In this document: piece by piece, positions 1-42,934 of the stretch
Position numbering within the stretch: position 1 is the first letter of the stretch
Layout: each line of letters opens with the position of its first letter
Source: a virus
IMG/VR virus record: IMGVR_UViG_3300039210_000167
Span: 1-42,934 of that record
Direction: 5' to 3' (one strand)
Length of the DNA: 42,934 nt
Made by a program: the position numbers and the translations under genes
The notes under the pieces: generated by a model
What the model saw: only the letters and a program-made list of their open reading frames with translations
The model's database searches: none
Told to the model about the DNA's origin: nothing

Positions 1-646
1 TGGTGCTTGAGAGCGCAAGTGTCAGGCCGACCTTACAGAGATTGTAGGGCCAGCCTTACAACCTTTGTAAGGCTGACCTTACAGGGCATGCAACTCTGGC
101 CTTGCAGGGCATGTAAGGCTGACCTTGCAGGGCATGTCAGGCTTGGCCCTACACCCGATCTTAATCTTCCGCCGGTTGACATTCAGGAATCCGTCGTCCA
201 CGTGCGCGGCGCGCGGTTCGTTGTTTAGTAGCGCCTCGGGTCTTGCGTTCCAGAGCAGATGTAAGGACTTTGTAAAGCGTGTGCTGAATCCTCCCAAGTG
301 GCGCCGTGCGTGTGCAACGTTTCGGTGGCAGGCAAACAACCACCTACTCCGGAGGATCTCACACACTCAACACACTCAGGGCGATACAGGCGAAGCGACT
401 GCCTCCCGAACCAAACGTCGCACACGGTCACACGCTGAAGGATGACCGCCTCGTTGAACCGCGACGAGTGCAAGCGTGAGCGCGCCTGAGTGACACAGGC
501 GCCCCCGATGTGGATCCCAGGACGTCCGGAGGTTAGGACGTCGAGTTCACAGCACACACCCACACAGGAGGTCACAAGGACGACACCGCACGGTACGGCA
601 CGTTCACACTCACACACGGACGACAATGACCTAGGAGGTCAATCTG
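1..646. other. Left-edge non-coding region
   Basis: No convincing gene lies in these 646 bases. The reading frames present have no ribosome site and unlikely composition. The first 160 bases are a tandem repeat array (listed separately). From about 355 to 620 the plus strand is rich in CAC/ACA runs, and a GGAGG at 567-571 is not followed by a start codon at usable distance. It probably holds regulatory sequence for the rightward genes or a replication or terminal element; no clear -35/-10 pair was found. Confidence 0.6.
21..158. repeat. Six tandem 23-bp imperfect repeats (iteron-like)
   Basis: Copies start at 21, 44, 67, 90, 113 and 136, an exact 23-bp period. The best copies (67-89 and 113-135) differ by one base, with core GGCTGACCTTRCAGGGCAT. 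The outer copies are more diverged. A 10-bp perfect inverted repeat, CAGCCTTACA (51-60) and TGTAAGGCTG (66-75), spans the junction of copies 2 and 3. Such arrays act as replication iterons or operator arrays; which applies here is unknown. Confidence 0.8.
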
Positions 647-1138
647 ATGGCACGCTCAAGCAACGCAATCCAGAAGGCACTGAACGAGAAGCTCGCTCCG
701 CTCACGACGCCTGCGAAGGCGCCGCGCAAGCGCGCAGCGAAGAAGGTCGTCGAGGTCGAGGTCGTCAGCGAGACGACGACCAAGGAGTGCCCGTTCCTGA
801 GGGCGATCGGTGCGGACGAGTTCATGTTCCCGGCCGACACCGATCACTTCTACAAGGACAAGAGCACGAAGGACGGCCTGGCGGTGTGGTCGAAGCAGGG
901 CGAGCGGATCTACAACAAGGGCTACAACGCCCGGAAGGCGCTCGTCACCGCCGAGGAGGCAGTCAAGGCGACCAAGGCAGGCAGCAAGGCACGGAAGGAA
1001 GCCAACGAGGCGCTCGCCGTTGCACAGGCGAAGGTCGATGAGGCCGCAGCGCTCGGCGCGTTCAAGTACGGCCGGGTGAAGCGCGTTCATGGGTCCGCAC
1101 TTGGGACGCCGAACGCTCCCGCAGTCGTCACACGCTAG
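647..1138 (+). CDS. Basic hypothetical protein, 163 aa
   Basis: The first clear gene in the window, with an AGGAGG site a few bases before the ATG. Residues 20-45 are rich in Ala, Lys and Arg, followed by a central segment (about 47-85) with aromatic and acidic residues, then an Ala/Lys-rich helical stretch (about 95-135). The lysine-rich helices could contact nucleic acid, but no known domain is recognised. It opens a run of small plus-strand genes. Function is unknown. Confidence 0.75.
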   Translation: MARSSNAIQKALNEKLAPLTTPAKAPRKRAAKKVVEVEVVSETTTKECPFLRAIGADEFMFPADTDHFYKDKSTKDGLAVWSKQGERIYNKGYNARKALVTAEEAVKATKAGSKARKEANEALAVAQAKVDEAAALGAFKYGRVKRVHGSALGTPNAPAVVTR

Positions 1139-1151
1139 GCGACGCCAACGG

Positions 1152-1180
1152 GTGCGCTGGGTGCAGGTTGCTCAGCGCAC
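1152..1180. other. Stem-loop between left-arm genes
   Basis: GTGCGCTG (1152-1159) and CAGCGCAC (1173-1180) form an 8-bp perfect inverted repeat with a 13-base loop, just after the stop at 1138. No T-run follows, so it is at most a weak terminator or an RNA-processing or stability element. Confidence 0.4.
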
Positions 1181-1227
1181 ACGTGGGCGCCACGAGGCGT
1201 TCAACCACACCGACGAAGGAGGCAGTC

Positions 1228-1566
1228 ATGCTTGAAGGCACGCCGTGGGACCGCGACGAGTACGAGTACGCCATCCAGTCGCGGGTGATGATGGGTCACC
1301 CGCCCATCGGCCCGCTGACGCAGGCACAGCACGACGAGGAGGTAGGACTTGAGGCCTACTACGCCAGCATGGAGAACGAATGTGGCAACTCGATCTCAAC
1401 TGGCGGGTTCGACCCGTATGGCACTCACTGCGATCTGCAGCACGGGCACACGGGTCCGCACGAGGGCAGTGACTACTTCGGAGAAGGTCGCATGACCTGG
1501 ACGGGCGGGGGTTCCTGCGCCGGCGATCCGCTGCCGGTGCACATCATCGAGCACACGGAGGCATGA
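1228..1566 (+). CDS. Cys/His-containing small phage protein, 112 aa
   Basis: The ATG at 1228 is chosen because AAGGAGG (1216-1222) precedes it; a longer in-frame start at 1168 lacks such a site. The C-terminal half has a Cys/His cluster followed by GPHEG, MTWTGGG and a CAGDP motif. This pattern recurs in small actinophage proteins of unknown role and suggests a metal-binding fold. It is followed closely by the next gene, suggesting one operon. Confidence 0.75.
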   Translation: MLEGTPWDRDEYEYAIQSRVMMGHPPIGPLTQAQHDEEVGLEAYYASMENECGNSISTGGFDPYGTHCDLQHGHTGPHEGSDYFGEGRMTWTGGGSCAGDPLPVHIIEHTEA

Positions 1567-1568
1567 CA

Positions 1569-2039
1569 ATGCTGTACGAGCAGATTTCCAATGAGGGCGT
1601 GGCGTTCATCTTCAACCTTGCACAGGCAGGGACGATCACTGAGGACCAGGCACGCCTGCTCGCTGACGAGGCAGTCAACCTCCTCAACGAAGACCCGTAT
1701 GGTGGGTCGTCCTACGAGTCGGCATGGGACGCCGACAAGAACGGAGCGACTCGGGTGTACCTCGTGAGCGCCTACCACCGGTCACGCCGCTACGGTGGGC
1801 CTGAGGAAGGTGGGTGGTGGTACGATCACCACGAACCGCTGACCGAGGCGTATGCGCAGTCGCACGAGCGGGCGTTCCTCATCGCCGGCCCGTTCACGGA
1901 CGAGGACGACGCCCACGAGGTCGCTCGTGACCTCATGGCGTGCGAGCAGATCGGCATGCCTGGCACGACGGAGTCGGCAATCGTTTGGCGCGTTCAGGAC
2001 CACGTGCCGTTTGAGGGCAACCGGGCGGTGTACTGCTGA
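1569..2039 (+). CDS. Conserved small phage protein with GGWWYD motif, 156 aa
   Basis: The start at 1569 is preferred over the ATG at 1563 because GGAGG (1557-1561) then sits 7 bases upstream. The N-terminal 40 residues are helical and acidic. A central RRYGGPEEGGWWYD segment is typical of a widespread actinophage hypothetical family. The C-terminal half is acidic and ends in Cys. No enzymatic motif is seen. It overlaps the next gene at a TGATG junction, so translation is probably coupled. Confidence 0.75.
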   Translation: MLYEQISNEGVAFIFNLAQAGTITEDQARLLADEAVNLLNEDPYGGSSYESAWDADKNGATRVYLVSAYHRSRRYGGPEEGGWWYDHHEPLTEAYAQSHERAFLIAGPFTDEDDAHEVARDLMACEQIGMPGTTESAIVWRVQDHVPFEGNRAVYC

Positions 2040-2248
2040 TGGAGCGCCTTGCTTACGCGCTGACACAACCGTGGGAGGTCGTCGCCCGTTCAGGGCGCGG
2101 CGTGCGCCACCTCATGCCTGAAGGTCGCCGGGACGTCACCTTGTGTGGCCGGCGAGTGCGCGAGGTATGCGACTACACCCCACTCATCTTCGACTGTAAG
2201 GCGTGCGCTGTTCAGGCACGTACTCACGACGCAAGGAGGCACGCCTGA
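2039..2248 (+). CDS. Small Cys-containing protein, 69 aa
   Basis: Its ATG overlaps the preceding stop (TGATG). The protein is basic and has three cysteines (LCGRR, EVCDY, DCKAC), hinting at a small zinc-binding fold. Similar short Cys-containing proteins are common in actinophage early regions. It ends in a further TGATG overlap with the 42-residue gene downstream. Confidence 0.65.
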   Translation: MERLAYALTQPWEVVARSGRGVRHLMPEGRRDVTLCGRRVREVCDYTPLIFDCKACAVQARTHDARRHA

Positions 2249-2376
2249 TGGACATCCACACCGAGGACGGCGTTGTTCTGCATGAGGGCGACGCGGCCTA
2301 CGACTACTACAGCATGCTGCCTGGGCACATCGGGCGCATGGCGATGATGTGGGTCGTCACAGTCGACGCGATCTAA
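2248..2376 (+). CDS. Very small acidic protein, 42 aa
   Basis: The ATG overlaps the previous stop (TGATG), and GGAGG at 2235-2239 gives a good ribosome site. The protein begins MDIHTEDGVV and contains YDYYSM and a Met-rich stretch (GRMAMMW). The overlap and ribosome site support it being real despite its size. No function can be assigned. It is the last gene before a long intergenic hairpin. Confidence 0.65.
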   Translation: MDIHTEDGVVLHEGDAAYDYYSMLPGHIGRMAMMWVVTVDAI

Positions 2377-2389
2377 GGCGCGCTAAGCA

Positions 2390-2446
2390 CACGCTAGGCG
2401 AGCGGGATGGACCGTAGGCGCCGTCCACTCCCGCCGCCTTAGCGTG
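2390..2446. terminator. Long GC-rich intergenic hairpin, possible terminator
   Basis: The outer arms CACGCTAGGCG (2390-2400) and CGCCTTAGCGTG (2435-2446) and the inner arms GCGGGATGGAC (2402-2412) and GTCCACTCCCGC (2423-2434) pair almost throughout, giving a stem of about 22 pairs with small bulges. No T-run follows, so classic intrinsic termination is uncertain. Part of it matches the dispersed repeat at 25206 and 36485. Confidence 0.55.
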
Positions 2447-2455
2447 CAGCACGTG
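2413..2455. repeat. Dispersed intergenic repeat, copy A (partial)
   Basis: It shares TAGGCGC, then GCCGCCTTAGCG, then TGCAG..CGTG in the same order as copies at 25206-25255 and 36485-36534, but lacks the GCGTG before TGCAG. It is the most diverged of the three and forms the 3' half of the long hairpin. Confidence 0.45.
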
Positions 2456-2492
2456 AGGTTGCAGGCGCCCAGACATGACCAGGAGGTACGGC

Positions 2493-2903
2493 ATGCGCAA
2501 GGTAATCGCAGTGCTCGTGGGGGGCCTTGTTTTGACCGCCCGCTCACGTGTGGCACCATGGATGGTCGTTGTCCTCATGGGGGCATCGGTAGCACACGCC
2601 GGGCACACGCCGGCGAGGCAGGACGCATCCATGACCCGGGCGCAGTTGACCGAGTACGTAGACAACCTCGTAGGGGGTCAGCGGCAGGACATGGAGCGCC
2701 TGGCAGTGCTAGAGCGTGCGTGTGCGCCGCGCTACACCGGTGGTGGTGTGACGCAGTGCGCCCAACCCGGGTTGGCTGAACAGCGCCTCAGCAAGGCGCT
2801 ACGTGCCTGCATGACGTCGAGCGCCTACCTTGGCGTGACCGAGGAGGACACATGGGCGCTCAAGGCACAGTGCATGGACGACTGGCAGCAAGCACGGCCG
2901 TAG
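2493..2903 (+). CDS. Putative exported Cys-containing protein, 136 aa
   Basis: The ATG at 2493 has AGGAGG 6 bases upstream (2481-2486), favouring it over 2475. The N-terminus has two hydrophobic stretches (about 3-15 and 22-35) around a short basic patch, ending SVAHAG, which resembles a signal-peptidase I site. The mature part has four cysteines (RACAP, TQCAQ, RACMT, AQCMD), consistent with two disulfides in an exported protein. No family is recognised. A cell-surface or superinfection role is only a guess. Confidence 0.65.
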   Translation: MRKVIAVLVGGLVLTARSRVAPWMVVVLMGASVAHAGHTPARQDASMTRAQLTEYVDNLVGGQRQDMERLAVLERACAPRYTGGGVTQCAQPGLAEQRLSKALRACMTSSAYLGVTEEDTWALKAQCMDDWQQARP

Positions 2904-3033
2904 GCGTGGTGTTCAGCACACGGCGGATCGGCACCTCACGTCGGCCCTGCTCTGACTCCCTCCCCTTTGGTAAAAGAGGATTGGGGTTATGGAGCATGTA
3001 TAGAGCGTGGGTTGTGAGTTAGAGAGATGATGG

Positions 3034-3099
3034 ATGGGCAGCGTAATGGCATACGTTGTAGGTGGCATAGAGCACATAGGTGTGCCATTACCTGCCCAT
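3034..3099. repeat. Inverted repeat with 17-bp arms
   Basis: ATGGGCAGCGTAATGGCA (3034-3051) pairs with TGCCATTACCTGCCCAT (3083-3099) with a single bulged base, enclosing a 31-base loop. It could be a structured RNA element, a protein-binding site or part of the packaging region. Confidence 0.75.
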
Positions 3100-3162
3100 G
3101 GTTTATGGATATGTTTATGCGAACGCAGATGAGAAAGGGATGGAAAGAGGAAGGGAGAACCC

Positions 3163-3179
3163 CAGGGGAGTCTCCCCTG
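3163..3179. other. Compact GC hairpin followed by A-run
   Basis: CAGGGGA (3163-3169) and TCCCCTG (3173-3179) form a perfect 7-bp stem with a 3-base loop; a run of A lies just to the right. Read on the minus strand the T-run would come before the stem, so it fits a terminator in neither direction. Confidence 0.5.
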
Positions 3180-3363
3180 CAAGAAAAAAAAAGAGCGGGG
3201 GCAAGGTCTGGACCTCCGTGCTGGTCTACAGCAGATATGGTATTCAACTGTCCTTAAGGGGTGACTGTGGTGTAAAGTACACCCTACAGCGTGAGGACGG
3301 GGTCGTGTAGGATCAGGGAGACGCGTCAATCACTTTTCACCCCTCTAGAGGAGGCCCAAAGAA

Positions 3364-3594
3364 ATGGCAGTTGTCCAGCTTCAGATCGCAAATCCGACAC
3401 AGACGGATGTCACCGTCGGAACGAACGTCGCAAGAGCCCGCCGCATCACGGTGCTGGCCATCGACAACACCACGGCCGATCTCTACACGTTCCTGGCCCA
3501 GGGTTGCGCTGCGACGAGCACGACTGGCTCGACCTTCGAGCAGCGTGAGCAGGAAGGTTGGCTCCTCTCCCGCGAGCAGCTCGACCCGGCGTAG
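3364..3594 (+). CDS. Small hypothetical protein at start of virion module, 76 aa
   Basis: A GAGGAGG site (3348-3354) precedes the ATG at 3364. The protein has a beta-rich pattern (MAVVQLQIANPT, ITVLAIDNT) followed by a Thr/Gln-rich segment and a LLSREQLDP tail. It opens the rightward structural gene cluster and could be a minor virion component, but no domain is recognised. Confidence 0.7.
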   Translation: MAVVQLQIANPTQTDVTVGTNVARARRITVLAIDNTTADLYTFLAQGCAATSTTGSTFEQREQEGWLLSREQLDPA

Positions 3595-3602
3595 GTGCAC
3601 TT

Positions 3603-3645
3603 GGGGGAGGTGGGCTAGGGTGTTGCCATCCGAATCCCCTCCCCC
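3603..3645. other. Stem-loop after 3364-3594 gene
   Basis: GGGGGAGG (3603-3610) and CCTCCCCC (3638-3645) are perfect complements with a 27-base loop. No T-run follows. It may attenuate transcription between the first and second genes of the module. Confidence 0.35.
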
Positions 3646-3698
3646 TCTCACTCCAACCGTTACTGCTGACCCGACCGTGAAGGAGTAGGGAGAGAGAG

Positions 3699-4136
3699 AT
3701 TTTTGACGAGGAATCCATCGAGGTTCGCCTCGCACGTGTAGAGGAGCAGATTCAGGGCGCGAAGCGGGAACTGTCAGTTGCGTTTGAGGCGTCGGAGAAG
3801 GCAATCGACAAGGCTGAGATTGCAACGGAAAAGCGCTTTGAGTCAGTCAACGAGTTCAGGGCGCAACTCTCGGATCAGACGAACACCTTCTTGCCGCGTG
3901 AGGTCTATGACACCAACCACAGGCAGTTTAGTGACCGGGTCGCAGCAATCGAGGTAGTGATCGCAACGACAGCAGGCAGGGAGAAGGGAATAGGTCTATC
4001 AGCTTCAACGCTCATAGCTGGACTGACTGTTCTTGCCGCTGTCATTACGACGGTAGTGGTTGTAGCGAACTACATTACGAGGTCGGTTCCGGGTCACACT
4101 CCAACGACAGTCACAGTTACGACTTCAGTGCCTTAG
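3699..4136 (+). CDS. Coiled-coil membrane protein with probable AUU start, 145 aa
   Basis: The frame is open from 3681 (after TGA at 3678-3680) with no ATG, GTG or TTG until a TTG at 3891, yet residues upstream of 3891 are clearly coding: acidic, heptad-like, with EVRLARVEEQ, EKRFESVNEFRAQ and PREVYDTNH, a combination familiar from a conserved actinophage coil protein. ATT at 3699 is followed by TTTGACGAGGAA (FDEE), matching the usual Met-Phe-Asp start of that family. GGGAG at 3688-3692 lies 6 bases upstream. One transmembrane helix (about 100-122) ends the coil. The role is unknown; a membrane-anchored or holin-accessory function is possible. A base error in the start codon is the alternative. 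Confidence 0.7.
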   Translation: MFDEESIEVRLARVEEQIQGAKRELSVAFEASEKAIDKAEIATEKRFESVNEFRAQLSDQTNTFLPREVYDTNHRQFSDRVAAIEVVIATTAGREKGIGLSASTLIAGLTVLAAVITTVVVVANYITRSVPGHTPTTVTVTTSVP

Positions 4137-4145
4137 GGAGGAAAG

Positions 4146-4475
4146 ATGATCTACAACATTGAGGATCTGCTCCTGGAGAAGGACCTCATGAGCCAGGACG
4201 AGTGGGACAGGGCAGCGCAGATGTTTGCTGACGGCAAGACGCCTCAGAAGATCGCTTCGGAGGTTGGAGCAACCGTGGTCTCAGGCCCAGTGCGCCCCGA
4301 GGCAGCCACTATGGTGACGATTCCCATGGATGAGTACCACGATCTGCTCGACAAGAAACTTCAGCTGCAGTCGCTGACGCCTGACACGAGCGCGCCAGCA
4401 GCGCCTGCAGATCCTGTGCCCGTAGCAGACCCGACGCAACCTCAGGCTCCTGCGGACGCTACTGTTGCCGTATAA
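4146..4475 (+). CDS. Hypothetical protein with Ala/Pro-rich tail, 109 aa
   Basis: GGGAGG lies just before the ATG. Residues 1-45 look like a small helical domain including DGKTPQKIASEVG, which resembles a helix-turn-helix. A middle segment (VTIPMDEYHDLLDKK) is helical, and the last 30 residues are a low-complexity Ala/Pro/Asp tail. It lies directly upstream of the capsid-like mini-ORF and terminase, so a packaging or head-related role is plausible but unproven. Confidence 0.65.
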   Translation: MIYNIEDLLLEKDLMSQDEWDRAAQMFADGKTPQKIASEVGATVVSGPVRPEAATMVTIPMDEYHDLLDKKLQLQSLTPDTSAPAAPADPVPVADPTQPQAPADATVAV

Positions 4476-4578
4476 CAACGTCATCTCACGTGATAAGGTT
4501 GCACCCCTACAGAAGGAGCAGACGATGCCGATTGCAACGCTCAAGGCAGGCATGAAGAAGGGCGGAAAGAAGAAGTAG
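4465..4578 (+). CDS. 37-codon ORF resembling the major capsid N-terminus
   Basis: From TTG 4465 this frame reads MPYNNVISRDKVAPLQKEQ, then MPIATLKAGM and a Lys-rich end. The capsid protein at 10157 begins MAYNNVISRSDVAALIPEQ, so YNNVISR is identical and V-A-x-L-x-x-E-Q is also kept. The part from ATG 4525 (17 codons) has its own AAGGAG (4513-4518), so the translated product may be only that peptide. Its stop abuts the terminase ATG (TAGATG), suggesting translational coupling. Either a capsid-gene relic from recombination or a short functional leader. Confidence 0.55.
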   Translation: MPYNNVISRDKVAPLQKEQTMPIATLKAGMKKGGKKK

Positions 4579-5148
4579 ATGGCGAAGACGGGTACACTTG
4601 CACTTACAGAGGCGGTCCTGCAGCAGTGCATTGACCTCGCTGGAAAGGGTGCAACGAATCAACTCCTTGCACGTGCAGCAGGTGTGCATCCTGATTCGTA
4701 CCAGACATGGTTGAAGAAGGGTCGTGAGGAGCCACACCCCGAGGAGGGTGAGGAACCGAGTATCTTCTACAGGTTGTTCAACGAGGTAGAGGATGCTCGT
4801 GCCCGGCTCGGTGTCCAGATGACGGAAAAGGTCATCCAGGCAGCGAACTCGGGTCAACCGAACACCTGGCAAGCAGCAATGACATTCTTGGAGCGTCGTT
4901 ACCCCGCAGACTGGGGCAAGCGCGACACGACGCGGATCGAAGGTGCGGACGGAGGCAACCTCCAGTTGCCAAATATCAACGTATTGGTGCTCAATGACTC
5001 AGATGCAAGAAGCGCCCACGAAGACCTACTTCGATCCCTCTCTGCTGCCGCTTCACCTAGCAGCGTCTCCCAGCGGACTCGCAATGCTGGACCACGGGAA
5101 ATCGGACCCGGAGACGGGGAACTGGTCGACGTCGTGGATTCACGCTAA
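4579..5148 (+). CDS. terS: Terminase small subunit
   Basis: 189 aa, starting directly after the upstream mini-ORF stop. Residues 8-45 form a helix-turn-helix (TNQLLARAAGVHPDSYQTWL) of the type by which small terminases recognise packaging sites. A central helical region (about 65-115) includes VQMTEKVIQAA and a YPADWGKRD segment typical of phage small terminases. The C-terminal about 50 codons overlap the large terminase frame by 155 bases. It would recognise phage DNA concatemers and recruit the large subunit for headful or cos packaging. Confidence 0.8.
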   Translation: MAKTGTLALTEAVLQQCIDLAGKGATNQLLARAAGVHPDSYQTWLKKGREEPHPEEGEEPSIFYRLFNEVEDARARLGVQMTEKVIQAANSGQPNTWQAAMTFLERRYPADWGKRDTTRIEGADGGNLQLPNINVLVLNDSDARSAHEDLLRSLSAAASPSSVSQRTRNAGPREIGPGDGELVDVVDSR

Positions 5149-6484
5149 GCATACAGCGTACCTGAACTCGATTCTGCTGGACCTCGCCTCGCGTAAGATC
5201 CGCGATGCAGGGTACGTTGGAGTCATCATTGAGGAGCCACCTCGTGTCGGCAAGTCTGAGCTCACTTCACACTACTTCCCTGCCTACTACCTGGGCACAT
5301 ACCCAGATGACCCGATCATGCTTGCTAGTTATGAGGCTGACTTCGCCGCCTCATGGGGTCGCAAGGTACGTGACACTGTGGACAAGTGGGGCAAATCTCT
5401 GTATGGGATTGAAGTGTCCAACTCCTCCTCGGCAGCGAATCGTTGGGCGCTGAAGGAGCACAAGGGTGGGATGATGACTGCAGGCGTCGGCGGTTCCTTC
5501 ACGGGACGCGGCGCGAAGTTGCTGCTAGTGGACGACCCGATCAAGAACGCGAAGGAAGCAGACTCAGAGACAATCCGCGACGCCCACTACTCGTGGTGGA
5601 AGACGACAGCGCGGACACGTCTTGAACCAGATGGCATCATCTGCCTGATTATGACGCGCTGGCATGAGGACGACCTTGCGGGGCGCCTCATCAAAGACAT
5701 GGAGGATCCTGAAGCTGATCAGTTCCTCGTCGTGCGCTTGCCGATGGTCGCGGAAGAACCAGACGAGGAGTACCCCGACCCCGACCCGCTTGGCAGAGTG
5801 CCTGGTGAGTTGCTGTTCCCTGAAAAGTTCGGGTGGGATGAAGTAACGCCGATCATGTCTCGACAGGACAGGACTTGGTTTGCGCTCTATCAGCAGCGGC
5901 CGACGACGATCCAGAACATGATGATTGACCCGGCCTGGTTTGAGGTCATTGATCGTCACCAGGTTCCTCCGTTGAAGAAGACGGTACGCAGGTGGGATAT
6001 GGCAGCGACAGAGGAAGGTGAGGGGTACGATCCTGACTACACAGTTGGTGCCAAGGTGGGATTGTCTGAGGACGGTTGTCTCTACATCCTGGACATCGCT
6101 AGATTCAGGAAGTCTCCAGGAGATGCTGAGCGTGCAATCAAGGGTGTTGCTGCAGCAGACAGCAAGCGGGTCAAGATCACCATGGAACAGGAGCCTGGAT
6201 CCTCGGGCAAGACGGTCATCCACAACTTCAGGCGCCGAGTTCTCCCGGGTTATGCGTTTAGAGGTGAACGCTCGACGGGCGATAAGATCCTCCGTGCCGA
6301 GATTCTTGCTTCACGCGCACAGCAAGGGGACGTGAAGGTAGTCAAGGCGCCGTGGAATTCGGAGTTCTTCTCGGAAGTCCGTAAGTTCCGCAAGGGTGCA
6401 GCGCACGACGATCAAGTCGACGCTGTGTCTGGTGCGCTAGATGACCTCACGAAGAAGGGATCTGGGAAGGTGGTGACCTGGTGA
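4994..6484 (+). CDS. terL: Terminase large subunit
   Basis: 496 aa from ATG 4994 (an alternative ATG is at 5003); the upstream frame back to 4943 lacks family character. The ATPase domain has a Walker A-like EEPPRVGKSE (about 80-89) and Walker B LLLVDDP. The nuclease domain has RRWDMAAT and a C-terminal AHDDQVDA with the acidic residues expected to bind metal. As in other packaging motors it would translocate DNA into the prohead through the portal and cut the concatemer. It begins inside the small terminase gene and its stop overlaps the next GTG. Confidence 0.93.
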   Translation: MTQMQEAPTKTYFDPSLLPLHLAASPSGLAMLDHGKSDPETGNWSTSWIHAKHTAYLNSILLDLASRKIRDAGYVGVIIEEPPRVGKSELTSHYFPAYYLGTYPDDPIMLASYEADFAASWGRKVRDTVDKWGKSLYGIEVSNSSSAANRWALKEHKGGMMTAGVGGSFTGRGAKLLLVDDPIKNAKEADSETIRDAHYSWWKTTARTRLEPDGIICLIMTRWHEDDLAGRLIKDMEDPEADQFLVVRLPMVAEEPDEEYPDPDPLGRVPGELLFPEKFGWDEVTPIMSRQDRTWFALYQQRPTTIQNMMIDPAWFEVIDRHQVPPLKKTVRRWDMAATEEGEGYDPDYTVGAKVGLSEDGCLYILDIARFRKSPGDAERAIKGVAAADSKRVKITMEQEPGSSGKTVIHNFRRRVLPGYAFRGERSTGDKILRAEILASRAQQGDVKVVKAPWNSEFFSEVRKFRKGAAHDDQVDAVSGALDDLTKKGSGKVVTW

Positions 6485-7371
6485 CCGACTTTATCACCAG
6501 CCAGAATCCGTTTTCTCCAGGTAATCTGCCCGTCAAGTGGAAGGATCTGGGCGATGGCACCTATGCTCACGGTGTAGCATCACTTCCGCTTCCCACGGGT
6601 GCAGCGGCAGAGCACATCACTGCAGCATCCTTCCACTCAGTTCAGTTGACTACGGGTGCAGCGTTCTACGACGCCCGCCAGATTCGCGCACTCACCTCAG
6701 CAGATATCGTCTCAGCAGTTCAGAGTGGCACATGGACGGTCGCACAAGGGACGCCGCCTTGGCAGGAGAACCTCACACAGGTTGGTGGGTCAGCGATCAC
6801 GCTGAAGGCACTGCCTACAGGAGGATTGGGCCTTGCAGCTATTCCTGTGACGCACAATGCAATCCAGTTGCTCACGTACACCTATGGTGTGCGCGTGCTT
6901 GCAACAGGAACACTGACTGCGAGTACAGCGAAGGCGCTCTTCTCAATTGAGCATGCAGCGACTTCGACTAAGACAGTTAAGATTAGGCGGATCCTCGTGT
7001 CTGGGCGCCAGACAACTGCTCTTGCAGGATCTCTTGACATTCAGGTGACCCGTGGTACAGCAGCGTCAACTGCAGGAACAGCAATAACCGCAGGCTTGCG
7101 GAGCGCTGGGGACGCTGCAGCAGAGTGCGTTGTGAAAACGCTCCCAACGATCACAGCAGCGTCTATTCAGGATTATCTGCCCTTAACTGCAGCTCCGTCT
7201 GCAGTAGCACAGGCAGTTCCACAGACGACTATCTTTGACTGGCAGGAGGGCGGCGAGACAAAGGCCTGGACACTAAGAGCGGGTATACTTGAGACACTTG
7301 TCTTCAATGTTATCTCAGATGCTGCTCAGGCGTACAACCTTACTATCCACTTGACAGTAACGGAGGAATAA
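6481..7371 (+). CDS. Putative virion structural protein, 296 aa
   Basis: GTG start overlapping the terminase stop by 4 bases. It is Ala/Thr/Val-rich with alternating beta patterns and no charged linker, as in phage head-fibre or decoration proteins. The first 45 residues (WKDLGDGTYAHGVAS) resemble the start seen in several phage surface proteins. The C-terminal half (about 150-296) looks like a compact beta-sandwich. Placement between terminase and portal supports a virion role, but the exact location on the particle is not known. Confidence 0.65.
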   Translation: MTDFITSQNPFSPGNLPVKWKDLGDGTYAHGVASLPLPTGAAAEHITAASFHSVQLTTGAAFYDARQIRALTSADIVSAVQSGTWTVAQGTPPWQENLTQVGGSAITLKALPTGGLGLAAIPVTHNAIQLLTYTYGVRVLATGTLTASTAKALFSIEHAATSTKTVKIRRILVSGRQTTALAGSLDIQVTRGTAASTAGTAITAGLRSAGDAAAECVVKTLPTITAASIQDYLPLTAAPSAVAQAVPQTTIFDWQEGGETKAWTLRAGILETLVFNVISDAAQAYNLTIHLTVTEE

Positions 7372-7532
7372 TGGAAGGACCGCGGTTTGTAGTCAAGAGT
7401 GTGGAGATGTACGATGTTGTCGATATGCTCACTGCCCAGATCGTACTCAATACTCGTGACCAGCAGGCTGCGAACGATGCAGCGGTTGACCATGAGGAAC
7501 TCAACCGCCCAAAGGAAGAAGGAGAGCAGTAA
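7371..7532 (+). CDS. Small acidic hypothetical protein, 53 aa
   Basis: GGAGG (7362-7366) precedes ATG 7371. The protein reads MEGPRFVVKSVEMYDVVDML and continues as an acidic helical segment ending in EEGEQ. It ends in a TAATG overlap with the next ORF, so the three small genes here are probably translated together. Function unknown. Confidence 0.65.
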   Translation: MEGPRFVVKSVEMYDVVDMLTAQIVLNTRDQQAANDAAVDHEELNRPKEEGEQ

Positions 7533-7744
7533 TGGATTACAAGCATCTCACGGATGAGCAGAAGTCCCAGATCACCCTCTCGACCATCCAGAACATCGAG
7601 ACGGATCACTTCGCCAACACGCTCGCAAAGGCTCGCGCAGAGGCAGTCGAGGACGTCGCTCAGATCAAGTACTTCACCAAGGTCCTGCTCGGCCTCGAGA
7701 AGCAGCACGCTGAGCTCACGAAGGTTGCTGACGCTGCAGCATGA
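7532..7744 (+). CDS. Small helical hypothetical protein, 70 aa
   Basis: It starts at the TAATG overlap with the upstream gene. The sequence is almost entirely helical and charged (EQKSQITLSTIQNIE, AKARAEAVEDV), consistent with a short coiled coil or chaperone-like factor. It overlaps the next gene by 4 bases (ATGA). No domain is recognised. Confidence 0.65.
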   Translation: MDYKHLTDEQKSQITLSTIQNIETDHFANTLAKARAEAVEDVAQIKYFTKVLLGLEKQHAELTKVADAAA

Positions 7745-7941
7745 TCTTCAGGGTGTTCGATAACAACGGCAACCTTCTCCATGAGGCGGGTAACTTCGCC
7801 GCGCTTGAAGTTGAGGTTAAGGCAGAACTCGGTAGCAAGCCTTCACGGTTGCAGCCAATCAAGCGTCGTGCGCATACGCACGCCGAGAGTGCAATTGAAG
7901 CCGCAGGTGCGAAACTACGCGAAGCAACCCACCGGGTCTAG
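7741..7941 (+). CDS. Small hypothetical protein, 66 aa
   Basis: ATGA overlap with the preceding gene. The N-terminus (MIFRVFDNNGNLLHEAGNF) is beta-rich, then a helical Ala/Glu region with a basic RRAHTHAE stretch. It lies just upstream of the portal gene. Function unknown. Confidence 0.6.
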   Translation: MIFRVFDNNGNLLHEAGNFAALEVEVKAELGSKPSRLQPIKRRAHTHAESAIEAAGAKLREATHRV

Positions 7942-7949
7942 GAGGAACA

Positions 7950-9470
7950 GTGCCTGACGATCTGAATCTGCTCTGGGCCGTCTCTCAGTACCAGTCGACC
8001 CCGAGGCGGGTTCAGATGGCGAACGCCTGCAAGTACTACGACGGTGACCAGCGCATGAAGTTGGCAACGGAGAAGTTCAAGAACGTCTTCGGCCACATCT
8101 TCCGCGACTTCAACGACAACCTCTGTCCTGCTGTTGTCGATTCACTTGCTGAGCGTCTTTCAGTCAACGGGTGGCGCTCAAACCAGGCGACAATCGACAT
8201 CCAGGATGTGCCAGGCACTGCACTTCCAGGTATCCCGGCAAGGCAGAGGGTGATCGTTAATGATCCAATGGGTCAGGCGGCGCAGAACACCTGGAACGAA
8301 AACGAGATGGATGCTCGTGCGAATGAGGTCCACACAGAAGCAGTTAAGGCTGGAAACTCGTATGTTCTTGTCTGGCCTGACAAGGACCTCGATGTCTGCT
8401 TCTATCCACAGACAGACGCTGAGATGGTCATCCAGTACGACGCGAACTCTGTAGGCGTGATCTCTCGTGCTGCAAAGATCTGGTGGTTGCCTGACTCCAA
8501 GATGTGGCGCCTCAACGTCTACCTGCCTGACAGGATCTACAAGTGGATCTCAGGCACTGCACAACCCAATGGGATCTCAGAGTCGGTGAACGATTGGGTG
8601 CCCTTCAACGACCCGCAGACGGGTCCAATGGTCGTGAACCCCTACGGCATCGTACCTGTCTTCCACTTCGCCAACAAGAAGGTCTACAAGCCAGGCATCT
8701 CAGAACTCAAGGACGTAATGCCGATTCAGGACGCTCTGAATAAGAGCATCATTGATATGCTTGTAGCGATGGAGTTCGCAGCGTACAGGCAGCGCTACAT
8801 CATCGGCATTGAGGTTGAGACAGACGAGACAACAGGTGAACCTGTAGACAGCAATGTCAAGGGTTACGGTGCTGACAGGATGATGACTATTGGCGGTGAC
8901 AAGAGTGAGATCGAGGTAGGCGAGTTTGGTGCTACTGACCTCACTCAGTTCCTGTCAGTGTCAGACAAGTTTCGTTCAGAGTGTGCTCGCGTGTCAGGCA
9001 CTCCTCTGCATTACTTCTTCATCACCTCAGGTGACTTCCCATCAGGTGAAGCAATCAAGTCGGCAGAAGGAAGGTTCGTCGGCAAGATTGAGAAGCGGCA
9101 ACTCGACTGGGGTCGCGTCTGGGGACGGGCAATGGCCTTTGCCCAGCAGGTTGAGGGTGTCCTTCCAGACGACTACCAGATCGCACCGCTGTGGACCGAT
9201 CCTCAGCCACACAGTGAAGCTGAGATGGCAGACGTGGGTGTTAAGAAGCGTGCAATCGGCGTTTCTCGCTCACAGCTTCTGAAGGAGATGGGCTACGACG
9301 ACGACACCATCGACAGGATGCTGCAAGAGTCGGATGCCTACGAGGCAGCAAAGGCAGCGTGGACAGCAGAGGGCAGGGGACCGAACCCCGCTGAATCTGC
9401 ACCGCCTGCACCTGGTGGAGCATCGTCTACTGCTCGTGCGAACGCAACAGCAGCACGCTCAGGGCAGTAG
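7950..9470 (+). CDS. Portal protein (SPP1 gp6-like)
   Basis: 506 aa, GTG start with TAGGAGG 6 bases upstream. The length and the pattern YYDGDQRMKLA, NLCPAVVDSLAERLSVNGW, YVLVWPD, PYGIVPVFHF, DALNKSIIDMLVAMEF and HYFFITSGDFPSGEA match the SPP1-type portal family. A dodecamer of this protein would form the head vertex channel for DNA entry and exit. The last 40 residues are low-complexity Ala/Pro. It is preceded by terminase and followed by scaffold and capsid, the expected order. Confidence 0.92.
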   Translation: MPDDLNLLWAVSQYQSTPRRVQMANACKYYDGDQRMKLATEKFKNVFGHIFRDFNDNLCPAVVDSLAERLSVNGWRSNQATIDIQDVPGTALPGIPARQRVIVNDPMGQAAQNTWNENEMDARANEVHTEAVKAGNSYVLVWPDKDLDVCFYPQTDAEMVIQYDANSVGVISRAAKIWWLPDSKMWRLNVYLPDRIYKWISGTAQPNGISESVNDWVPFNDPQTGPMVVNPYGIVPVFHFANKKVYKPGISELKDVMPIQDALNKSIIDMLVAMEFAAYRQRYIIGIEVETDETTGEPVDSNVKGYGADRMMTIGGDKSEIEVGEFGATDLTQFLSVSDKFRSECARVSGTPLHYFFITSGDFPSGEAIKSAEGRFVGKIEKRQLDWGRVWGRAMAFAQQVEGVLPDDYQIAPLWTDPQPHSEAEMADVGVKKRAIGVSRSQLLKEMGYDDDTIDRMLQESDAYEAAKAAWTAEGRGPNPAESAPPAPGGASSTARANATAARSGQ

Positions 9471-9488
9471 TGCAGTACACAGTAGTAC

Positions 9489-9518
9489 TTGTAGTACAAC
9501 CTCTAACGTGCGTACACT
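9489..9518 (+). promoter_or_regulatory. Possible promoter before scaffold and capsid genes
   Basis: TTGTAG (9489-9494), 18-base spacer, TACACT (9513-9518), in the only sizeable gap between portal and scaffold. Nearby repeats of GTAGTAC and a GTGCG...CGCAC palindrome (9508-9525) may bind a regulator. A separate promoter here would raise scaffold and capsid expression. Confidence 0.4.
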
Positions 9519-9551
9519 AGCGCACATGAGGTCAATCTCAAAGGAGAGCAA

Positions 9552-10130
9552 GTGAGTAGAGATCTTACCCGCTTGATTCACTTCCAGGCCAACGAGGATG
9601 GTAGTGAGGATGGCGGAACCGGCGATGCAGCAGCCCAGGAGGCTGCACGTGTTGCTGCTGCCCAGGAGGCGGAACGGCAGGCCCAGGAGGCCGCCGCAGA
9701 CAAGGATACTGTGCCGAAAAGCGAGCACTCAAAAGTGCAGCGCGAGGCCCAGAACCTGAGGCAGCGACTCAAAGCACTAGAGGATGCTGCTCTGTCCGAC
9801 AGCGAGAAGATCGCCAAGGAACTCGATGAACTGAAGACGACAATGAGCACCAAGGATGCAGAGGTTCGTTCTCTGCGTGTCGAGGTTCTTGCTGCACGTG
9901 CAGGCATCGTAGATCCCGAAGCAGCAGCGAAGTTGCTCGACTGGGAGGCGCTCGGAGACGACGCTGACAATCCCAAGAAGCTCGAGGCAGCGCTGAAGCA
10001 ACTCGTGAAGGACAAGCCGTACTTGGCTGGAACGGCCCCTGGTGGGTCTGACGGTGGCGCAGGAGACGGGTCAGGTGCCGAGATCCTGGACATGAATGCC
10101 GCGATCCGCAGAGCAGCGGGTCGAGGTTAA
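9552..10130 (+). CDS. Scaffolding protein
   Basis: 192 aa, GTG start with AAGGAG upstream. It is strongly acidic and helical, with Ala/Glu/Gln repeats (residues 15-50), a long coiled coil (about 58-110) and a Gly/Asp-rich linker before a conserved-looking C-terminus (ILDMNAAIRRAAGRG). This composition and its position directly before the capsid gene are typical of scaffolds that direct prohead assembly and leave before maturation. Confidence 0.82.
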   Translation: MSRDLTRLIHFQANEDGSEDGGTGDAAAQEAARVAAAQEAERQAQEAAADKDTVPKSEHSKVQREAQNLRQRLKALEDAALSDSEKIAKELDELKTTMSTKDAEVRSLRVEVLAARAGIVDPEAAAKLLDWEALGDDADNPKKLEAALKQLVKDKPYLAGTAPGGSDGGAGDGSGAEILDMNAAIRRAAGRG

Positions 10131-10156
10131 TCGCACTGACGAGTCAGGAGCAGTAA

Positions 10157-11098
10157 ATGGCTTATAACAACGTGATTAGCCGCAGTGACGTTGCTGCGCT
10201 AATCCCGGAACAAGTCGCTGACTCAGTCGTCCAGTCCGCGGTCACGGAAAGCGCGGCCCTGTCGCTCTTCCCCCGTGTGCCGATGAGTTCAGCGCAGACC
10301 CGCATGCCGGTTCTCGCTGCTCTCCCCATCGCCTATTTCGTGAACGGCGATACGGGCCTCAAGCAGACGACGGAGCAGCAGTGGGCAAACCGCTACCTGA
10401 ACGTCGAGGAGATCGCCACAATCGTTCCGATCCCGGAGAACGTATTGGATGACACCTCCTACGACGTCTGGGGCGCGATCATGCCTCGCATCGCTGAAGC
10501 TGTTGGGCGTACGCTCGACGCAGCGATCTTCTTCGGCACCAACAAGCCCGGTTCGTGGCCTGCAGACATCGCCTCGGCGGTCGTCGCTGCAGGTAACTTC
10601 TACACCCGCGGCACGAACGCTGCTGCAGCAGGTGGTATTGCAGAGGACGTCAACCAGCTCATGGGGTTGGTCGAGTCGGACGGCTTCGCGGTCAACGGGT
10701 TCGTAACCCGGACAACCTACAAGGCACGTCTGCGCTCCGCACGTGACACGACCGGGCAGAGGTTGCTCGACGTGAACGGCGACGTCTCCACAATCGACGG
10801 CGGTCGTGTCGTCTACTCGATGCCGGGTCTCTGGCCGACGGGCACGGGTGCGGCAGAAGTGTTCGCCGGCGACTGGACGCAGGCGATGCTGGGTGTCCGG
10901 AAGGACATGACCTACAAGATCCTGGACCAGGCAGTTATCCAGGATAACACCGGTGCAATCATCTACAACCTGGCACAGCAGGACATGGTGGCAATGCGCG
11001 TTACGGCCCGCTTCGCGTACTCGATCGCTAACCCGATCAACTACGAGAACCTGGTCGACGCAACTCGCTTCCCGTTCGCTGCCCTCAGGTCGCCGTAA
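10157..11098 (+). CDS. Major capsid protein (HK97 fold)
   Basis: 313 aa. The pattern YNNVISRSDVAALIPEQV, PVLAALPIAYFVNGDTGLKQ, WANRYLNVEEIATIVPIPE and the C-terminal MRVTARFAYSIANPINYE is characteristic of HK97-fold capsids of siphoviruses. It has higher GC and more optimal-looking codons than its neighbours, as expected for an abundant protein. The N-terminal arm is partly duplicated at 4465. Scaffold precedes it and connector genes follow. Confidence 0.93.
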   Translation: MAYNNVISRSDVAALIPEQVADSVVQSAVTESAALSLFPRVPMSSAQTRMPVLAALPIAYFVNGDTGLKQTTEQQWANRYLNVEEIATIVPIPENVLDDTSYDVWGAIMPRIAEAVGRTLDAAIFFGTNKPGSWPADIASAVVAAGNFYTRGTNAAAAGGIAEDVNQLMGLVESDGFAVNGFVTRTTYKARLRSARDTTGQRLLDVNGDVSTIDGGRVVYSMPGLWPTGTGAAEVFAGDWTQAMLGVRKDMTYKILDQAVIQDNTGAIIYNLAQQDMVAMRVTARFAYSIANPINYENLVDATRFPFAALRSP

Positions 11099-11103
11099 GC
11101 TAG

Positions 11104-11304
11104 ATGGCGAATACCGGGCCTCCTTGGTACGCTTCTGACTCAGCAGAGGCAGCACGTGCGATGGTTGAGTTGCAACACAGACCTCGCCGTGCTGCCTTTC
11201 GTTCTCAGATGCAAGCGCTCCTTAGAGGCAACCCAGCACGTGCTCTGTCCGTTCGTCAATCGTTCATGCCGTTGAAACGGCACGGAGGTGATCTGAACCA
11301 GTGA
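11104..11304 (+). CDS. Small basic hypothetical protein, 66 aa
   Basis: ATG 5 bases after the capsid stop, without an obvious ribosome site, so it may rely on coupling. It is Arg/Gln/Ala-rich (RPRRAAFRSQMQALLRGNPA) and could bind nucleic acid or the capsid interior. It overlaps the next gene by 4 bases. Confidence 0.55.
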   Translation: MANTGPPWYASDSAEAARAMVELQHRPRRAAFRSQMQALLRGNPARALSVRQSFMPLKRHGGDLNQ

Positions 11305-11708
11305 GTGAAAAGGCCCTTGAGGGGCGCGACGCTGCAGGATCGGGACCACACGGAGGCGATCCCCCTGCCGCTCAGCCTTCCTCTCCAAAGCCCGACTCAG
11401 GTGTCCCGGGAACGCAGCATGCTGATGGCCCGGTGTACGCTGAGAAGGATCCGTCGCCCGGTCTGGACATCGGCCAGGCAGAGGTCCAGGAGAAGTTCGA
11501 CAAGCTTGAAGAGGACGGTTTCCTCGGAACGCAGGTCGACCCGACTCCGAACGAGAACTACTCGATGGAGACGCCGCCCGACGCGCCGACTCCTGAGACC
11601 GACCCCGAGCTTGCAGCGAAAGCGCGTGCCGCTGTCGATGCAGATCGGACGCCCATGTCTGCGGGCTCTCCTACGCCGCAGGTCCCTGACGATGAGAGGA
11701 GCAAGTAA
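11301..11708 (+). CDS. Pro/Asp-rich protein with PTPNE motif, 135 aa
   Basis: GTG start in a GTGA overlap. It is low in hydrophobic residues with Pro/Asp/Gly-rich stretches, and includes LGTQVDPTPNENYSME followed by TPETDPELAAKARAA. This PTPNExY pattern recurs in small proteins encoded after the capsid in actinophages. It is probably a disordered head-associated protein. It joins the following gene at a TAATG overlap. Confidence 0.65.
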   Translation: MSEKALEGRDAAGSGPHGGDPPAAQPSSPKPDSGVPGTQHADGPVYAEKDPSPGLDIGQAEVQEKFDKLEEDGFLGTQVDPTPNENYSMETPPDAPTPETDPELAAKARAAVDADRTPMSAGSPTPQVPDDERSK

Positions 11709-12109
11709 TGGCCAGTGCTCCATCAATTCGTGAGTACCAGCAGGACAGCGAGGCAGTTGCAGCAGCTGCATCTGCTGTGAAGGAGATTGGTGAGGCCCTT
11801 GAGAAGGGCACTGTCACCAGTGTTGCCTTCATCCCGACCGCTGCTGTTGTTGGGGCAGCGTCTCCTGCGTCTCGCAACTGGGTGCTCGTCAACAAGACCC
11901 AGGCTGCACGTGTGATTGCTTCTCTGTCGCTGCTTGGCGGCGTCAACCCCGCCGCAGGTGCCGAGATCGCAATCACTCTGTCAGGCAACGCTGCAGTCAA
12001 CCAGGGTGACATCCTGGAGTTCCAGTCGACTGCAGTTGGTGGTACGGGTCTTGCTGATCCAGGCGGGCTCGTTCGTGTCGTCGTGAACCGCGGGAACCTC
12101 ACGGCGTAG
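11708..12109 (+). CDS. Putative head decoration protein, 133 aa
   Basis: Two parts: a short N-terminal helical segment (1-35, REYQQDSEAVAAAA), then an Ala/Gly/Val-rich beta domain (about 38-133) with alternating hydrophobics and a VNRGNLTA end. Small beta-rich proteins encoded next to the capsid gene often decorate the shell. It shares the TAGTG junction with the next gene. The function is inferred from position and composition only. Confidence 0.6.
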   Translation: MASAPSIREYQQDSEAVAAAASAVKEIGEALEKGTVTSVAFIPTAAVVGAASPASRNWVLVNKTQAARVIASLSLLGGVNPAAGAEIAITLSGNAAVNQGDILEFQSTAVGGTGLADPGGLVRVVVNRGNLTA

Positions 12110-12720
12110 TGCTCGTTACGCAGGCACAGGTCAGGGCACGGATCATTGTGTGGACAGATTCCACGCATGATCCTGTCCTGGCCGACCCTGCGGACATCGA
12201 CATTCTCGCTGAGATGGCGCTCAAGGTGGACCTGTATGGGAACATTCCAGACAGGACTGCTGAGTGGGTGTCAAAGACCTACAGTGTAGGCGACCAGGTT
12301 GTTCCTGTTGGGTACGCTGGTGACGCCTTTATTCCTATCAAGCGTAACGGGTACTACTACACCTGTACGGTTGGTGGAGTGTCAGGCCTCATCCAGCCTA
12401 CATTTCCAACAGTTGTAGGCGCCACTGTTGTTGACGGAGCAGTAACCTGGTCCTGCACTGGAACGTCGCCGTGGAATCCAACCTACGACGTGAACTACGC
12501 TATTGCTCAAGGATGGCTGCTGAAGTCAACGCGCCTCGTGGGCCACTACAACTACATGGCGAACGGCAAGATGCTCTCACGTGAGCAGATGTACGCGCAC
12601 GCCATGAAGATGTATCGTCTCTTTACTGGCAAGTCAGGTGTCAAGGCTGTACGTCTTGGCAACCATGATCCTTTGTCGCTTGAACTCATGGGCGGCGGCA
12701 CTCCTACAAACTCTGACTGA
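12109..12720 (+). CDS. Head-tail connector with inserted beta domain, 203 aa
   Basis: GTG start at a TAGTG overlap. Residues 1-45 and 125-203 form a helical connector-like protein (neck/gp6 type; ADPADIDILAEMAL, YAIAQGWLLKSTRLVGHY). Between them, about residues 48-122, lies a W/Y/G-rich segment (KTYSVGDQVVPVGY, NGYYYTC, GLIQPTFP, VDGAVTWSC) of the kind seen in tail-fibre and carbohydrate-binding domains. It would close the portal and join head to tail, with the insertion exposed outside. Confidence 0.65.
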   Translation: MLVTQAQVRARIIVWTDSTHDPVLADPADIDILAEMALKVDLYGNIPDRTAEWVSKTYSVGDQVVPVGYAGDAFIPIKRNGYYYTCTVGGVSGLIQPTFPTVVGATVVDGAVTWSCTGTSPWNPTYDVNYAIAQGWLLKSTRLVGHYNYMANGKMLSREQMYAHAMKMYRLFTGKSGVKAVRLGNHDPLSLELMGGGTPTNSD

Positions 12721-13115
12721 TGCCACAATTGACTACAGAAGAACTCACAGGCCTCAGGTCAGAGATGGCACTGTGGTTTACGGACGTGGTCACGATCAAT
12801 CGTCCTTCAAAGTCAGCTGACAACTACGGTGGACAGACGTCAGGTAGTGCTCTAGTTGCTGCAGGCGTTGCCTGTGACATCTCTACTACTGCGTCTGCAT
12901 TGTTCCCCCAGGCAGTGATCGGTGCACAAGAGGAGATTCGCCAGATCTACATCATCGCCCTGCCTGCTGGCACTGACTGTAAGGTTGGAGACGAACTGAC
13001 GATCACTTCCTGGACACCGAACCAAACGGTACACTGCCAGTCGGTGCTTACGCCTGAGTCAATAGAGTTGGAACTGCGCGTCGTATGTTCGCTGGAAGGA
13101 GAGCACCGTGCCTAG
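12720..13115 (+). CDS. Head-tail adaptor/stopper protein
   Basis: 131 aa, ATG in a TGATG overlap. The pattern of an N-terminal helix, then DVVTINRPSKSADNYGGQT and a beta-barrel-like region ending in strands (IELELRVVCSL) fits the small head closure family. It sits between connector and tail completion genes as expected, and overlaps the lysin gene by 8 bases. Confidence 0.65.
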   Translation: MPQLTTEELTGLRSEMALWFTDVVTINRPSKSADNYGGQTSGSALVAAGVACDISTTASALFPQAVIGAQEEIRQIYIIALPAGTDCKVGDELTITSWTPNQTVHCQSVLTPESIELELRVVCSLEGEHRA

Positions 13116-13845
13116 GACCTTGATTCTTGCATCGCCGCTTGAAGCAGGAGCTGACGTGAAGGCACTTCAGAACCTGCTGATTCATAAGGGGTACTACCAT
13201 GGTGCCCCTGACGGACAGTACGGGCCACTTACTGCTCAGGCAGTGTTCCGTGCGAAGTATTGGCTTGGGTATCCGAAGCCCGACCACGTTGCAGGCGACA
13301 CACTGCGCGACTACCTCGCAGGCCTCACACATCCCACCTTGCGTATGCGCGCATACTCGACGCTAAGGCGGCGGAAGTCCCGGCAGGTATCATCGGGCCT
13401 CAAGGTCCTTCGTGAGGCCTTGACGCACCTTGGAACGCGGGAATCTCCTCCAGGTTCCAACGATAACCCCTTCGGGCGCGAGTACGGAGTCAATTTTCAA
13501 CCGTGGTGCGCTATCTTCCTGTCAATCTGCGCCAAGCACGTCGGCGTAAAGTTCTGGCAGTCATACGTGCCATCGGTCGTGCATCTTGCGCATCTTGGAC
13601 AGCAAGGTCTGACACTTGTCCATTGGACAGACGTTCGACCTGGTGACCTCATCTGCTACGATTGGCCTGGTGAGTCAAAGGGAGTCGCTGACCATATCGG
13701 CATCCTGGAGAAGAAGACGTCACCAACTCAGTTCACGGCAATCGAGGGGAACACTGCTGTAGGTAACAACAGCAACGGTGGCGAAGTCATGCGCAGAACT
13801 GATCGCTACGTGAACGAGGTACAGGCCTTCGTCAGGCTACACTAA
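13108..13845 (+). CDS. Endolysin: peptidoglycan-binding domain plus CHAP domain
   Basis: 245 aa, GTG start with GGAGAG upstream. Residues about 10-72 match a peptidoglycan-binding 1 domain (VKALQNLLIHKGYYHGAPDG, YGPLTAQAV). Residues about 95-240 are a CHAP amidase/endopeptidase: catalytic Cys in QPWCAIFLS, His in ADHIGILEK, and EGN later. It cleaves peptidoglycan at lysis, or possibly during entry if packaged. Unusually it is encoded between the head-tail adaptor and tail completion genes, over 10 kb from the holin. Confidence 0.88.
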   Translation: MPRTLILASPLEAGADVKALQNLLIHKGYYHGAPDGQYGPLTAQAVFRAKYWLGYPKPDHVAGDTLRDYLAGLTHPTLRMRAYSTLRRRKSRQVSSGLKVLREALTHLGTRESPPGSNDNPFGREYGVNFQPWCAIFLSICAKHVGVKFWQSYVPSVVHLAHLGQQGLTLVHWTDVRPGDLICYDWPGESKGVADHIGILEKKTSPTQFTAIEGNTAVGNNSNGGEVMRRTDRYVNEVQAFVRLH

Positions 13846-14189
13846 TGCCCGAACAGGTCGAGGTAACCATTGTCGAGAACAAGATACCTCTCCTGGTTGC
13901 CCGTGTTGAGGCTGTTTCCCGTGCAGGTGTTAAGAGAACTGCAGACAAGATTGCACGTACAGCGCAACAGATCGTGCCGTATGACACAGGCAATCTTCAC
14001 GACAGCATCACCTCAACTTCAGTCTCAATTGGACGTGAGGCTGAAGTTCATGTTGGAGCGTACTACGGAGGGTACGTTGAGTACGGCACACGGTTCATGG
14101 CGGCACAGCCGTTCCTTGGGCCTGCCGTTGACGAGCACACTCCTGACTTGCCGGAAGAGATCATGGTTGCGTTTGAGGCGCCGCTCTAG
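13845..14189 (+). CDS. Tail completion protein (HK97 gp10-like)
   Basis: 114 aa, TAATG overlap with the lysin. KIARTAQQIVPYDTGNLHDSI, then HVGAYYGGYVEYGTRFMAAQPFLGPA is the signature of HK97 gp10-like proteins that sit at the head-tail joint. The order adaptor, gp10-like, tail terminator, tail tube is standard apart from the intervening lysin. Confidence 0.85.
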   Translation: MPEQVEVTIVENKIPLLVARVEAVSRAGVKRTADKIARTAQQIVPYDTGNLHDSITSTSVSIGREAEVHVGAYYGGYVEYGTRFMAAQPFLGPAVDEHTPDLPEEIMVAFEAPL

Positions 14190-14630
14190 ATGCCACCTGC
14201 GCTGATTAATGAGGAGATTCACGTTGCTGAGTGGTTGCACACTCAGCTTAACGCAATTACTTCTCTAAACACAATGGCTCCTGCAGGTGTCTGGATCGAC
14301 CTCATCCCGATTGAGAGGACACTTCCAGGCATTCGCTACCAGTGCCAGCGTAGGCATGATGTCTCTGGGCAAGACCGTAACTCTCAGCGCATTATGGTTG
14401 AGCTTGATTGGTTGGTGGTCGGGACGGTTAGTGGAGGAGATATTATTCCTCTCGTGACAATCGCTGACGCCATTGACAACGCTCTGCAGAAGAAGAGCGG
14501 TGCTACCTCAGCTGTGACGATCCTCTCCTGCTTGCGGCAAGAGACGTTCTTCATGACTGAAGAAGGTCGGTCCGGGGTTGTGTTCCGTCACTCCGGTGGA
14601 ATCTACCGTATACTTGCAACACCCCTGTAG
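14190..14630 (+). CDS. Tail terminator protein
   Basis: 146 aa, ATG directly after the previous stop. Size, position before the major tail protein and the mixed alpha/beta pattern (WLHTQLNAI, IMVELDWLVVG, ADAIDNAL, HSGGIYRIL) fit tail terminators that cap the tail tube. No catalytic motif is expected or seen. Confidence 0.7.
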   Translation: MPPALINEEIHVAEWLHTQLNAITSLNTMAPAGVWIDLIPIERTLPGIRYQCQRRHDVSGQDRNSQRIMVELDWLVVGTVSGGDIIPLVTIADAIDNALQKKSGATSAVTILSCLRQETFFMTEEGRSGVVFRHSGGIYRILATPL

Positions 14631-14641
14631 GAGGAGGACTG

Positions 14642-15628
14642 ATGCCAGAACGCGCAGTAGTTACCCAAGGAGTACAGATTGGCGTAGAGACAACGTCAGG
14701 CACTACTGTACCCGCGAACAAGCAGCTTCAGTCGCTGTCGATCTCTCCTGAGATCCACATCGACTCGACGCAGTTCCAGCCCGTCGGGCAGAAGGTCCCG
14801 TCCATTGTCGTGCCGAACAAGGAATGGTCCGAGATGGGCCTTACCGGGGTGCTCGACTACACCGAGATCATCTACCCGCTCAGTGGGATCCTCGGGACTG
14901 CGGTGTCAGTTGTCCAGCAGGCGGCAACGACTGCGTACCTCTGGACGTTCACACCTGCTGCAAGAACGTCTGACTCTTACAAGACGTTCACGATCGAGCA
15001 GGGTGACGCGAACAGGGCCCAGCGCCTTTCCTACGCGCTGCTGTCTGAGTTTGAGGTCACCCTCACCCGTGGTGGAGCAACAATCGGAGGCAAGGCCTTC
15101 GGGCAGGCGATCACAGATGGTGCAACGCTCACAGCGGGACCGACTGCACTCCTGCAGAAGCCTGTCATCCCGAACCAGATCGACGTCTACATGGACGCAA
15201 CGTCAGCAGCTCTTGGAACGACCAAGCTGACTCGCGCCTTTGAGACGAAGATCGCCATCACCAACCGCAATGGTCCTCTCTGGGCGTTGAACTCTGCGAA
15301 CGGTTCCTTCGCATCCAACGTCGAGATGGATCCTGTCTTCACCTTGACGCTGAAGGTCGAGGCAGATGCACAGGGGATGGCATTCCTCACGACCCTCCGC
15401 AACGGTACGACTCAGTTCGTCCGCGTCAAGTGCACCTCGCCTGATCTCGCCGGCACGGCGTTCCCGTTCTCCATCACCTTCGATATGGCGATGAAGGTCG
15501 CTACGCCGAGCACCTACGAAGACGAAGCAGGGGTGTACGCGATCACATGGACCTGCCCGCTCGTGAACGATACAACGTGGGGCAAGTTCTTCACCGCAGC
15601 AGTCATCAACCAGCAGACAGCACTTTAG
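14642..15628 (+). CDS. Major tail tube protein
   Basis: 328 aa, GGAGGA upstream. It is Thr/Ala/Val-rich with beta-sheet character (GVQIGVETTSGTTVPA, SEMGLTGVLDYTEIIYPLSG, FEVTLTRGGATIGGKAFGQ), matching long-tail tube proteins. The length suggests the tube fold plus an extra surface domain. Like the capsid it has a GC-biased, well-expressed look. It would polymerise along the tape measure to form the tail tube. Confidence 0.88.
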   Translation: MPERAVVTQGVQIGVETTSGTTVPANKQLQSLSISPEIHIDSTQFQPVGQKVPSIVVPNKEWSEMGLTGVLDYTEIIYPLSGILGTAVSVVQQAATTAYLWTFTPAARTSDSYKTFTIEQGDANRAQRLSYALLSEFEVTLTRGGATIGGKAFGQAITDGATLTAGPTALLQKPVIPNQIDVYMDATSAALGTTKLTRAFETKIAITNRNGPLWALNSANGSFASNVEMDPVFTLTLKVEADAQGMAFLTTLRNGTTQFVRVKCTSPDLAGTAFPFSITFDMAMKVATPSTYEDEAGVYAITWTCPLVNDTTWGKFFTAAVINQQTAL

Positions 15629-15641
15629 AGAGGAGGAACAG

Positions 15642-15992
15642 ATGGCAGCAAAGACAAAGCCAGAGGTAGCGTGCCCTAACTGCGGTTCGCCGCTGTACCA
15701 GGGTCATGAAGGCGTCAGCGGCGACAGCATCGCTGTTTGCCGCAACAATGACGATCCCCCTCTCGGGTGCCTCGCAGCATGGGACCTCAAGGAGATCTCA
15801 GCGGGATTCGTCGAGCCGTTTGGCCCATGGTCAGTCGAGGCAGCGCCCGTCGTGGGCCCGCCAGACGATGCTGTCGACCATGCAGCAGAGCAGGACACCA
15901 CGCTCGTCAACGCAGATCAACTGAAGGAGCCCGCAGCAGACACGACCGCTACAGGTGGGGCGCCTGCACTTCCCGAGACCGTCCAGCCGTAA
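15642..15992 (+). CDS. Zinc-ribbon-like small protein, 116 aa
   Basis: GAGGAGG upstream. The N-terminus has CPNCG then VCRNN and LGCLAAWDL, four cysteines that can form a zinc ribbon. The C-terminal 55 residues are Pro/Ala/Asp-rich and probably disordered. Similar small zinc-ribbon proteins occur between tail tube and tail chaperone genes in other actinophages, role unknown. Confidence 0.65.
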   Translation: MAAKTKPEVACPNCGSPLYQGHEGVSGDSIAVCRNNDDPPLGCLAAWDLKEISAGFVEPFGPWSVEAAPVVGPPDDAVDHAAEQDTTLVNADQLKEPAADTTATGGAPALPETVQP

Positions 15993-16018
15993 TCGCCACG
16001 CGCACCTAAGGAGAGCAC

Positions 16019-16381
16019 ATGGCACTCAAGACAGGATCACTGAACAGCGTAAGGGAGGAAATGGATCTCCCTTACGCTGGTGATGTCCTCCACATCGTCT
16101 ACAACCCGCAGGGGTACTCTGGCGCAGTGGAGAAGAAGGTCAACGAACTTAGGGACTCAGAGCAGTCAGCACACGCAGTCATCGAGCTGTTGCTGACCAT
16201 GCTGATCGAGTGGGACCTCCAGAATGACGATGGGACGCCCTTCCCCGTCGAGGCAGAACCGATGGAACAGTTGCCGACGACGTTCCTCGCAGACGTCATG
16301 GGTGCAATCGCAGAGGAGATTCGCAAGGCAGCTGAAGCGGGAAACTCCTCGGGAGGTGGCTCGCTACAGACGGCGGCCTAG
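16019..16381 (+). CDS. Tail assembly chaperone, short (G-like) form
   Basis: 120 aa, AAGGAGAG upstream. An acidic helical protein placed between tail tube and tape measure, the invariant position for tail assembly chaperones. The zero-frame product ends soon after the slippery site with a Gly/Ser-rich tail. It would bind the tape measure during tail assembly. A fraction of ribosomes slip to make the longer form. Confidence 0.85.
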   Translation: MALKTGSLNSVREEMDLPYAGDVLHIVYNPQGYSGAVEKKVNELRDSEQSAHAVIELLLTMLIEWDLQNDDGTPFPVEAEPMEQLPTTFLADVMGAIAEEIRKAAEAGNSSGGGSLQTAA

Positions 16382-16539
16382 GCGAAGTACCTGATTGGTA
16401 CAACGTTCTAAAGGCCGCTCAGTGGATGGGCGTGCCGCCTTGGGACCTCCTCGACAGATCAGCAGTGTGGATACACATTGCAATTGCTGCCATGAACGCT
16501 GAGGCACACGCTAGAGAACAAAAGGAGAAGCATCGGTAG
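16019..16539 (+). CDS. Tail assembly chaperone, -1 frameshifted (GT-like) form
   Basis: The slippery heptamer GGGAAAC lies at 16339-16345 in the zero frame (G GGA AAC). Slipping back one base continues as CTC CTC GGG into a frame open to TAG 16537-16539, adding about 64 residues that include GEVPDWYNVLKAAQWMGVPPW, a pattern typical of the T domain of siphovirus chaperones. The -1 frame has a stop at 16333-16335, so the shift must lie downstream of it, which leaves only this heptamer. Full product about 173 aa, join of 16019-16345 and 16345-16539. Confidence 0.88.
16339..16345 (+). promoter_or_regulatory. Programmed -1 ribosomal frameshift site GGGAAAC
   Basis: Canonical X XXY YYZ heptamer correctly phased with the chaperone frame (codons GCG GGA AAC). 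No stop separates it from the downstream T frame. Confidence 0.88.
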
Positions 16540-19500
16540 TGCTGAACGTCGCAACACTAGTCGCCAGAGTCGTTGCCGAGACCTCGGGATTCAATCGAGG
16601 CATGGCAGAGACAGAGTCGCGGATGGTGCGTGCTGCTGGGACAATGAGGACCGCTGGTCGTGCGATGACCATGGGCCTCACCCTACCGATCATCGGCATT
16701 GCAGCTGAGTCAACGAAGTTTGCTATCTCGTTCCAGGCACAGATGGAACGGATCCACACGCAGGCAGGTGTGTCTCAGGCTGGAGTGAACGAGCTGTCTA
16801 AGTCAGTGATGGCACTGGCACCTGCAACTGCCTTTGGGCCGGCAGAACTCGCAAGGGGTATGTACCACGTTGCATCTGTTATGACAGCGACAGGTGGAAC
16901 GACAGCACAGATGATGAACGTGCTGAAGGTTGCTGCTCAAGGCGCAGCACTTGGTGGTGCAAACCTTGAAGACACGACTAGCGCTCTTGCTGGTACGATG
17001 AGGGTGTTCCATACCCCGGCGTCTGGTGCAGTGAAGATCATGGGCCAGCTAAACGCAATCGTAGGCGCTGGTAACATGAGGATGCAGGATCTGAACAACG
17101 CTATCTCAACAGGTCTCCTCCCTACCGCCTCAGGACTTGGCATCGGGTTGAATGCTGTTGGTGCTGCTCTTGCGACAATGACAGACGAGTCAGTGCCAGC
17201 ACAGGTTGCTGCTACGCGCATGAGAACACTGCTGCTCCTGATGACTGGAGAGACGAAGAAGAACGTCACTACTCTTGCACAGATGGGAATCAATGCAGGT
17301 GAACTAGCAAAGAAGATGCGTGAGCCTGGCGGGATGATCCCAGCACTACAGGACCTGCATGATCACCTGCAGAAGTTCAGCAAGAGTGACCAGGTGAAGA
17401 TGCTTGCTGAAGCGTTCGGTGGTTCACGCTCAGCAGGTACGATCATCCAGTTGCTGAACAACCTTGAGATGGTGAGAGCGAAGTTCAAGCAGATTAACGA
17501 CACAGCAGCCAACTTCCCTAAGGACGTGATCGCCCAGCAGGCAACAGAGCAGTTCAAGTTGAAGAACGCTTGGGCAGCAATCCAGACAGTGATGACCCAG
17601 ATCGGTGGAATCATTGCCCCGGTCGTGTCGAGCATCGCTGTCAGCATCAGCAAACTCGTTAGTGGGTTCCAGTCACTGTCACCCCACTTCCAGAAGATCA
17701 TTGTGTTCGGCGCGCTGATCGTTGCTGCGCTGGGACCTGTCATCTGGATTCTGGGCACGCTTGCAACTGCCTTCGCTGCAATCTCTGCTCCCGTCCTGAT
17801 CGCAGTCGCAGCAATCGCTGCTCTTGCATATGGGTTGAAGTATCTGTACGACCACGTCCAGGGCGTGCATGATGCCATTAAGGGATTCACTGACGCAATT
17901 GGGTTGACAACACCTGAGATTAACAGAGGCACAGTTGGGTTCGGACATATGTCTGGTGAACTGACAAGGATGCATCAGATCCTTAACGCTGGGCACTCAA
18001 TCTGGGCAGCAGTCGGGCCGTCAGTGAAGAACGCAATGGACGTAGTGCATAACGCAGCTGACACTGTTGGTAAGTTCGTCCTCCAGCAATGGCAGGCAAT
18101 GGTGTCAGGCGTCCAGGCGCACTCAAAAGAGATCATGGCGTTTGTCCACGCTGCTTGGAATGACATTGTAGGGGTCACGAAGGCAGTGTGGCCAGTAATC
18201 AAGCAAGTCATCGAGATCGCCTGGTCAGCAATTAAGATCGTTGTCCAGACAGCAATGAAGGTGATTGGCAACGTCATCCTCACCGTCATGGACCTGATCT
18301 CAGGTAACTGGAGCGGCGCGTGGAAGGCGATCAAGAACGCTACCTCAGCGCTCCTGTCAGGCATTGTCTCCTTGATTGGCCTTGAGTTGAGCAAAGCAGT
18401 GCCCCTTGCGCTGTCTGTTGCTTACAAGATCGGCAAAGCAATTGCAGAGGGAATCTTCAAGGTCGTTGTCTTCCTTGCTGAACTCCCGACACGCCTCATG
18501 GCAAAGGTTGGGCAGGCAGTACTGTCCGTTGCTGGGTGGGTACTAGGTGAGGCAGCAAAGATTGGTTCTAACATTGTTAGTGGAATCATGTCTGGCATCA
18601 CTGGACTACCTGGGCAACTTGCTGGTTCTTTGCACAGCATGATCTCTTCTGCTATCCATACTGCTGGTGGGTGGTTGCATGGGTCAGGCGAGTTCATGGC
18701 AACGAAGCACCTTGTAGGTAAGCCTCTTGCTGAAGGAGTGATCGAGGGGTTCCTCTTTGGTATTCAGGTACTCCCCTCAAAGATCGCTAACTCGATCCGT
18801 GTTGCTCTTGAGAATGCAAAGAAGGCAATCCAGGCATCCCAGTCAACTCTAGGTAACGCATGGACACGCCTTGCTGACTACGCCATGCGAGCGTTCGACG
18901 GAGCGACAACAGCACAACTTGACAAGATGGCGACGAAGTTCAACGCCAGAGTCAAGAAGATGATTACGGATCCTCTTGCTGCTGCACAGCTGAAGATGTC
19001 CCAGGGGCACGAGGACCGCCTTGAACTGATCGGATCTGCACAGAAGGTGCTGACGCCGACAGAGCAGAAGATTGCAGACATGCAGTCAGGCCACGACGAG
19101 GCAGCAAGGCAGCAGGCGATCAAGGACGCCCAGGACCAGCTCAATGCTGACAAGGCCTCTGGTGCAGATGCAAAGACAATCCTTGCTGACCAGAAGTCAC
19201 TCGACCAGGCTGTCTACGACGAGACAATCGCTTCAATGCAGAAGGTTGCTACAGCAGAGCGCATCGCTGCAGATGCTGCCGCTAAGACAGCAACAGAAAA
19301 CGAGAACACCCAGTACGCTAAGGACCAGGCAGCAGCACAAGCAAAGTATGACCTCATGCTCGCTGCAATGACAAAGGTCTACAACAGGCAGGTCCTCAAC
19401 TACCAGTCAGAGCGAGACCTGCAGAAGCAGCATCTGCAAGACATGCTCTCTGCAATGGGCACGTCGTTGTCACGGCATCCTGAGATGTGGAGGAAGTACC

Positions 19501-19958
19501 ACGCTGAGATCATGAAGATCTTTCACGTCGAGTTCGGGCCTGGGTACAAGACGGCGGGCACTAACCTCGGTGTAGGGTTCTCAGAAGGCATCCGCGAATC
19601 CTTCGGCACAGTAGAGAAGACACTGCATGAGTTCGCTGCACTCGTAGCGAAGTACCTCAAGTTGAAGTCACCCGCCGAGCGTGGTCCTCTCTCTACTCTA
19701 AATACCTGGTGGGACGCCTTCACACCTACCCTACTGTCTGGCCTCGACACTGCTGGCATCTCCGCTGTTACAAACGGCATCAGGCCTGCAAGCGTCGTGG
19801 GAGGGTCAGGAGGTAGCGGTGGAGGGGGAATGGACATGGATGCGCTTGTCCAGGCGCTGCAAACTGCACGACCCTTGATCGGTGAGTATCACCAGCACGA
19901 CCAGACGGATGCAGCGTCAGTCGCTACGACCTTGTCACGGAAGTGGATTCGCAGATGA
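16539..19958 (+). CDS. Tail tape measure protein
   Basis: 1139 aa, GTG start overlapping the frameshifted chaperone stop. Residues 30-60 and 170-340 show the helical, Ala/Met-rich pattern of TP901-type tape measures (RAAGTMRTAGRAMTMGLTLP). Hydrophobic segments at about 375-450 and 590-720 are typical membrane-interacting regions. A coiled coil rich in Ala/Gln/Asp spans about 830-960. The C-terminus has a Gly/Ser linker and QYHQHDQTDA end. It sets tail length; at about 0.15 nm per residue this predicts roughly 170 nm. Confidence 0.92.
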   Translation: MLNVATLVARVVAETSGFNRGMAETESRMVRAAGTMRTAGRAMTMGLTLPIIGIAAESTKFAISFQAQMERIHTQAGVSQAGVNELSKSVMALAPATAFGPAELARGMYHVASVMTATGGTTAQMMNVLKVAAQGAALGGANLEDTTSALAGTMRVFHTPASGAVKIMGQLNAIVGAGNMRMQDLNNAISTGLLPTASGLGIGLNAVGAALATMTDESVPAQVAATRMRTLLLLMTGETKKNVTTLAQMGINAGELAKKMREPGGMIPALQDLHDHLQKFSKSDQVKMLAEAFGGSRSAGTIIQLLNNLEMVRAKFKQINDTAANFPKDVIAQQATEQFKLKNAWAAIQTVMTQIGGIIAPVVSSIAVSISKLVSGFQSLSPHFQKIIVFGALIVAALGPVIWILGTLATAFAAISAPVLIAVAAIAALAYGLKYLYDHVQGVHDAIKGFTDAIGLTTPEINRGTVGFGHMSGELTRMHQILNAGHSIWAAVGPSVKNAMDVVHNAADTVGKFVLQQWQAMVSGVQAHSKEIMAFVHAAWNDIVGVTKAVWPVIKQVIEIAWSAIKIVVQTAMKVIGNVILTVMDLISGNWSGAWKAIKNATSALLSGIVSLIGLELSKAVPLALSVAYKIGKAIAEGIFKVVVFLAELPTRLMAKVGQAVLSVAGWVLGEAAKIGSNIVSGIMSGITGLPGQLAGSLHSMISSAIHTAGGWLHGSGEFMATKHLVGKPLAEGVIEGFLFGIQVLPSKIANSIRVALENAKKAIQASQSTLGNAWTRLADYAMRAFDGATTAQLDKMATKFNARVKKMITDPLAAAQLKMSQGHEDRLELIGSAQKVLTPTEQKIADMQSGHDEAARQQAIKDAQDQLNADKASGADAKTILADQKSLDQAVYDETIASMQKVATAERIAADAAAKTATENENTQYAKDQAAAQAKYDLMLAAMTKVYNRQVLNYQSERDLQKQHLQDMLSAMGTSLSRHPEMWRKYHAEIMKIFHVEFGPGYKTAGTNLGVGFSEGIRESFGTVEKTLHEFAALVAKYLKLKSPAERGPLSTLNTWWDAFTPTLLSGLDTAGISAVTNGIRPASVVGGSGGSGGGGMDMDALVQALQTARPLIGEYHQHDQTDAASVATTLSRKWIRR

Positions 19959-20812
19959 TTGACTCAGTGTACATTGACGCACTGCAGATCCACAACACGG
20001 GTACCTACTTTCTCACGCAGGTTACAGGTCTTGAGGGATCACCAGGTCCTCGTCAAAACAGAACTGACAAGGCACAGAGGCATGGGCAGAACGACTACAC
20101 CAAGTTCTACACTGGGCGCCCAATCGGCCTGCACGGTGTAGCAATTGGTGCTAACGTTCTTGCTGCCTACGCTGCACTTGACAAGTTGAAGGGAGCGTTT
20201 GCGCTCGGATCAACTCATCTGTTCAAGTTCTTGCGCACTGGGTTCACTGAGTCAGAACAGTGTCTAGTAAAGGTTGACTCGACACTTGACGTGTCTCTGG
20301 ACATCCCGAGGGCAGTGATCGAGTGGGGCGTCACGCTTGTTGCAGCTGATCCTCGCATCTACACCACCACTGTGCGCTCTGGGTCATACGACCCGTCGCT
20401 TGCGGGCTCAGGCGGCGGCGGTATGGTCATGCCCATGACGGTAGTGGGAGGCCTCGTCTTCAGCACATCGACTACTACGCACCTGGTGTCCGCCAACAAC
20501 GGGAACTTCCCTGCGCCTGTAACATTCACGATCATTGGGCCTGTCAACAATCCAGTCATCGACAATGACTCACTAGCACCAGGTAACTCAATCTACATTA
20601 TCTACAACCTTGGTACAAGCGACATAGTAACTGTGAACACCCTGGACAGGAGCGTCCTTCTAAACGGATACTCTCGTCCAGACCTACTTGACGTACAGAA
20701 CACGACCTGGTTCGACCTCGCGCCAGGTCAGAACAACCTTCGCCTGCGTGGTAACGCAATGGTAACAGCGAAGACACTTCTAACCGCAACCTACCAGGAC
20801 GCGAGGATCTAG
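19955..20812 (+). CDS. Distal tail protein (Dit-like)
   Basis: 285 aa. ATG 19955 is chosen for its ATGA overlap with the tape measure stop; GTG 19943 is an alternative. It has the Dit pattern: N-terminal strand IDALQIHNTGTYFL, GLEGSPGPRQ, then YTGRPIGLHG with a middle domain ending AVIEWGVTLVAADPRIY, followed by a beta-sandwich (about 165-285) with WFDLAPGQNNLRLRG, a phrase common in siphovirus Dit proteins. It would form the hexameric hub at the tail tip. Confidence 0.85.
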   Translation: MIDSVYIDALQIHNTGTYFLTQVTGLEGSPGPRQNRTDKAQRHGQNDYTKFYTGRPIGLHGVAIGANVLAAYAALDKLKGAFALGSTHLFKFLRTGFTESEQCLVKVDSTLDVSLDIPRAVIEWGVTLVAADPRIYTTTVRSGSYDPSLAGSGGGGMVMPMTVVGGLVFSTSTTTHLVSANNGNFPAPVTFTIIGPVNNPVIDNDSLAPGNSIYIIYNLGTSDIVTVNTLDRSVLLNGYSRPDLLDVQNTTWFDLAPGQNNLRLRGNAMVTAKTLLTATYQDARI

Positions 20813-20820
20813 GAGGCACA

Positions 20821-21843
20821 ATGGCTGAACAGACGCCACTCTACATGGACATTAACAATGTCTATTCTGGTGATGAGGTGGGCCTCCCGAACAGGGACAT
20901 GCTATCCCAGGGAACAGTTCTTTCGACAGATCTAGCTGTTACTGCAGGTACAGGTAACACACTGAATATCTCTGCAGGCGCTGGATGGGTTGTTGGTGAT
21001 ACAGACGTTAACCACCAACCGAACTACAGGATCTACAATGACGCGATAGTCAACCTTGGTGTCAACCCTGACCCAACGAACCCTCGCTACGTGCGAGTGG
21101 TCGCGCAGATCACTGACGCGACATTCTCTGGCGTGACACGCAACTGGCAGTTGGTTGTGATTCACGGAACTCCTGCTGGCTCACCTACAATTCCTGCTGA
21201 GCCTGCTTCAGCAATGACGCTTGCAACTGTACTTGTTCCTGCTGCTGCTGCGTCTTCTGCCGCGTACACAATTACTGACTTGCGTGGGCGCGCAAGAATC
21301 GGTGGCACCATAGGCGCACAGATTACATCTACTTTTGCTAGTGGGCCTCCTGCAAATCCAAACCAGGATGACATATGGATTGCAACTCAGGTATCTGGCA
21401 GTGTTACACACTGGGTGTTCCAGTACGACGCTCTTGCAATCACAGACGCCTACAAGTGGGTCTTTATTGGTGGAGCGCCCTATGAGATTGAGTCTACTGT
21501 TGCAGACGCTGGCACAGCGAACGCGTGGGTGCAGGATTCCCGTACTACCTATACGACAGTACGCTCAGGTGAATATATCTTCCGTCACATCGGCTACTAT
21601 ATAAACCCTGCTGCAGTCGCGACAGGAACAAATGTTGGTATCTGGTCTGGGTCGCCTCCGCAGATACCTTGGGGAGAGTCTTCCTACCCCGCAGTAGCTA
21701 ACTACTCAGCAACGATGGCTGTTGAGAAGCGAGCAATTGTGAGTTTAAGTGTTGTTATGTCTGCTTATTGGTTTTCTGCTGCAGCACAGGCTGTTCAACT
21801 CCAGCATAGGACAATGACAATAATTCCTACGAGGATTTCCTAG
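20821..21843 (+). CDS. Tail fibre/receptor-binding-type protein, 340 aa
   Basis: TAGGAGG upstream. The first 160 residues (NISAGAGWVVGD, PDPTNPRYVRVVAQI, WQLVVIHGTPAGSPTIP, LVPAAAASSAAYTITDLR) form the attachment domain found at the N-terminus of many siphovirus tail fibres. Residues 165-200 resemble a short linker domain (GPPANPNQDDIWIATQ), and the C-terminal about 130 residues are a Trp/Tyr/Ser-rich beta domain likely to touch the host surface. The target is unknown. Confidence 0.75.
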   Translation: MAEQTPLYMDINNVYSGDEVGLPNRDMLSQGTVLSTDLAVTAGTGNTLNISAGAGWVVGDTDVNHQPNYRIYNDAIVNLGVNPDPTNPRYVRVVAQITDATFSGVTRNWQLVVIHGTPAGSPTIPAEPASAMTLATVLVPAAAASSAAYTITDLRGRARIGGTIGAQITSTFASGPPANPNQDDIWIATQVSGSVTHWVFQYDALAITDAYKWVFIGGAPYEIESTVADAGTANAWVQDSRTTYTTVRSGEYIFRHIGYYINPAAVATGTNVGIWSGSPPQIPWGESSYPAVANYSATMAVEKRAIVSLSVVMSAYWFSAAAQAVQLQHRTMTIIPTRIS

Positions 21844-21844
21844 A

Positions 21845-21898
21845 TTTGATTGGAGCCTCGTCCTCACTGATCTCGTCAGCACACAAGTAGGCACCTAA
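21845..21898 (+). pseudogene. Relic of tail protein segment (DWSLVLTDLV)
   Basis: In the gap between two tail genes, the frame at 21845 reads F-DWSLVLTDLVSTQVGT then TAA (21896-21898). WSLVLTDLV is identical to nine residues of the downstream 961-aa tail protein at about residues 430-440 (near 23190), although codons differ at many third positions. The frame is open upstream only to 21821 and has no usual start codon. It looks like the truncated beginning of a displaced homologous tail gene. Confidence 0.6.
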
Positions 21899-21900
21899 AC

Positions 21901-24786
21901 TTGTCTGTACTGACCCCCCTCTCCCTTACTGTATCAGGTAACGAGATCACGGATGCACTCCGTGCTTTGGGTGTGCAAGGTGATGGTCGTTCAGCTGATT
22001 CGTCGTTTGGGGTGTGGGAGGCGTCGACGAACCTGTGTACGAACGGGGGCTTCGAGACGAACCTCAACGGCTGGTCTGCCTTCGCAACGGCCTCGATCTC
22101 GCGGATCTTGACCGACCACGTATTCGGCTCGGCGTGTATGCGCGTTGACCTCACCACGGTCGGAGCTGGCGCTCAGTTCGTCGGGCCGACCGGACTGGGT
22201 CTTGCAGCGGGGACGCCGGTTACCGCCCAAGTGCGCTTCAAGGGGACGGCGGGGCAGACCTATGAAGTCCAGTCGCTCGGCACCTGCACAGACGCCACGT
22301 CTTTTGGCGGCATCACCTCGTTCGTTGCGCGCGGCGGCTGGGAGCCGCTTCCGAGGACGAGCTCGACGGCGGTGCCCGTCGGGAAGATCGGAGACCGCGT
22401 ACAGATTCTCATCTTCAAGCGGGCCGGTGCCGGAGTGAATACCGCAGGGGCCGACACGTTCTACATCGACGGCGCGCAGTCGGAGCCGAAGGGTTTCGCG
22501 ACGCCGTACATCCACACCGACGGGGCAACCGCCACAAGGGCCGCCGGCAGGGTGCAGGCTCCGGCGTCTCTGCTGAACGCGACGCAGGGATGGGTGGCGA
22601 CCCGGCTGCGTGTCGGGATCACCCCGGTCGCGGGAACCAACACGCTGCGCCTCGGGAACTGGGCCGCAGACGCCTCAAACTACCTCGACTTCCACTGGTA
22701 CAACGGCGGCTGGCGAATCGACCGCTGCGCTCTCGGAGTCTCCGGAGGGACAGCAAGCAAGACCACGGCGCACACGGCCGGAGATCTCGTGACGGTTATC
22801 GCCGCATGGGACGCGACTCATGTCTACATCTCCGTGAACGGGTCGGCGTTCGTCGTGGCCGGAAACACCACGATTCCGGCCGGGATGCCCGCGCTCTTCG
22901 ATATCGGATCAGCGCCCACGACGTTCGGCAGCTTCCTCGACGGAGACGTTCTCTGGTTCGCATGCGGCACTGGTATTCTAAATGACGACCATGCTCTGCA
23001 AATATCTCAAATATCTAATAGTGGTGATTCTGCTGCATGGAAACTTTACTCTGAGGTTCATCCTGTTACTCAAGTTGCAGCAGTAGCACCATTTGATACA
23101 GCAACTTACTACACAGTTGGACCTGATGCAGTAAGTACTCCTGTAGTACTACTTCCTGGGCCTGCAGCAAAGCCTGAACCTCAGGGTATCCAATGGTCTC
23201 TAGTACTAACAGACCTAGTTGGTAAATCTCGGGCCTTCCCTCAGGCATGGGAATCAATCGAGGTTACTCGTCGTGTTGGCGACTCCTGTGAAGGCCACAT
23301 CCAACTTGACATCTACGACCCAACTGGCACTGAGGTACTGATTGGGCAGCGTGGTGTCAAGTTCTATCGCGGCAACACGCTCAAGTTGTTCGGCACTATT
23401 TGGGAACCCCTCTCTCTCTCCAACAAAGGCGGGATCCAGATTGTCGTCAAGGACGCCTACGAGAACATGAAGTGGCGGCGCGTCCGTGAGCAGAAGGTCT
23501 ACACAGCGCAGGATGCTGCAGCGATCGCTCTTGACCGCTTGTCAATCCAGAACGCGATCATGACCACCCGCCTGCGTGCTGGGTCCTCACCAGCATCTAT
23601 TAACAGGACGATGACTGTCAACCCAGGACAGATGGAAGCAGACATCATTGGTAACAATGGGCTCGCTGCAATATTCAAGGGGTACTTCTTCCTTGTCAAT
23701 CCCGTTGACGCTGTAGACAATGTATTCTCCCAGATCGACTTCTCCTACCCTAACGCTGGTTCAACCCGTGAGGAGGTGCGGTTTGAGTTCGGAGAGAAGA
23801 CACGTGACAATCTCTCTGACTACTATGTTGAGTATACGTTGCCAAAGAATCGAGTAACCGCTGCAGGTACTGCACCAGCGGGAGGACGCATCGTATCACC
23901 ATACGAGGACGCTGCATCTGAAACAACGTATGGCCTCTATGAGGACGAGGTTGCCTACAACAACGTGACAGATACAACTCTGCTTGCACAGTGGGCACAG
24001 GCAGACGTTCGCCCAGCGCCACCAGTGACGTACAAACTCACTCCGAACAATAACTCGCCACTACTGTTCCAGGACTTTGACGCAGGGGACTTCGTTCGGC
24101 TCATTATCAAGGATGGGCCACTGAACGTGTACTCATGGGTTAGGGTCGTGGAGGCAACAGCAAAGGTTGACAAGAACGGTACTGAGACGCTGAGCGCGAT
24201 TACAGTTGAGACACTTGTCGGTGACAAACCTGTTCCTACTCCTGAGGACGCCTTCAGGTCTTATCTTGACGACATACGTCTCAGGCTTGAACTGCTACAG
24301 CTACAAACCCAAAGCATTCCAATCTCCTCTGGAGCTACTGCTGCTGCACCTGCTCCTCCTACAACTGGCGCTGGATCAGCACCTGCTGCTGACCCAACCT
24401 ACACTCCTCCTGCTGCTGTCGTGCCTCCTGCAACTGCACCGACTACAGCACCTGCACCTCCTGCGCCTGATACTCCTCCGACTATCAGCGGTGTCAGTGC
24501 TGGTGGTACTGGTACACAGACAGGTACTGTCTCGTTCGATATGACTGCTGGCACACAGACAACTGGAGTAACAGTCAAGGTCGAGGCAGGTTCCTTCGAG
24601 TCAGGTGTTATCCGCCAAGCGGTAGACGCAGGCAACGTATCTGCTGGTGGCGGGCAGCACTTCGACATTGGAATCACTGGACTTAGCCGCAGTACAACCT
24701 ACTACGCAACAATCTACCTGAACTCCCCTGCAGGTACTGTCTCTGCTCAGGTAACCTTTACAACTCCGAACATCGACGCCTTCTAA
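21901..24786 (+). CDS. Large tail tip protein with acquired adhesive domains, 961 aa
   Basis: TTG start with a weak AGTAGG upstream. Modules in order: about 40-205, a jelly-roll carbohydrate-binding-like domain (NLCTNGGFETNLNGW); about 220-360, a LamG-like domain (WVATRLRVGITP, VTVIAAWDATHVYISVNG); about 430-790, a tail-associated domain (WSLVLTDLVG, VKDAYENMKWRRVREQ) like gp37-type tail proteins of actinophages; about 805-870, a Pro/Ala/Thr linker; about 870-961, a fibronectin-III-like domain. DNA for the first two domains is 68-75% GC in sampled lines, then drops abruptly near 22970 to about 40%. It probably binds host surface glycans and may help open the cell wall. Confidence 0.8.
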   Translation: MSVLTPLSLTVSGNEITDALRALGVQGDGRSADSSFGVWEASTNLCTNGGFETNLNGWSAFATASISRILTDHVFGSACMRVDLTTVGAGAQFVGPTGLGLAAGTPVTAQVRFKGTAGQTYEVQSLGTCTDATSFGGITSFVARGGWEPLPRTSSTAVPVGKIGDRVQILIFKRAGAGVNTAGADTFYIDGAQSEPKGFATPYIHTDGATATRAAGRVQAPASLLNATQGWVATRLRVGITPVAGTNTLRLGNWAADASNYLDFHWYNGGWRIDRCALGVSGGTASKTTAHTAGDLVTVIAAWDATHVYISVNGSAFVVAGNTTIPAGMPALFDIGSAPTTFGSFLDGDVLWFACGTGILNDDHALQISQISNSGDSAAWKLYSEVHPVTQVAAVAPFDTATYYTVGPDAVSTPVVLLPGPAAKPEPQGIQWSLVLTDLVGKSRAFPQAWESIEVTRRVGDSCEGHIQLDIYDPTGTEVLIGQRGVKFYRGNTLKLFGTIWEPLSLSNKGGIQIVVKDAYENMKWRRVREQKVYTAQDAAAIALDRLSIQNAIMTTRLRAGSSPASINRTMTVNPGQMEADIIGNNGLAAIFKGYFFLVNPVDAVDNVFSQIDFSYPNAGSTREEVRFEFGEKTRDNLSDYYVEYTLPKNRVTAAGTAPAGGRIVSPYEDAASETTYGLYEDEVAYNNVTDTTLLAQWAQADVRPAPPVTYKLTPNNNSPLLFQDFDAGDFVRLIIKDGPLNVYSWVRVVEATAKVDKNGTETLSAITVETLVGDKPVPTPEDAFRSYLDDIRLRLELLQLQTQSIPISSGATAAAPAPPTTGAGSAPAADPTYTPPAAVVPPATAPTTAPAPPAPDTPPTISGVSAGGTGTQTGTVSFDMTAGTQTTGVTVKVEAGSFESGVIRQAVDAGNVSAGGGQHFDIGITGLSRSTTYYATIYLNSPAGTVSAQVTFTTPNIDAF

Positions 24787-24816
24787 GATCAAACAAGGAG
24801 AGTAGAGGAGGTGAAT

Positions 24817-25071
24817 ATGTTCTCAGGAGCTCGTCCAGACATCACGCCCGCTCAGGTACTCGCCCTCCTCACGTTCGCGTTGACGGAGTTGGTGGGCCTG
24901 GGCCTCGTGACCAACCACACGGAGAAGCTCATCCTCGGCATCGCAGGTATCGTCATTCCTGCAGCGCTTAAGCTCGCGGATTCACATCTCCGTGGCAAGC
25001 GTGCTATCGCACAGGCGATCCAGGTCGCCGGCACGACCGCCAACGCGGTTGCAGCAAAGACTCTAGCGTAA
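24817..25071 (+). CDS. Putative holin, 84 aa
   Basis: ATG 24817 with GAGGAGG 5 bases upstream (the GTG at 24811 overlaps that site). Two hydrophobic helices (about residues 14-34 and 41-58: QVLALLTFALTELVGLGLV and LILGIAGIVIPAALKLA) and a short basic C-terminus with an Ala-rich end are typical of phage holins. It is the last gene of the rightward module, ahead of the terminator, and would release the CHAP lysin to the wall. Confidence 0.72.
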   Translation: MFSGARPDITPAQVLALLTFALTELVGLGLVTNHTEKLILGIAGIVIPAALKLADSHLRGKRAIAQAIQVAGTTANAVAAKTLA

Positions 25072-25086
25072 CCCGCTAGAACAATC

Positions 25087-25127
25087 GTGGGACCCGGGCG
25101 TTGCGCTCTCCTTAACCCGGGTCCCAC
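25087..25127. terminator. Bidirectional intrinsic terminator
   Basis: GTGGGACCCGGG (25087-25098) and CCCGGGTCCCAC (25116-25127) are perfect 12-bp complements with a 17-base loop, followed by GCCTTTTC. It lies exactly where rightward virion genes meet leftward genes. Confidence 0.85.
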
Positions 25128-25155
25128 GCCTTTTCACGTTAACTCAGTTCCAGGT

Positions 25156-25171
25156 GCCTTCGTGTGAAGGC
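25156..25171. other. Small hairpin in convergent gap
   Basis: GCCTTC and GAAGGC (6 bp, GTGT loop) lie about 30 bases right of the main terminator and could assist termination of leftward transcripts. No T-run is present. Confidence 0.35.
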
Positions 25172-25205
25172 GCGTGAGTCGACGCGAGTACCGAGGAGGC
25201 ACGAA

Positions 25206-25255
25206 CGTAGGCGCTCCCGTATCCGCTGACACAGCGAGGCGCGTGTGCAGTCGTG
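25206..25255. repeat. Dispersed intergenic repeat, copy C
   Basis: Shares TAGGCGCT, GC-GC-spaced AGCG and the exact stretch GCGTGTGCAGTCGTG with copy B (36485-36534); similarity extends leftward through an ACGAACG-like stretch. It lies in the convergent gap after the terminator. Confidence 0.6.
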
Positions 25256-25276
25256 TGGGATGCTGCGGAAACTGCC

Positions 25277-25705
25277 TCAACCATGAGTTCGCTTGAACGC
25301 CTTGATCTGCCTACGGGCCTCACTCAGCGTGATCTTCCCAGAACACAGTGCGGTGTGCAGTTTATTCTCTAGAGGGTCAGACACGCTTGACTGTGCCCGA
25401 GGTTCAGGCCACAAGTTATGTGGGTCCTTTGGTGCCCCTCCAAGTTCAAGTGGTACAAAATGATCCTCTTCATAGTGGGACAGTACCTGGTCGCTGTACT
25501 TAAAGGCAATCACCTGTTTACTCTTCAACTTGTTCGTGTAGGCAACTGGTGGCCTTACTGTGCTTGTGTACCCGCTAACGCACACAGTTGTTTTTAGATT
25601 CTGCTGAGTAACAGCAGACGTCTGCACACCCCAGTGTGCGGGTGGCAGGATTACACTTGCAGATACAACTGCAGTGGCAAAGATAGTTCTAAACAAGAAC
25701 CTCAT
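25277..25705 (-). CDS. Secreted HNH-like protein, 142 aa
   Basis: The N-terminus MRFLFRTIFATAVVSASVIL followed by PP and an SA site looks like a signal peptide. The mature part has HYEEDHFVPLELGG then HNLWPEP and LENKLHTALCSG, a pattern found in small HNH-type proteins where DH and N form a metal site. The start is uncertain: ATG 25705 directly follows GAGGAGG, TTG 25696 has better spacing, and an in-frame TTG exists at 25717. It overlaps the polymerase 3' end. An exported nuclease is the best guess; substrate unknown. Confidence 0.68.
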   Translation of the reverse strand: MRFLFRTIFATAVVSASVILPPAHWGVQTSAVTQQNLKTTVCVSGYTSTVRPPVAYTNKLKSKQVIAFKYSDQVLSHYEEDHFVPLELGGAPKDPHNLWPEPRAQSSVSDPLENKLHTALCSGKITLSEARRQIKAFKRTHG

Positions 25706-27134
25706 CCTCCTCGTCAATGATTAGTGGGCGGTACTCATCTGCATTATGTTTCGCATCGCCCCAATTGGGCCCAACGTTCACGTCAGCCACAAAGGGAAGA
25801 TTGTACTCTAACCGCTGACCTTCCTTGAACGGTGACTTAGGTGACTGAGGAAGCGTGACCCAGCCTTGTGGCAACTCGTTCTCCATTGTGTCCTGCACAA
25901 TCGCAGCAGCCTCCTCAATGTAGTCATCTCTGACCTCAAGGTCAACTGAGTCATGCACAGTGAAGAGAAGGCGTGCCCGGTCGGGATCAAGGCGCTCCTG
26001 CAGCAAGACAATTGCGTGGATCATGATCTGCCCAGCGAACCCCTGGATCGGTGTGTTCACTGCCTGGCGCTCAATGTGCCCACGTCCTGACTCAAAGATG
26101 CAGTCGAACCTACGGCGGAACCCAAGCGGGTTCTCAACGTACTGCTTCTTCAGTGAGTCCTTCTTCACCAACTCCATCCAGTCGAACAGCACCTTGTATC
26201 CGACCTTAAACTTGTTGAAGTAATCTTCGATCTCCTTTACGCTCCACGAGCGGCCTGACTGCTCCTTCAGATTGTCCATCTCAGGACCGGTCGCGATTGA
26301 GCGTCCACCACGTCCGTAGATGACACCGAAGTTCATGCACTTGGCAAGATAGCGCTCGTACTTGGTAACCTCCTCCTTTGGCTTGTTCCATAGCATCAGC
26401 GCGACTTCTTGGTGAATGTCACCGCCCTCTCGATAAACATCCAATAGAACAGGATCCTGAGAAAAGAGAGCCGCGACCCGTAGTTCAAGTTGCGAGAAGT
26501 CTGCTTCCATGAACGTCCAGCCTTCCTCCGCAATGAACGCCCTGCGAATGTCGTAACCAACGTGCGAAGCATCAGGGATGTTCTGCAGATTCGGATTGCT
26601 ACAAGAAGTGCGACCTGTTGCAGTACCATGAAGATTGAGGTCACCACGAACACGCCCGTCACTGTCAGTACGCTGGAGGATACCGTTAACGTAGGTTCCT
26701 AGAATCTTTGAGCGTACTCTATACTGTAAGATCTTTTCGATGAGATGTGCAACGTGGGGCTTTTCTTTAGCAACGTCTTTTGCTAGATACTTTAAAACAT
26801 CTTTAGATGTGCTATCACCTGTCTGTTTGTAGGCATAGCGACCTGTGTTCTTAGGTGCAGCAAGGTCAAGTCCTGTTTCAGAGTAAAGTGCTTTCTTGAC
26901 CTGGTGAGATGAGTTCGGGTTGAACTCGCCGTCCTTGAACTGGTCGAGGCCCATGAGGTCGTCAACCATTGCGCCAAGCCGTTCAAGGTCAGCAGCGAGT
27001 TGAATGGTTAGCTCAGACCGTACTCCCTCAAGGTACGGGATGTCAATCTTCGCGCCGTTCATCTCAATGTGAGCGAACGCTATGCTCGCTGGCACGTAGT
27101 AATCCTCGATCAGCGACCAGAGGCGGTTAGGCAC
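25689..27134 (-). CDS. DNA polymerase family A, polymerase domain
   Basis: 481 aa from GTG 27134 with AGGAGG 6 bases upstream. Motif A EADFSQLELR (catalytic Asp212), motif B KCMNFGVIYG (about 265-274) and motif C TVHDSVD (Asp395) are intact; the residue after the motif C Asp is Ser where cellular Pol I has Glu. The protein begins at the end of the normal exonuclease-polymerase junction (NRLWSLIEDYYVPASIAFAHIEMNG). It lacks a nuclease domain and overlaps the upstream exonuclease gene by 8 bases, so the two probably act as one replicative enzyme. Confidence 0.93.
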   Translation of the reverse strand: MPNRLWSLIEDYYVPASIAFAHIEMNGAKIDIPYLEGVRSELTIQLAADLERLGAMVDDLMGLDQFKDGEFNPNSSHQVKKALYSETGLDLAAPKNTGRYAYKQTGDSTSKDVLKYLAKDVAKEKPHVAHLIEKILQYRVRSKILGTYVNGILQRTDSDGRVRGDLNLHGTATGRTSCSNPNLQNIPDASHVGYDIRRAFIAEEGWTFMEADFSQLELRVAALFSQDPVLLDVYREGGDIHQEVALMLWNKPKEEVTKYERYLAKCMNFGVIYGRGGRSIATGPEMDNLKEQSGRSWSVKEIEDYFNKFKVGYKVLFDWMELVKKDSLKKQYVENPLGFRRRFDCIFESGRGHIERQAVNTPIQGFAGQIMIHAIVLLQERLDPDRARLLFTVHDSVDLEVRDDYIEEAAAIVQDTMENELPQGWVTLPQSPKSPFKEGQRLEYNLPFVADVNVGPNWGDAKHNADEYRPLIIDEEDEVLV

Positions 27135-28347
27135 GCGATTCCTCCTCTTGCTTTTTGCGCAGATCCTCAAACAACCGCGCTGTGTAGTAAGCGTCAAGAC
27201 CTTGGTAGACGTACAGCTCCTCTAGCATCTCCTTCTTCCTCTCCTTGGTCGCAGCGGGCAGGAGTGACTTAGGGAGGGGGATATACGGGTACACTTCCTT
27301 CGGATCAATGTCGCGTCCTACCTTGAGTCCGCGCCAACGAGGTTCTTCTCCGTACGTTTCTTCATACCCCTTACGCCACAGCGTGCGTGACTTCTCTGGG
27401 TACTTCTCACAGTGTTCCTTGAGGTACGCCTTCACGTCAGCGGGGTCGGGGTCCTCACGGAAGAACTCCTCCAACCACTCGCCCATAGGCAACCCGTAGT
27501 CAGGTGCGTCATAGTAGAGACGTGCGAGGAGTTTCAGCGAGTGTGACCTGTAGCGATTGAACGGGCGCTCATCTAGTGAGTAGTTAAGCAGCATCGTGTC
27601 CATTGGCTTCTTGAAGGTGAACTTGCCGTATAGGCGCATGAGGTGCTGCACATCGAACTTCAGATTGTGGTAGACTGAGTACCCCTTGTAGGTCTTGAAG
27701 AAGGTGAGAAGCTCCTCTCCGATGTACTTTTGAGGTACGACAATAGCATACCCCTCATTGACTCCAGTAAGTGCGCCCAAGCCGACAGAGAGGGGGTAGG
27801 CATGAATGCCGAATCCAGACGTCTCAATGTCCATGCCGAGAAACGAAGCATCATGCAAATCCCTAAGATCGCGTAGGTCTGCCTTCTTTTCAACAAGGTT
27901 GATCTCCACATCTGGTTGTGGGATAGGAGCGCTGTGCGTCAGCAACTTGTCTATGTCAGACACAACGTCTCTGAAGAAGTCAGCGTCCTTGACAACAGTA
28001 CTAGGTGAGTATGTGGCAACTGTGTACCACTCCATTAGTGGTTCCTGGATCACCATGCCTCGCCCCCTTGCCTTCGTGACAGATACCGTCTTGTCGAGGC
28101 GGTGAGTGGTCGCGGTAGCAATAGGTCCACAGCATAGAATCTTCTCGTGCTTGTATGCAGCTTCAAGGATCCTATCACTCTCCTGCAACCAGCGCTCAGG
28201 CTTGATCTTCTTCAATTCCTTGTCTGCCATCTTCGGCACGACGTTGACGATCTCGTACTCTGTCTTGTAAGCACGGAAGATCGAGTCGATGATCTGCAGG
28301 TGCATCCCTGAAAGGATCGGCGTGTCATGGACGACGAGTACGCTCAC
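27127..28347 (-). CDS. 3'-5' exonuclease subunit with UDG-like N-terminus
   Basis: 406 aa from GTG 28347, in a GTGA overlap with the previous small gene. Residues about 165-395 are a DEDD exonuclease: Exo I GMDIETSG (Asp173, Glu175), Exo II HNLKFD (Asp232), Exo III YQGLD (Tyr381, Asp385). Residues 1-136 (VLVVHDTPILSG, ILCCGPIATAT, YTVATYSPSTVVKDADFF) resemble the degenerate uracil-glycosylase-like domain at the start of SPO1-type phage polymerases. Together with the following gene it forms a split family A polymerase; it would proofread. Confidence 0.85.
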   Translation of the reverse strand: MSVLVVHDTPILSGMHLQIIDSIFRAYKTEYEIVNVVPKMADKELKKIKPERWLQESDRILEAAYKHEKILCCGPIATATTHRLDKTVSVTKARGRGMVIQEPLMEWYTVATYSPSTVVKDADFFRDVVSDIDKLLTHSAPIPQPDVEINLVEKKADLRDLRDLHDASFLGMDIETSGFGIHAYPLSVGLGALTGVNEGYAIVVPQKYIGEELLTFFKTYKGYSVYHNLKFDVQHLMRLYGKFTFKKPMDTMLLNYSLDERPFNRYRSHSLKLLARLYYDAPDYGLPMGEWLEEFFREDPDPADVKAYLKEHCEKYPEKSRTLWRKGYEETYGEEPRWRGLKVGRDIDPKEVYPYIPLPKSLLPAATKERKKEMLEELYVYQGLDAYYTARLFEDLRKKQEEESRA

Positions 28348-28478
28348 TTGAGTAGCCCCTTCGCCCGGCAGATCGTCTGCTTGCCGTTCTTCAAGATCAC
28401 GTACTGCTCTGACCATGCCGGGAACTCACACACCGTCCAGGTCTTGCCACCGATCTTGAACTTATCTCCGATCTTCAC
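28344..28478 (-). CDS. Small basic hypothetical protein, 44 aa
   Basis: GTG start overlapping the DpdA stop, and stop overlapping the exonuclease GTG. It reads as a compact beta protein: MKIGDKFKIGGKTWTVCEFP then YVILKNGKQTICRAKGLLK, like a small SH3-type barrel. The two 4-base overlaps argue it is real and co-translated. Function unknown; it links the modification and polymerase genes. Confidence 0.65.
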   Translation of the reverse strand: MKIGDKFKIGGKTWTVCEFPAWSEQYVILKNGKQTICRAKGLLK

Positions 28479-29305
28479 AGTTTACCCGCTGCTGCCTGAG
28501 CGAACACCCTACAGTTGTGCCCAGCGATCTTCAACTGTTTCTTGTCTAGCACTGCCTTGTGGAAGTCAGTGCGGTGGCGCTTGGGGTAAGGAGGGGGTTC
28601 TTCACTCGGCCACAACTTCATCCCGTGCATTGCATACTGAAACGGCTTGCACGAGTCAGTTGACCTGATCCAGGAATGCTTCTTGGCAATTTCTCCGTAC
28701 ACCCACAGGTTACGTGACCACCCGAGAAGGTGGCAATGCATCCGGATCTCCTTGTCCGCCCACAGGTTCTCTCTGAGATCCTTGACGATGTCTAGGATCT
28801 CAAGTAGACCTCCATCGAGGTCCTGGTAGTCCTTAGAGACACCAATCACAATATCCCGGCGTGAATTCTTACGCTGGGCAATGTAGAGGTGCAGGTCGAT
28901 GAGTTCCTGGATGCATAGCCAGTACTCTTCCTTGTCCTTTCCCTGAGGCACGTACATGAGGCATGGATTGAGTTCGTGCATATCCTCTGCACTGTCACCT
29001 TCGTACCATTCCTCAAGTGCCTGCATTGCTCTCTCAACTGTTGCAGGTCCATCGTCAAGTACGTCCGGAACGACGATCTCCTGTGCGCGTACCCGCATGG
29101 CCTGCCTGAGCAACTTTGCAGCGTTGATCCCTTCCTTGTACTCGTGAGCAGAGTTATCAAGGATCAGGTAGGCACCATGCAGACGCTGCTTCTGATAGTG
29201 CTCACGATACACCTTGTTGCTCATCAGATGAGCAAGCAGAAGATGCAGATCACCTTGTCCGAACTCCTCAAGGTGTGCGTTGGGTACGATCAGTGCAGCC
29301 TTCAT
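28475..29305 (-). CDS. dpdA: DpdA, phage DNA 7-deazaguanine transglycosylase
   Basis: 276 aa from ATG 29305 (ATGA overlap with the upstream gene). It is related to tRNA-guanine transglycosylases: LILDNSAHEYKEG (about 48-60), VVPDVLDDG with Asp81 in the position of the first catalytic Asp, IGVSKDY, MHCHLLGWSRN (about 189-199) and STDSCKPFQYA with Asp217 as probable nucleophile. In other phages DpdA swaps guanine in DNA for a 7-deazaguanine base. The complete synthesis pathway is encoded directly upstream in the same operon. Confidence 0.87.
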   Translation of the reverse strand: MKAALIVPNAHLEEFGQGDLHLLLAHLMSNKVYREHYQKQRLHGAYLILDNSAHEYKEGINAAKLLRQAMRVRAQEIVVPDVLDDGPATVERAMQALEEWYEGDSAEDMHELNPCLMYVPQGKDKEEYWLCIQELIDLHLYIAQRKNSRRDIVIGVSKDYQDLDGGLLEILDIVKDLRENLWADKEIRMHCHLLGWSRNLWVYGEIAKKHSWIRSTDSCKPFQYAMHGMKLWPSEEPPPYPKRHRTDFHKAVLDKKQLKIAGHNCRVFAQAAAGKL

Positions 29306-29658
29306 GCTGGTCCTGATCCTGTCTTCGGAAGTCCACTCCACTGGGGCATGTCTGAGTACTCACCATACAACCCAGTAACATCCTGGTGCACTAGGAACAT
29401 CAGACAGCAAGCGGCGTGAGCAAGGTGATGGTACCCCCACTCTGGATCGTTGACCTCGCCTCGCATATACGCGAAGACGTGGCGGAGGGTCGCGCCGACG
29501 AGGCGTGTTGACCTAATCCCTTTCGCCCAGTTGTTGTCGTCGTACTTAATCGCGCCAGATGTGAGGACCTTGCTGACTTCCTCAAGGAACCAGGGAGACA
29601 GAAGTTCGACACGGATTTTATCGCCATCGAACTTAGTTCCCTCAGGAAGCAGGGGCAT
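29302..29658 (-). CDS. dATP/dGTP diphosphohydrolase-like protein
   Basis: 118 aa. LTSGAIKYDDNNWAKGI, TLRHVFAYMRGEVNDPEWG and HHLAHAACCLMFL match the phage family annotated as dATP/dGTP diphosphohydrolase N-terminal domain (DUF5664), related to MazG-like helices with metal-binding acidic residues and a His pair. It could trim purine dNTP pools while the phage modifies its DNA. It overlaps the gene upstream by 17 bases and dpdA by 4. Confidence 0.75.
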   Translation of the reverse strand: MPLLPEGTKFDGDKIRVELLSPWFLEEVSKVLTSGAIKYDDNNWAKGIRSTRLVGATLRHVFAYMRGEVNDPEWGYHHLAHAACCLMFLVHQDVTGLYGEYSDMPQWSGLPKTGSGPA

Positions 29659-29998
29659 CGGGCACCTCGTCCACGTGGTCGCGCATAGCGATCATGTCTT
29701 CGATCATCTTCTCTAGCATCTCATGGCGAACGGCGTAGTGGTACACTGTCCGGTCTGCAGGGTCAATGATCGAGAACTTGTAGACAGCGATGTCTCCTTC
29801 AGGTGTCCCCTGAATGACCATGCGGGTGAACTCGTGGTAGCATTGCCGCAGTGTCTTCTCAGTCGCAGTGAAGGGGATGTTCGTCCGAGGGTCGGGCAGC
29901 ACAGGTTGTTCCTCACCCTTAGCGAGGATCACTGCCTGCCGTTCAAGTTCCTGGCGCTCCTTCAACTTCTTCTGGAACTCTGTGTCACGACCTGCCAT
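29642..29998 (-). CDS. Uncharacterised protein within the modification operon, 118 aa
   Basis: ATG 29998 is chosen; longer frames run into queC coding sequence. It has a charged N-terminal helix (residues 1-30, EFQKKLKERQELERQ), a middle segment with LPDPRTNIPFTATEKTLRQ, and a C-terminal helix with Met/Glu/Asp (HEMLEKMIEDMIAMRD). No catalytic motif or family is recognised. Tight overlap with queC upstream and the nucleotide hydrolase downstream suggests a role in modified-base synthesis or insertion. Confidence 0.65.
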   Translation of the reverse strand: MAGRDTEFQKKLKERQELERQAVILAKGEEQPVLPDPRTNIPFTATEKTLRQCYHEFTRMVIQGTPEGDIAVYKFSIIDPADRTVYHYAVRHEMLEKMIEDMIAMRDHVDEVPDAPAS

Positions 29999-30761
29999 GA
30001 GACATTTCCCTCCAATTCTTGTACGGTAGCGGGTCAACGAGGTCTGCCTCACTGAACGCATCCAAACGTGCCTGGCAGGTCGAGCAAGTGCCACACGCGG
30101 GACGTTCACCACGGTAACAGGAGTGGGTCAGTTCGTAAGGAGCACCTAGGTCTTTGCCCCTCCTGATGATCTCTGCTTTCGTTCTGTGCTGGTACAGTGC
30201 ATGAAGGCGTACCCGACCGTAGGTGCCCACGTAGATTGCTGCTGCCATCGCTCCAAGGAACTCAGGGGTGCAGTCGGCGTAGGCAAACCCAGCACCATCC
30301 TCAGCGTGCATGCCAGCGTAGATGAGTGCGTCTTCCCAGATATTCTCACCAGGATATGGATCAGGACCAGTTGACCTGCCCTGAATGTTCACGTCCTCAT
30401 CTCTAAGAACAGAATCAGCATACGCTGCTGCCTGACTAAGAAGGTTGCCATTCCTGAATGGAACGTAGGTAGGAGACATGACGCCAGAAGCGAGGTCGTC
30501 GTAGCGCATATCTGCAACTTCCTCGTCTGAGGTCAACGACCCACCAACGAACATCTTTGCCGGCAAGTTGTAGATTGCGTGGTTGACGTTGTAGTAGAAG
30601 CGGGCTATTTCTCTAGCGCACTCGATCTCGACGCTGTGCTTCTGCCCGTAGTTAAACGAGACAGCATGGACGTTCTCAGGTCCGTGACTCTTAATCGCCT
30701 CAGCAAGCGCAGTCGTGCTGTCGAGGCCACCGCTGAAGACGACTACTGCAAGTGTGCTCAT
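29985..30761 (-). CDS. queC: QueC, 7-cyano-7-deazaguanine synthase
   Basis: 258 aa, ATGA overlap with folE. A PP-loop ATPase motif FSGGLDST (about 9-16), SFNYGQKHSVE, PFRNGNLL and a C-terminal Cys cluster CYRGERPACGTCSTC for zinc identify QueC. It converts 7-carboxy-7-deazaguanine to preQ0 with ATP and ammonia. It also has YADCTPEFL, typical of the family. It supplies preQ0 for QueF and DpdA. Confidence 0.95.
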   Translation of the reverse strand: MSTLAVVVFSGGLDSTTALAEAIKSHGPENVHAVSFNYGQKHSVEIECAREIARFYYNVNHAIYNLPAKMFVGGSLTSDEEVADMRYDDLASGVMSPTYVPFRNGNLLSQAAAYADSVLRDEDVNIQGRSTGPDPYPGENIWEDALIYAGMHAEDGAGFAYADCTPEFLGAMAAAIYVGTYGRVRLHALYQHRTKAEIIRRGKDLGAPYELTHSCYRGERPACGTCSTCQARLDAFSEADLVDPLPYKNWREMSHGRS

Positions 30762-31636
30762 CTGTGCACCCTTCCTAGCAGGGATAGAAACTCATTTCTA
30801 GTGTTCAGGTCTGTATAGAAGTCACCCTTGAAAACAGTTGTTGTTGTTGAAGACCCGTGTGCCCTGACTCCTCTGATGTTCATACAGGAGTGAATACCCT
30901 CAACAAGAACAGCAACATTTTCTGTCTGCAGCGTGTCACAGAGAGTATTTGCTATCTGCACTGTGAGGTCCTCCTGAAGAATTGGAAATCTAGCACATGA
31001 GATAGCAACTCTTGCTAATTTAGAAAGTCCTATAGCATCGTGCTTTGGAATGTACCCAAGGTCAATCGTGTACTCTACAGGTAGAAGGTGGTGGGGGCAG
31101 ATTCCATTCGCCTTAACTGCACTTTGAGTTACCATGCCCTCATACTCTGAGGGGAAGGTTGAGTTCTTCCAGGTCTCAAGGTCTTCCTCTAGATCGAGAA
31201 AAAAGTGATCCATGAGGTACTGGGTAAATCTGCGGGGCGTCTCAACAAAGTTCTCATCTTCAAGATCGACTCCTAGAGTTTCTAGAAGGCGCCCAACGGC
31301 TTTAGCGACGAAAGGAAATCTGTCCTCTCTTCTAGCATTGTCACCATGTAGTTTTCCATGGCAAGAAGCACAAAGAAGACTGACGTCTTCAAGAAGTGGG
31401 ACTGTTCTGTTGTAGTTTAGGTGGTGCATCCCAAGCCTTTTGCCATATTTAGCTAGTGCGTCTTCATTGGAGACACAACACTCCTCACACTTGTTCTCTG
31501 CTCTTTCCTGCAAGTCATAAAGAAGTATAGCGTGAGGAGACTTTAGCCGATCCCTTTTAGGGGCTGCATCCCACCTTGCCCGTGCTGCTTTCACACGAAC
31601 ATCATGGTTCTTATCTTGTATTGGTTCACTGCCCAT
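30758..31636 (-). CDS. folE: GTP cyclohydrolase I (FolE) with N-terminal HNH-like domain
   Basis: 292 aa, TAATG overlap with queE. Residues about 108-292 are FolE: FVAKAVGRLLETLG, ETPRR, zinc ligands in GICPHHLLP and HSCMNIRGV, GLSKLARV. It opens the GTP ring to dihydroneopterin triphosphate. Residues about 35-105 have CEECC, GMHHLNYN and LLCASCHGKLHG, a zinc-bound HNH nuclease-like domain not normally part of FolE. The gene is AT-richer than its neighbours (42-52% GC in sampled lines against about 57% in queE), suggesting transfer as a unit. Confidence 0.9.
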   Translation of the reverse strand: MGSEPIQDKNHDVRVKAARARWDAAPKRDRLKSPHAILLYDLQERAENKCEECCVSNEDALAKYGKRLGMHHLNYNRTVPLLEDVSLLCASCHGKLHGDNARREDRFPFVAKAVGRLLETLGVDLEDENFVETPRRFTQYLMDHFFLDLEEDLETWKNSTFPSEYEGMVTQSAVKANGICPHHLLPVEYTIDLGYIPKHDAIGLSKLARVAISCARFPILQEDLTVQIANTLCDTLQTENVAVLVEGIHSCMNIRGVRAHGSSTTTTVFKGDFYTDLNTRNEFLSLLGRVHR

Positions 31637-32433
31637 TAGCGTCCCCTCTCATTTCCCCAAATTAGAGTATGCTGCTGTGGAAAGATGCGACAGTCAGCGA
31701 ACTCCTGCCTCAGCAACACTGCCTCTGTCCAGTCAGCGAAGTTGTCGAGAACAACGTCCCGAGTCAGCACCACAGTCGAGTCATCTACGACTGGGTTTGG
31801 ATTGCCGACAGTGGGGAGAGAGGGATCGTCGTTGCCGATACTCACAAAGAACTCAAGGTAAGGCCATGTCTGGTGAACCCGTGCTGCGAACTCAAGGTCT
31901 GCATACGTGAACACAGGCACCTTAAGGTACGGCGGGTGCACTACAGAACTTACTGGGTTGTCTTTGTGCAGTTCAGTTAGGATCTTGTCGAAGTTGTCGA
32001 AGTCCCAGTCCATCTTTGAGGAAGGCGGCTTCGGTGAGAAGCAGAGGTCGTCTACCTTGCCAAACCACTGACGATAGACACTACCCTGAGTCTCAAGCAT
32101 GACCTTCTTCTTCTGGGAGTGCAACAGATCAATGAGACCGTCGAGGTCCCGCAGTGCAGGGTTACCTCCCGACAGCACAATCCACACAGGAGTGGCACTA
32201 GCGTCACCGTCACGATCAAGGCGGCGTAGCGCACCTACGATCTCCCAGTCAGTCATCTTTGGCAACTTCGCCACGAGGTCAGGCAGGACAGCGTGAGGTG
32301 TGTCACACCAGTCACAGCGGAAGTCACACCCACCGAACCTGACGAAGTGGCAGGGCATGCCGACGTTGCGACCTTCCCCTTGAATCGTCGGCCCAAAGAT
32401 CTCAGCAACGCGGTGCTTCTTGTCGTGAGTCAT
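31636..32433 (-). CDS. queE: QueE, 7-carboxy-7-deazaguanine synthase
   Basis: 265 aa from ATG 32433 (ATGA overlap with queD). The radical-SAM motif is CDFRCDWCD (CX3CX2C), after FGPTIQGEG and RFGG; VWIVLSGGNPAL and MLETQGSVYRQW are further family signatures. It rearranges 6-carboxytetrahydropterin into 7-carboxy-7-deazaguanine. It stands between QueD and FolE in the operon. Confidence 0.95.
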   Translation of the reverse strand: MTHDKKHRVAEIFGPTIQGEGRNVGMPCHFVRFGGCDFRCDWCDTPHAVLPDLVAKLPKMTDWEIVGALRRLDRDGDASATPVWIVLSGGNPALRDLDGLIDLLHSQKKKVMLETQGSVYRQWFGKVDDLCFSPKPPSSKMDWDFDNFDKILTELHKDNPVSSVVHPPYLKVPVFTYADLEFAARVHQTWPYLEFFVSIGNDDPSLPTVGNPNPVVDDSTVVLTRDVVLDNFADWTEAVLLRQEFADCRIFPQQHTLIWGNERGR

Positions 32434-32891
32434 CTTCGCACGTACCTTGCTGAGGAGGTTGGCGACTCCCACACGTCGAGCATGACGGCGTACAGGTCGT
32501 CCTCGTTCTCATACCCAATGTCCAATCCGTGGAACCTAAGCAACTCATCGAACAGGCAGTCAGCCCAGAAGATTGCGATTGCCTCTGCAGTGGGAATGAA
32601 CGGTACCTGGATGAAGCCAAGTTTGTATAGGTCACCTTGACCATCTGCAAACCCGAACACGTCCTCTGCTATCGGGTCCTGGTCCCAAAGGATTGTCCGG
32701 TGGTCCCACTCGTTCAGTGCATTCTTCACTACACCAAAGTCCATTACAAATCCATCCCTAAGGACAGCGGACTTCAGCATAACGTCGAAGCGGTACGTGT
32801 GCCCATGCAGACGAGCACACTTCCCAGCACCACCTTCGTGGTTCGGGATCCGGTGACCCATTGCGATAGTGTGGGAGAGGGAGATCTCCAT
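32430..32891 (-). CDS. queD: QueD, 6-carboxytetrahydropterin synthase
   Basis: 153 aa, TAATG overlap with queF. HTIAMGHRIPNHEGG, CARLHGHTYRF (catalytic Cys and zinc His), GFVMDFGVVK, WDHRTIL and FIPTAEAIA are all present as in QueD/PTPS proteins. It turns dihydroneopterin triphosphate into 6-carboxytetrahydropterin for QueE. Confidence 0.93.
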   Translation of the reverse strand: MEISLSHTIAMGHRIPNHEGGAGKCARLHGHTYRFDVMLKSAVLRDGFVMDFGVVKNALNEWDHRTILWDQDPIAEDVFGFADGQGDLYKLGFIQVPFIPTAEAIAIFWADCLFDELLRFHGLDIGYENEDDLYAVMLDVWESPTSSARYVRR

Positions 32892-33277
32892 TACGCTGTC
32901 GCCTCGATCTCAATACCGCCACGCCGCTTCTGCAGCAACGTGACCGCCACCTGTGCCTCGTGAAAGATCACCCCAGGGTCGTGCATTGAGATGGCCTCAA
33001 AGATTGCTGTCTTGATCTGAACTGCAAGTGCCTCACAGAAGGCACCCTCATTGCGGAACTTGCTGAGGTAGATCTTGAGCGACTTTGATTCGATGCAGGC
33101 GGCGGGTTCTTCGATAGCAATCTCGACCTCGTACAGATCAGGTTGACCTGTCATAGGACACACTGCGGTGAACTCGTCTGAGTGCAGAATCAGACTACGC
33201 AGGCCTGGATTGTCAAATGTCTCCAGGCCCACGTAGGTGTCGCTCCCGGCGTGTCCGAGTGCGCTGAATTGACTCAT
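32891..33277 (-). CDS. queF: QueF, NADPH-dependent preQ0 reductase
   Basis: 128 aa, short single-domain type. AVCPMTGQPDLYEVEI has the catalytic Cys and, seven residues later, the Asp; ESKSLKIYLSKFRNEG is the QueF substrate motif; ISMHDPGVIFHEA follows. It reduces the nitrile of preQ0 to the amine of preQ1. No glutamine amidotransferase domain is attached, so archaeosine-type (Gat-QueF) chemistry is not expected. Its presence predicts preQ1 as the base placed in DNA. Confidence 0.92.
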   Translation of the reverse strand: MSQFSALGHAGSDTYVGLETFDNPGLRSLILHSDEFTAVCPMTGQPDLYEVEIAIEEPAACIESKSLKIYLSKFRNEGAFCEALAVQIKTAIFEAISMHDPGVIFHEAQVAVTLLQKRRGGIEIEATA

Positions 33278-33278
33278 G

Positions 33279-33797
33279 CTACTTGAACGCCTTCTTGCCG
33301 CCGGCCTTCGCAGGTCCTGACTTCTTCGGTCCGCCACCTGACTTCTTCGGCGAGGAGCCACCACTGCCGTTCAGCGACCAGATGCCCTCGACCTGGTTCT
33401 GCTCGCGCCCCTCGTACTTGCGCTTCGACAGCTGAACCTTGACGGGCAGGCCGACCATCTCAGGATTGGTGACGATGAGATCGCCGTTGTCGCCTTCCTC
33501 TGCGTCGATGTCCAGGTTCTCGACGTACAGGTCCAGATTCTCAAGGTACTGCTTGGTGATGCCGAGCGCCTTCGGTGATGTTGACATAACCATCCAGACC
33601 TTACGCCCCTCCACGTCACCAGCGTCTTCCTTCGTCTCCAGTGCTTCCTGGATGTCGATCTCGACGTTGATATAGGGGAACTTGTCCTCGACGTCCACGT
33701 TCCGCAGCGTCGTCTTCGTAATGACTCCACTGTACTCACCAGTGGGCAGGACCTCAAAGTCCTGAACGTCGCTGAAGTCAACTGTAATCCGTGGCAC
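33279..33797 (-). CDS. Probable single-stranded DNA-binding protein (DUF669-like)
   Basis: 172 aa from GTG 33797 with GAGGAGG 6 bases upstream. PRITVDFSDVQDFEVLPTGEYSG, then a beta-rich domain and an acidic stretch (about 100-112), resemble phage DUF669-type proteins. The C-terminus is a flexible Gly/Ser/Lys/Pro tail. It lies directly downstream of the Sak4-like recombinase gene, the usual partner in phage annealing and recombination. Confidence 0.72.
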   Translation of the reverse strand: MPRITVDFSDVQDFEVLPTGEYSGVITKTTLRNVDVEDKFPYINVEIDIQEALETKEDAGDVEGRKVWMVMSTSPKALGITKQYLENLDLYVENLDIDAEEGDNGDLIVTNPEMVGLPVKVQLSKRKYEGREQNQVEGIWSLNGSGGSSPKKSGGGPKKSGPAKAGGKKAFK

Positions 33798-33816
33798 TTG
33801 TAACCTCCTCATTCAT

Positions 33817-34575
33817 CTAGAACTTGTAACCTAGTTGATCGAGCAACAAGGTCATGGTCGGATTGTCGATCTCTTCAGGGGCCTCGATCCCCCAAGCAGT
33901 GCGTACCTTCAGGTCCAACTTCGGGTAGTTCCGTAGGAGAAGGGACCTGTATTCCTTTCCTTCATCCTGCATCTGTGCCATGTACCCCACGGTCTCAAGT
34001 AGGCCTGGGATCTCAAAAGCGCCCTTGCCATACAAGTTAGGCACTACGATCATACCACGCTGCGCGTGTGTGATCTCCTTACCGTGTGCAGTGCAGAAGA
34101 AGTGCAGCGGGAGGTCGCGGAACTCACGTACCAGACGCCGTAGTTGAATCAGTGCCTTGCCGTAATCTTGCTGCTCAACACTGTCCACACTCTTACGCCG
34201 ATCTGCTTCTCCCTCCACAATCGTCTCGATTGCGTAGTTGTGGACCTCTGACGCTGAGTCGAGGCCACAACCTTTCCACCCCTCATCGTTCGTCAGCATC
34301 CTCTGGAACCCCTCATTGAAGTCGTCCCAGTCCCGAACACGTGCAGCGACGAATCGTGCGCCACTTGGTATCGGGTCAGTGACATTCTCCAACTTAGCGA
34401 ACCCAGGCATGCCGTCGAGCGTCTTGGTGCCACCTTCAAAGTCGAACAGGAAGAACGGAGTAAGACGCTCGTCCTCTGCTGCTGTGCCGAGGAACCTTGT
34501 CTTGCCGGCGTTGTACCCGCCGTAGATCAGCGCCTTACACCGGTCCCCTGTATCGACTGACTTCTTAGGAGGCAC
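33817..34575 (-). CDS. Sak4-like RecA-fold recombinase ATPase
   Basis: 252 aa, GTG start with weak ribosome site and 11-base overlap with the gene before it. Walker A is IYGGYNAGKTRFL (about 18-30); Walker B-like FFLFDFEGG and CGLDSASE follow; FFCTAHGKEI fits the sensor region. Proteins of this size and pattern are phage Sak4-type or AAA nucleotide-binding proteins that promote strand annealing with SSB. It probably acts with the DUF669-like protein and Cas4-like nuclease. Confidence 0.8.
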   Translation of the reverse strand: MPPKKSVDTGDRCKALIYGGYNAGKTRFLGTAAEDERLTPFFLFDFEGGTKTLDGMPGFAKLENVTDPIPSGARFVAARVRDWDDFNEGFQRMLTNDEGWKGCGLDSASEVHNYAIETIVEGEADRRKSVDSVEQQDYGKALIQLRRLVREFRDLPLHFFCTAHGKEITHAQRGMIVVPNLYGKGAFEIPGLLETVGYMAQMQDEGKEYRSLLLRNYPKLDLKVRTAWGIEAPEEIDNPTMTLLLDQLGYKF

Positions 34576-34816
34576 TTGTCTCTAGCGCTTCTTTCTGTTC
34601 CGTCAGGCGCTCGATCTCTGCCTGGATGTCTTCCGGCGTCTTGTGCTTCACCGACGCGAACTCATGCGCGTGGTTCTGCGCGTACAGCATGCACCCCTTG
34701 TTGGAGTTGTTCATCCCTGCAGCGTGAACCCACGCAGCGATGAACGCAGGATCATCTGCCTCTGCACCAATCAGTTCCCTGTACTCCTCGGGGATCGGAT
34801 TATCCTTCTTCGCCAT
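34565..34816 (-). CDS. Small helical hypothetical protein, 83 aa
   Basis: AAGGAGAC upstream of ATG 34816. Residues 1-45 (IPEEYRELIGAEADDPAFIAA) look helical; the C-terminal 30 residues form a coiled coil (EDIQAEIERLTEQKEALE). It overlaps genes on both sides in the recombination operon and may be a small accessory subunit. No family recognised. Confidence 0.65.
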   Translation of the reverse strand: MAKKDNPIPEEYRELIGAEADDPAFIAAWVHAAGMNNSNKGCMLYAQNHAHEFASVKHKTPEDIQAEIERLTEQKEALETSAS

Positions 34817-35987
34817 CTGTCTCCTTCCCTACCCTCGCGACCACGTCGTCCGGGATTGTGTGCCGTGGTTGCTTCTTCCGATACATGGATGCCTTGATCC
34901 CTTCTGCATCGGAACCATCCTCCATCGCATTACATATCGGCACCATCGAGCAGTACCGACACGTTGTCTGCGAAGGACTTGGGTAACGCTCTTCCTCATC
35001 TGCAAGCGCACGTACCATGTCTGTGTGCTCACGAGCGAGGTGGCGCTCAAAACTCTTCACGTGCTGCAGGTTCCTACCTACGTTGTCTGACCTTGGGAAG
35101 AAGCGCGACCAGCGCGCCTCGCGTAGGAACTCAATGAACTCTGCATAGTCAGCCTCGTCCTGTCCTGTCTCTCTGACTGCGTCCAAGAACAGATCGTGTG
35201 TTGTCCTCTGTGCCTTGTCCACGGACAACTTTCCACTGACAAGGATCTTTGGGGGCTTAGGTGGGTCTTTGAGCAGGACATTATACATGGCGCCTCGTGG
35301 CAACTCACCAGTCATCCTCCACCAGATGTAGCAGTACCCGGTCAACTGATCGTCAACCTCAAGCACACGCCAGTTAGGTGCCGAGGCGTAGTTCTTGTGG
35401 TCAACGATCCAGATGCCATCGGTGCGCTGCACGACGAGGTCGATTCTGCCTGAGAGTAGTCCTCCTGTGGCACCACCGTTTGCATCCAGAATGTCGATGA
35501 AGTAGCGTTCCTCCACCGTAATGTTCTCGCGCCAAGCGTCGAACCCGACGCCGACGTCTACGACCTTGTCGAAGAAGGGGTGTGCGCGGTCGTGGCGGTC
35601 GTAGTACTTGAGCATCTGGAGACCTTTGAGTCGATGCTCCTCCCACTCCTCCTGGACGTCAGCGTACAGCGAACCAAGTTCCCGGGCCATCTTGTTGTCC
35701 TCGATCTCCCATGCCTTCTGGAACATATCGAGTGTGGCCTGCAGGTCGCGTTCACTGCGGTAGTAGGTGTCTAGCGCGTCGTGCATCACTGATCCGAAGA
35801 TGAGCGGAAACGACACGCCTGTTGCTGACTCCAGCAACTCGATGTTCTCCAGGTACCACATCCGACGACACGTGCGGAACGAGGCACGCTCGGTTACTGT
35901 GGTGTGGAAGATATCTCCAGGAGTGGGACTTTCAACGGCTCCCCTTGGTGCCTTGGTCCCACCCCTGGATCCTTTGAATGTGCTCAT
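34800..35987 (-). CDS. Cas4/RecB-like PD-(D/E)XK exonuclease
   Basis: 395 aa, ATGA overlap with the RuvC-like gene. The nuclease core has FGSVMHDALD (GxxxH), SGRIDLVV (catalytic Asp) and WIVDHKNYAS (D-x-K). One Cys in FRTCRRMW and three near the C-terminus in TTCRYCSMVPIC form the iron-sulfur cluster of Cas4/AddB-type nucleases. It likely resects DNA ends to feed the adjacent recombinase. Confidence 0.87.
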   Translation of the reverse strand: MSTFKGSRGGTKAPRGAVESPTPGDIFHTTVTERASFRTCRRMWYLENIELLESATGVSFPLIFGSVMHDALDTYYRSERDLQATLDMFQKAWEIEDNKMARELGSLYADVQEEWEEHRLKGLQMLKYYDRHDRAHPFFDKVVDVGVGFDAWRENITVEERYFIDILDANGGATGGLLSGRIDLVVQRTDGIWIVDHKNYASAPNWRVLEVDDQLTGYCYIWWRMTGELPRGAMYNVLLKDPPKPPKILVSGKLSVDKAQRTTHDLFLDAVRETGQDEADYAEFIEFLREARWSRFFPRSDNVGRNLQHVKSFERHLAREHTDMVRALADEEERYPSPSQTTCRYCSMVPICNAMEDGSDAEGIKASMYRKKQPRHTIPDDVVARVGKETDGEEG

Positions 35988-36412
35988 GCCTTCACGTTAG
36001 TCGATGTCCGTCGAGTATTCAACCACCATTGCAAAATCCGGTAAGAGTCACGTTCATGGGTCGTACTCGGTTTGAAGTCAGCAGGGAGAGGGTGAGTCCC
36101 GAACCGTGGTTTCCACTGCGCAGGCGTTACCCAATCCGTGTTCGCCTTGAACGTAACCTTTGCTGCAGTGATAAGCGTACTCAACTTGCCACCAAGTTCT
36201 CCTCTGACGTTCTCTATCACAGGTGCCTCTATGACTACGTGTGACGGAAGGTAACGCTGAACGAGCGACTGGAAGGCAGCAACAAGGCTACTCGTCACAT
36301 CATTGTTCTCAGGCCACCCGACCGTCCCACGGGCAACAAGTTCCTCTGTTACTGTGTCACGGACACACCATCCAGTAGTGATCCCAAGGTCAAGGGACAT
36401 AACACGTGTCAA
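35984..36412 (-). CDS. RuvC-like Holliday junction resolvase
   Basis: 142 aa from TTG 36412 with AGGAGG 5 bases upstream. VMSLDLGITTGWCV carries the first catalytic Asp of the RNase H-like fold, and HVVIEAPV the Glu; a C-terminal HERDSYRILQWWL contains a further acidic residue. Similar phage proteins resolve recombination branches before packaging. It begins the recombination operon after the 36443-36653 gap. Confidence 0.8.
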   Translation of the reverse strand: MTRVMSLDLGITTGWCVRDTVTEELVARGTVGWPENNDVTSSLVAAFQSLVQRYLPSHVVIEAPVIENVRGELGGKLSTLITAAKVTFKANTDWVTPAQWKPRFGTHPLPADFKPSTTHERDSYRILQWWLNTRRTSTNVKA

Positions 36413-36442
36413 ACGATCCTCCTCAGCATCAGACGACCACAC

Positions 36443-36653
36443 GTAACGGTCGCTAACGTCATGCTAGGAATGGGCATGAACGAGCATAGGCGCTGCCAGG
36501 ATCGCCGCCTTAGCGACGAGCGTGTGCAGTCGTGCGCGGTATGACGCAACGAGGCAGTGGCAGGCATCGAGCAAGCGTTGAGTAGGCGGCGCAGCGGGGA
36601 CGAACCGCCCACACATTAGCGGGCACGCGAGACGCTGTGGTGTGTTGCGCCGC
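36443..36653. other. Non-coding gap with repeat B and large hairpin
   Basis: Frames in this gap have no ribosome site and look non-coding. The gap contains the dispersed repeat copy B (36485-36534) and an inverted repeat with 17-bp arms at its right end. It probably carries the promoter and regulatory sequence for the leftward recombination operon, though no clear -35/-10 pair was found. Confidence 0.5.
36485..36534. repeat. Dispersed intergenic repeat, copy B
   Basis: Consensus with copy C: TAGGCGCT, about ten variable bases, a GC-rich block ending AGCG, four bases, GCGTGTGCAGTCGTG. About three quarters of bases match across 50 bp by eye. Confidence 0.6.
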
Positions 36654-36662
36654 CTACTCAAC
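36577..36662. repeat. Inverted repeat with perfect 17-bp arms
   Basis: GTTGAGTAGGCGGCGCA (36577-36593) and TGCGCCGCCTACTCAAC (36646-36662) are exact complements enclosing 52 bases. On the minus strand the first arm spans the last codons and stop of the gene ending at 36654. No T-run follows, so it is an unusual terminator, a structured RNA or a protein site. Confidence 0.75.
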
Positions 36663-36902
36663 GGTTGCCTTCTTCTTCACACTGATCCGCACCTCAGTGG
36701 TCGTGTCCTCTACTCCTACTTCCTCTCCAAGTGCGCGCTGTGCGAGTGCGCCTGCCAAAGGGGTCTTGATGAACTTCTTGCCGTGCATCTTCAGCAACTT
36801 CTCGTAAGCGTTCTGAGCATGAGGGATCGGCATGTTTGCGATCCTCATCTGTTCCCGTTGTGACTCAGAGAAGTAGTGCGTCGTGCTGTTCAGATCTTGC
36901 AT
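36654..36902 (-). CDS. Small basic hypothetical protein, 82 aa
   Basis: GGAGG 6 bases before ATG 36902 and a promoter further upstream. It is helical and basic (HAQNAYEKLLKMHGKKFIKT, ending SVKKKATVE). It may bind DNA or RNA, but no domain is recognised. Transcribed alone between two hairpin elements. Confidence 0.68.
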   Translation of the reverse strand: MQDLNSTTHYFSESQREQMRIANMPIPHAQNAYEKLLKMHGKKFIKTPLAGALAQRALGEEVGVEDTTTEVRISVKKKATVE

Positions 36903-36939
36903 TGCGCGCCTCCAAAGTTAACGTGCGTCGTCGTGTCAC

Positions 36940-36969
36940 ACGTTAGTTGAGGGTACGGGCAGTTGTCAA
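36940..36969 (-). promoter_or_regulatory. Promoter for 36902 gene, inside an inverted repeat
   Basis: On the minus strand TTGACA (36969-36964), 18-base spacer, TAACGT (36945-36940). A perfect 12-bp inverted repeat GGGTACGGGCAG (36951-36962) / CTGCCCGTACCC (36977-36988) straddles the -35 box and could act as operator or as terminator of the upstream gene. Confidence 0.6.
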
Positions 36970-37002
36970 GTAGCTTCTGCCCGTACCCGTTTACTGCAGC
37001 GT

Positions 37003-37518
37003 CTAGTGGAAGTATCCCGCGCATGGCGGGAACGTGTTGGGCCACTGCCCGCTCATGTACGAGTACGAGTACCCGTGCTGAGCAGCGACGCCATCCGCTA
37101 GTGCGATCTGTGCTGCTGGCGAAAGGAGCGCAGCGTTGCTGACGCCGCCCCAACCTGCTGTCATCTGCAACCCACCGTAGTACCCGTTGCCTGTCTGTGA
37201 GTTCCAGGCACCCTCTCGATTGTGGATGCAGACCCATCCGTCGTAGTGACTGAACTGTGGTGCAGGGTGCATCACAGCGTAGGTCTGGTTGTACTCCTTC
37301 GTGAGCCACTTCTGCGCTGCACACGCCCAGTGCTTGCTCGCGTGCCGTCCGTGGTTGCAGACGTACCAAGCGTGTGCGAGGTTCTCCTTCTGAGATGCAG
37401 CAATACATCTCAGTGCGTGACACTTCGGATGTGTCACCAACCCTTGCCCCTGCGCCGATCCTGAGAACGCCGCCGACGCAGCGATCAATAGCGCCAGTGC
37501 CGTGAGATGACGAATCAT
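37003..37518 (-). CDS. Secreted Rpf/transglycosylase-like protein, 171 aa
   Basis: GGAGG before ATG 37518. Signal peptide MIRHLTALALLIAASAAF with a likely cut after SAQG. Several cysteines (CHALRC, YVCNH, WACAA) suggest disulfides. Residues about 93-170 have WVCIHNREGAWN, GNGYYGGLQM and ADGVAAQHG, the pattern of resuscitation-promoting factor and transglycosylase-like lysozyme folds, with Glu in NREGAW as probable catalytic residue. It would act on peptidoglycan outside the cell. It lies in the leftward genes, away from the CHAP lysin. Confidence 0.82.
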   Translation of the reverse strand: MIRHLTALALLIAASAAFSGSAQGQGLVTHPKCHALRCIAASQKENLAHAWYVCNHGRHASKHWACAAQKWLTKEYNQTYAVMHPAPQFSHYDGWVCIHNREGAWNSQTGNGYYGGLQMTAGWGGVSNAALLSPAAQIALADGVAAQHGYSYSYMSGQWPNTFPPCAGYFH

Positions 37519-37554
37519 CTACGCACCTCCTGGTTAGTTGATCGTGTGAACGTA

Positions 37555-37902
37555 TCATAGTTTTTCTGGCCTAACATAGGTTGTTAGGAGGTACTGTAGT
37601 TTCTCCTTCTTAGGAGTCACAAGCTGAAGTTCAGCAAGGATCTTCAAACCCCTCCTATTGCCTATACACAGGTCATAGCAGACCTTGTGGTGCTCCTCTT
37701 CAAGATAGGGTCTGTTATTACCACAGTAGTAAGTAATCCCAAGTTCATCTAGAATTTCCTTGCATCTGTCAAGTAGTGGAACACAAGTATTAGTTATAAC
37801 TAGACGACGGTTCCACCTACCTGCATGGTCCTGTGAGCAGACTACAGACCCTTCCCCGTCAATGATCCCAGCCAGGTATGCCTTTTTCTCTTGAATGTTC
37901 AT
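37555..37902 (-). CDS. Free-standing LAGLIDADG homing endonuclease-like protein, 115 aa
   Basis: ATG 37902; no clear ribosome site. YLAGIIDGEGSV (about residues 9-20) is a single LAGLIDADG motif with its catalytic Asp, so it would act as a dimer, though it is shorter than usual enzymes. The rest (VITNTCVPLLDRCKEIL, KILAELQLVTPKKEKLQ) matches the fold. DNA is AT-rich (33-45% GC in sampled lines), unlike its neighbours, a sign of recent transfer. Confidence 0.82.
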   Translation of the reverse strand: MNIQEKKAYLAGIIDGEGSVVCSQDHAGRWNRRLVITNTCVPLLDRCKEILDELGITYYCGNNRPYLEEEHHKVCYDLCIGNRRGLKILAELQLVTPKKEKLQYLLTTYVRPEKL

Positions 37903-37934
37903 AACTTGAATTGTACCCGTGGGAGGAGTGTAAT

Positions 37935-38153
37935 CTAAAGAACAGACTTGGTGTGCAGTGACCACCACGCCTGACGCCAAGTGTTCCGGGCGTTGGCTTG
38001 GGCCTCACCCCTGTTCTCACCGGTCGCGAAGACCCTCAGCGAGTCACGAACGTCAGGCCGACGTCCGTAGGCCTCACACATGAAGATTTCCTCTCCCTCT
38101 TCCGTCCAGTACTGCTTAGCGTGCGTCACTGCTGTAGGTTCTGGCGCTTGCAT
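37935..38153 (-). CDS. Small hypothetical protein, 72 aa
   Basis: TAATG overlap with the upstream gene. Central part WTEEGEEIFMCEAYGRRPDVRD, C-terminal Trp-rich WRQAWWSLHTK. Coupled to the preceding gene. No family recognised. Confidence 0.6.
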   Translation of the reverse strand: MQAPEPTAVTHAKQYWTEEGEEIFMCEAYGRRPDVRDSLRVFATGENRGEAQANARNTWRQAWWSLHTKSVL

Positions 38154-38362
38154 TAGGAACTCCTATCTTCTGCGAATGGAAGTGCAACGGTACGGAGTGA
38201 GGGAGGGAGATCGTTCAGCGTCCCTGTCACGAGGAACGTGTGTACTGCGCAGTCAAGTACGTCTGGGGGCATCCTAGGTCCACACTCTGTCACCATCAGG
38301 AGCGCTAGCATTGCCCGGGTGTGGTGGTCGGGCACGACCAGCATGCTGCACTTGTCACACAT
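38153..38362 (-). CDS. Small protein with N-terminal CxxC, 69 aa
   Basis: ATG 38362 with GGAGG 9 bases upstream; it overlaps the helicase stop. MCDKCSMLVVPDHHTRAM suggests a small metal site with two Cys and two His, followed by a helical segment. Function unknown. Confidence 0.62.
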   Translation of the reverse strand: MCDKCSMLVVPDHHTRAMLALLMVTECGPRMPPDVLDCAVHTFLVTGTLNDLPPSLRTVALPFAEDRSS

Positions 38363-40172
38363 TCTGGCTCTCCTCCCACTCAGTGATGTAGTTAGCACCA
38401 ATTGAGCGGAGGATCTTCATGAGGTCTGAACCTGTCACTTTCGCCATGTCTGGCAACTTGCCGGCGAGGTTCATCTCAACGAAGTCATCGACAGTTCCAC
38501 GACATCTGAGGACACGGCAGCGGACGTTATGGTTAAATCCAGCAAGTTTTCCTCGCGCTCCAGCATAACGATGAAGACTCTGGAACCATGCGTCTGAGTC
38601 CCACGTCTTATCAAGGTAGATGACATCCCGGACATTAGCGAGTGTATGACCATACTTGCCTACGCCAATTGAGAGAATGAGAACGTGAACATCACCGCGC
38701 TTGAAGTCCTCGATAATTGTATCTGCATTCTTGTTTCCTCCCTGCACGAGTTCAACACGCTGTCCCTTGAGGTCGCCCTTTGAGAACATCGTCTTGATCC
38801 TCTGGTACAGCGCATCACCACCAGGTCGATGGTGCGACCAGATGAGTAGGGGGTAGATGACGTCTCCTGTCTCAAGTGCAGAACAGATGAAGTCAGCCTT
38901 GGTCGACTCATCAGGCCAGTGCTGTCCTGTCGTCTCAAGGTTCTTGAGATTGGACGTGACCTGCTGGAGTCGGATGAGTTGTGAGATTACTGCAGTGACG
39001 TCCACTCGGGAGTCAGCATTCTCTGCCAACTCGTGCATCCAGATGTCCATGAGATCGTCATGGGCCTTTTTCTGTCGCTTCGTCAGAGGAAGTTCGATGT
39101 CTTGGAAGACGACCTTCGGCAGGTCCTCAAAGACTTCCTCTTGGTTGCGGACGAACATCAGTTCAGGGAACTGCTCATGCAACTCCATTCCGTGCCTCGA
39201 CCCAACGATCTCACCCGAGGACCACGGTGTCGTCTCTACAACACAGAACTCGTTTGCGAACCTCCAGAACGATGAGAAGTAATCAGGTTCAGCGATCTGC
39301 AACTGCTGCCAGATGTCGCTGTTGTCATGCGTCGTTGGTGCACCTGACAGGAGGAAGGTCTGGGACGCCTTTGAGCCCAACGACTTGACGACCTGAGATC
39401 GCTTCGACTTGCGGTTCTTGTATAGGACACTCTCATCCAAGATCAGAACGTCCCACTCCTGGTCGAAGGTTGGGTCGAGGAGACCGGTCACACGAAGCGG
39501 TGCACCTTCTGCTGCACGCTTCCTCTCAAACAGTACCTCTGGATTTGTGACGCCCCATACTGCCTCGCCTGCCATACTGCGGTTCCCAGTACCTATGAGT
39601 TCGGCGTGGTTCCACTCTGACCACTTCTCGATCTCACGCTTCCAGTTGTGGACGAGTGCCTTCGGGCAGACGACGAGGAAGTGGGGCGACGCAATGTTCT
39701 TGCGTCGTGCGTACAGATCAGCAGCGACGATGCCTGTGGGCGTCTTGCCAAGGCCTGGCGACAGGACCATCATCTTGCCGTTGTACCCTCGCGTGACCAT
39801 GGCGTGCACTGCCTGGACCTGGTACGGGTACAGGTTCTTGAACGTCGGGTGGGCGTGCCCCCACTCGTCCATGATCTGAGCAGCGTGCTCTACAGACACG
39901 TCCCATGAGTCGATGAGGTTGCGCACGTCTCGACTCAGTTTAGCCTTCGGATCATAGTCGATGATCTTGCGGGCCATTCGCTCAATGCGTGGCAGGCGCC
40001 AGCACTTGTGCTTGCCGTCCCACCTACCGCTCCATTCTTTTACCTCAGGTGATGGGTAAAAGGTTGGTGAGTAAAAAATCCAGCGGCCTTCAACCCATGC
40101 GTCATACTCTCTCTTCTTTTCTTTAGGTACCTTTCCTGAGTCCTTGAATTGCTTCCACGCTGAAGTACTCAT
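38355..40172 (-). CDS. SNF2-type DNA helicase/translocase
   Basis: 605 aa from ATG 40172 (ATGA overlap with the HNH gene). The N-terminal 110 residues include a SHARPIN-like WDGKHKCWRLP segment. Helicase motifs: YPYQVQAVHAM, LSPGLGKTPTG (Walker A), LVVCPKALVHNW, LILDESVLYKN (motif II DES), LLSGAPTTHD, and C-terminal LILSIGVGKYGHTL, VIYLDKTWD and SLHRYAGARG. Similar proteins serve in phage replication or recombination remodelling. Confidence 0.88.
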   Translation of the reverse strand: MSTSAWKQFKDSGKVPKEKKREYDAWVEGRWIFYSPTFYPSPEVKEWSGRWDGKHKCWRLPRIERMARKIIDYDPKAKLSRDVRNLIDSWDVSVEHAAQIMDEWGHAHPTFKNLYPYQVQAVHAMVTRGYNGKMMVLSPGLGKTPTGIVAADLYARRKNIASPHFLVVCPKALVHNWKREIEKWSEWNHAELIGTGNRSMAGEAVWGVTNPEVLFERKRAAEGAPLRVTGLLDPTFDQEWDVLILDESVLYKNRKSKRSQVVKSLGSKASQTFLLSGAPTTHDNSDIWQQLQIAEPDYFSSFWRFANEFCVVETTPWSSGEIVGSRHGMELHEQFPELMFVRNQEEVFEDLPKVVFQDIELPLTKRQKKAHDDLMDIWMHELAENADSRVDVTAVISQLIRLQQVTSNLKNLETTGQHWPDESTKADFICSALETGDVIYPLLIWSHHRPGGDALYQRIKTMFSKGDLKGQRVELVQGGNKNADTIIEDFKRGDVHVLILSIGVGKYGHTLANVRDVIYLDKTWDSDAWFQSLHRYAGARGKLAGFNHNVRCRVLRCRGTVDDFVEMNLAGKLPDMAKVTGSDLMKILRSIGANYITEWEESQNV

Positions 40173-40561
40173 AGAATCAACCTGTTTTCTCTCCTCTGCC
40201 AGGTACGGGCAAGATGACAATTCCCACAGACAAGATCACACTTATCCATTTCTTTGAGTATCCTCTCCCAGGTCCAACTATTCCAGGTGTTGGTTTTGTC
40301 AGCCCTGCCTCTACAAGGTACATGGTCAAATTGCATCTTGTAGTGAGAAAAGTAACCTCCGCAGTCCTCACAGGGGAATAGTTCTTTACTGTGACAAATG
40401 ATCCTAAGTTTTTCTCTAGCTTTTGCCTGCACTTCTGCAGACTCACACGCCTTGCACATTGCTGTTCTACCTGTAGAGGAATATCTGTTAACATAAAACT
40501 CCTCTAGTGGTTTCTCAACAATACACCTAGTGCACTCTTTAGTTCTAACTGCCACTGTCAC
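40169..40561 (-). CDS. HNH homing endonuclease, 130 aa
   Basis: GTG 40561 at a TAGTG overlap, with GGAGG 8 bases upstream. Two N-terminal CxxC pairs (CTRCI, CKACE) precede a phage HNH domain: CEDCGGYF, MQFDHVPCRG and DLVCGNCHLART. AT-rich (about 42% GC in a sampled line), unlike neighbours, and wedged between the helicase and a zinc-ribbon gene, as for mobile free-standing endonucleases. Confidence 0.87.
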   Translation of the reverse strand: MTVAVRTKECTRCIVEKPLEEFYVNRYSSTGRTAMCKACESAEVQAKAREKLRIICHSKELFPCEDCGGYFSHYKMQFDHVPCRGRADKTNTWNSWTWERILKEMDKCDLVCGNCHLARTWQRRENRLIL

Positions 40562-40785
40562 TAGACGTTCCTCCCGTGCTTCCTCTTCTTCTGCGTAGCG
40601 GTGATCGACCGCACACGCGCCCGTAGCAGGCGACGGTCCTCGATGGTGTACGTAGTAGTCGCCTTGCGCACAAGCGCCGCCTTAGCGACCTTCTGTGCAG
40701 GCGCTGCTGGGTCGCTGCCACACGTCTTGCACGTGACACGTCCCGGGAACTTCGCTCCACACGTGCGACAGATTGGAGTTGTCAT
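40561..40785 (-). CDS. Small zinc-ribbon protein, 74 aa
   Basis: GGGAGG before ATG 40785. CRTCGAKF and CKTCGSD form a zinc-binding ribbon, then an Ala/Lys-rich segment and basic C-terminus (QKKRKHGRN). A nucleic-acid-binding or regulatory role is likely. It has its own promoter. Confidence 0.72.
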   Translation of the reverse strand: MTTPICRTCGAKFPGRVTCKTCGSDPAAPAQKVAKAALVRKATTTYTIEDRRLLRARVRSITATQKKRKHGRNV

Positions 40786-40824
40786 TCGCGTGCCTCCCTT
40801 TCATCGTTTTTCGTCGTCAGCGAT

Positions 40825-40853
40825 ACGATACGTGAACGGGCGCCCAGTATCAA
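40825..40853 (-). promoter_or_regulatory. Promoter for 40785 gene with inverted repeat
   Basis: Minus strand TTGATA (40853-40848), 17-base spacer, TATCGT (40830-40825). AACGGGCGC (40835-40843) and GCGCCCGTT (40877-40885) form a 9-bp inverted repeat around the -35 box, and a second TTGATA lies 22 bases upstream. Confidence 0.55.
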
Positions 40854-40892
40854 CCGGTTACTGCGGTATCAACTGAGCGCCCGTTGGCGTTG

Positions 40893-41903
40893 CTACGCAG
40901 TTGCTAGTGCAAGAGCCGACTTGAACGCACGCCGCTTGGCGTTTGCGCGCTCACCAAACATGATCGACTCTGCAATTGCTGCGCGACCCTCGGACGTCGA
41001 CTCGTTGCGGCCACGCCTGTAGTCCTCACACTCAACTACTGCGTTGTATGCGCCCCAGAGTGTTCCCTTTGCAGCAGGAACATCCATTCCGGTGCCCATA
41101 CCCTCGAACAGATTCCGTGCACCGTCACGCCGACGATCCATGAGGTTGACGTTCTCGTTCCACCACTGGATCCTCTGGTCAACGATTGCCCGAGGTGCGT
41201 TCTTCTTCGGTGCACTCGGGTACGGGTACGCAGCGTCGAAGAGGATTTCTGCCTCTGCCGACTTGATCTTCTTGCCGGCGAGGAGGTCGAACTGCTGCTT
41301 GAGGACCTGAGCAGTTGTCTCTGCCTCGTCAACGATCTCCTGCAGCCAGTCGCCCATGCGCTGCTTCACGTACTCGTCATGGACAACCTTGAGGCGGTTC
41401 GTCGTAGACGCCTCTGCAGCGTTCAGTGTGTTCTGGCACACCACCCTGACGCCCGTGGTCATGATCTCGTTCGCTGCCAGACCCGTCTGGGTCAGTTTGC
41501 CGAGTAGGTAGAACTCGACCTCGTCACCCCGCACGTCCATCTTCGGCAGGGTCGTGCTGATGAAGAACGTCTCGCCGAACCCTAGCGCACCAATCGTCTC
41601 GATCGGACGCCCCACCCGCTCGTCCCAGATCGACACGAAGTCATCAGGGGTGACCAGGTGGTAGTCAGCACCGACGATGCCGAAGACACGGGTCTCAGGG
41701 TCGTCCGTGGTCGGGTTGCGGAGGATCGCCCGCTGCTTGAGTGTGATTCCTCCAGCATGCAGATCCTCCAAGCGGACCTCGTAAGGGCCCAGCTTCTTGT
41801 AGGCGGCGGTAGCAGAGATCGGCTTCCCGAACACCTGGCCTAGTTCATGCCAGGCAGGTGTCCGTTGGTCACCGAAGCGCTCACCAAATAGGTTATGCGA
41901 CAC
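40893..41903 (-). CDS. DUF932 phage/plasmid-like protein
   Basis: 336 aa, GTG start overlapping the previous gene by 11 bases. TPAWHELGQVFGKP, AILRNPTTDDPETRVFGIVG, YHLVTPDDFVSIWD and TTGVRVVCQNTLNAA are signatures of the DUF932/TIGR03299 family, common in phages and plasmids and of uncertain role in replication or defence. Length and motifs are complete. Confidence 0.87.
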   Translation of the reverse strand: MSHNLFGERFGDQRTPAWHELGQVFGKPISATAAYKKLGPYEVRLEDLHAGGITLKQRAILRNPTTDDPETRVFGIVGADYHLVTPDDFVSIWDERVGRPIETIGALGFGETFFISTTLPKMDVRGDEVEFYLLGKLTQTGLAANEIMTTGVRVVCQNTLNAAEASTTNRLKVVHDEYVKQRMGDWLQEIVDEAETTAQVLKQQFDLLAGKKIKSAEAEILFDAAYPYPSAPKKNAPRAIVDQRIQWWNENVNLMDRRRDGARNLFEGMGTGMDVPAAKGTLWGAYNAVVECEDYRRGRNESTSEGRAAIAESIMFGERANAKRRAFKSALALATA

Positions 41904-42084
41904 CTGTAGTCCTCTCGTCCAGTGTGAGTGTAACCGTCACCTTCGGCGCCCAGGATCCGCGCATCAGTGGGTTACCTGAGAATGCACCTGACTGGGCAAC
42001 GATCTTCCACCCAGAGTTTAGCAACGAGGTCAGGCCTTTCTCCATCTGCCTCCTTGCCTTGTAGTTCTCTACTTTGACCTGCAC
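41893..42084 (-). CDS. Small basic hypothetical protein, 63 aa
   Basis: GTG 42084 with AAGGAGG 8 bases upstream; longer starts are less supported. It reads MQVKVENYKARRQMEKG, then GWKIVAQSGAF and strands VTVTLTLDE. Short alpha-beta protein of the phage type where a GW motif follows a helix. Expressed with DUF932 from a conserved promoter. Confidence 0.65.
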   Translation of the reverse strand: MQVKVENYKARRQMEKGLTSLLNSGWKIVAQSGAFSGNPLMRGSWAPKVTVTLTLDERTTGVA

Positions 42085-42118
42085 AGTGCTCACCTCCTTA
42101 CCGTGGTTGTCACTACAC

Positions 42119-42147
42119 ACAGTAGTGAATTGTCTAGTACCCTGCAA
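42119..42147 (-). promoter_or_regulatory. Conserved promoter P1 (minus strand)
   Basis: TTGCAG (42147-42142), 17-base spacer, TACTGT (42124-42119). Spacer shares TACTAG and TTCAC with P2 at 42725-42753 in the same positions. Confidence 0.72.
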
Positions 42148-42423
42148 CTACTGATGCCTCAACCGAAAGTACCAGTCGAGAACAATGGCAAGAGTGTACC
42201 CGAGGCCCAGGAGCGCGAAGAATGCCCTGAGGAATGGATATGTGTTCTTGCGAAGGAACCCTGGGACAGCGAGCAAGTGGCACCATGTAACTGCCCAAGC
42301 CTCCTCGACAGGTCCGTGGAGCATGTGCTCTTCATCGTTGAGGAAGCGGCTTGAGTACACGTCCTGCCCAGTGAGCAGGTCACGGCGCACTCCAGGTTCC
42401 TTGCTGATCTTGACGTAGCGCAT
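42148..42423 (-). CDS. Small membrane protein, 91 aa
   Basis: TAATG overlap with the preceding gene. Residues about 62-86 (FLRAFFALLGLGYTLAIVLDW) form one transmembrane helix near the C-terminus; another hydrophobic patch lies at about 42-56. The N-terminal half is charged. Role unknown; could affect host membrane or superinfection. Confidence 0.66.
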   Translation of the reverse strand: MRYVKISKEPGVRRDLLTGQDVYSSRFLNDEEHMLHGPVEEAWAVTWCHLLAVPGFLRKNTYPFLRAFFALLGLGYTLAIVLDWYFRLRHQ

Positions 42424-42683
42424 TAGTCGATCACCGCTACTTCAACATGGAACCCCTCGCCGCGAGCCAGCGACTGTGCAACGACCCACGCGATCTCAGA
42501 GGCAACCTCGATAGGCGGCCCCCACGTGTCACCAACCTCCTCGCGGTGCATGAACGTGAGGCGCCCTAGCGTCATGGATGAGGTGAACTCACCCTCTGGG
42601 TGCCACTCGTACCCAACAAGCCGAGCGTTGTGCTCGTCAGTCATGAACCACTGGTAGTACCGAGCCTTCGTGTCTGCAGGCAT
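42423..42683 (-). CDS. Small hypothetical protein, 86 aa
   Basis: ATG 42683 with GGAGG 8 bases upstream; a conserved promoter lies just beyond. It reads RYYQWFMTDEHNARLVGYEW then TFMHREEVGDTWGPPIEVAS, an alpha/beta-like small domain. Unknown function. Confidence 0.66.
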   Translation of the reverse strand: MPADTKARYYQWFMTDEHNARLVGYEWHPEGEFTSSMTLGRLTFMHREEVGDTWGPPIEVASEIAWVVAQSLARGEGFHVEVAVID

Positions 42684-42724
42684 TGCGCGTACCTCCAATC
42701 GTCGTAGTACGTTCGTCAGTACGT

Positions 42725-42753
42725 ACAATAGTGAACTACTAGTAAACCTGCAA
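42725..42753 (-). promoter_or_regulatory. Conserved promoter P2 (minus strand)
   Basis: TTGCAG (42753-42748), 17-base spacer, TATTGT (42730-42725). Same arrangement as P1, including TACTAG and TTCAC in the spacer. Confidence 0.72.
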
Positions 42754-42773
42754 CCGGTATTTTAGCCCATAGA

Positions 42774-42797
42774 AAAGGCGCCCGCTAAGACGCCTTT
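42774..42797 (-). terminator. Probable terminator for genes entering from the right
   Basis: AAAGGCG (42774-42780) and CGCCTTT (42791-42797) form a 7-bp stem; on the minus strand it ends in a TTTT run. It separates the partial gene at the right edge from promoter P2. Confidence 0.6.
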
Positions 42798-42825
42798 CCT
42801 ACAGCCAGCAGCGTGTGAAGGTCCG

Positions 42826-42934
42826 CTACTCCTTCGCGGCCTTTACTTTCGCTGCTTCCTTCTCTTCCTTCTCCTTGGCTGCCTTCGCCTCGGCGTCCGC
42901 CTTCTCCTTTGCTGCCTTCTTCTCCGCAGCGACC
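42826..42934 (-). CDS. Partial Lys/Ala-rich protein (5' end beyond window)
   Basis: Only the last 35 codons and stop are in the window. All residues are Ala, Lys, Glu, Asp or Val (pattern such as EKADAEAKAAKEKEE), a charged single-helix tail like those ending some phage DNA-associated proteins. What precedes it is not visible. Confidence 0.65.
   Translation of the reverse strand, partial: VAAEKKAAKEKADAEAKAAKEKEEKEAAKVKAAKE

Follow-up and report, generated by a model that had tools for sequence, protein, structure and literature searches.

A short open reading frame before the small terminase gene of a phage probably carries a captured patch of a capsid gene 5′ end

Gene fragments at mosaic junctions are known in tailed phage genomes. 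HK97-fold major capsid proteins (PF05065, Phage_capsid) of the clade considered here share an N-arm motif near their start, and the solved relative 8eci reads PYNNLTSR at residues 13–20. In P22, the coat N-arm can serve as a scaffold-binding site (PMC9965877). The viral DNA analyzed here, hereafter the window, comprises 42,934 nucleotides (positions 1 to 42,934 of IMG/VR record IMGVR_UViG_3300039210_000167) and contains, directly upstream of the terminase small subunit gene (terS), a 37-codon open reading frame (ORF) whose residues 2–9 read PYNNVISR and match the N-arm motif of this capsid clade. Unlike the capsid proteins, this ORF continues into a Lys/Gly-rich tail, with no capsid fold domain of the PF05065 type after the motif. 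The features of the window on which the argument depends are the following.

3364–3594, plus strand: small gene labeled ANPT in this analysis (E = 9.4e-26 to a profile built from capsid-adjacent copies only)
4146–4475, plus strand: 109-aa ORF without family assignment, upstream of the 37-codon ORF (strong coding frame)
4465–4578, plus strand: 37-codon ORF LPYNNVISRDKVAPLQKEQTMPIATLKAGMKKGGKKK, TTG start and TAG stop (reading frame and codon usage)
4466–4490, plus strand: 25-bp putative capsid-gene 5′ patch, codons 1–9 of a capsid gene (blastn to the capsid starts of related loci L101 and L015; profile bits)
4492–4524, plus strand: codons 10–20 of the ORF, not capsid-like by profile, containing the Shine-Dalgarno (SD)-like AGAAGGAG (profile score and codon usage)
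4525–4578, plus strand: 17-codon ORF MPIATLKAGMKKGGKKK in frame with the 37-codon ORF, Lys/Gly-rich tail (SD pairing and codon usage)
4579–5148, plus strand: terS (phrog_4102, E = 7.3e-21)
10157–11098, plus strand: the phage's own major capsid protein gene (phrog_10, E = 1.4e-52; PF05065; solved relative 8eci)
11104–11304, plus strand: gene located after ANPT in relatives and here immediately after the capsid gene (E = 6.4e-5 against a profile of the relatives' genes)

The ORF has the coordinates, frame and peptide reported in the first-pass annotation, with TTG as its start codon; residue 1 is methionine only if this TTG is used. As that annotation also described, the tail abuts the small terminase gene, the TAG at 4576–4578 adjoining the terS ATG at 4579. 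At the other end, the last 11 nt of the 109-aa ORF are shared with the TTG frame. The TTG at 4465 has no ribosome-binding site, whereas the in-frame ATG at 4525 has a likely one and would yield a 17-residue product (predicted SD pairing of −3.2 versus −8.0 kcal/mol). The 37-codon ORF has no Pfam or PHROG match, and no Rfam match was obtained for its region. Tiny ORFs of 13–18 codons with a Lys/Gly-rich tail that abut or overlap the next gene start are also present in three related loci (L016, L039 and L068), and in L039 and L068 they run straight into the ATGGCG of the next gene. These ORFs, however, follow ANPT genes downstream of the capsid gene and do not precede terS, and the likeness is one of low complexity that may be convergent.

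Several other observations concern the surroundings. The 109-aa ORF has a possible, sub-threshold helix-turn-helix and a Pro/Ala-rich tail, and relatives of it were not found. With the start listed for terL (GTG 4943), about 200 nt (4943–5148) would be common to terL and terS; terL probably begins further downstream. A 296-aa ORF without a family match lies between terL and the portal gene (6481–7371). The left end of the window (1–140) carries imperfect tandem repeats (TGTAAGGCTGACCTT..CAGGGCATG). A second contig, IMGVR_UViG_3300011997_000010, represents nearly the same phage and holds both the last 77 bases of the window (contig positions 3738–3814) and its start (contig position 8712). From these positions, the window seems to lack about 4.9 kb between its ends, which gives a probable genome length of about 47.8 kb.

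To locate the capsid-like signal we used a profile of 53 N-termini of related capsids, the phage's own capsid not being among them. All of the signal is confined to residues 2–9 of the ORF, which score 30.4 bits against 29.4 for the phage's own capsid. Residues 10–20 score −0.5 bits, against 32.7 for the own capsid over the same residues. The matching spacing claimed in the first-pass annotation is therefore overstated over 19 residues. The ALIPE(E/D)V segment of the capsids (residues 14–20, leading into the first helix) is absent from the ORF. None of the 53 capsids has Q16, K17 or T20; in them position 16 is always I, V or M, and position 17 is P in 52. Q16 and K17 coincide with AGAAGGAG; that is, an SD-like sequence occupies the place where capsids encode I/V-P. 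In an AlphaFold2 model of the phage's own capsid, residues 1–13 have no predicted secondary structure and the first ten are modeled with modest confidence (mean pLDDT of 66), consistent with a flexible arm tip; a helix spans residues 18–31.

At the DNA level, a blastn search with positions 4465–4600 in related loci totaling about 1.1 Mb returned two capsid starts as its top matches, both in register: L101 with 24 of 25 nt identical (E = 6e-5) and L015 with 23 of 25 (E = 7e-4). Many of the next-ranked matches are capsid starts as well. L101 had been retrieved using a pattern taken from the patch itself; L015 had not. The homology spans only 25 bp, and the best candidate donor capsids match codons 1–9 only, none with a longer match being found. 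Over the first 27 nt, the phage's own capsid gene is identical at 18 positions, compared with 24 and 23 in the two other phages. The patch is thus nearer to the capsids of other phages than to that of its own genome, which argues against a recent self-duplication; these nucleotide comparisons suggest that it was probably imported from another capsid lineage and not left by the phage's own capsid gene.

Among the records searched, the ORF is restricted to this phage lineage. When the N-arm profile was run over 35 records, no strong second capsid-like copy appeared outside the window and the near-identical partner contig, and G018 gave the single further extra match, a weak one (12.8 bits). The corresponding place in relatives is without the ORF: nothing similar was seen in the regions upstream of terS in L004–L008, L015 (0.2 kb only), L016, L044 and L071. 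A degenerate peptide pattern searched in viral_contigs matched only the near-identical contig, and its one match in genome_contigs was an unrelated protein. By tblastn, the 37-codon ORF, the 109-aa ORF, terS and ANPT had no match in any phage record. An assembly error was rejected, since a second genotype of the same phage has an identical sequence across the ORF.

The capsid neighborhood of this phage is itself rearranged. In about 15 relatives, the capsid gene has ANPT immediately or a short distance downstream, and a gene of about 60–90 codons usually comes next. In the window ANPT is missing from that place and sits 0.9 kb upstream of the 37-codon ORF. Members of the family (window 3364–3594; L012, L014–L021 and L068) share a conserved NP(T/N)...(V/I)T start, sometimes in two tandem copies, and are without a convincing counterpart in Pfam, PHROG or the phage records. 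In a tblastx comparison of positions 2800–4600, no capsid-locus remnants besides ANPT could be distinguished from low-complexity matches. The displacement of ANPT may be linked to the capsid-start patch. However, ANPT is upstream of terS in L005 as well, where no such ORF is present, and the relocation may therefore be unrelated to the patch.

Our preferred reading, to which we assign a probability of roughly 0.6, is that the ORF is a chimera at a mosaic junction that contains a captured patch of a capsid gene 5′ end and now acts, at most, as a leader for terS. Its first nine or so codons would come from the 5′ end of the capsid gene of a related phage, presumably through recombination with a co-infecting relative, and would have been joined where the small genes upstream meet the terminase module. 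The remainder would be a short in-frame tail with its Lys/Gly-rich end. ATG 4525 would be the main start, and the purine-rich codons together with the abutting stop and start codons may couple translation to terS, for which the ORF would be a leader at most. The recombination scar proposed in the first-pass annotation gains support because the DNA is homologous to foreign capsid starts, a gene normally located elsewhere, because ANPT has been relocated upstream and because the ORF is absent from relatives. The source, however, is probably another phage's capsid gene and not the phage's own, and a former capsid locus upstream of terS would be speculative. The locus resembles known mosaic-junction fragments in being a short foreign gene piece where two modules meet, with a displaced gene in the same region; it differs from them in keeping an in-register start codon and an open, coding-like frame.

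That frame is one argument for a second explanation, in which the ORF encodes a functional 37-residue microprotein. Such a product would combine the capsid N-arm tip with a basic tail, would be translationally coupled to the upstream ORF, and would either compete with capsid subunits or nucleate them, acting at the scaffold (encoded at 9552–10130), the portal or the terminase. The codon usage of the whole frame, non-capsid part included, falls at the 90th percentile of on-frame windows, with none of 1089 off-frame windows as good; the 17-codon ORF reaches the 97th percentile, and codons 10–20 are also typical of the phage's genes in frame. This usage suggests that the frame is translated, or was so recently, although a gene-derived fragment would show the same usage over codons 2–9. 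Over codons 10–20, 5 of 10 residues are additionally shared with the capsid of the phage itself (p = 1.5e-4). Together with the coding-like usage of these codons, this counts against plain debris, which needs neither. The protein identity to the phage's own capsid has also been kept although 7 of the 12 shared residues differ in codon, and in P22 the scaffold attaches to the N-arm of the coat protein (PMC9965877), which makes it plausible that a peptide resembling the arm acts at this site. Conversely, capsid residues 16 and 17 are replaced exactly at the ribosome-binding sequence, the TTG is without an SD, there is no conservation beyond this phage, and a foreign donor explains the synonymous differences equally well. 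We therefore consider a functional microprotein unlikely. Somewhat less likely still is the more specific proposal that a 37-residue peptide of arm tip and basic tail, made just before terminase, tunes head assembly or packaging by arm mimicry; a working mimic of the capsid arm is less likely than captured-patch debris. Two further ideas were examined and rejected. A programmed frameshift from the 109-aa ORF into the 37-codon ORF does not fit, as the frame does not open before 4426 and GTA TAA was not seen to offer a plausible slip site. An RNA element common to the ORF and the capsid start does not fit either, as the two sites use different synonymous codons and folding of the region is weaker than that of shuffled sequences (z = +2.3).

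Alternatively, the 5′ end of the phage's own capsid gene could have been partially duplicated in situ and then have diverged under selection on the peptide. The own capsid ORF, which begins MAYNNVISRSDVAALIPEQ at position 10157 and thus 5,692 nt from the 37-codon ORF (the roughly 5.7 kb previously noted), is the best protein match: 12 of 18 residues are identical when the start residue is excluded, among them V12, A13 and Q19, which are less common. YNNVISR is contiguous, in agreement with the seven identical residues in a row reported earlier. The corresponding DNA identity is 34 of 57 nt. The exchange between TCA and AGC for the shared Ser, however, requires several changes at one codon. With the first 27 nt nearer to the capsids of other phages, we regard an in-situ duplication as improbable.

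The similarity itself is confirmed to be real. By chance, a window is expected to contain about 7e-7 matches to the capsid N-terminus when identity is counted and about 1e-6 when the profile is used. In 200 simulated windows the best match was 9 of 18. In 65 real loci, where 1,150 gene N-termini were compared with their own six frames, the scatter ends at 10–11 of 18, and matches of at least 13 of 18 resemble paralogues or tandem repeats. An all-against-all comparison within the window is less decisive, the pair of ORF and capsid (E = 4.4e-4) being only modestly ahead of chance pairs (6.6e-4). The case therefore rests on the capsid family, the register and the DNA evidence, and not on the pairwise match alone. 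A short coding stretch that by convergence or chance happens to read PYNNVISR would gain from the possibility that many windows had been screened before and perhaps everything compared with everything, for which a rough, uncomputed estimate for any-versus-any 18-mers in six frames is on the order of one such match; it is nevertheless very improbable, given that no further non-capsid site exceeds 8 bits in 1.1 Mb, that the match is in register with a start codon, that P2 agrees with the capsid family where the phage's own capsid differs, and that capsid starts rank first among the DNA matches.

If the ORF is a scar, it would be a readable trace of head-gene shuffling between phages, alongside the displaced capsid-neighbor gene. 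A mimic, in contrast, would amount to a tiny regulator of capsid assembly encoded by the phage itself, and directly testable as such.

Follow-up and report, generated by a model that had tools for sequence, protein, structure and literature searches.

In PMC6884629, dPreQ1 was measured in the DNA of only two viruses, Streptococcus phage Dp-1 (about 1.7% of G) and Halovirus HVTV-1 (about 30% of G), which are the two QueF-bearing viruses examined there by mass spectrometry. Phage Dp-1 has the same six-enzyme set as the phage described here, including a unimodular QueF, but its genes are arranged in the order QueF-QueC-QueD-QueE-FolE-QueT-DpdA, with QueT as an extra gene, and its DpdA belongs to another subfamily. 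HVTV-1 likewise combines a QueF-type reductase with four preQ0 genes; it differs in being an archaeal virus, in its QueF (only 25% identity to the protein here) and in that any transglycosylase it has is of another type.

Transglycosylases of the same subfamily as the DpdA described here are found in Campylobacter phage CP220 (CPT_0056, E 2e-15) and Cellulophaga phage phiST (E 7e-39), but both phages lack QueF and the SKDY loop motif discussed below. The DNA of the CP220 group is reported to be highly modified with dADG (PMC6884629). The Bacillus phages BSTP5, BSTP8, BSTP10, BSTP12 and BSP7 and Weizmannia phage Youna2 share a DpdA-FolE-QueE/D/C cluster adjoining DNA polymerase A, but have no QueF and possess the loop IPK instead of SKDY; their DpdA proteins are annotated as 'hypothetical' or 'NadR'. 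The full preQ1 gene set is present in Mycobacterium phages Funsized, Rinkes and Knocker and in Arthrobacter phage Mufasa8, whose DpdA is of another subfamily and lies near a ParB-like nuclease gene. The DpdA proteins of Funsized and Mufasa8 were not found by our family profile.

Organization of the gene run

The window analysed here is a stretch of 42,934 nucleotides from an uncultured soil-type phage. It contains a real operon at 28475-33277, with the whole gene run on the minus strand, and this operon probably serves 7-deazaguanine DNA hypermodification, with preQ1 (7-aminomethyl-7-deazaguanine) as the likely product. The first-pass annotation had placed six genes here, in the order QueF, QueD, QueE, FolE, QueC and DpdA, with stop/start overlaps, and all six are found at this place and in this order. 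QueC and DpdA are not contiguous, however: two genes missed in that annotation intervene, and the measured overlaps along the eight-gene run are 1, 4, 1, 4, 14, 17 and 4 nt.

QueF (32891-33277, 128 amino acids) is a single T-fold domain protein. It is followed by QueD (32430-32891, 153 amino acids; CxxxHxH zinc motif, PF01242 with E 1.4e-21, phrog_2389) and by the radical SAM protein QueE (31636-32433, 265 amino acids; CX3CX2C), for which the ATG at 32433 was chosen as start, an alternative in-frame GTG being present at 32472. QueE exceeds the TIGR03365 cut-off of 206 with 226 bits, whereas QueF, QueD, FolE and QueC all score below their NCBIfam equivalog cut-offs, so that their naming relies on synteny, on the residues of the active site and on Pfam scores above the gathering threshold. 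FolE (30758-31636, 292 amino acids) matches PF01227 over residues 111-287 (E 1e-46) and carries an additional HNH-like zinc domain at the N-terminus (residues 1-108), the Cys/His set of which is common to L059 and which gave no usable match in the PDB. QueC (29985-30761, 258 amino acids; PF06508, E 3e-49) has the SGGLDS loop and the C-terminal cysteines. The two intervening genes are orfX (29642-29998, 118 amino acids), which has no assigned function, and a gene for a dATP/dGTP diphosphohydrolase N-terminal domain (29302-29658, 118 amino acids; PF18909, E 6e-27). The position of orfX is kept in the nearest relatives and its family matches comprise about 8 distinct relatives; its AlphaFold model is poor (pTM 0.44). 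The position of the PF18909 gene is occupied by DUF3310 or DUF6378 in several relatives. DpdA (28475-29305, 276 amino acids) follows these two genes.

The gene run extends in both directions into replication genes. Directly upstream of QueF lies an SSB-like gene (DUF669, 33279-33797, minus strand; phrog_378, E 3e-5), with Sak4 and a Cas4-like exonuclease further upstream, and downstream follows DNA polymerase A, which is split into a separate cistron for the 3'-5' exonuclease half (27127-28416, minus strand; PF01612, phrog_17) and one for the polymerase half (25689-27134, minus strand; PF00476, E 1e-82) with a GTG start after gaggagg. The same cluster adjoins DNA polymerase A in dozens of contigs of uncultured phages, DpdA being located between the synthesis genes and the polymerase, and such repetition of the gene order argues against chance. 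These relatives were found with alignments of QueF and DpdA as query; searches of the viral contigs with a single QueF or DpdA protein gave no matches. No Rfam element was found, and hence no preQ1 riboswitch of any described class; tRNA genes were likewise absent.

The split polymerase, the foreign character of FolE (GC3 of 0.42 versus 0.59-0.69 in adjacent genes) and the replacement of His96 by Cys in QueF could be taken as signs of a decaying or inactive operon. Against this, all frames are intact and overlap, the key residues are kept at 40-60% identity between relatives, which implies selection, and the split polymerase is provided with a ribosome-binding site of its own. Decay is thus hardly credible and was rejected.

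QueF and the predicted reduction of preQ0

Cys40, Asp47, Glu63 and Glu82 of QueF correspond to Cys55, Asp62, Glu78 and Glu97 of the B. subtilis enzyme, the catalytic set of the QueF family definition (PMC5372742), and their equivalents are invariant in all 108 aligned QueF rows. The NADPH-binding motif E(S/L)K(S/A)hK(L/Y)(Y/F/W), which includes Glu63, is present as ESKSLKIY; its only departure is a conservative Ile where position 7 should carry Leu or Tyr, and this also occurs in 7 of 80 unique phage rows. Key residues had been noted in every gene of the operon, and this holds with one exception: Cys81 of QueF occupies the position of His96. Cysteine is found there in 61 of the 108 aligned phage rows, and Funsized and Mufasa8 have it as well, whereas both viruses with measured dPreQ1 keep His, a point that speaks against the preQ1 reading.

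QueF passes the gathering cut-off of PF14489 (34.6 bits, E 2e-8; cut-off 27.3) and stays below that of the equivalog TIGR03139 (67.2 versus 86.9 bits), which is a naming threshold and not a functional feature. The QueF profile matches a solved unimodular QueF (4f8b) with E 5.2e-38, but a QueF-Like protein (5jyx) only with E 1.6e-7. By these comparisons the protein is a bacterial-type QueF, not QueF-Like, and its predicted reaction is the conversion of preQ0 to preQ1.

The preQ1 assignment had earlier been derived from the lack of a Gat domain, an argument that is insufficient: QueF and QueF-Like are hard to distinguish from sequence (PMC6884629), so a missing Gat domain does not alone exclude archaeosine. 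Like QueF-Like, a QueF-type protein might produce archaeosine (dG+); alternatively, dPreQ1 might be an intermediate on the way to a further tailored base such as methyl- or formyl-preQ1. HVTV-1 contains traces of dG+, and orfX and other genes without assigned function could tailor the base. However, the NADPH-binding motif is retained, the profile matches favor QueF over QueF-Like, and Dp-1, the QueF of which is related, has dPreQ1 and no dG+. We consider archaeosine or a tailored base improbable as the end product. A preQ1 DNA-modification operon is still the best reading, in view of the profile fit of QueF, the conservation of its catalytic set, the dPreQ1 of Dp-1 and HVTV-1, and the loop motif in DpdA that tracks QueF.

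DpdA and the SKDY loop

DpdA gave no match in Pfam or NCBIfam and, as a single sequence, none in the PDB, so that its name required separate proof. The AlphaFold model (pLDDT 96.3, pTM 0.93) was compared to the PDB with Foldseek (E<=0.001), and the best 50 of 56 matches were all TGT, the best with E 1.5e-5; matches in BFVD include the Mufasa8 queuine transferase, phiST and nt-1 DpdA2. The best PDB match of the family profile is 7ui4, a solved DNA-guanine transglycosylase, although this match is weak (E 0.0029). An alignment of DpdA family and E. coli TGT alone with hhalign had no success, and the Pfam TGT model PF01702 is useless for phage DpdA, as it detected 0 of 7 known deazaguanine viruses. 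D50, N51, E55, D81, L194, G195 and D217 are invariant in an alignment of 50 sequences. By strand order only, D50, D81 and D217 are likened to TGT Asp102, Asp156 and Asp280; residue equivalences with TGT come from the 7ui4 alignment together with strand order and do not draw on coordinates.

The family profile gave 91 bits for CP220 and 129 bits for phiST, compared to 14 for nt-1 DpdA2, 4 for Dp-1 and 4.9 for HVTV gp69. Judged by these scores, DpdA belongs to the CP220/phiST subfamily and not to the 9g, Dp-1 or nt-1 types. We take this subfamily to be DpdA3 of Cui et al. 2023.

DpdA is predicted to insert a 7-deazaguanine into DNA. A role of the enzymes in queuosine formation in host tRNA could also be considered, as it has been suggested that 48 phages with pathway genes but without DpdA raise host Q (PMC6884629). 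Here, however, DpdA is present, is shorter than E. coli TGT (276 versus 375 amino acids) and lacks the C-terminal tRNA/zinc region of TGT; it is nearest to the DNA-guanine transglycosylase 7ui4, and it is encoded among replication genes. An exclusive role in tRNA is very unlikely and was rejected.

The motif SKDY (DpdA residues 157-160; 28826-28837, minus strand) follows strand beta5, in the loop that holds the 7-substituent in TGT. Within the CP220/phiST-type subfamily we observed an association of this motif with QueF that is new: SKDY occurs in 28 of 28 QueF-positive contigs and in none of 24 QueF-negative ones, the absence of QueF having been checked across whole records. The negatives include two nested QueF losses, and SKDY is absent there too. 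QueF clusters on the DpdA tree, with 3 changes versus 15 in shuffles (0 of 500 shuffles as low), and the SKDY-QueF link amounts to about three independent changes, not 52 independent cases.

The order of preQ0 reduction and insertion into DNA was left open in PMC6884629. The covariation of SKDY and QueF in the comparison with about 50 related phages suggests a DpdA tuned to preQ1: QueF would first make preQ1, which DpdA would then take, probably as the free base. With the last two steps reversed, DpdA would insert preQ0 and QueF would reduce dPreQ0 within DNA, much as archaeal QueF-Like acts on preQ0 already present in tRNA (PMC5485725). The DpdA loop changes with gain or loss of QueF, which is unexpected if preQ0 is always inserted, and we regard the reversed order as unlikely.

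Predicted DNA modification and its significance

In the favored scheme, FolE, QueD, QueE and QueC would turn GTP into preQ0, which QueF would reduce to preQ1, and DpdA, with a TGT fold acting on DNA, would replace guanine bases of the phage DNA by preQ1. The enzymes are presumably active with DNA as substrate, and the modification may protect the phage from host restriction. Palindromes remain underrepresented in the genome (observed/expected ratio of 0.70 for those of 6 bp; AGCT 58 observed versus 134 expected). Such avoidance was dropped as decisive evidence against protection, because it is stronger (0.43) in the dPreQ1-bearing HVTV-1. Depletion of AGCT looked QueF-linked (20 of 66 versus 1 of 45 contigs), but control capsid relatives without a QueF match are also moderately depleted.

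A bolder proposal, to which we give somewhat less than even chances, is that SKDY is a preQ1 substrate code in CP220/phiST-type DpdA. QueF would then precede insertion, free preQ1 would be taken, and phages would switch between preQ0-type and preQ1-type DNA by joint gain or loss of QueF and the loop; if the subfamily's full replacement holds, most or all guanines may become cationic preQ1. The operon and its relatives represent a widespread lineage of uncultured phages predicted to carry dPreQ1 DNA, and their transglycosylase comes from a subfamily labelled hypothetical in standard annotation. The QueF-linked loop makes the question of reduction before or after insertion directly testable, and SKDY would serve as a rule by which the base can be predicted from metagenomic sequences.

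Genome context and operon layout

Among 50,697 phage records, none closely matches this IMG/VR virus record (42,934 bases). Head and tail genes occupy the plus strand of the left half, and replication genes the minus strand of the right half, with a LAGLIDADG-type homing endonuclease ORF (PF14528, 37555-37980) in their midst. At 52% identity, its major capsid protein resembles those of Arthrobacter phages (Eileen, for example), which makes an actinobacterial host likely. A sibling contig, 99.8% identical across 20 kb, bridges both ends through ca. 4.9 kb absent from the record, which is thus not quite complete.

Translation of the minus strand gives, from right to left, QueF, QueD, QueE, FolE, QueC, a 118-residue protein (orfX, 29642-29998), a PF18909 protein (29302-29658) and DpdA; the five synthesis enzymes were matched in Pfam, PHROGs or NCBIfam. 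The first-pass annotation listed the six modification genes correctly but left out orfX and the PF18909 gene, and the overlaps that it described at nearly every junction are present at all junctions from QueF to DpdA when these two genes are counted. The longer run includes Cas4-like exonuclease, Sak4 and SSB-like genes upstream and DNA polymerase A downstream.

The PF18909 protein is a small nucleotide-type domain encoded immediately upstream of DpdA. In several relatives PF18909, DUF3310 or DUF6378 holds this position (e.g. 8973-9224 in viral contig L012 and 9697-10032 in L028), and a nucleotide-pool role tied to base exchange is possible. Residues 1-108 of FolE (31313-31636) form a fused N-terminal HNH-like zinc domain, found on FolE elsewhere in one phage only (L058/L059 and their records; L059:8642-8941). 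The folE gene looks swapped in from elsewhere, as its GC content is 46% and its GC3 0.42 versus 0.59-0.69 across its operon. DNA polymerase A, a single open frame in nearly all relatives, is split here (25689-28416) into exonuclease and polymerase cistrons with an 8-nt overlap, the latter having a strong ribosome-binding site (gaggagg) ahead of GTG.

QueF and the transglycosylase family

QueF consists of one T-fold domain and retains the family-defining residues Cys55, Asp62, Glu78 and Glu97 and the NADPH motif (PMC5372742). His96 is replaced by Cys, which is common among phage QueF proteins (61 of 108 aligned rows), including those of Funsized and Mufasa8. Its profile matches QueF much more closely than the archaeosine-type QueF-Like proteins. 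Both measured viruses with a QueF of this type, Dp-1 and HVTV-1, contained the preQ1 deoxynucleoside, dPreQ1 (PMC6884629). The preQ1 DNA-modification interpretation proposed earlier is supported on sequence grounds, and we regard the finding as real.

DpdA has no match in Pfam or NCBIfam, and a PDB search with the single sequence gave none. Relatives were collected from named phages and, in a second step, from 157 viral-contig stretches encoding one, of which the best 80 were kept. An AlphaFold model from a 50-sequence alignment (pLDDT 96.3, pTM 0.93) was compared by Foldseek: the PDB matches listed were all tRNA-guanine transglycosylases (TGT), and known or putative phage transglycosylases were among the best matches to viral models. 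The best PDB sequence match of the family profile is a DNA-guanine transglycosylase (7ui4). D50, N51, E55, D81, L194, G195 and D217 are invariant in this alignment; by strand order, D50, D81 and D217 would be the counterparts of the TGT catalytic aspartates. The profile detects the proteins of CP220 (CPT_0056, Campylobacter), BSTP12 (Bacillus), Youna2 (Weizmannia), MA9V-3 (Chryseobacterium) and phiST (Cellulophaga); those of nt-1 (DpdA2), Dp-1, HVTV-1, Funsized and Mufasa8 are scarcely detected or missed. Cui et al. in 2023 reportedly described a subfamily, DpdA3, that can replace every guanine, and the CP220 enzyme presumably falls into it.

The SKDY loop and its link to QueF

Residues 153-160 of DpdA (VIGVSKDY) immediately follow strand β5, and the 7ui4 alignment sets them at GGMVP, which corresponds to the GGLAVGE loop of TGT. 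For preQ1, the Leu231/Ala232 peptide of TGT flips and Glu235 responds; the room for a side chain is set by position 233 (PMC3660597). SKDY itself (157-160; 28826-28837, minus strand) is present in all 28 QueF-positive contigs and in 0 of 24 QueF-negatives (complete phages or contigs no shorter than 30 kb, with QueF absence tested across whole records); it was not found in QueF-negative phiST, and CP220 has the partially similar SGDY. The few weak QueF matches in QueF-negative records lie in frames of ca. 200 amino acids or more, two at annotated FolE genes, and are most likely FolE. SKDY loci with no QueF recovered are fragments that end before the QueF position. At two QueF losses nested in the QueF-positive clade, SKDY has been lost as well (L047, IPKAL; L041, AKNH). 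The Fisher value of 2e-15 overstates the link because the contigs are related, with about three independent changes.

The simplest reading is that DpdA is tuned to preQ1, in which case QueF would act first on the free base and DpdA would then insert it. The literature leaves the order of these steps open (PMC6884629).

Distribution of the module and palindrome avoidance

The order Cas4-Sak4-SSB-QueF-QueD-QueE-FolE-QueC-DpdA-PolA recurs in contigs at 30-60% protein identity. On the maximum-likelihood DpdA tree, QueF presence requires 3 changes, whereas shuffles need 15 and none of 500 was as low; many other members keep the four preQ0 genes and lack QueF. A conserved protein of ca. 250 amino acids with a GCxxCC motif adjoins DpdA in many QueF-positive relatives (among others L012:9151-9906, L013:9192-10004, L017:8813-9613 and L151:13842-14528). 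It has no Pfam match, turned up neither in the window nor in those QueF-negative DpdA loci that were checked, and could be a tailoring enzyme. One SKDY-type DpdA with QueF nearby lies on a contig assigned to a methanogen bin (L172, Methanothrix MAG, JAUCQD010000187.1), which would be a misbinned phage or else an archaeal virus carrying the module.

The accepted role of such bases is restriction evasion (PMC6884629). Palindromes are still under-represented in the window (6-bp observed/expected 0.70), and likewise in the known dPreQ1 carrier HVTV-1 (0.43). The tetranucleotide AGCT is missing or strongly under-represented in 20 of 66 QueF-positive contigs versus 1 of 45 QueF-negative ones, over a GC range of 40-62% (such contigs include L103, L119, L130, L135-L138, L141, L142, L166 and L037). 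The window has 58 AGCT sites versus 134 expected, and capsid relatives with no match to QueF are moderately depleted.

The novelty lies in the pairing of QueF with a CP220/phiST-type transglycosylase, in the spread of this pairing among uncultured phages and in the link of the SKDY loop to QueF.

Follow-up and report, generated by a model that had tools for sequence, protein, structure and literature searches.

Our material is a virus record of 42,934 nucleotides (IMGVR_UViG_3300039210_000167), taken whole and called the window below. Its minus strand carries an operon in which a queF-like gene (32891-33364; TIGR03139, 1.9e-18, below the cut-off of that model), a queD gene of the PTPS family (32430-32891; PF01242, 1.4e-21) and a queE gene (31636-32472; TIGR03365, 5e-67) are followed by a 292-aa reading frame at 30758-31636. 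Downstream of this frame lie queC (29985-30761; PF06508, 3e-49), a gene for a protein with a dATP/dGTP diphosphohydrolase N-terminal domain (29302-29658; PF18909, 6e-27) and a candidate gene for a DpdA-like protein, a putative DNA base-exchange enzyme (28475-29341; phrog_20335, 2e-6). The 292-aa product pairs a phage-type HNH domain with a complete GTP cyclohydrolase I (FolE) in one polypeptide. HNH nucleases and phage FolE proteins are each well known separately, and a search of open-licence PubMed Central papers returned no description of an HNH-FolE fusion.

When the product of 28475-29341 was compared with TGT and DpdA profiles, the sole match was to phrog_20335, a PHROG without assigned function. 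In phages of Bacillus, Weizmannia and Chryseobacterium, its tblastn matches are no more than a few kb from folE, and phrog_20335 proteins are also encoded near FolE in two viral contigs described below (L261 and L337); phrog_20335 appears to be a divergent DpdA-like family near folE in several phages. From motifs and synteny, we infer that the window protein is a candidate DpdA. Given an operon with queF-like, queD, queE, folE, queC and DpdA-like genes, the most likely role of FolE is to supply 7-deazaguanine modification of the phage DNA. FolE is part of the 7-deazaguanine DNA modification clusters of phages 9g, Dp-1 and Rosebush (PMC6884629), and in both cases FolE, QueD, QueE, QueC, QueF-type and DpdA-like proteins are encoded in one phage region and catalytic residues are retained. 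The phage FolE genes examined here for comparison are without HNH, which is not mentioned in the text of PMC6884629, whereas the FolE of the window carries one.

The fusion gene is a single uninterrupted frame that begins with the ATG of a TAATG overlap with the end of queE and finishes in an ATGA overlap with queC. Its Shine-Dalgarno sequence, GAGAGGGG (31643-31650, minus strand), has a duplex energy of -8.2 and so passes the 5th percentile of the background, which is -7.0; candidates for a FolE start, whether in the ORF frame or another, score -3.3 or weaker. A preliminary description of this DNA had raised the possibility of an internal FolE start near residue 105; no in-frame ATG, GTG or TTG occurs from codon 71 to codon 141 of the ORF, and separate translation of the FolE part is therefore very unlikely. 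A group I intron or an intein was rejected: 28000-34000 gave no Rfam match at E <= 1, and no intein domain was found in the fusion ORF.

The FolE domain occupies residues ~108-290 (30767-31315, minus strand). PF01227 matches residues 111-287 with an E-value of 1.3e-46 and 158.7 bits against a cut-off of 27; with the stricter equivalog model TIGR00063 the score is 150.8, below the cut-off of 181.6. The zinc ligands C180, H183 and C251 are retained, and all residues considered for the zinc and GTP sites (C180, H182, H183, K206, R209, E222, H249 and C251) are invariant across an alignment of 20 rows. A Foldseek search with the FolE part retrieved GTPCHI (E 1e-18). Judged from its sequence, the C-terminal part is a complete FolE, and we predict that it is enzymatically active.

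The HNH domain, at residues ~33-106 (31319-31540, minus strand), is supported by PHROG matches, alignments, an AlphaFold model and PDB matches. It contains CEEC, HH (71-72), CASCH and H97, which together form the motif CxxC..HH..CxxCHxxxH. Four PHROG HNH families match the N-terminal part at E 0.0018-0.015, residues 1-105 match several PHROG HNH endonuclease families at E 0.0015-0.01, and tblastn with the same residues against phages and plasmids gave weak matches (E 0.08-10), mostly to annotated HNH endonucleases. The closest of the phage HNHs, in Rhodobacteraceae phage LS06-2018-MD05 (L100), has HHLNYN in common with the window and shows 42% identity in the core. In an alignment with stand-alone HNHs, C50, H72, C89, C92 and H93 are invariant; a MAFFT alignment in which HNH rows were mixed with FolE rows put the HH motifs in the wrong place and was discarded. 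Pfam gave no notable match to residues 1-105, and its HNH model PF01844 did not match the window protein at E <= 1. No HNH relative came up when the PDB was searched with the sequence of the HNH part, and no separate DNA-binding domain was recognised by Pfam, PHROGs or NCBIfam. The middle catalytic Asn of HNH is absent and Asp84 stands in its place, which leaves room for an inactive domain. Asp occupies this position in both of the fusions described here and also in stand-alone HNHs (L099, L100, L224).

In a full-length structural model, for which the alignment held FolE rows only, the HNH part had pLDDT < 50, and a separate model of residues 1-110 was used instead. This AlphaFold model, built on a small viral alignment, places strands at 69-72 and 85-88 and a helix at 90-106, which is the beta-beta-alpha arrangement; block pLDDT is 62-90 for residues 41 to 100. 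The top Foldseek rows obtained with it are nearly all HNH nucleases (EcoKMcrA, Cap5, GVE2 HNH, Cas9 HNH), none with an E-value as low as 0.001, and VIA-align gave moderate Z-scores of up to 7.6 (DotN, Cas5-HNH, Cap5 and others). The fold-match scores are moderate, yet the list of PDB matches is consistent for an HNH fold. Domain profiles, alignment and predicted fold thus agree with the initial reading of an HNH-like zinc domain ahead of an intact FolE in one frame. Elsewhere in the window, a stand-alone HNH endonuclease gene (40169-40561; phrog_2255, E 2e-23) is AT-rich and overlaps a helicase gene; comparison showed that it is not closely related to the HNH of the fusion. A small ORF at 25277-25717 has no family match and contains a motif, DHFVPLELGGAPKDPHNLWPEP, resembling HNH of another type.

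How often FolE carries such a domain was assessed in two surveys. The first listed 94 FolE loci, 14 of them from phages or plasmids and 80 from IMG/VR; 0 of the 94 had an HNH extension on FolE or an HNH ORF in the fetched flanks. The second, an IMG/VR scan with a narrower alignment, listed 80 further loci and found L337 and L261, which the first scan had missed. Together they comprise at least 174 FolE loci with 137 distinct FolE C-termini (175 rows and 138 C-termini with the window). HNH-FolE fusions number two among the matches listed (174 loci and the window), both on metagenome contigs; this frequency is rough, since the IMG/VR counts are of matches listed. No stand-alone HNH ORF lies beside folE among the 174 loci listed. 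Scans for close relatives in IMG/VR found no match, either to the whole protein or to its HNH part alone, and the whole protein had none in GTDB contigs. Among the matches listed for 174 actinobacterial genomes with FolE, all begin at residue 79 or later, and in the fetched loci of sampled bacterial genomes no FolE was found beside HNH-like matches. Several candidates were rejected: the FolE alignments of Vibrio phage QD01 and related sequences, reaching upstream to residues 43-69, reflect ordinary FolE N-termini; the long N-terminal annotation of Dp-1 FolE is without HNH; and the matches of a CxxCH...ETPxR DNA-pattern scan are chance matches only. Another recurrent phage fusion was observed at no fewer than seven loci (L079, L289, L293, L301, L327, L336 and L340), where FolE is preceded in frame by a phosphoribosyltransferase-like domain (GVPRGG ... 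VIDDLIDSG). Phage FolE therefore tolerates N-terminal partners.

The nearest relative among the matches listed is L261 (52% identity), with a similar gene order of queD, queE, folE, a diphosphohydrolase-like ORF and a DpdA-like gene. The L261 folE has no HNH and follows immediately on queE. The N-terminus in the window is not a standard FolE extension. Its initial Met lies close to the end of the window HNH (placed by eye, as the automatic alignment was gapped there). Because the beginning of the L261 FolE coincides almost exactly with the end of the HNH, the HNH is placed ahead of folE, at the queE-folE junction, and not inside it; the earlier proposal of a homing endonuclease captured at a target within folE is not supported.

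The search for the same fusion in other phage FolE proteins yielded one more case among the 174 loci listed, L337 (IMGVR_UViG_3300025669_001165). Its HNH part alone exceeds the PF01844 cut-off (22.7 versus 21.4 bits), the start of the fusion has a Shine-Dalgarno energy of -11.9, and its FolE is 37% identical to that of the window. The gene is followed by a short ORF and then by a DpdA-like gene, and the record also encodes QueC, QueD and a QueE-like protein. Domain order, boundary and pathway context are alike in the two fusions, but they lie at different genomic positions and their FolE domains belong to different clades: the window groups with L261 and L262 (99/99), and L337 is placed elsewhere. 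A FolE clade of both fusions was rejected (p-AU 0.0001) in an AU test run after the second fusion was found, with the deep position of L337 not settled in the FolE tree. The two HNH domains each score higher against stand-alone HNHs than against one another. Because the FolE domains share no common clade and the HNHs are nearer to stand-alone HNHs, the fusion probably arose twice. Separately, the queE gene of L262 (1353-2495) contains an apparent in-frame mini-intein near the radical-SAM cysteine motif (Intein_splicing PF14890, E 1.2e-5, below its cut-off; PT-HINT).

The fusion gene was originally described as AT-rich throughout, and its base composition agrees: its GC is 0.46 versus 0.53-0.57 in the operon neighbours, and GC3 is 0.38 in the HNH part and 0.44 in the FolE part versus 0.59-0.67 in the remaining operon genes. 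These two parts, the stand-alone HNH (0.43) and a LAGLIDADG gene (0.44) have the four lowest GC3 values in the window. The latter encodes a stand-alone LAGLIDADG-type endonuclease at 37555-37980 and is itself AT-rich. The low GC3 of both halves of the fusion suggests that they may have been acquired together and more recently than their neighbours.

We favor, with a probability of roughly 0.55, a bifunctional protein in which FolE and a phage-type HNH nuclease are joined in a fusion under selection; its nuclease activity, target, display on a decamer and selection are what we infer. The FolE part would catalyse the initial step on the way to preQ0/preQ1 for 7-deazaguanine modification of the phage DNA, in which GTP becomes dihydroneopterin triphosphate. 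At the queE-folE junction, folE would have gained a phage-type HNH nuclease domain at its start, and this domain probably still nicks or cuts DNA. FolE is a decamer, so that an assembly would display about ten HNH domains. At least two seemingly independent fusions in phages with this pathway point to a selected link between the parts, and repeated in-frame fusion in the absence of an adjoining stand-alone HNH favors a link that is retained, which suggests retention by selection. The two-function protein considered in the preliminary description is now better supported; its domain content stands, and DNA cleavage would be a predicted property.

It is possible, although we consider it unlikely, that a free-standing homing HNH gene between queE and folE simply lost its stop codon and that the fused domain serves, or served, only its own spread. 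The low GC3 that both halves share with the LAGLIDADG and HNH genes of the window would fit recent selfish acquisition, as would the HNH-less relative L261, but the FolE half is equally AT-rich. Phage homing endonucleases often lie beside conserved genes, and free-standing phage HNH homing endonucleases such as T4 mob proteins carry the HNH domain at their N-terminus and are inserted between genes (PMC2988022), as the HNH of the window would have been. Unlike the window protein, however, they are separate ORFs with their own C-terminal DNA-binding region, a place taken here by FolE, and the window protein has no recognised DNA-binding domain. The ShiLan element, in which a mycobacteriophage DNA methylase contains an inserted HNH endonuclease (PMC11855218), likewise ties an HNH physically to a phage DNA-modification enzyme without stops in the host frame; its HNH is internal and in another reading frame, whereas the window HNH is N-terminal and in the FolE frame. 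These precedents, homing endonucleases beside conserved phage genes and an HNH within a methylase, make a selfish origin plausible, and homing by the fused HNH is possible. Against it stand the two apparently independent in-frame fusions with one boundary, the different genomic position of the L337 fusion, and the lack of any stand-alone HNH adjoining folE among the 174 loci listed.

We think it improbable that the N-terminus is a non-catalytic zinc domain aiding FolE folding, assembly, or binding to DNA or a partner. HNH folds can be structural, and DotN, which is regarded as non-catalytic, is among the best fold matches; the Asp at the middle position would also fit. However, both metal-site histidine motifs and the four zinc cysteines are retained in both fusions, and the stand-alone HNHs that share this Asp carry endonuclease annotations. 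An assembly or sequencing artefact, an indel near codons 100-108 joining two adjacent genes, could be suspected from a single metagenome contig with +1-frame ATG/GTG codons near codons 97-100, but it is highly improbable given that those codons lack a Shine-Dalgarno sequence comparable to that of the real start, that FolE homology sets in, in frame, straight after the HNH, and that L337 carries a second fusion. In the window, DNA polymerase A (25689-28416) is also divided between two ORFs, one for the exonuclease and one for the polymerase. The latter begins at a GTG (27134) with a very strong Shine-Dalgarno sequence of its own (-12.0), overlapping the exonuclease end, and this split was therefore ruled out as a sign of sequencing indels.

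The bifunctional reading might be extended, speculatively and with rather low confidence, to a self/non-self device, in which a nuclease against unmodified host or rival DNA would be attached to the enzyme at the head of the pathway to the protective base, in a decameric form that would have evolved at least twice. If true, modification and restriction would be built into one decameric protein. More generally, two apparently independent fusions in phages with the deazaguanine pathway suggest a coupling between nuclease and DNA modification.
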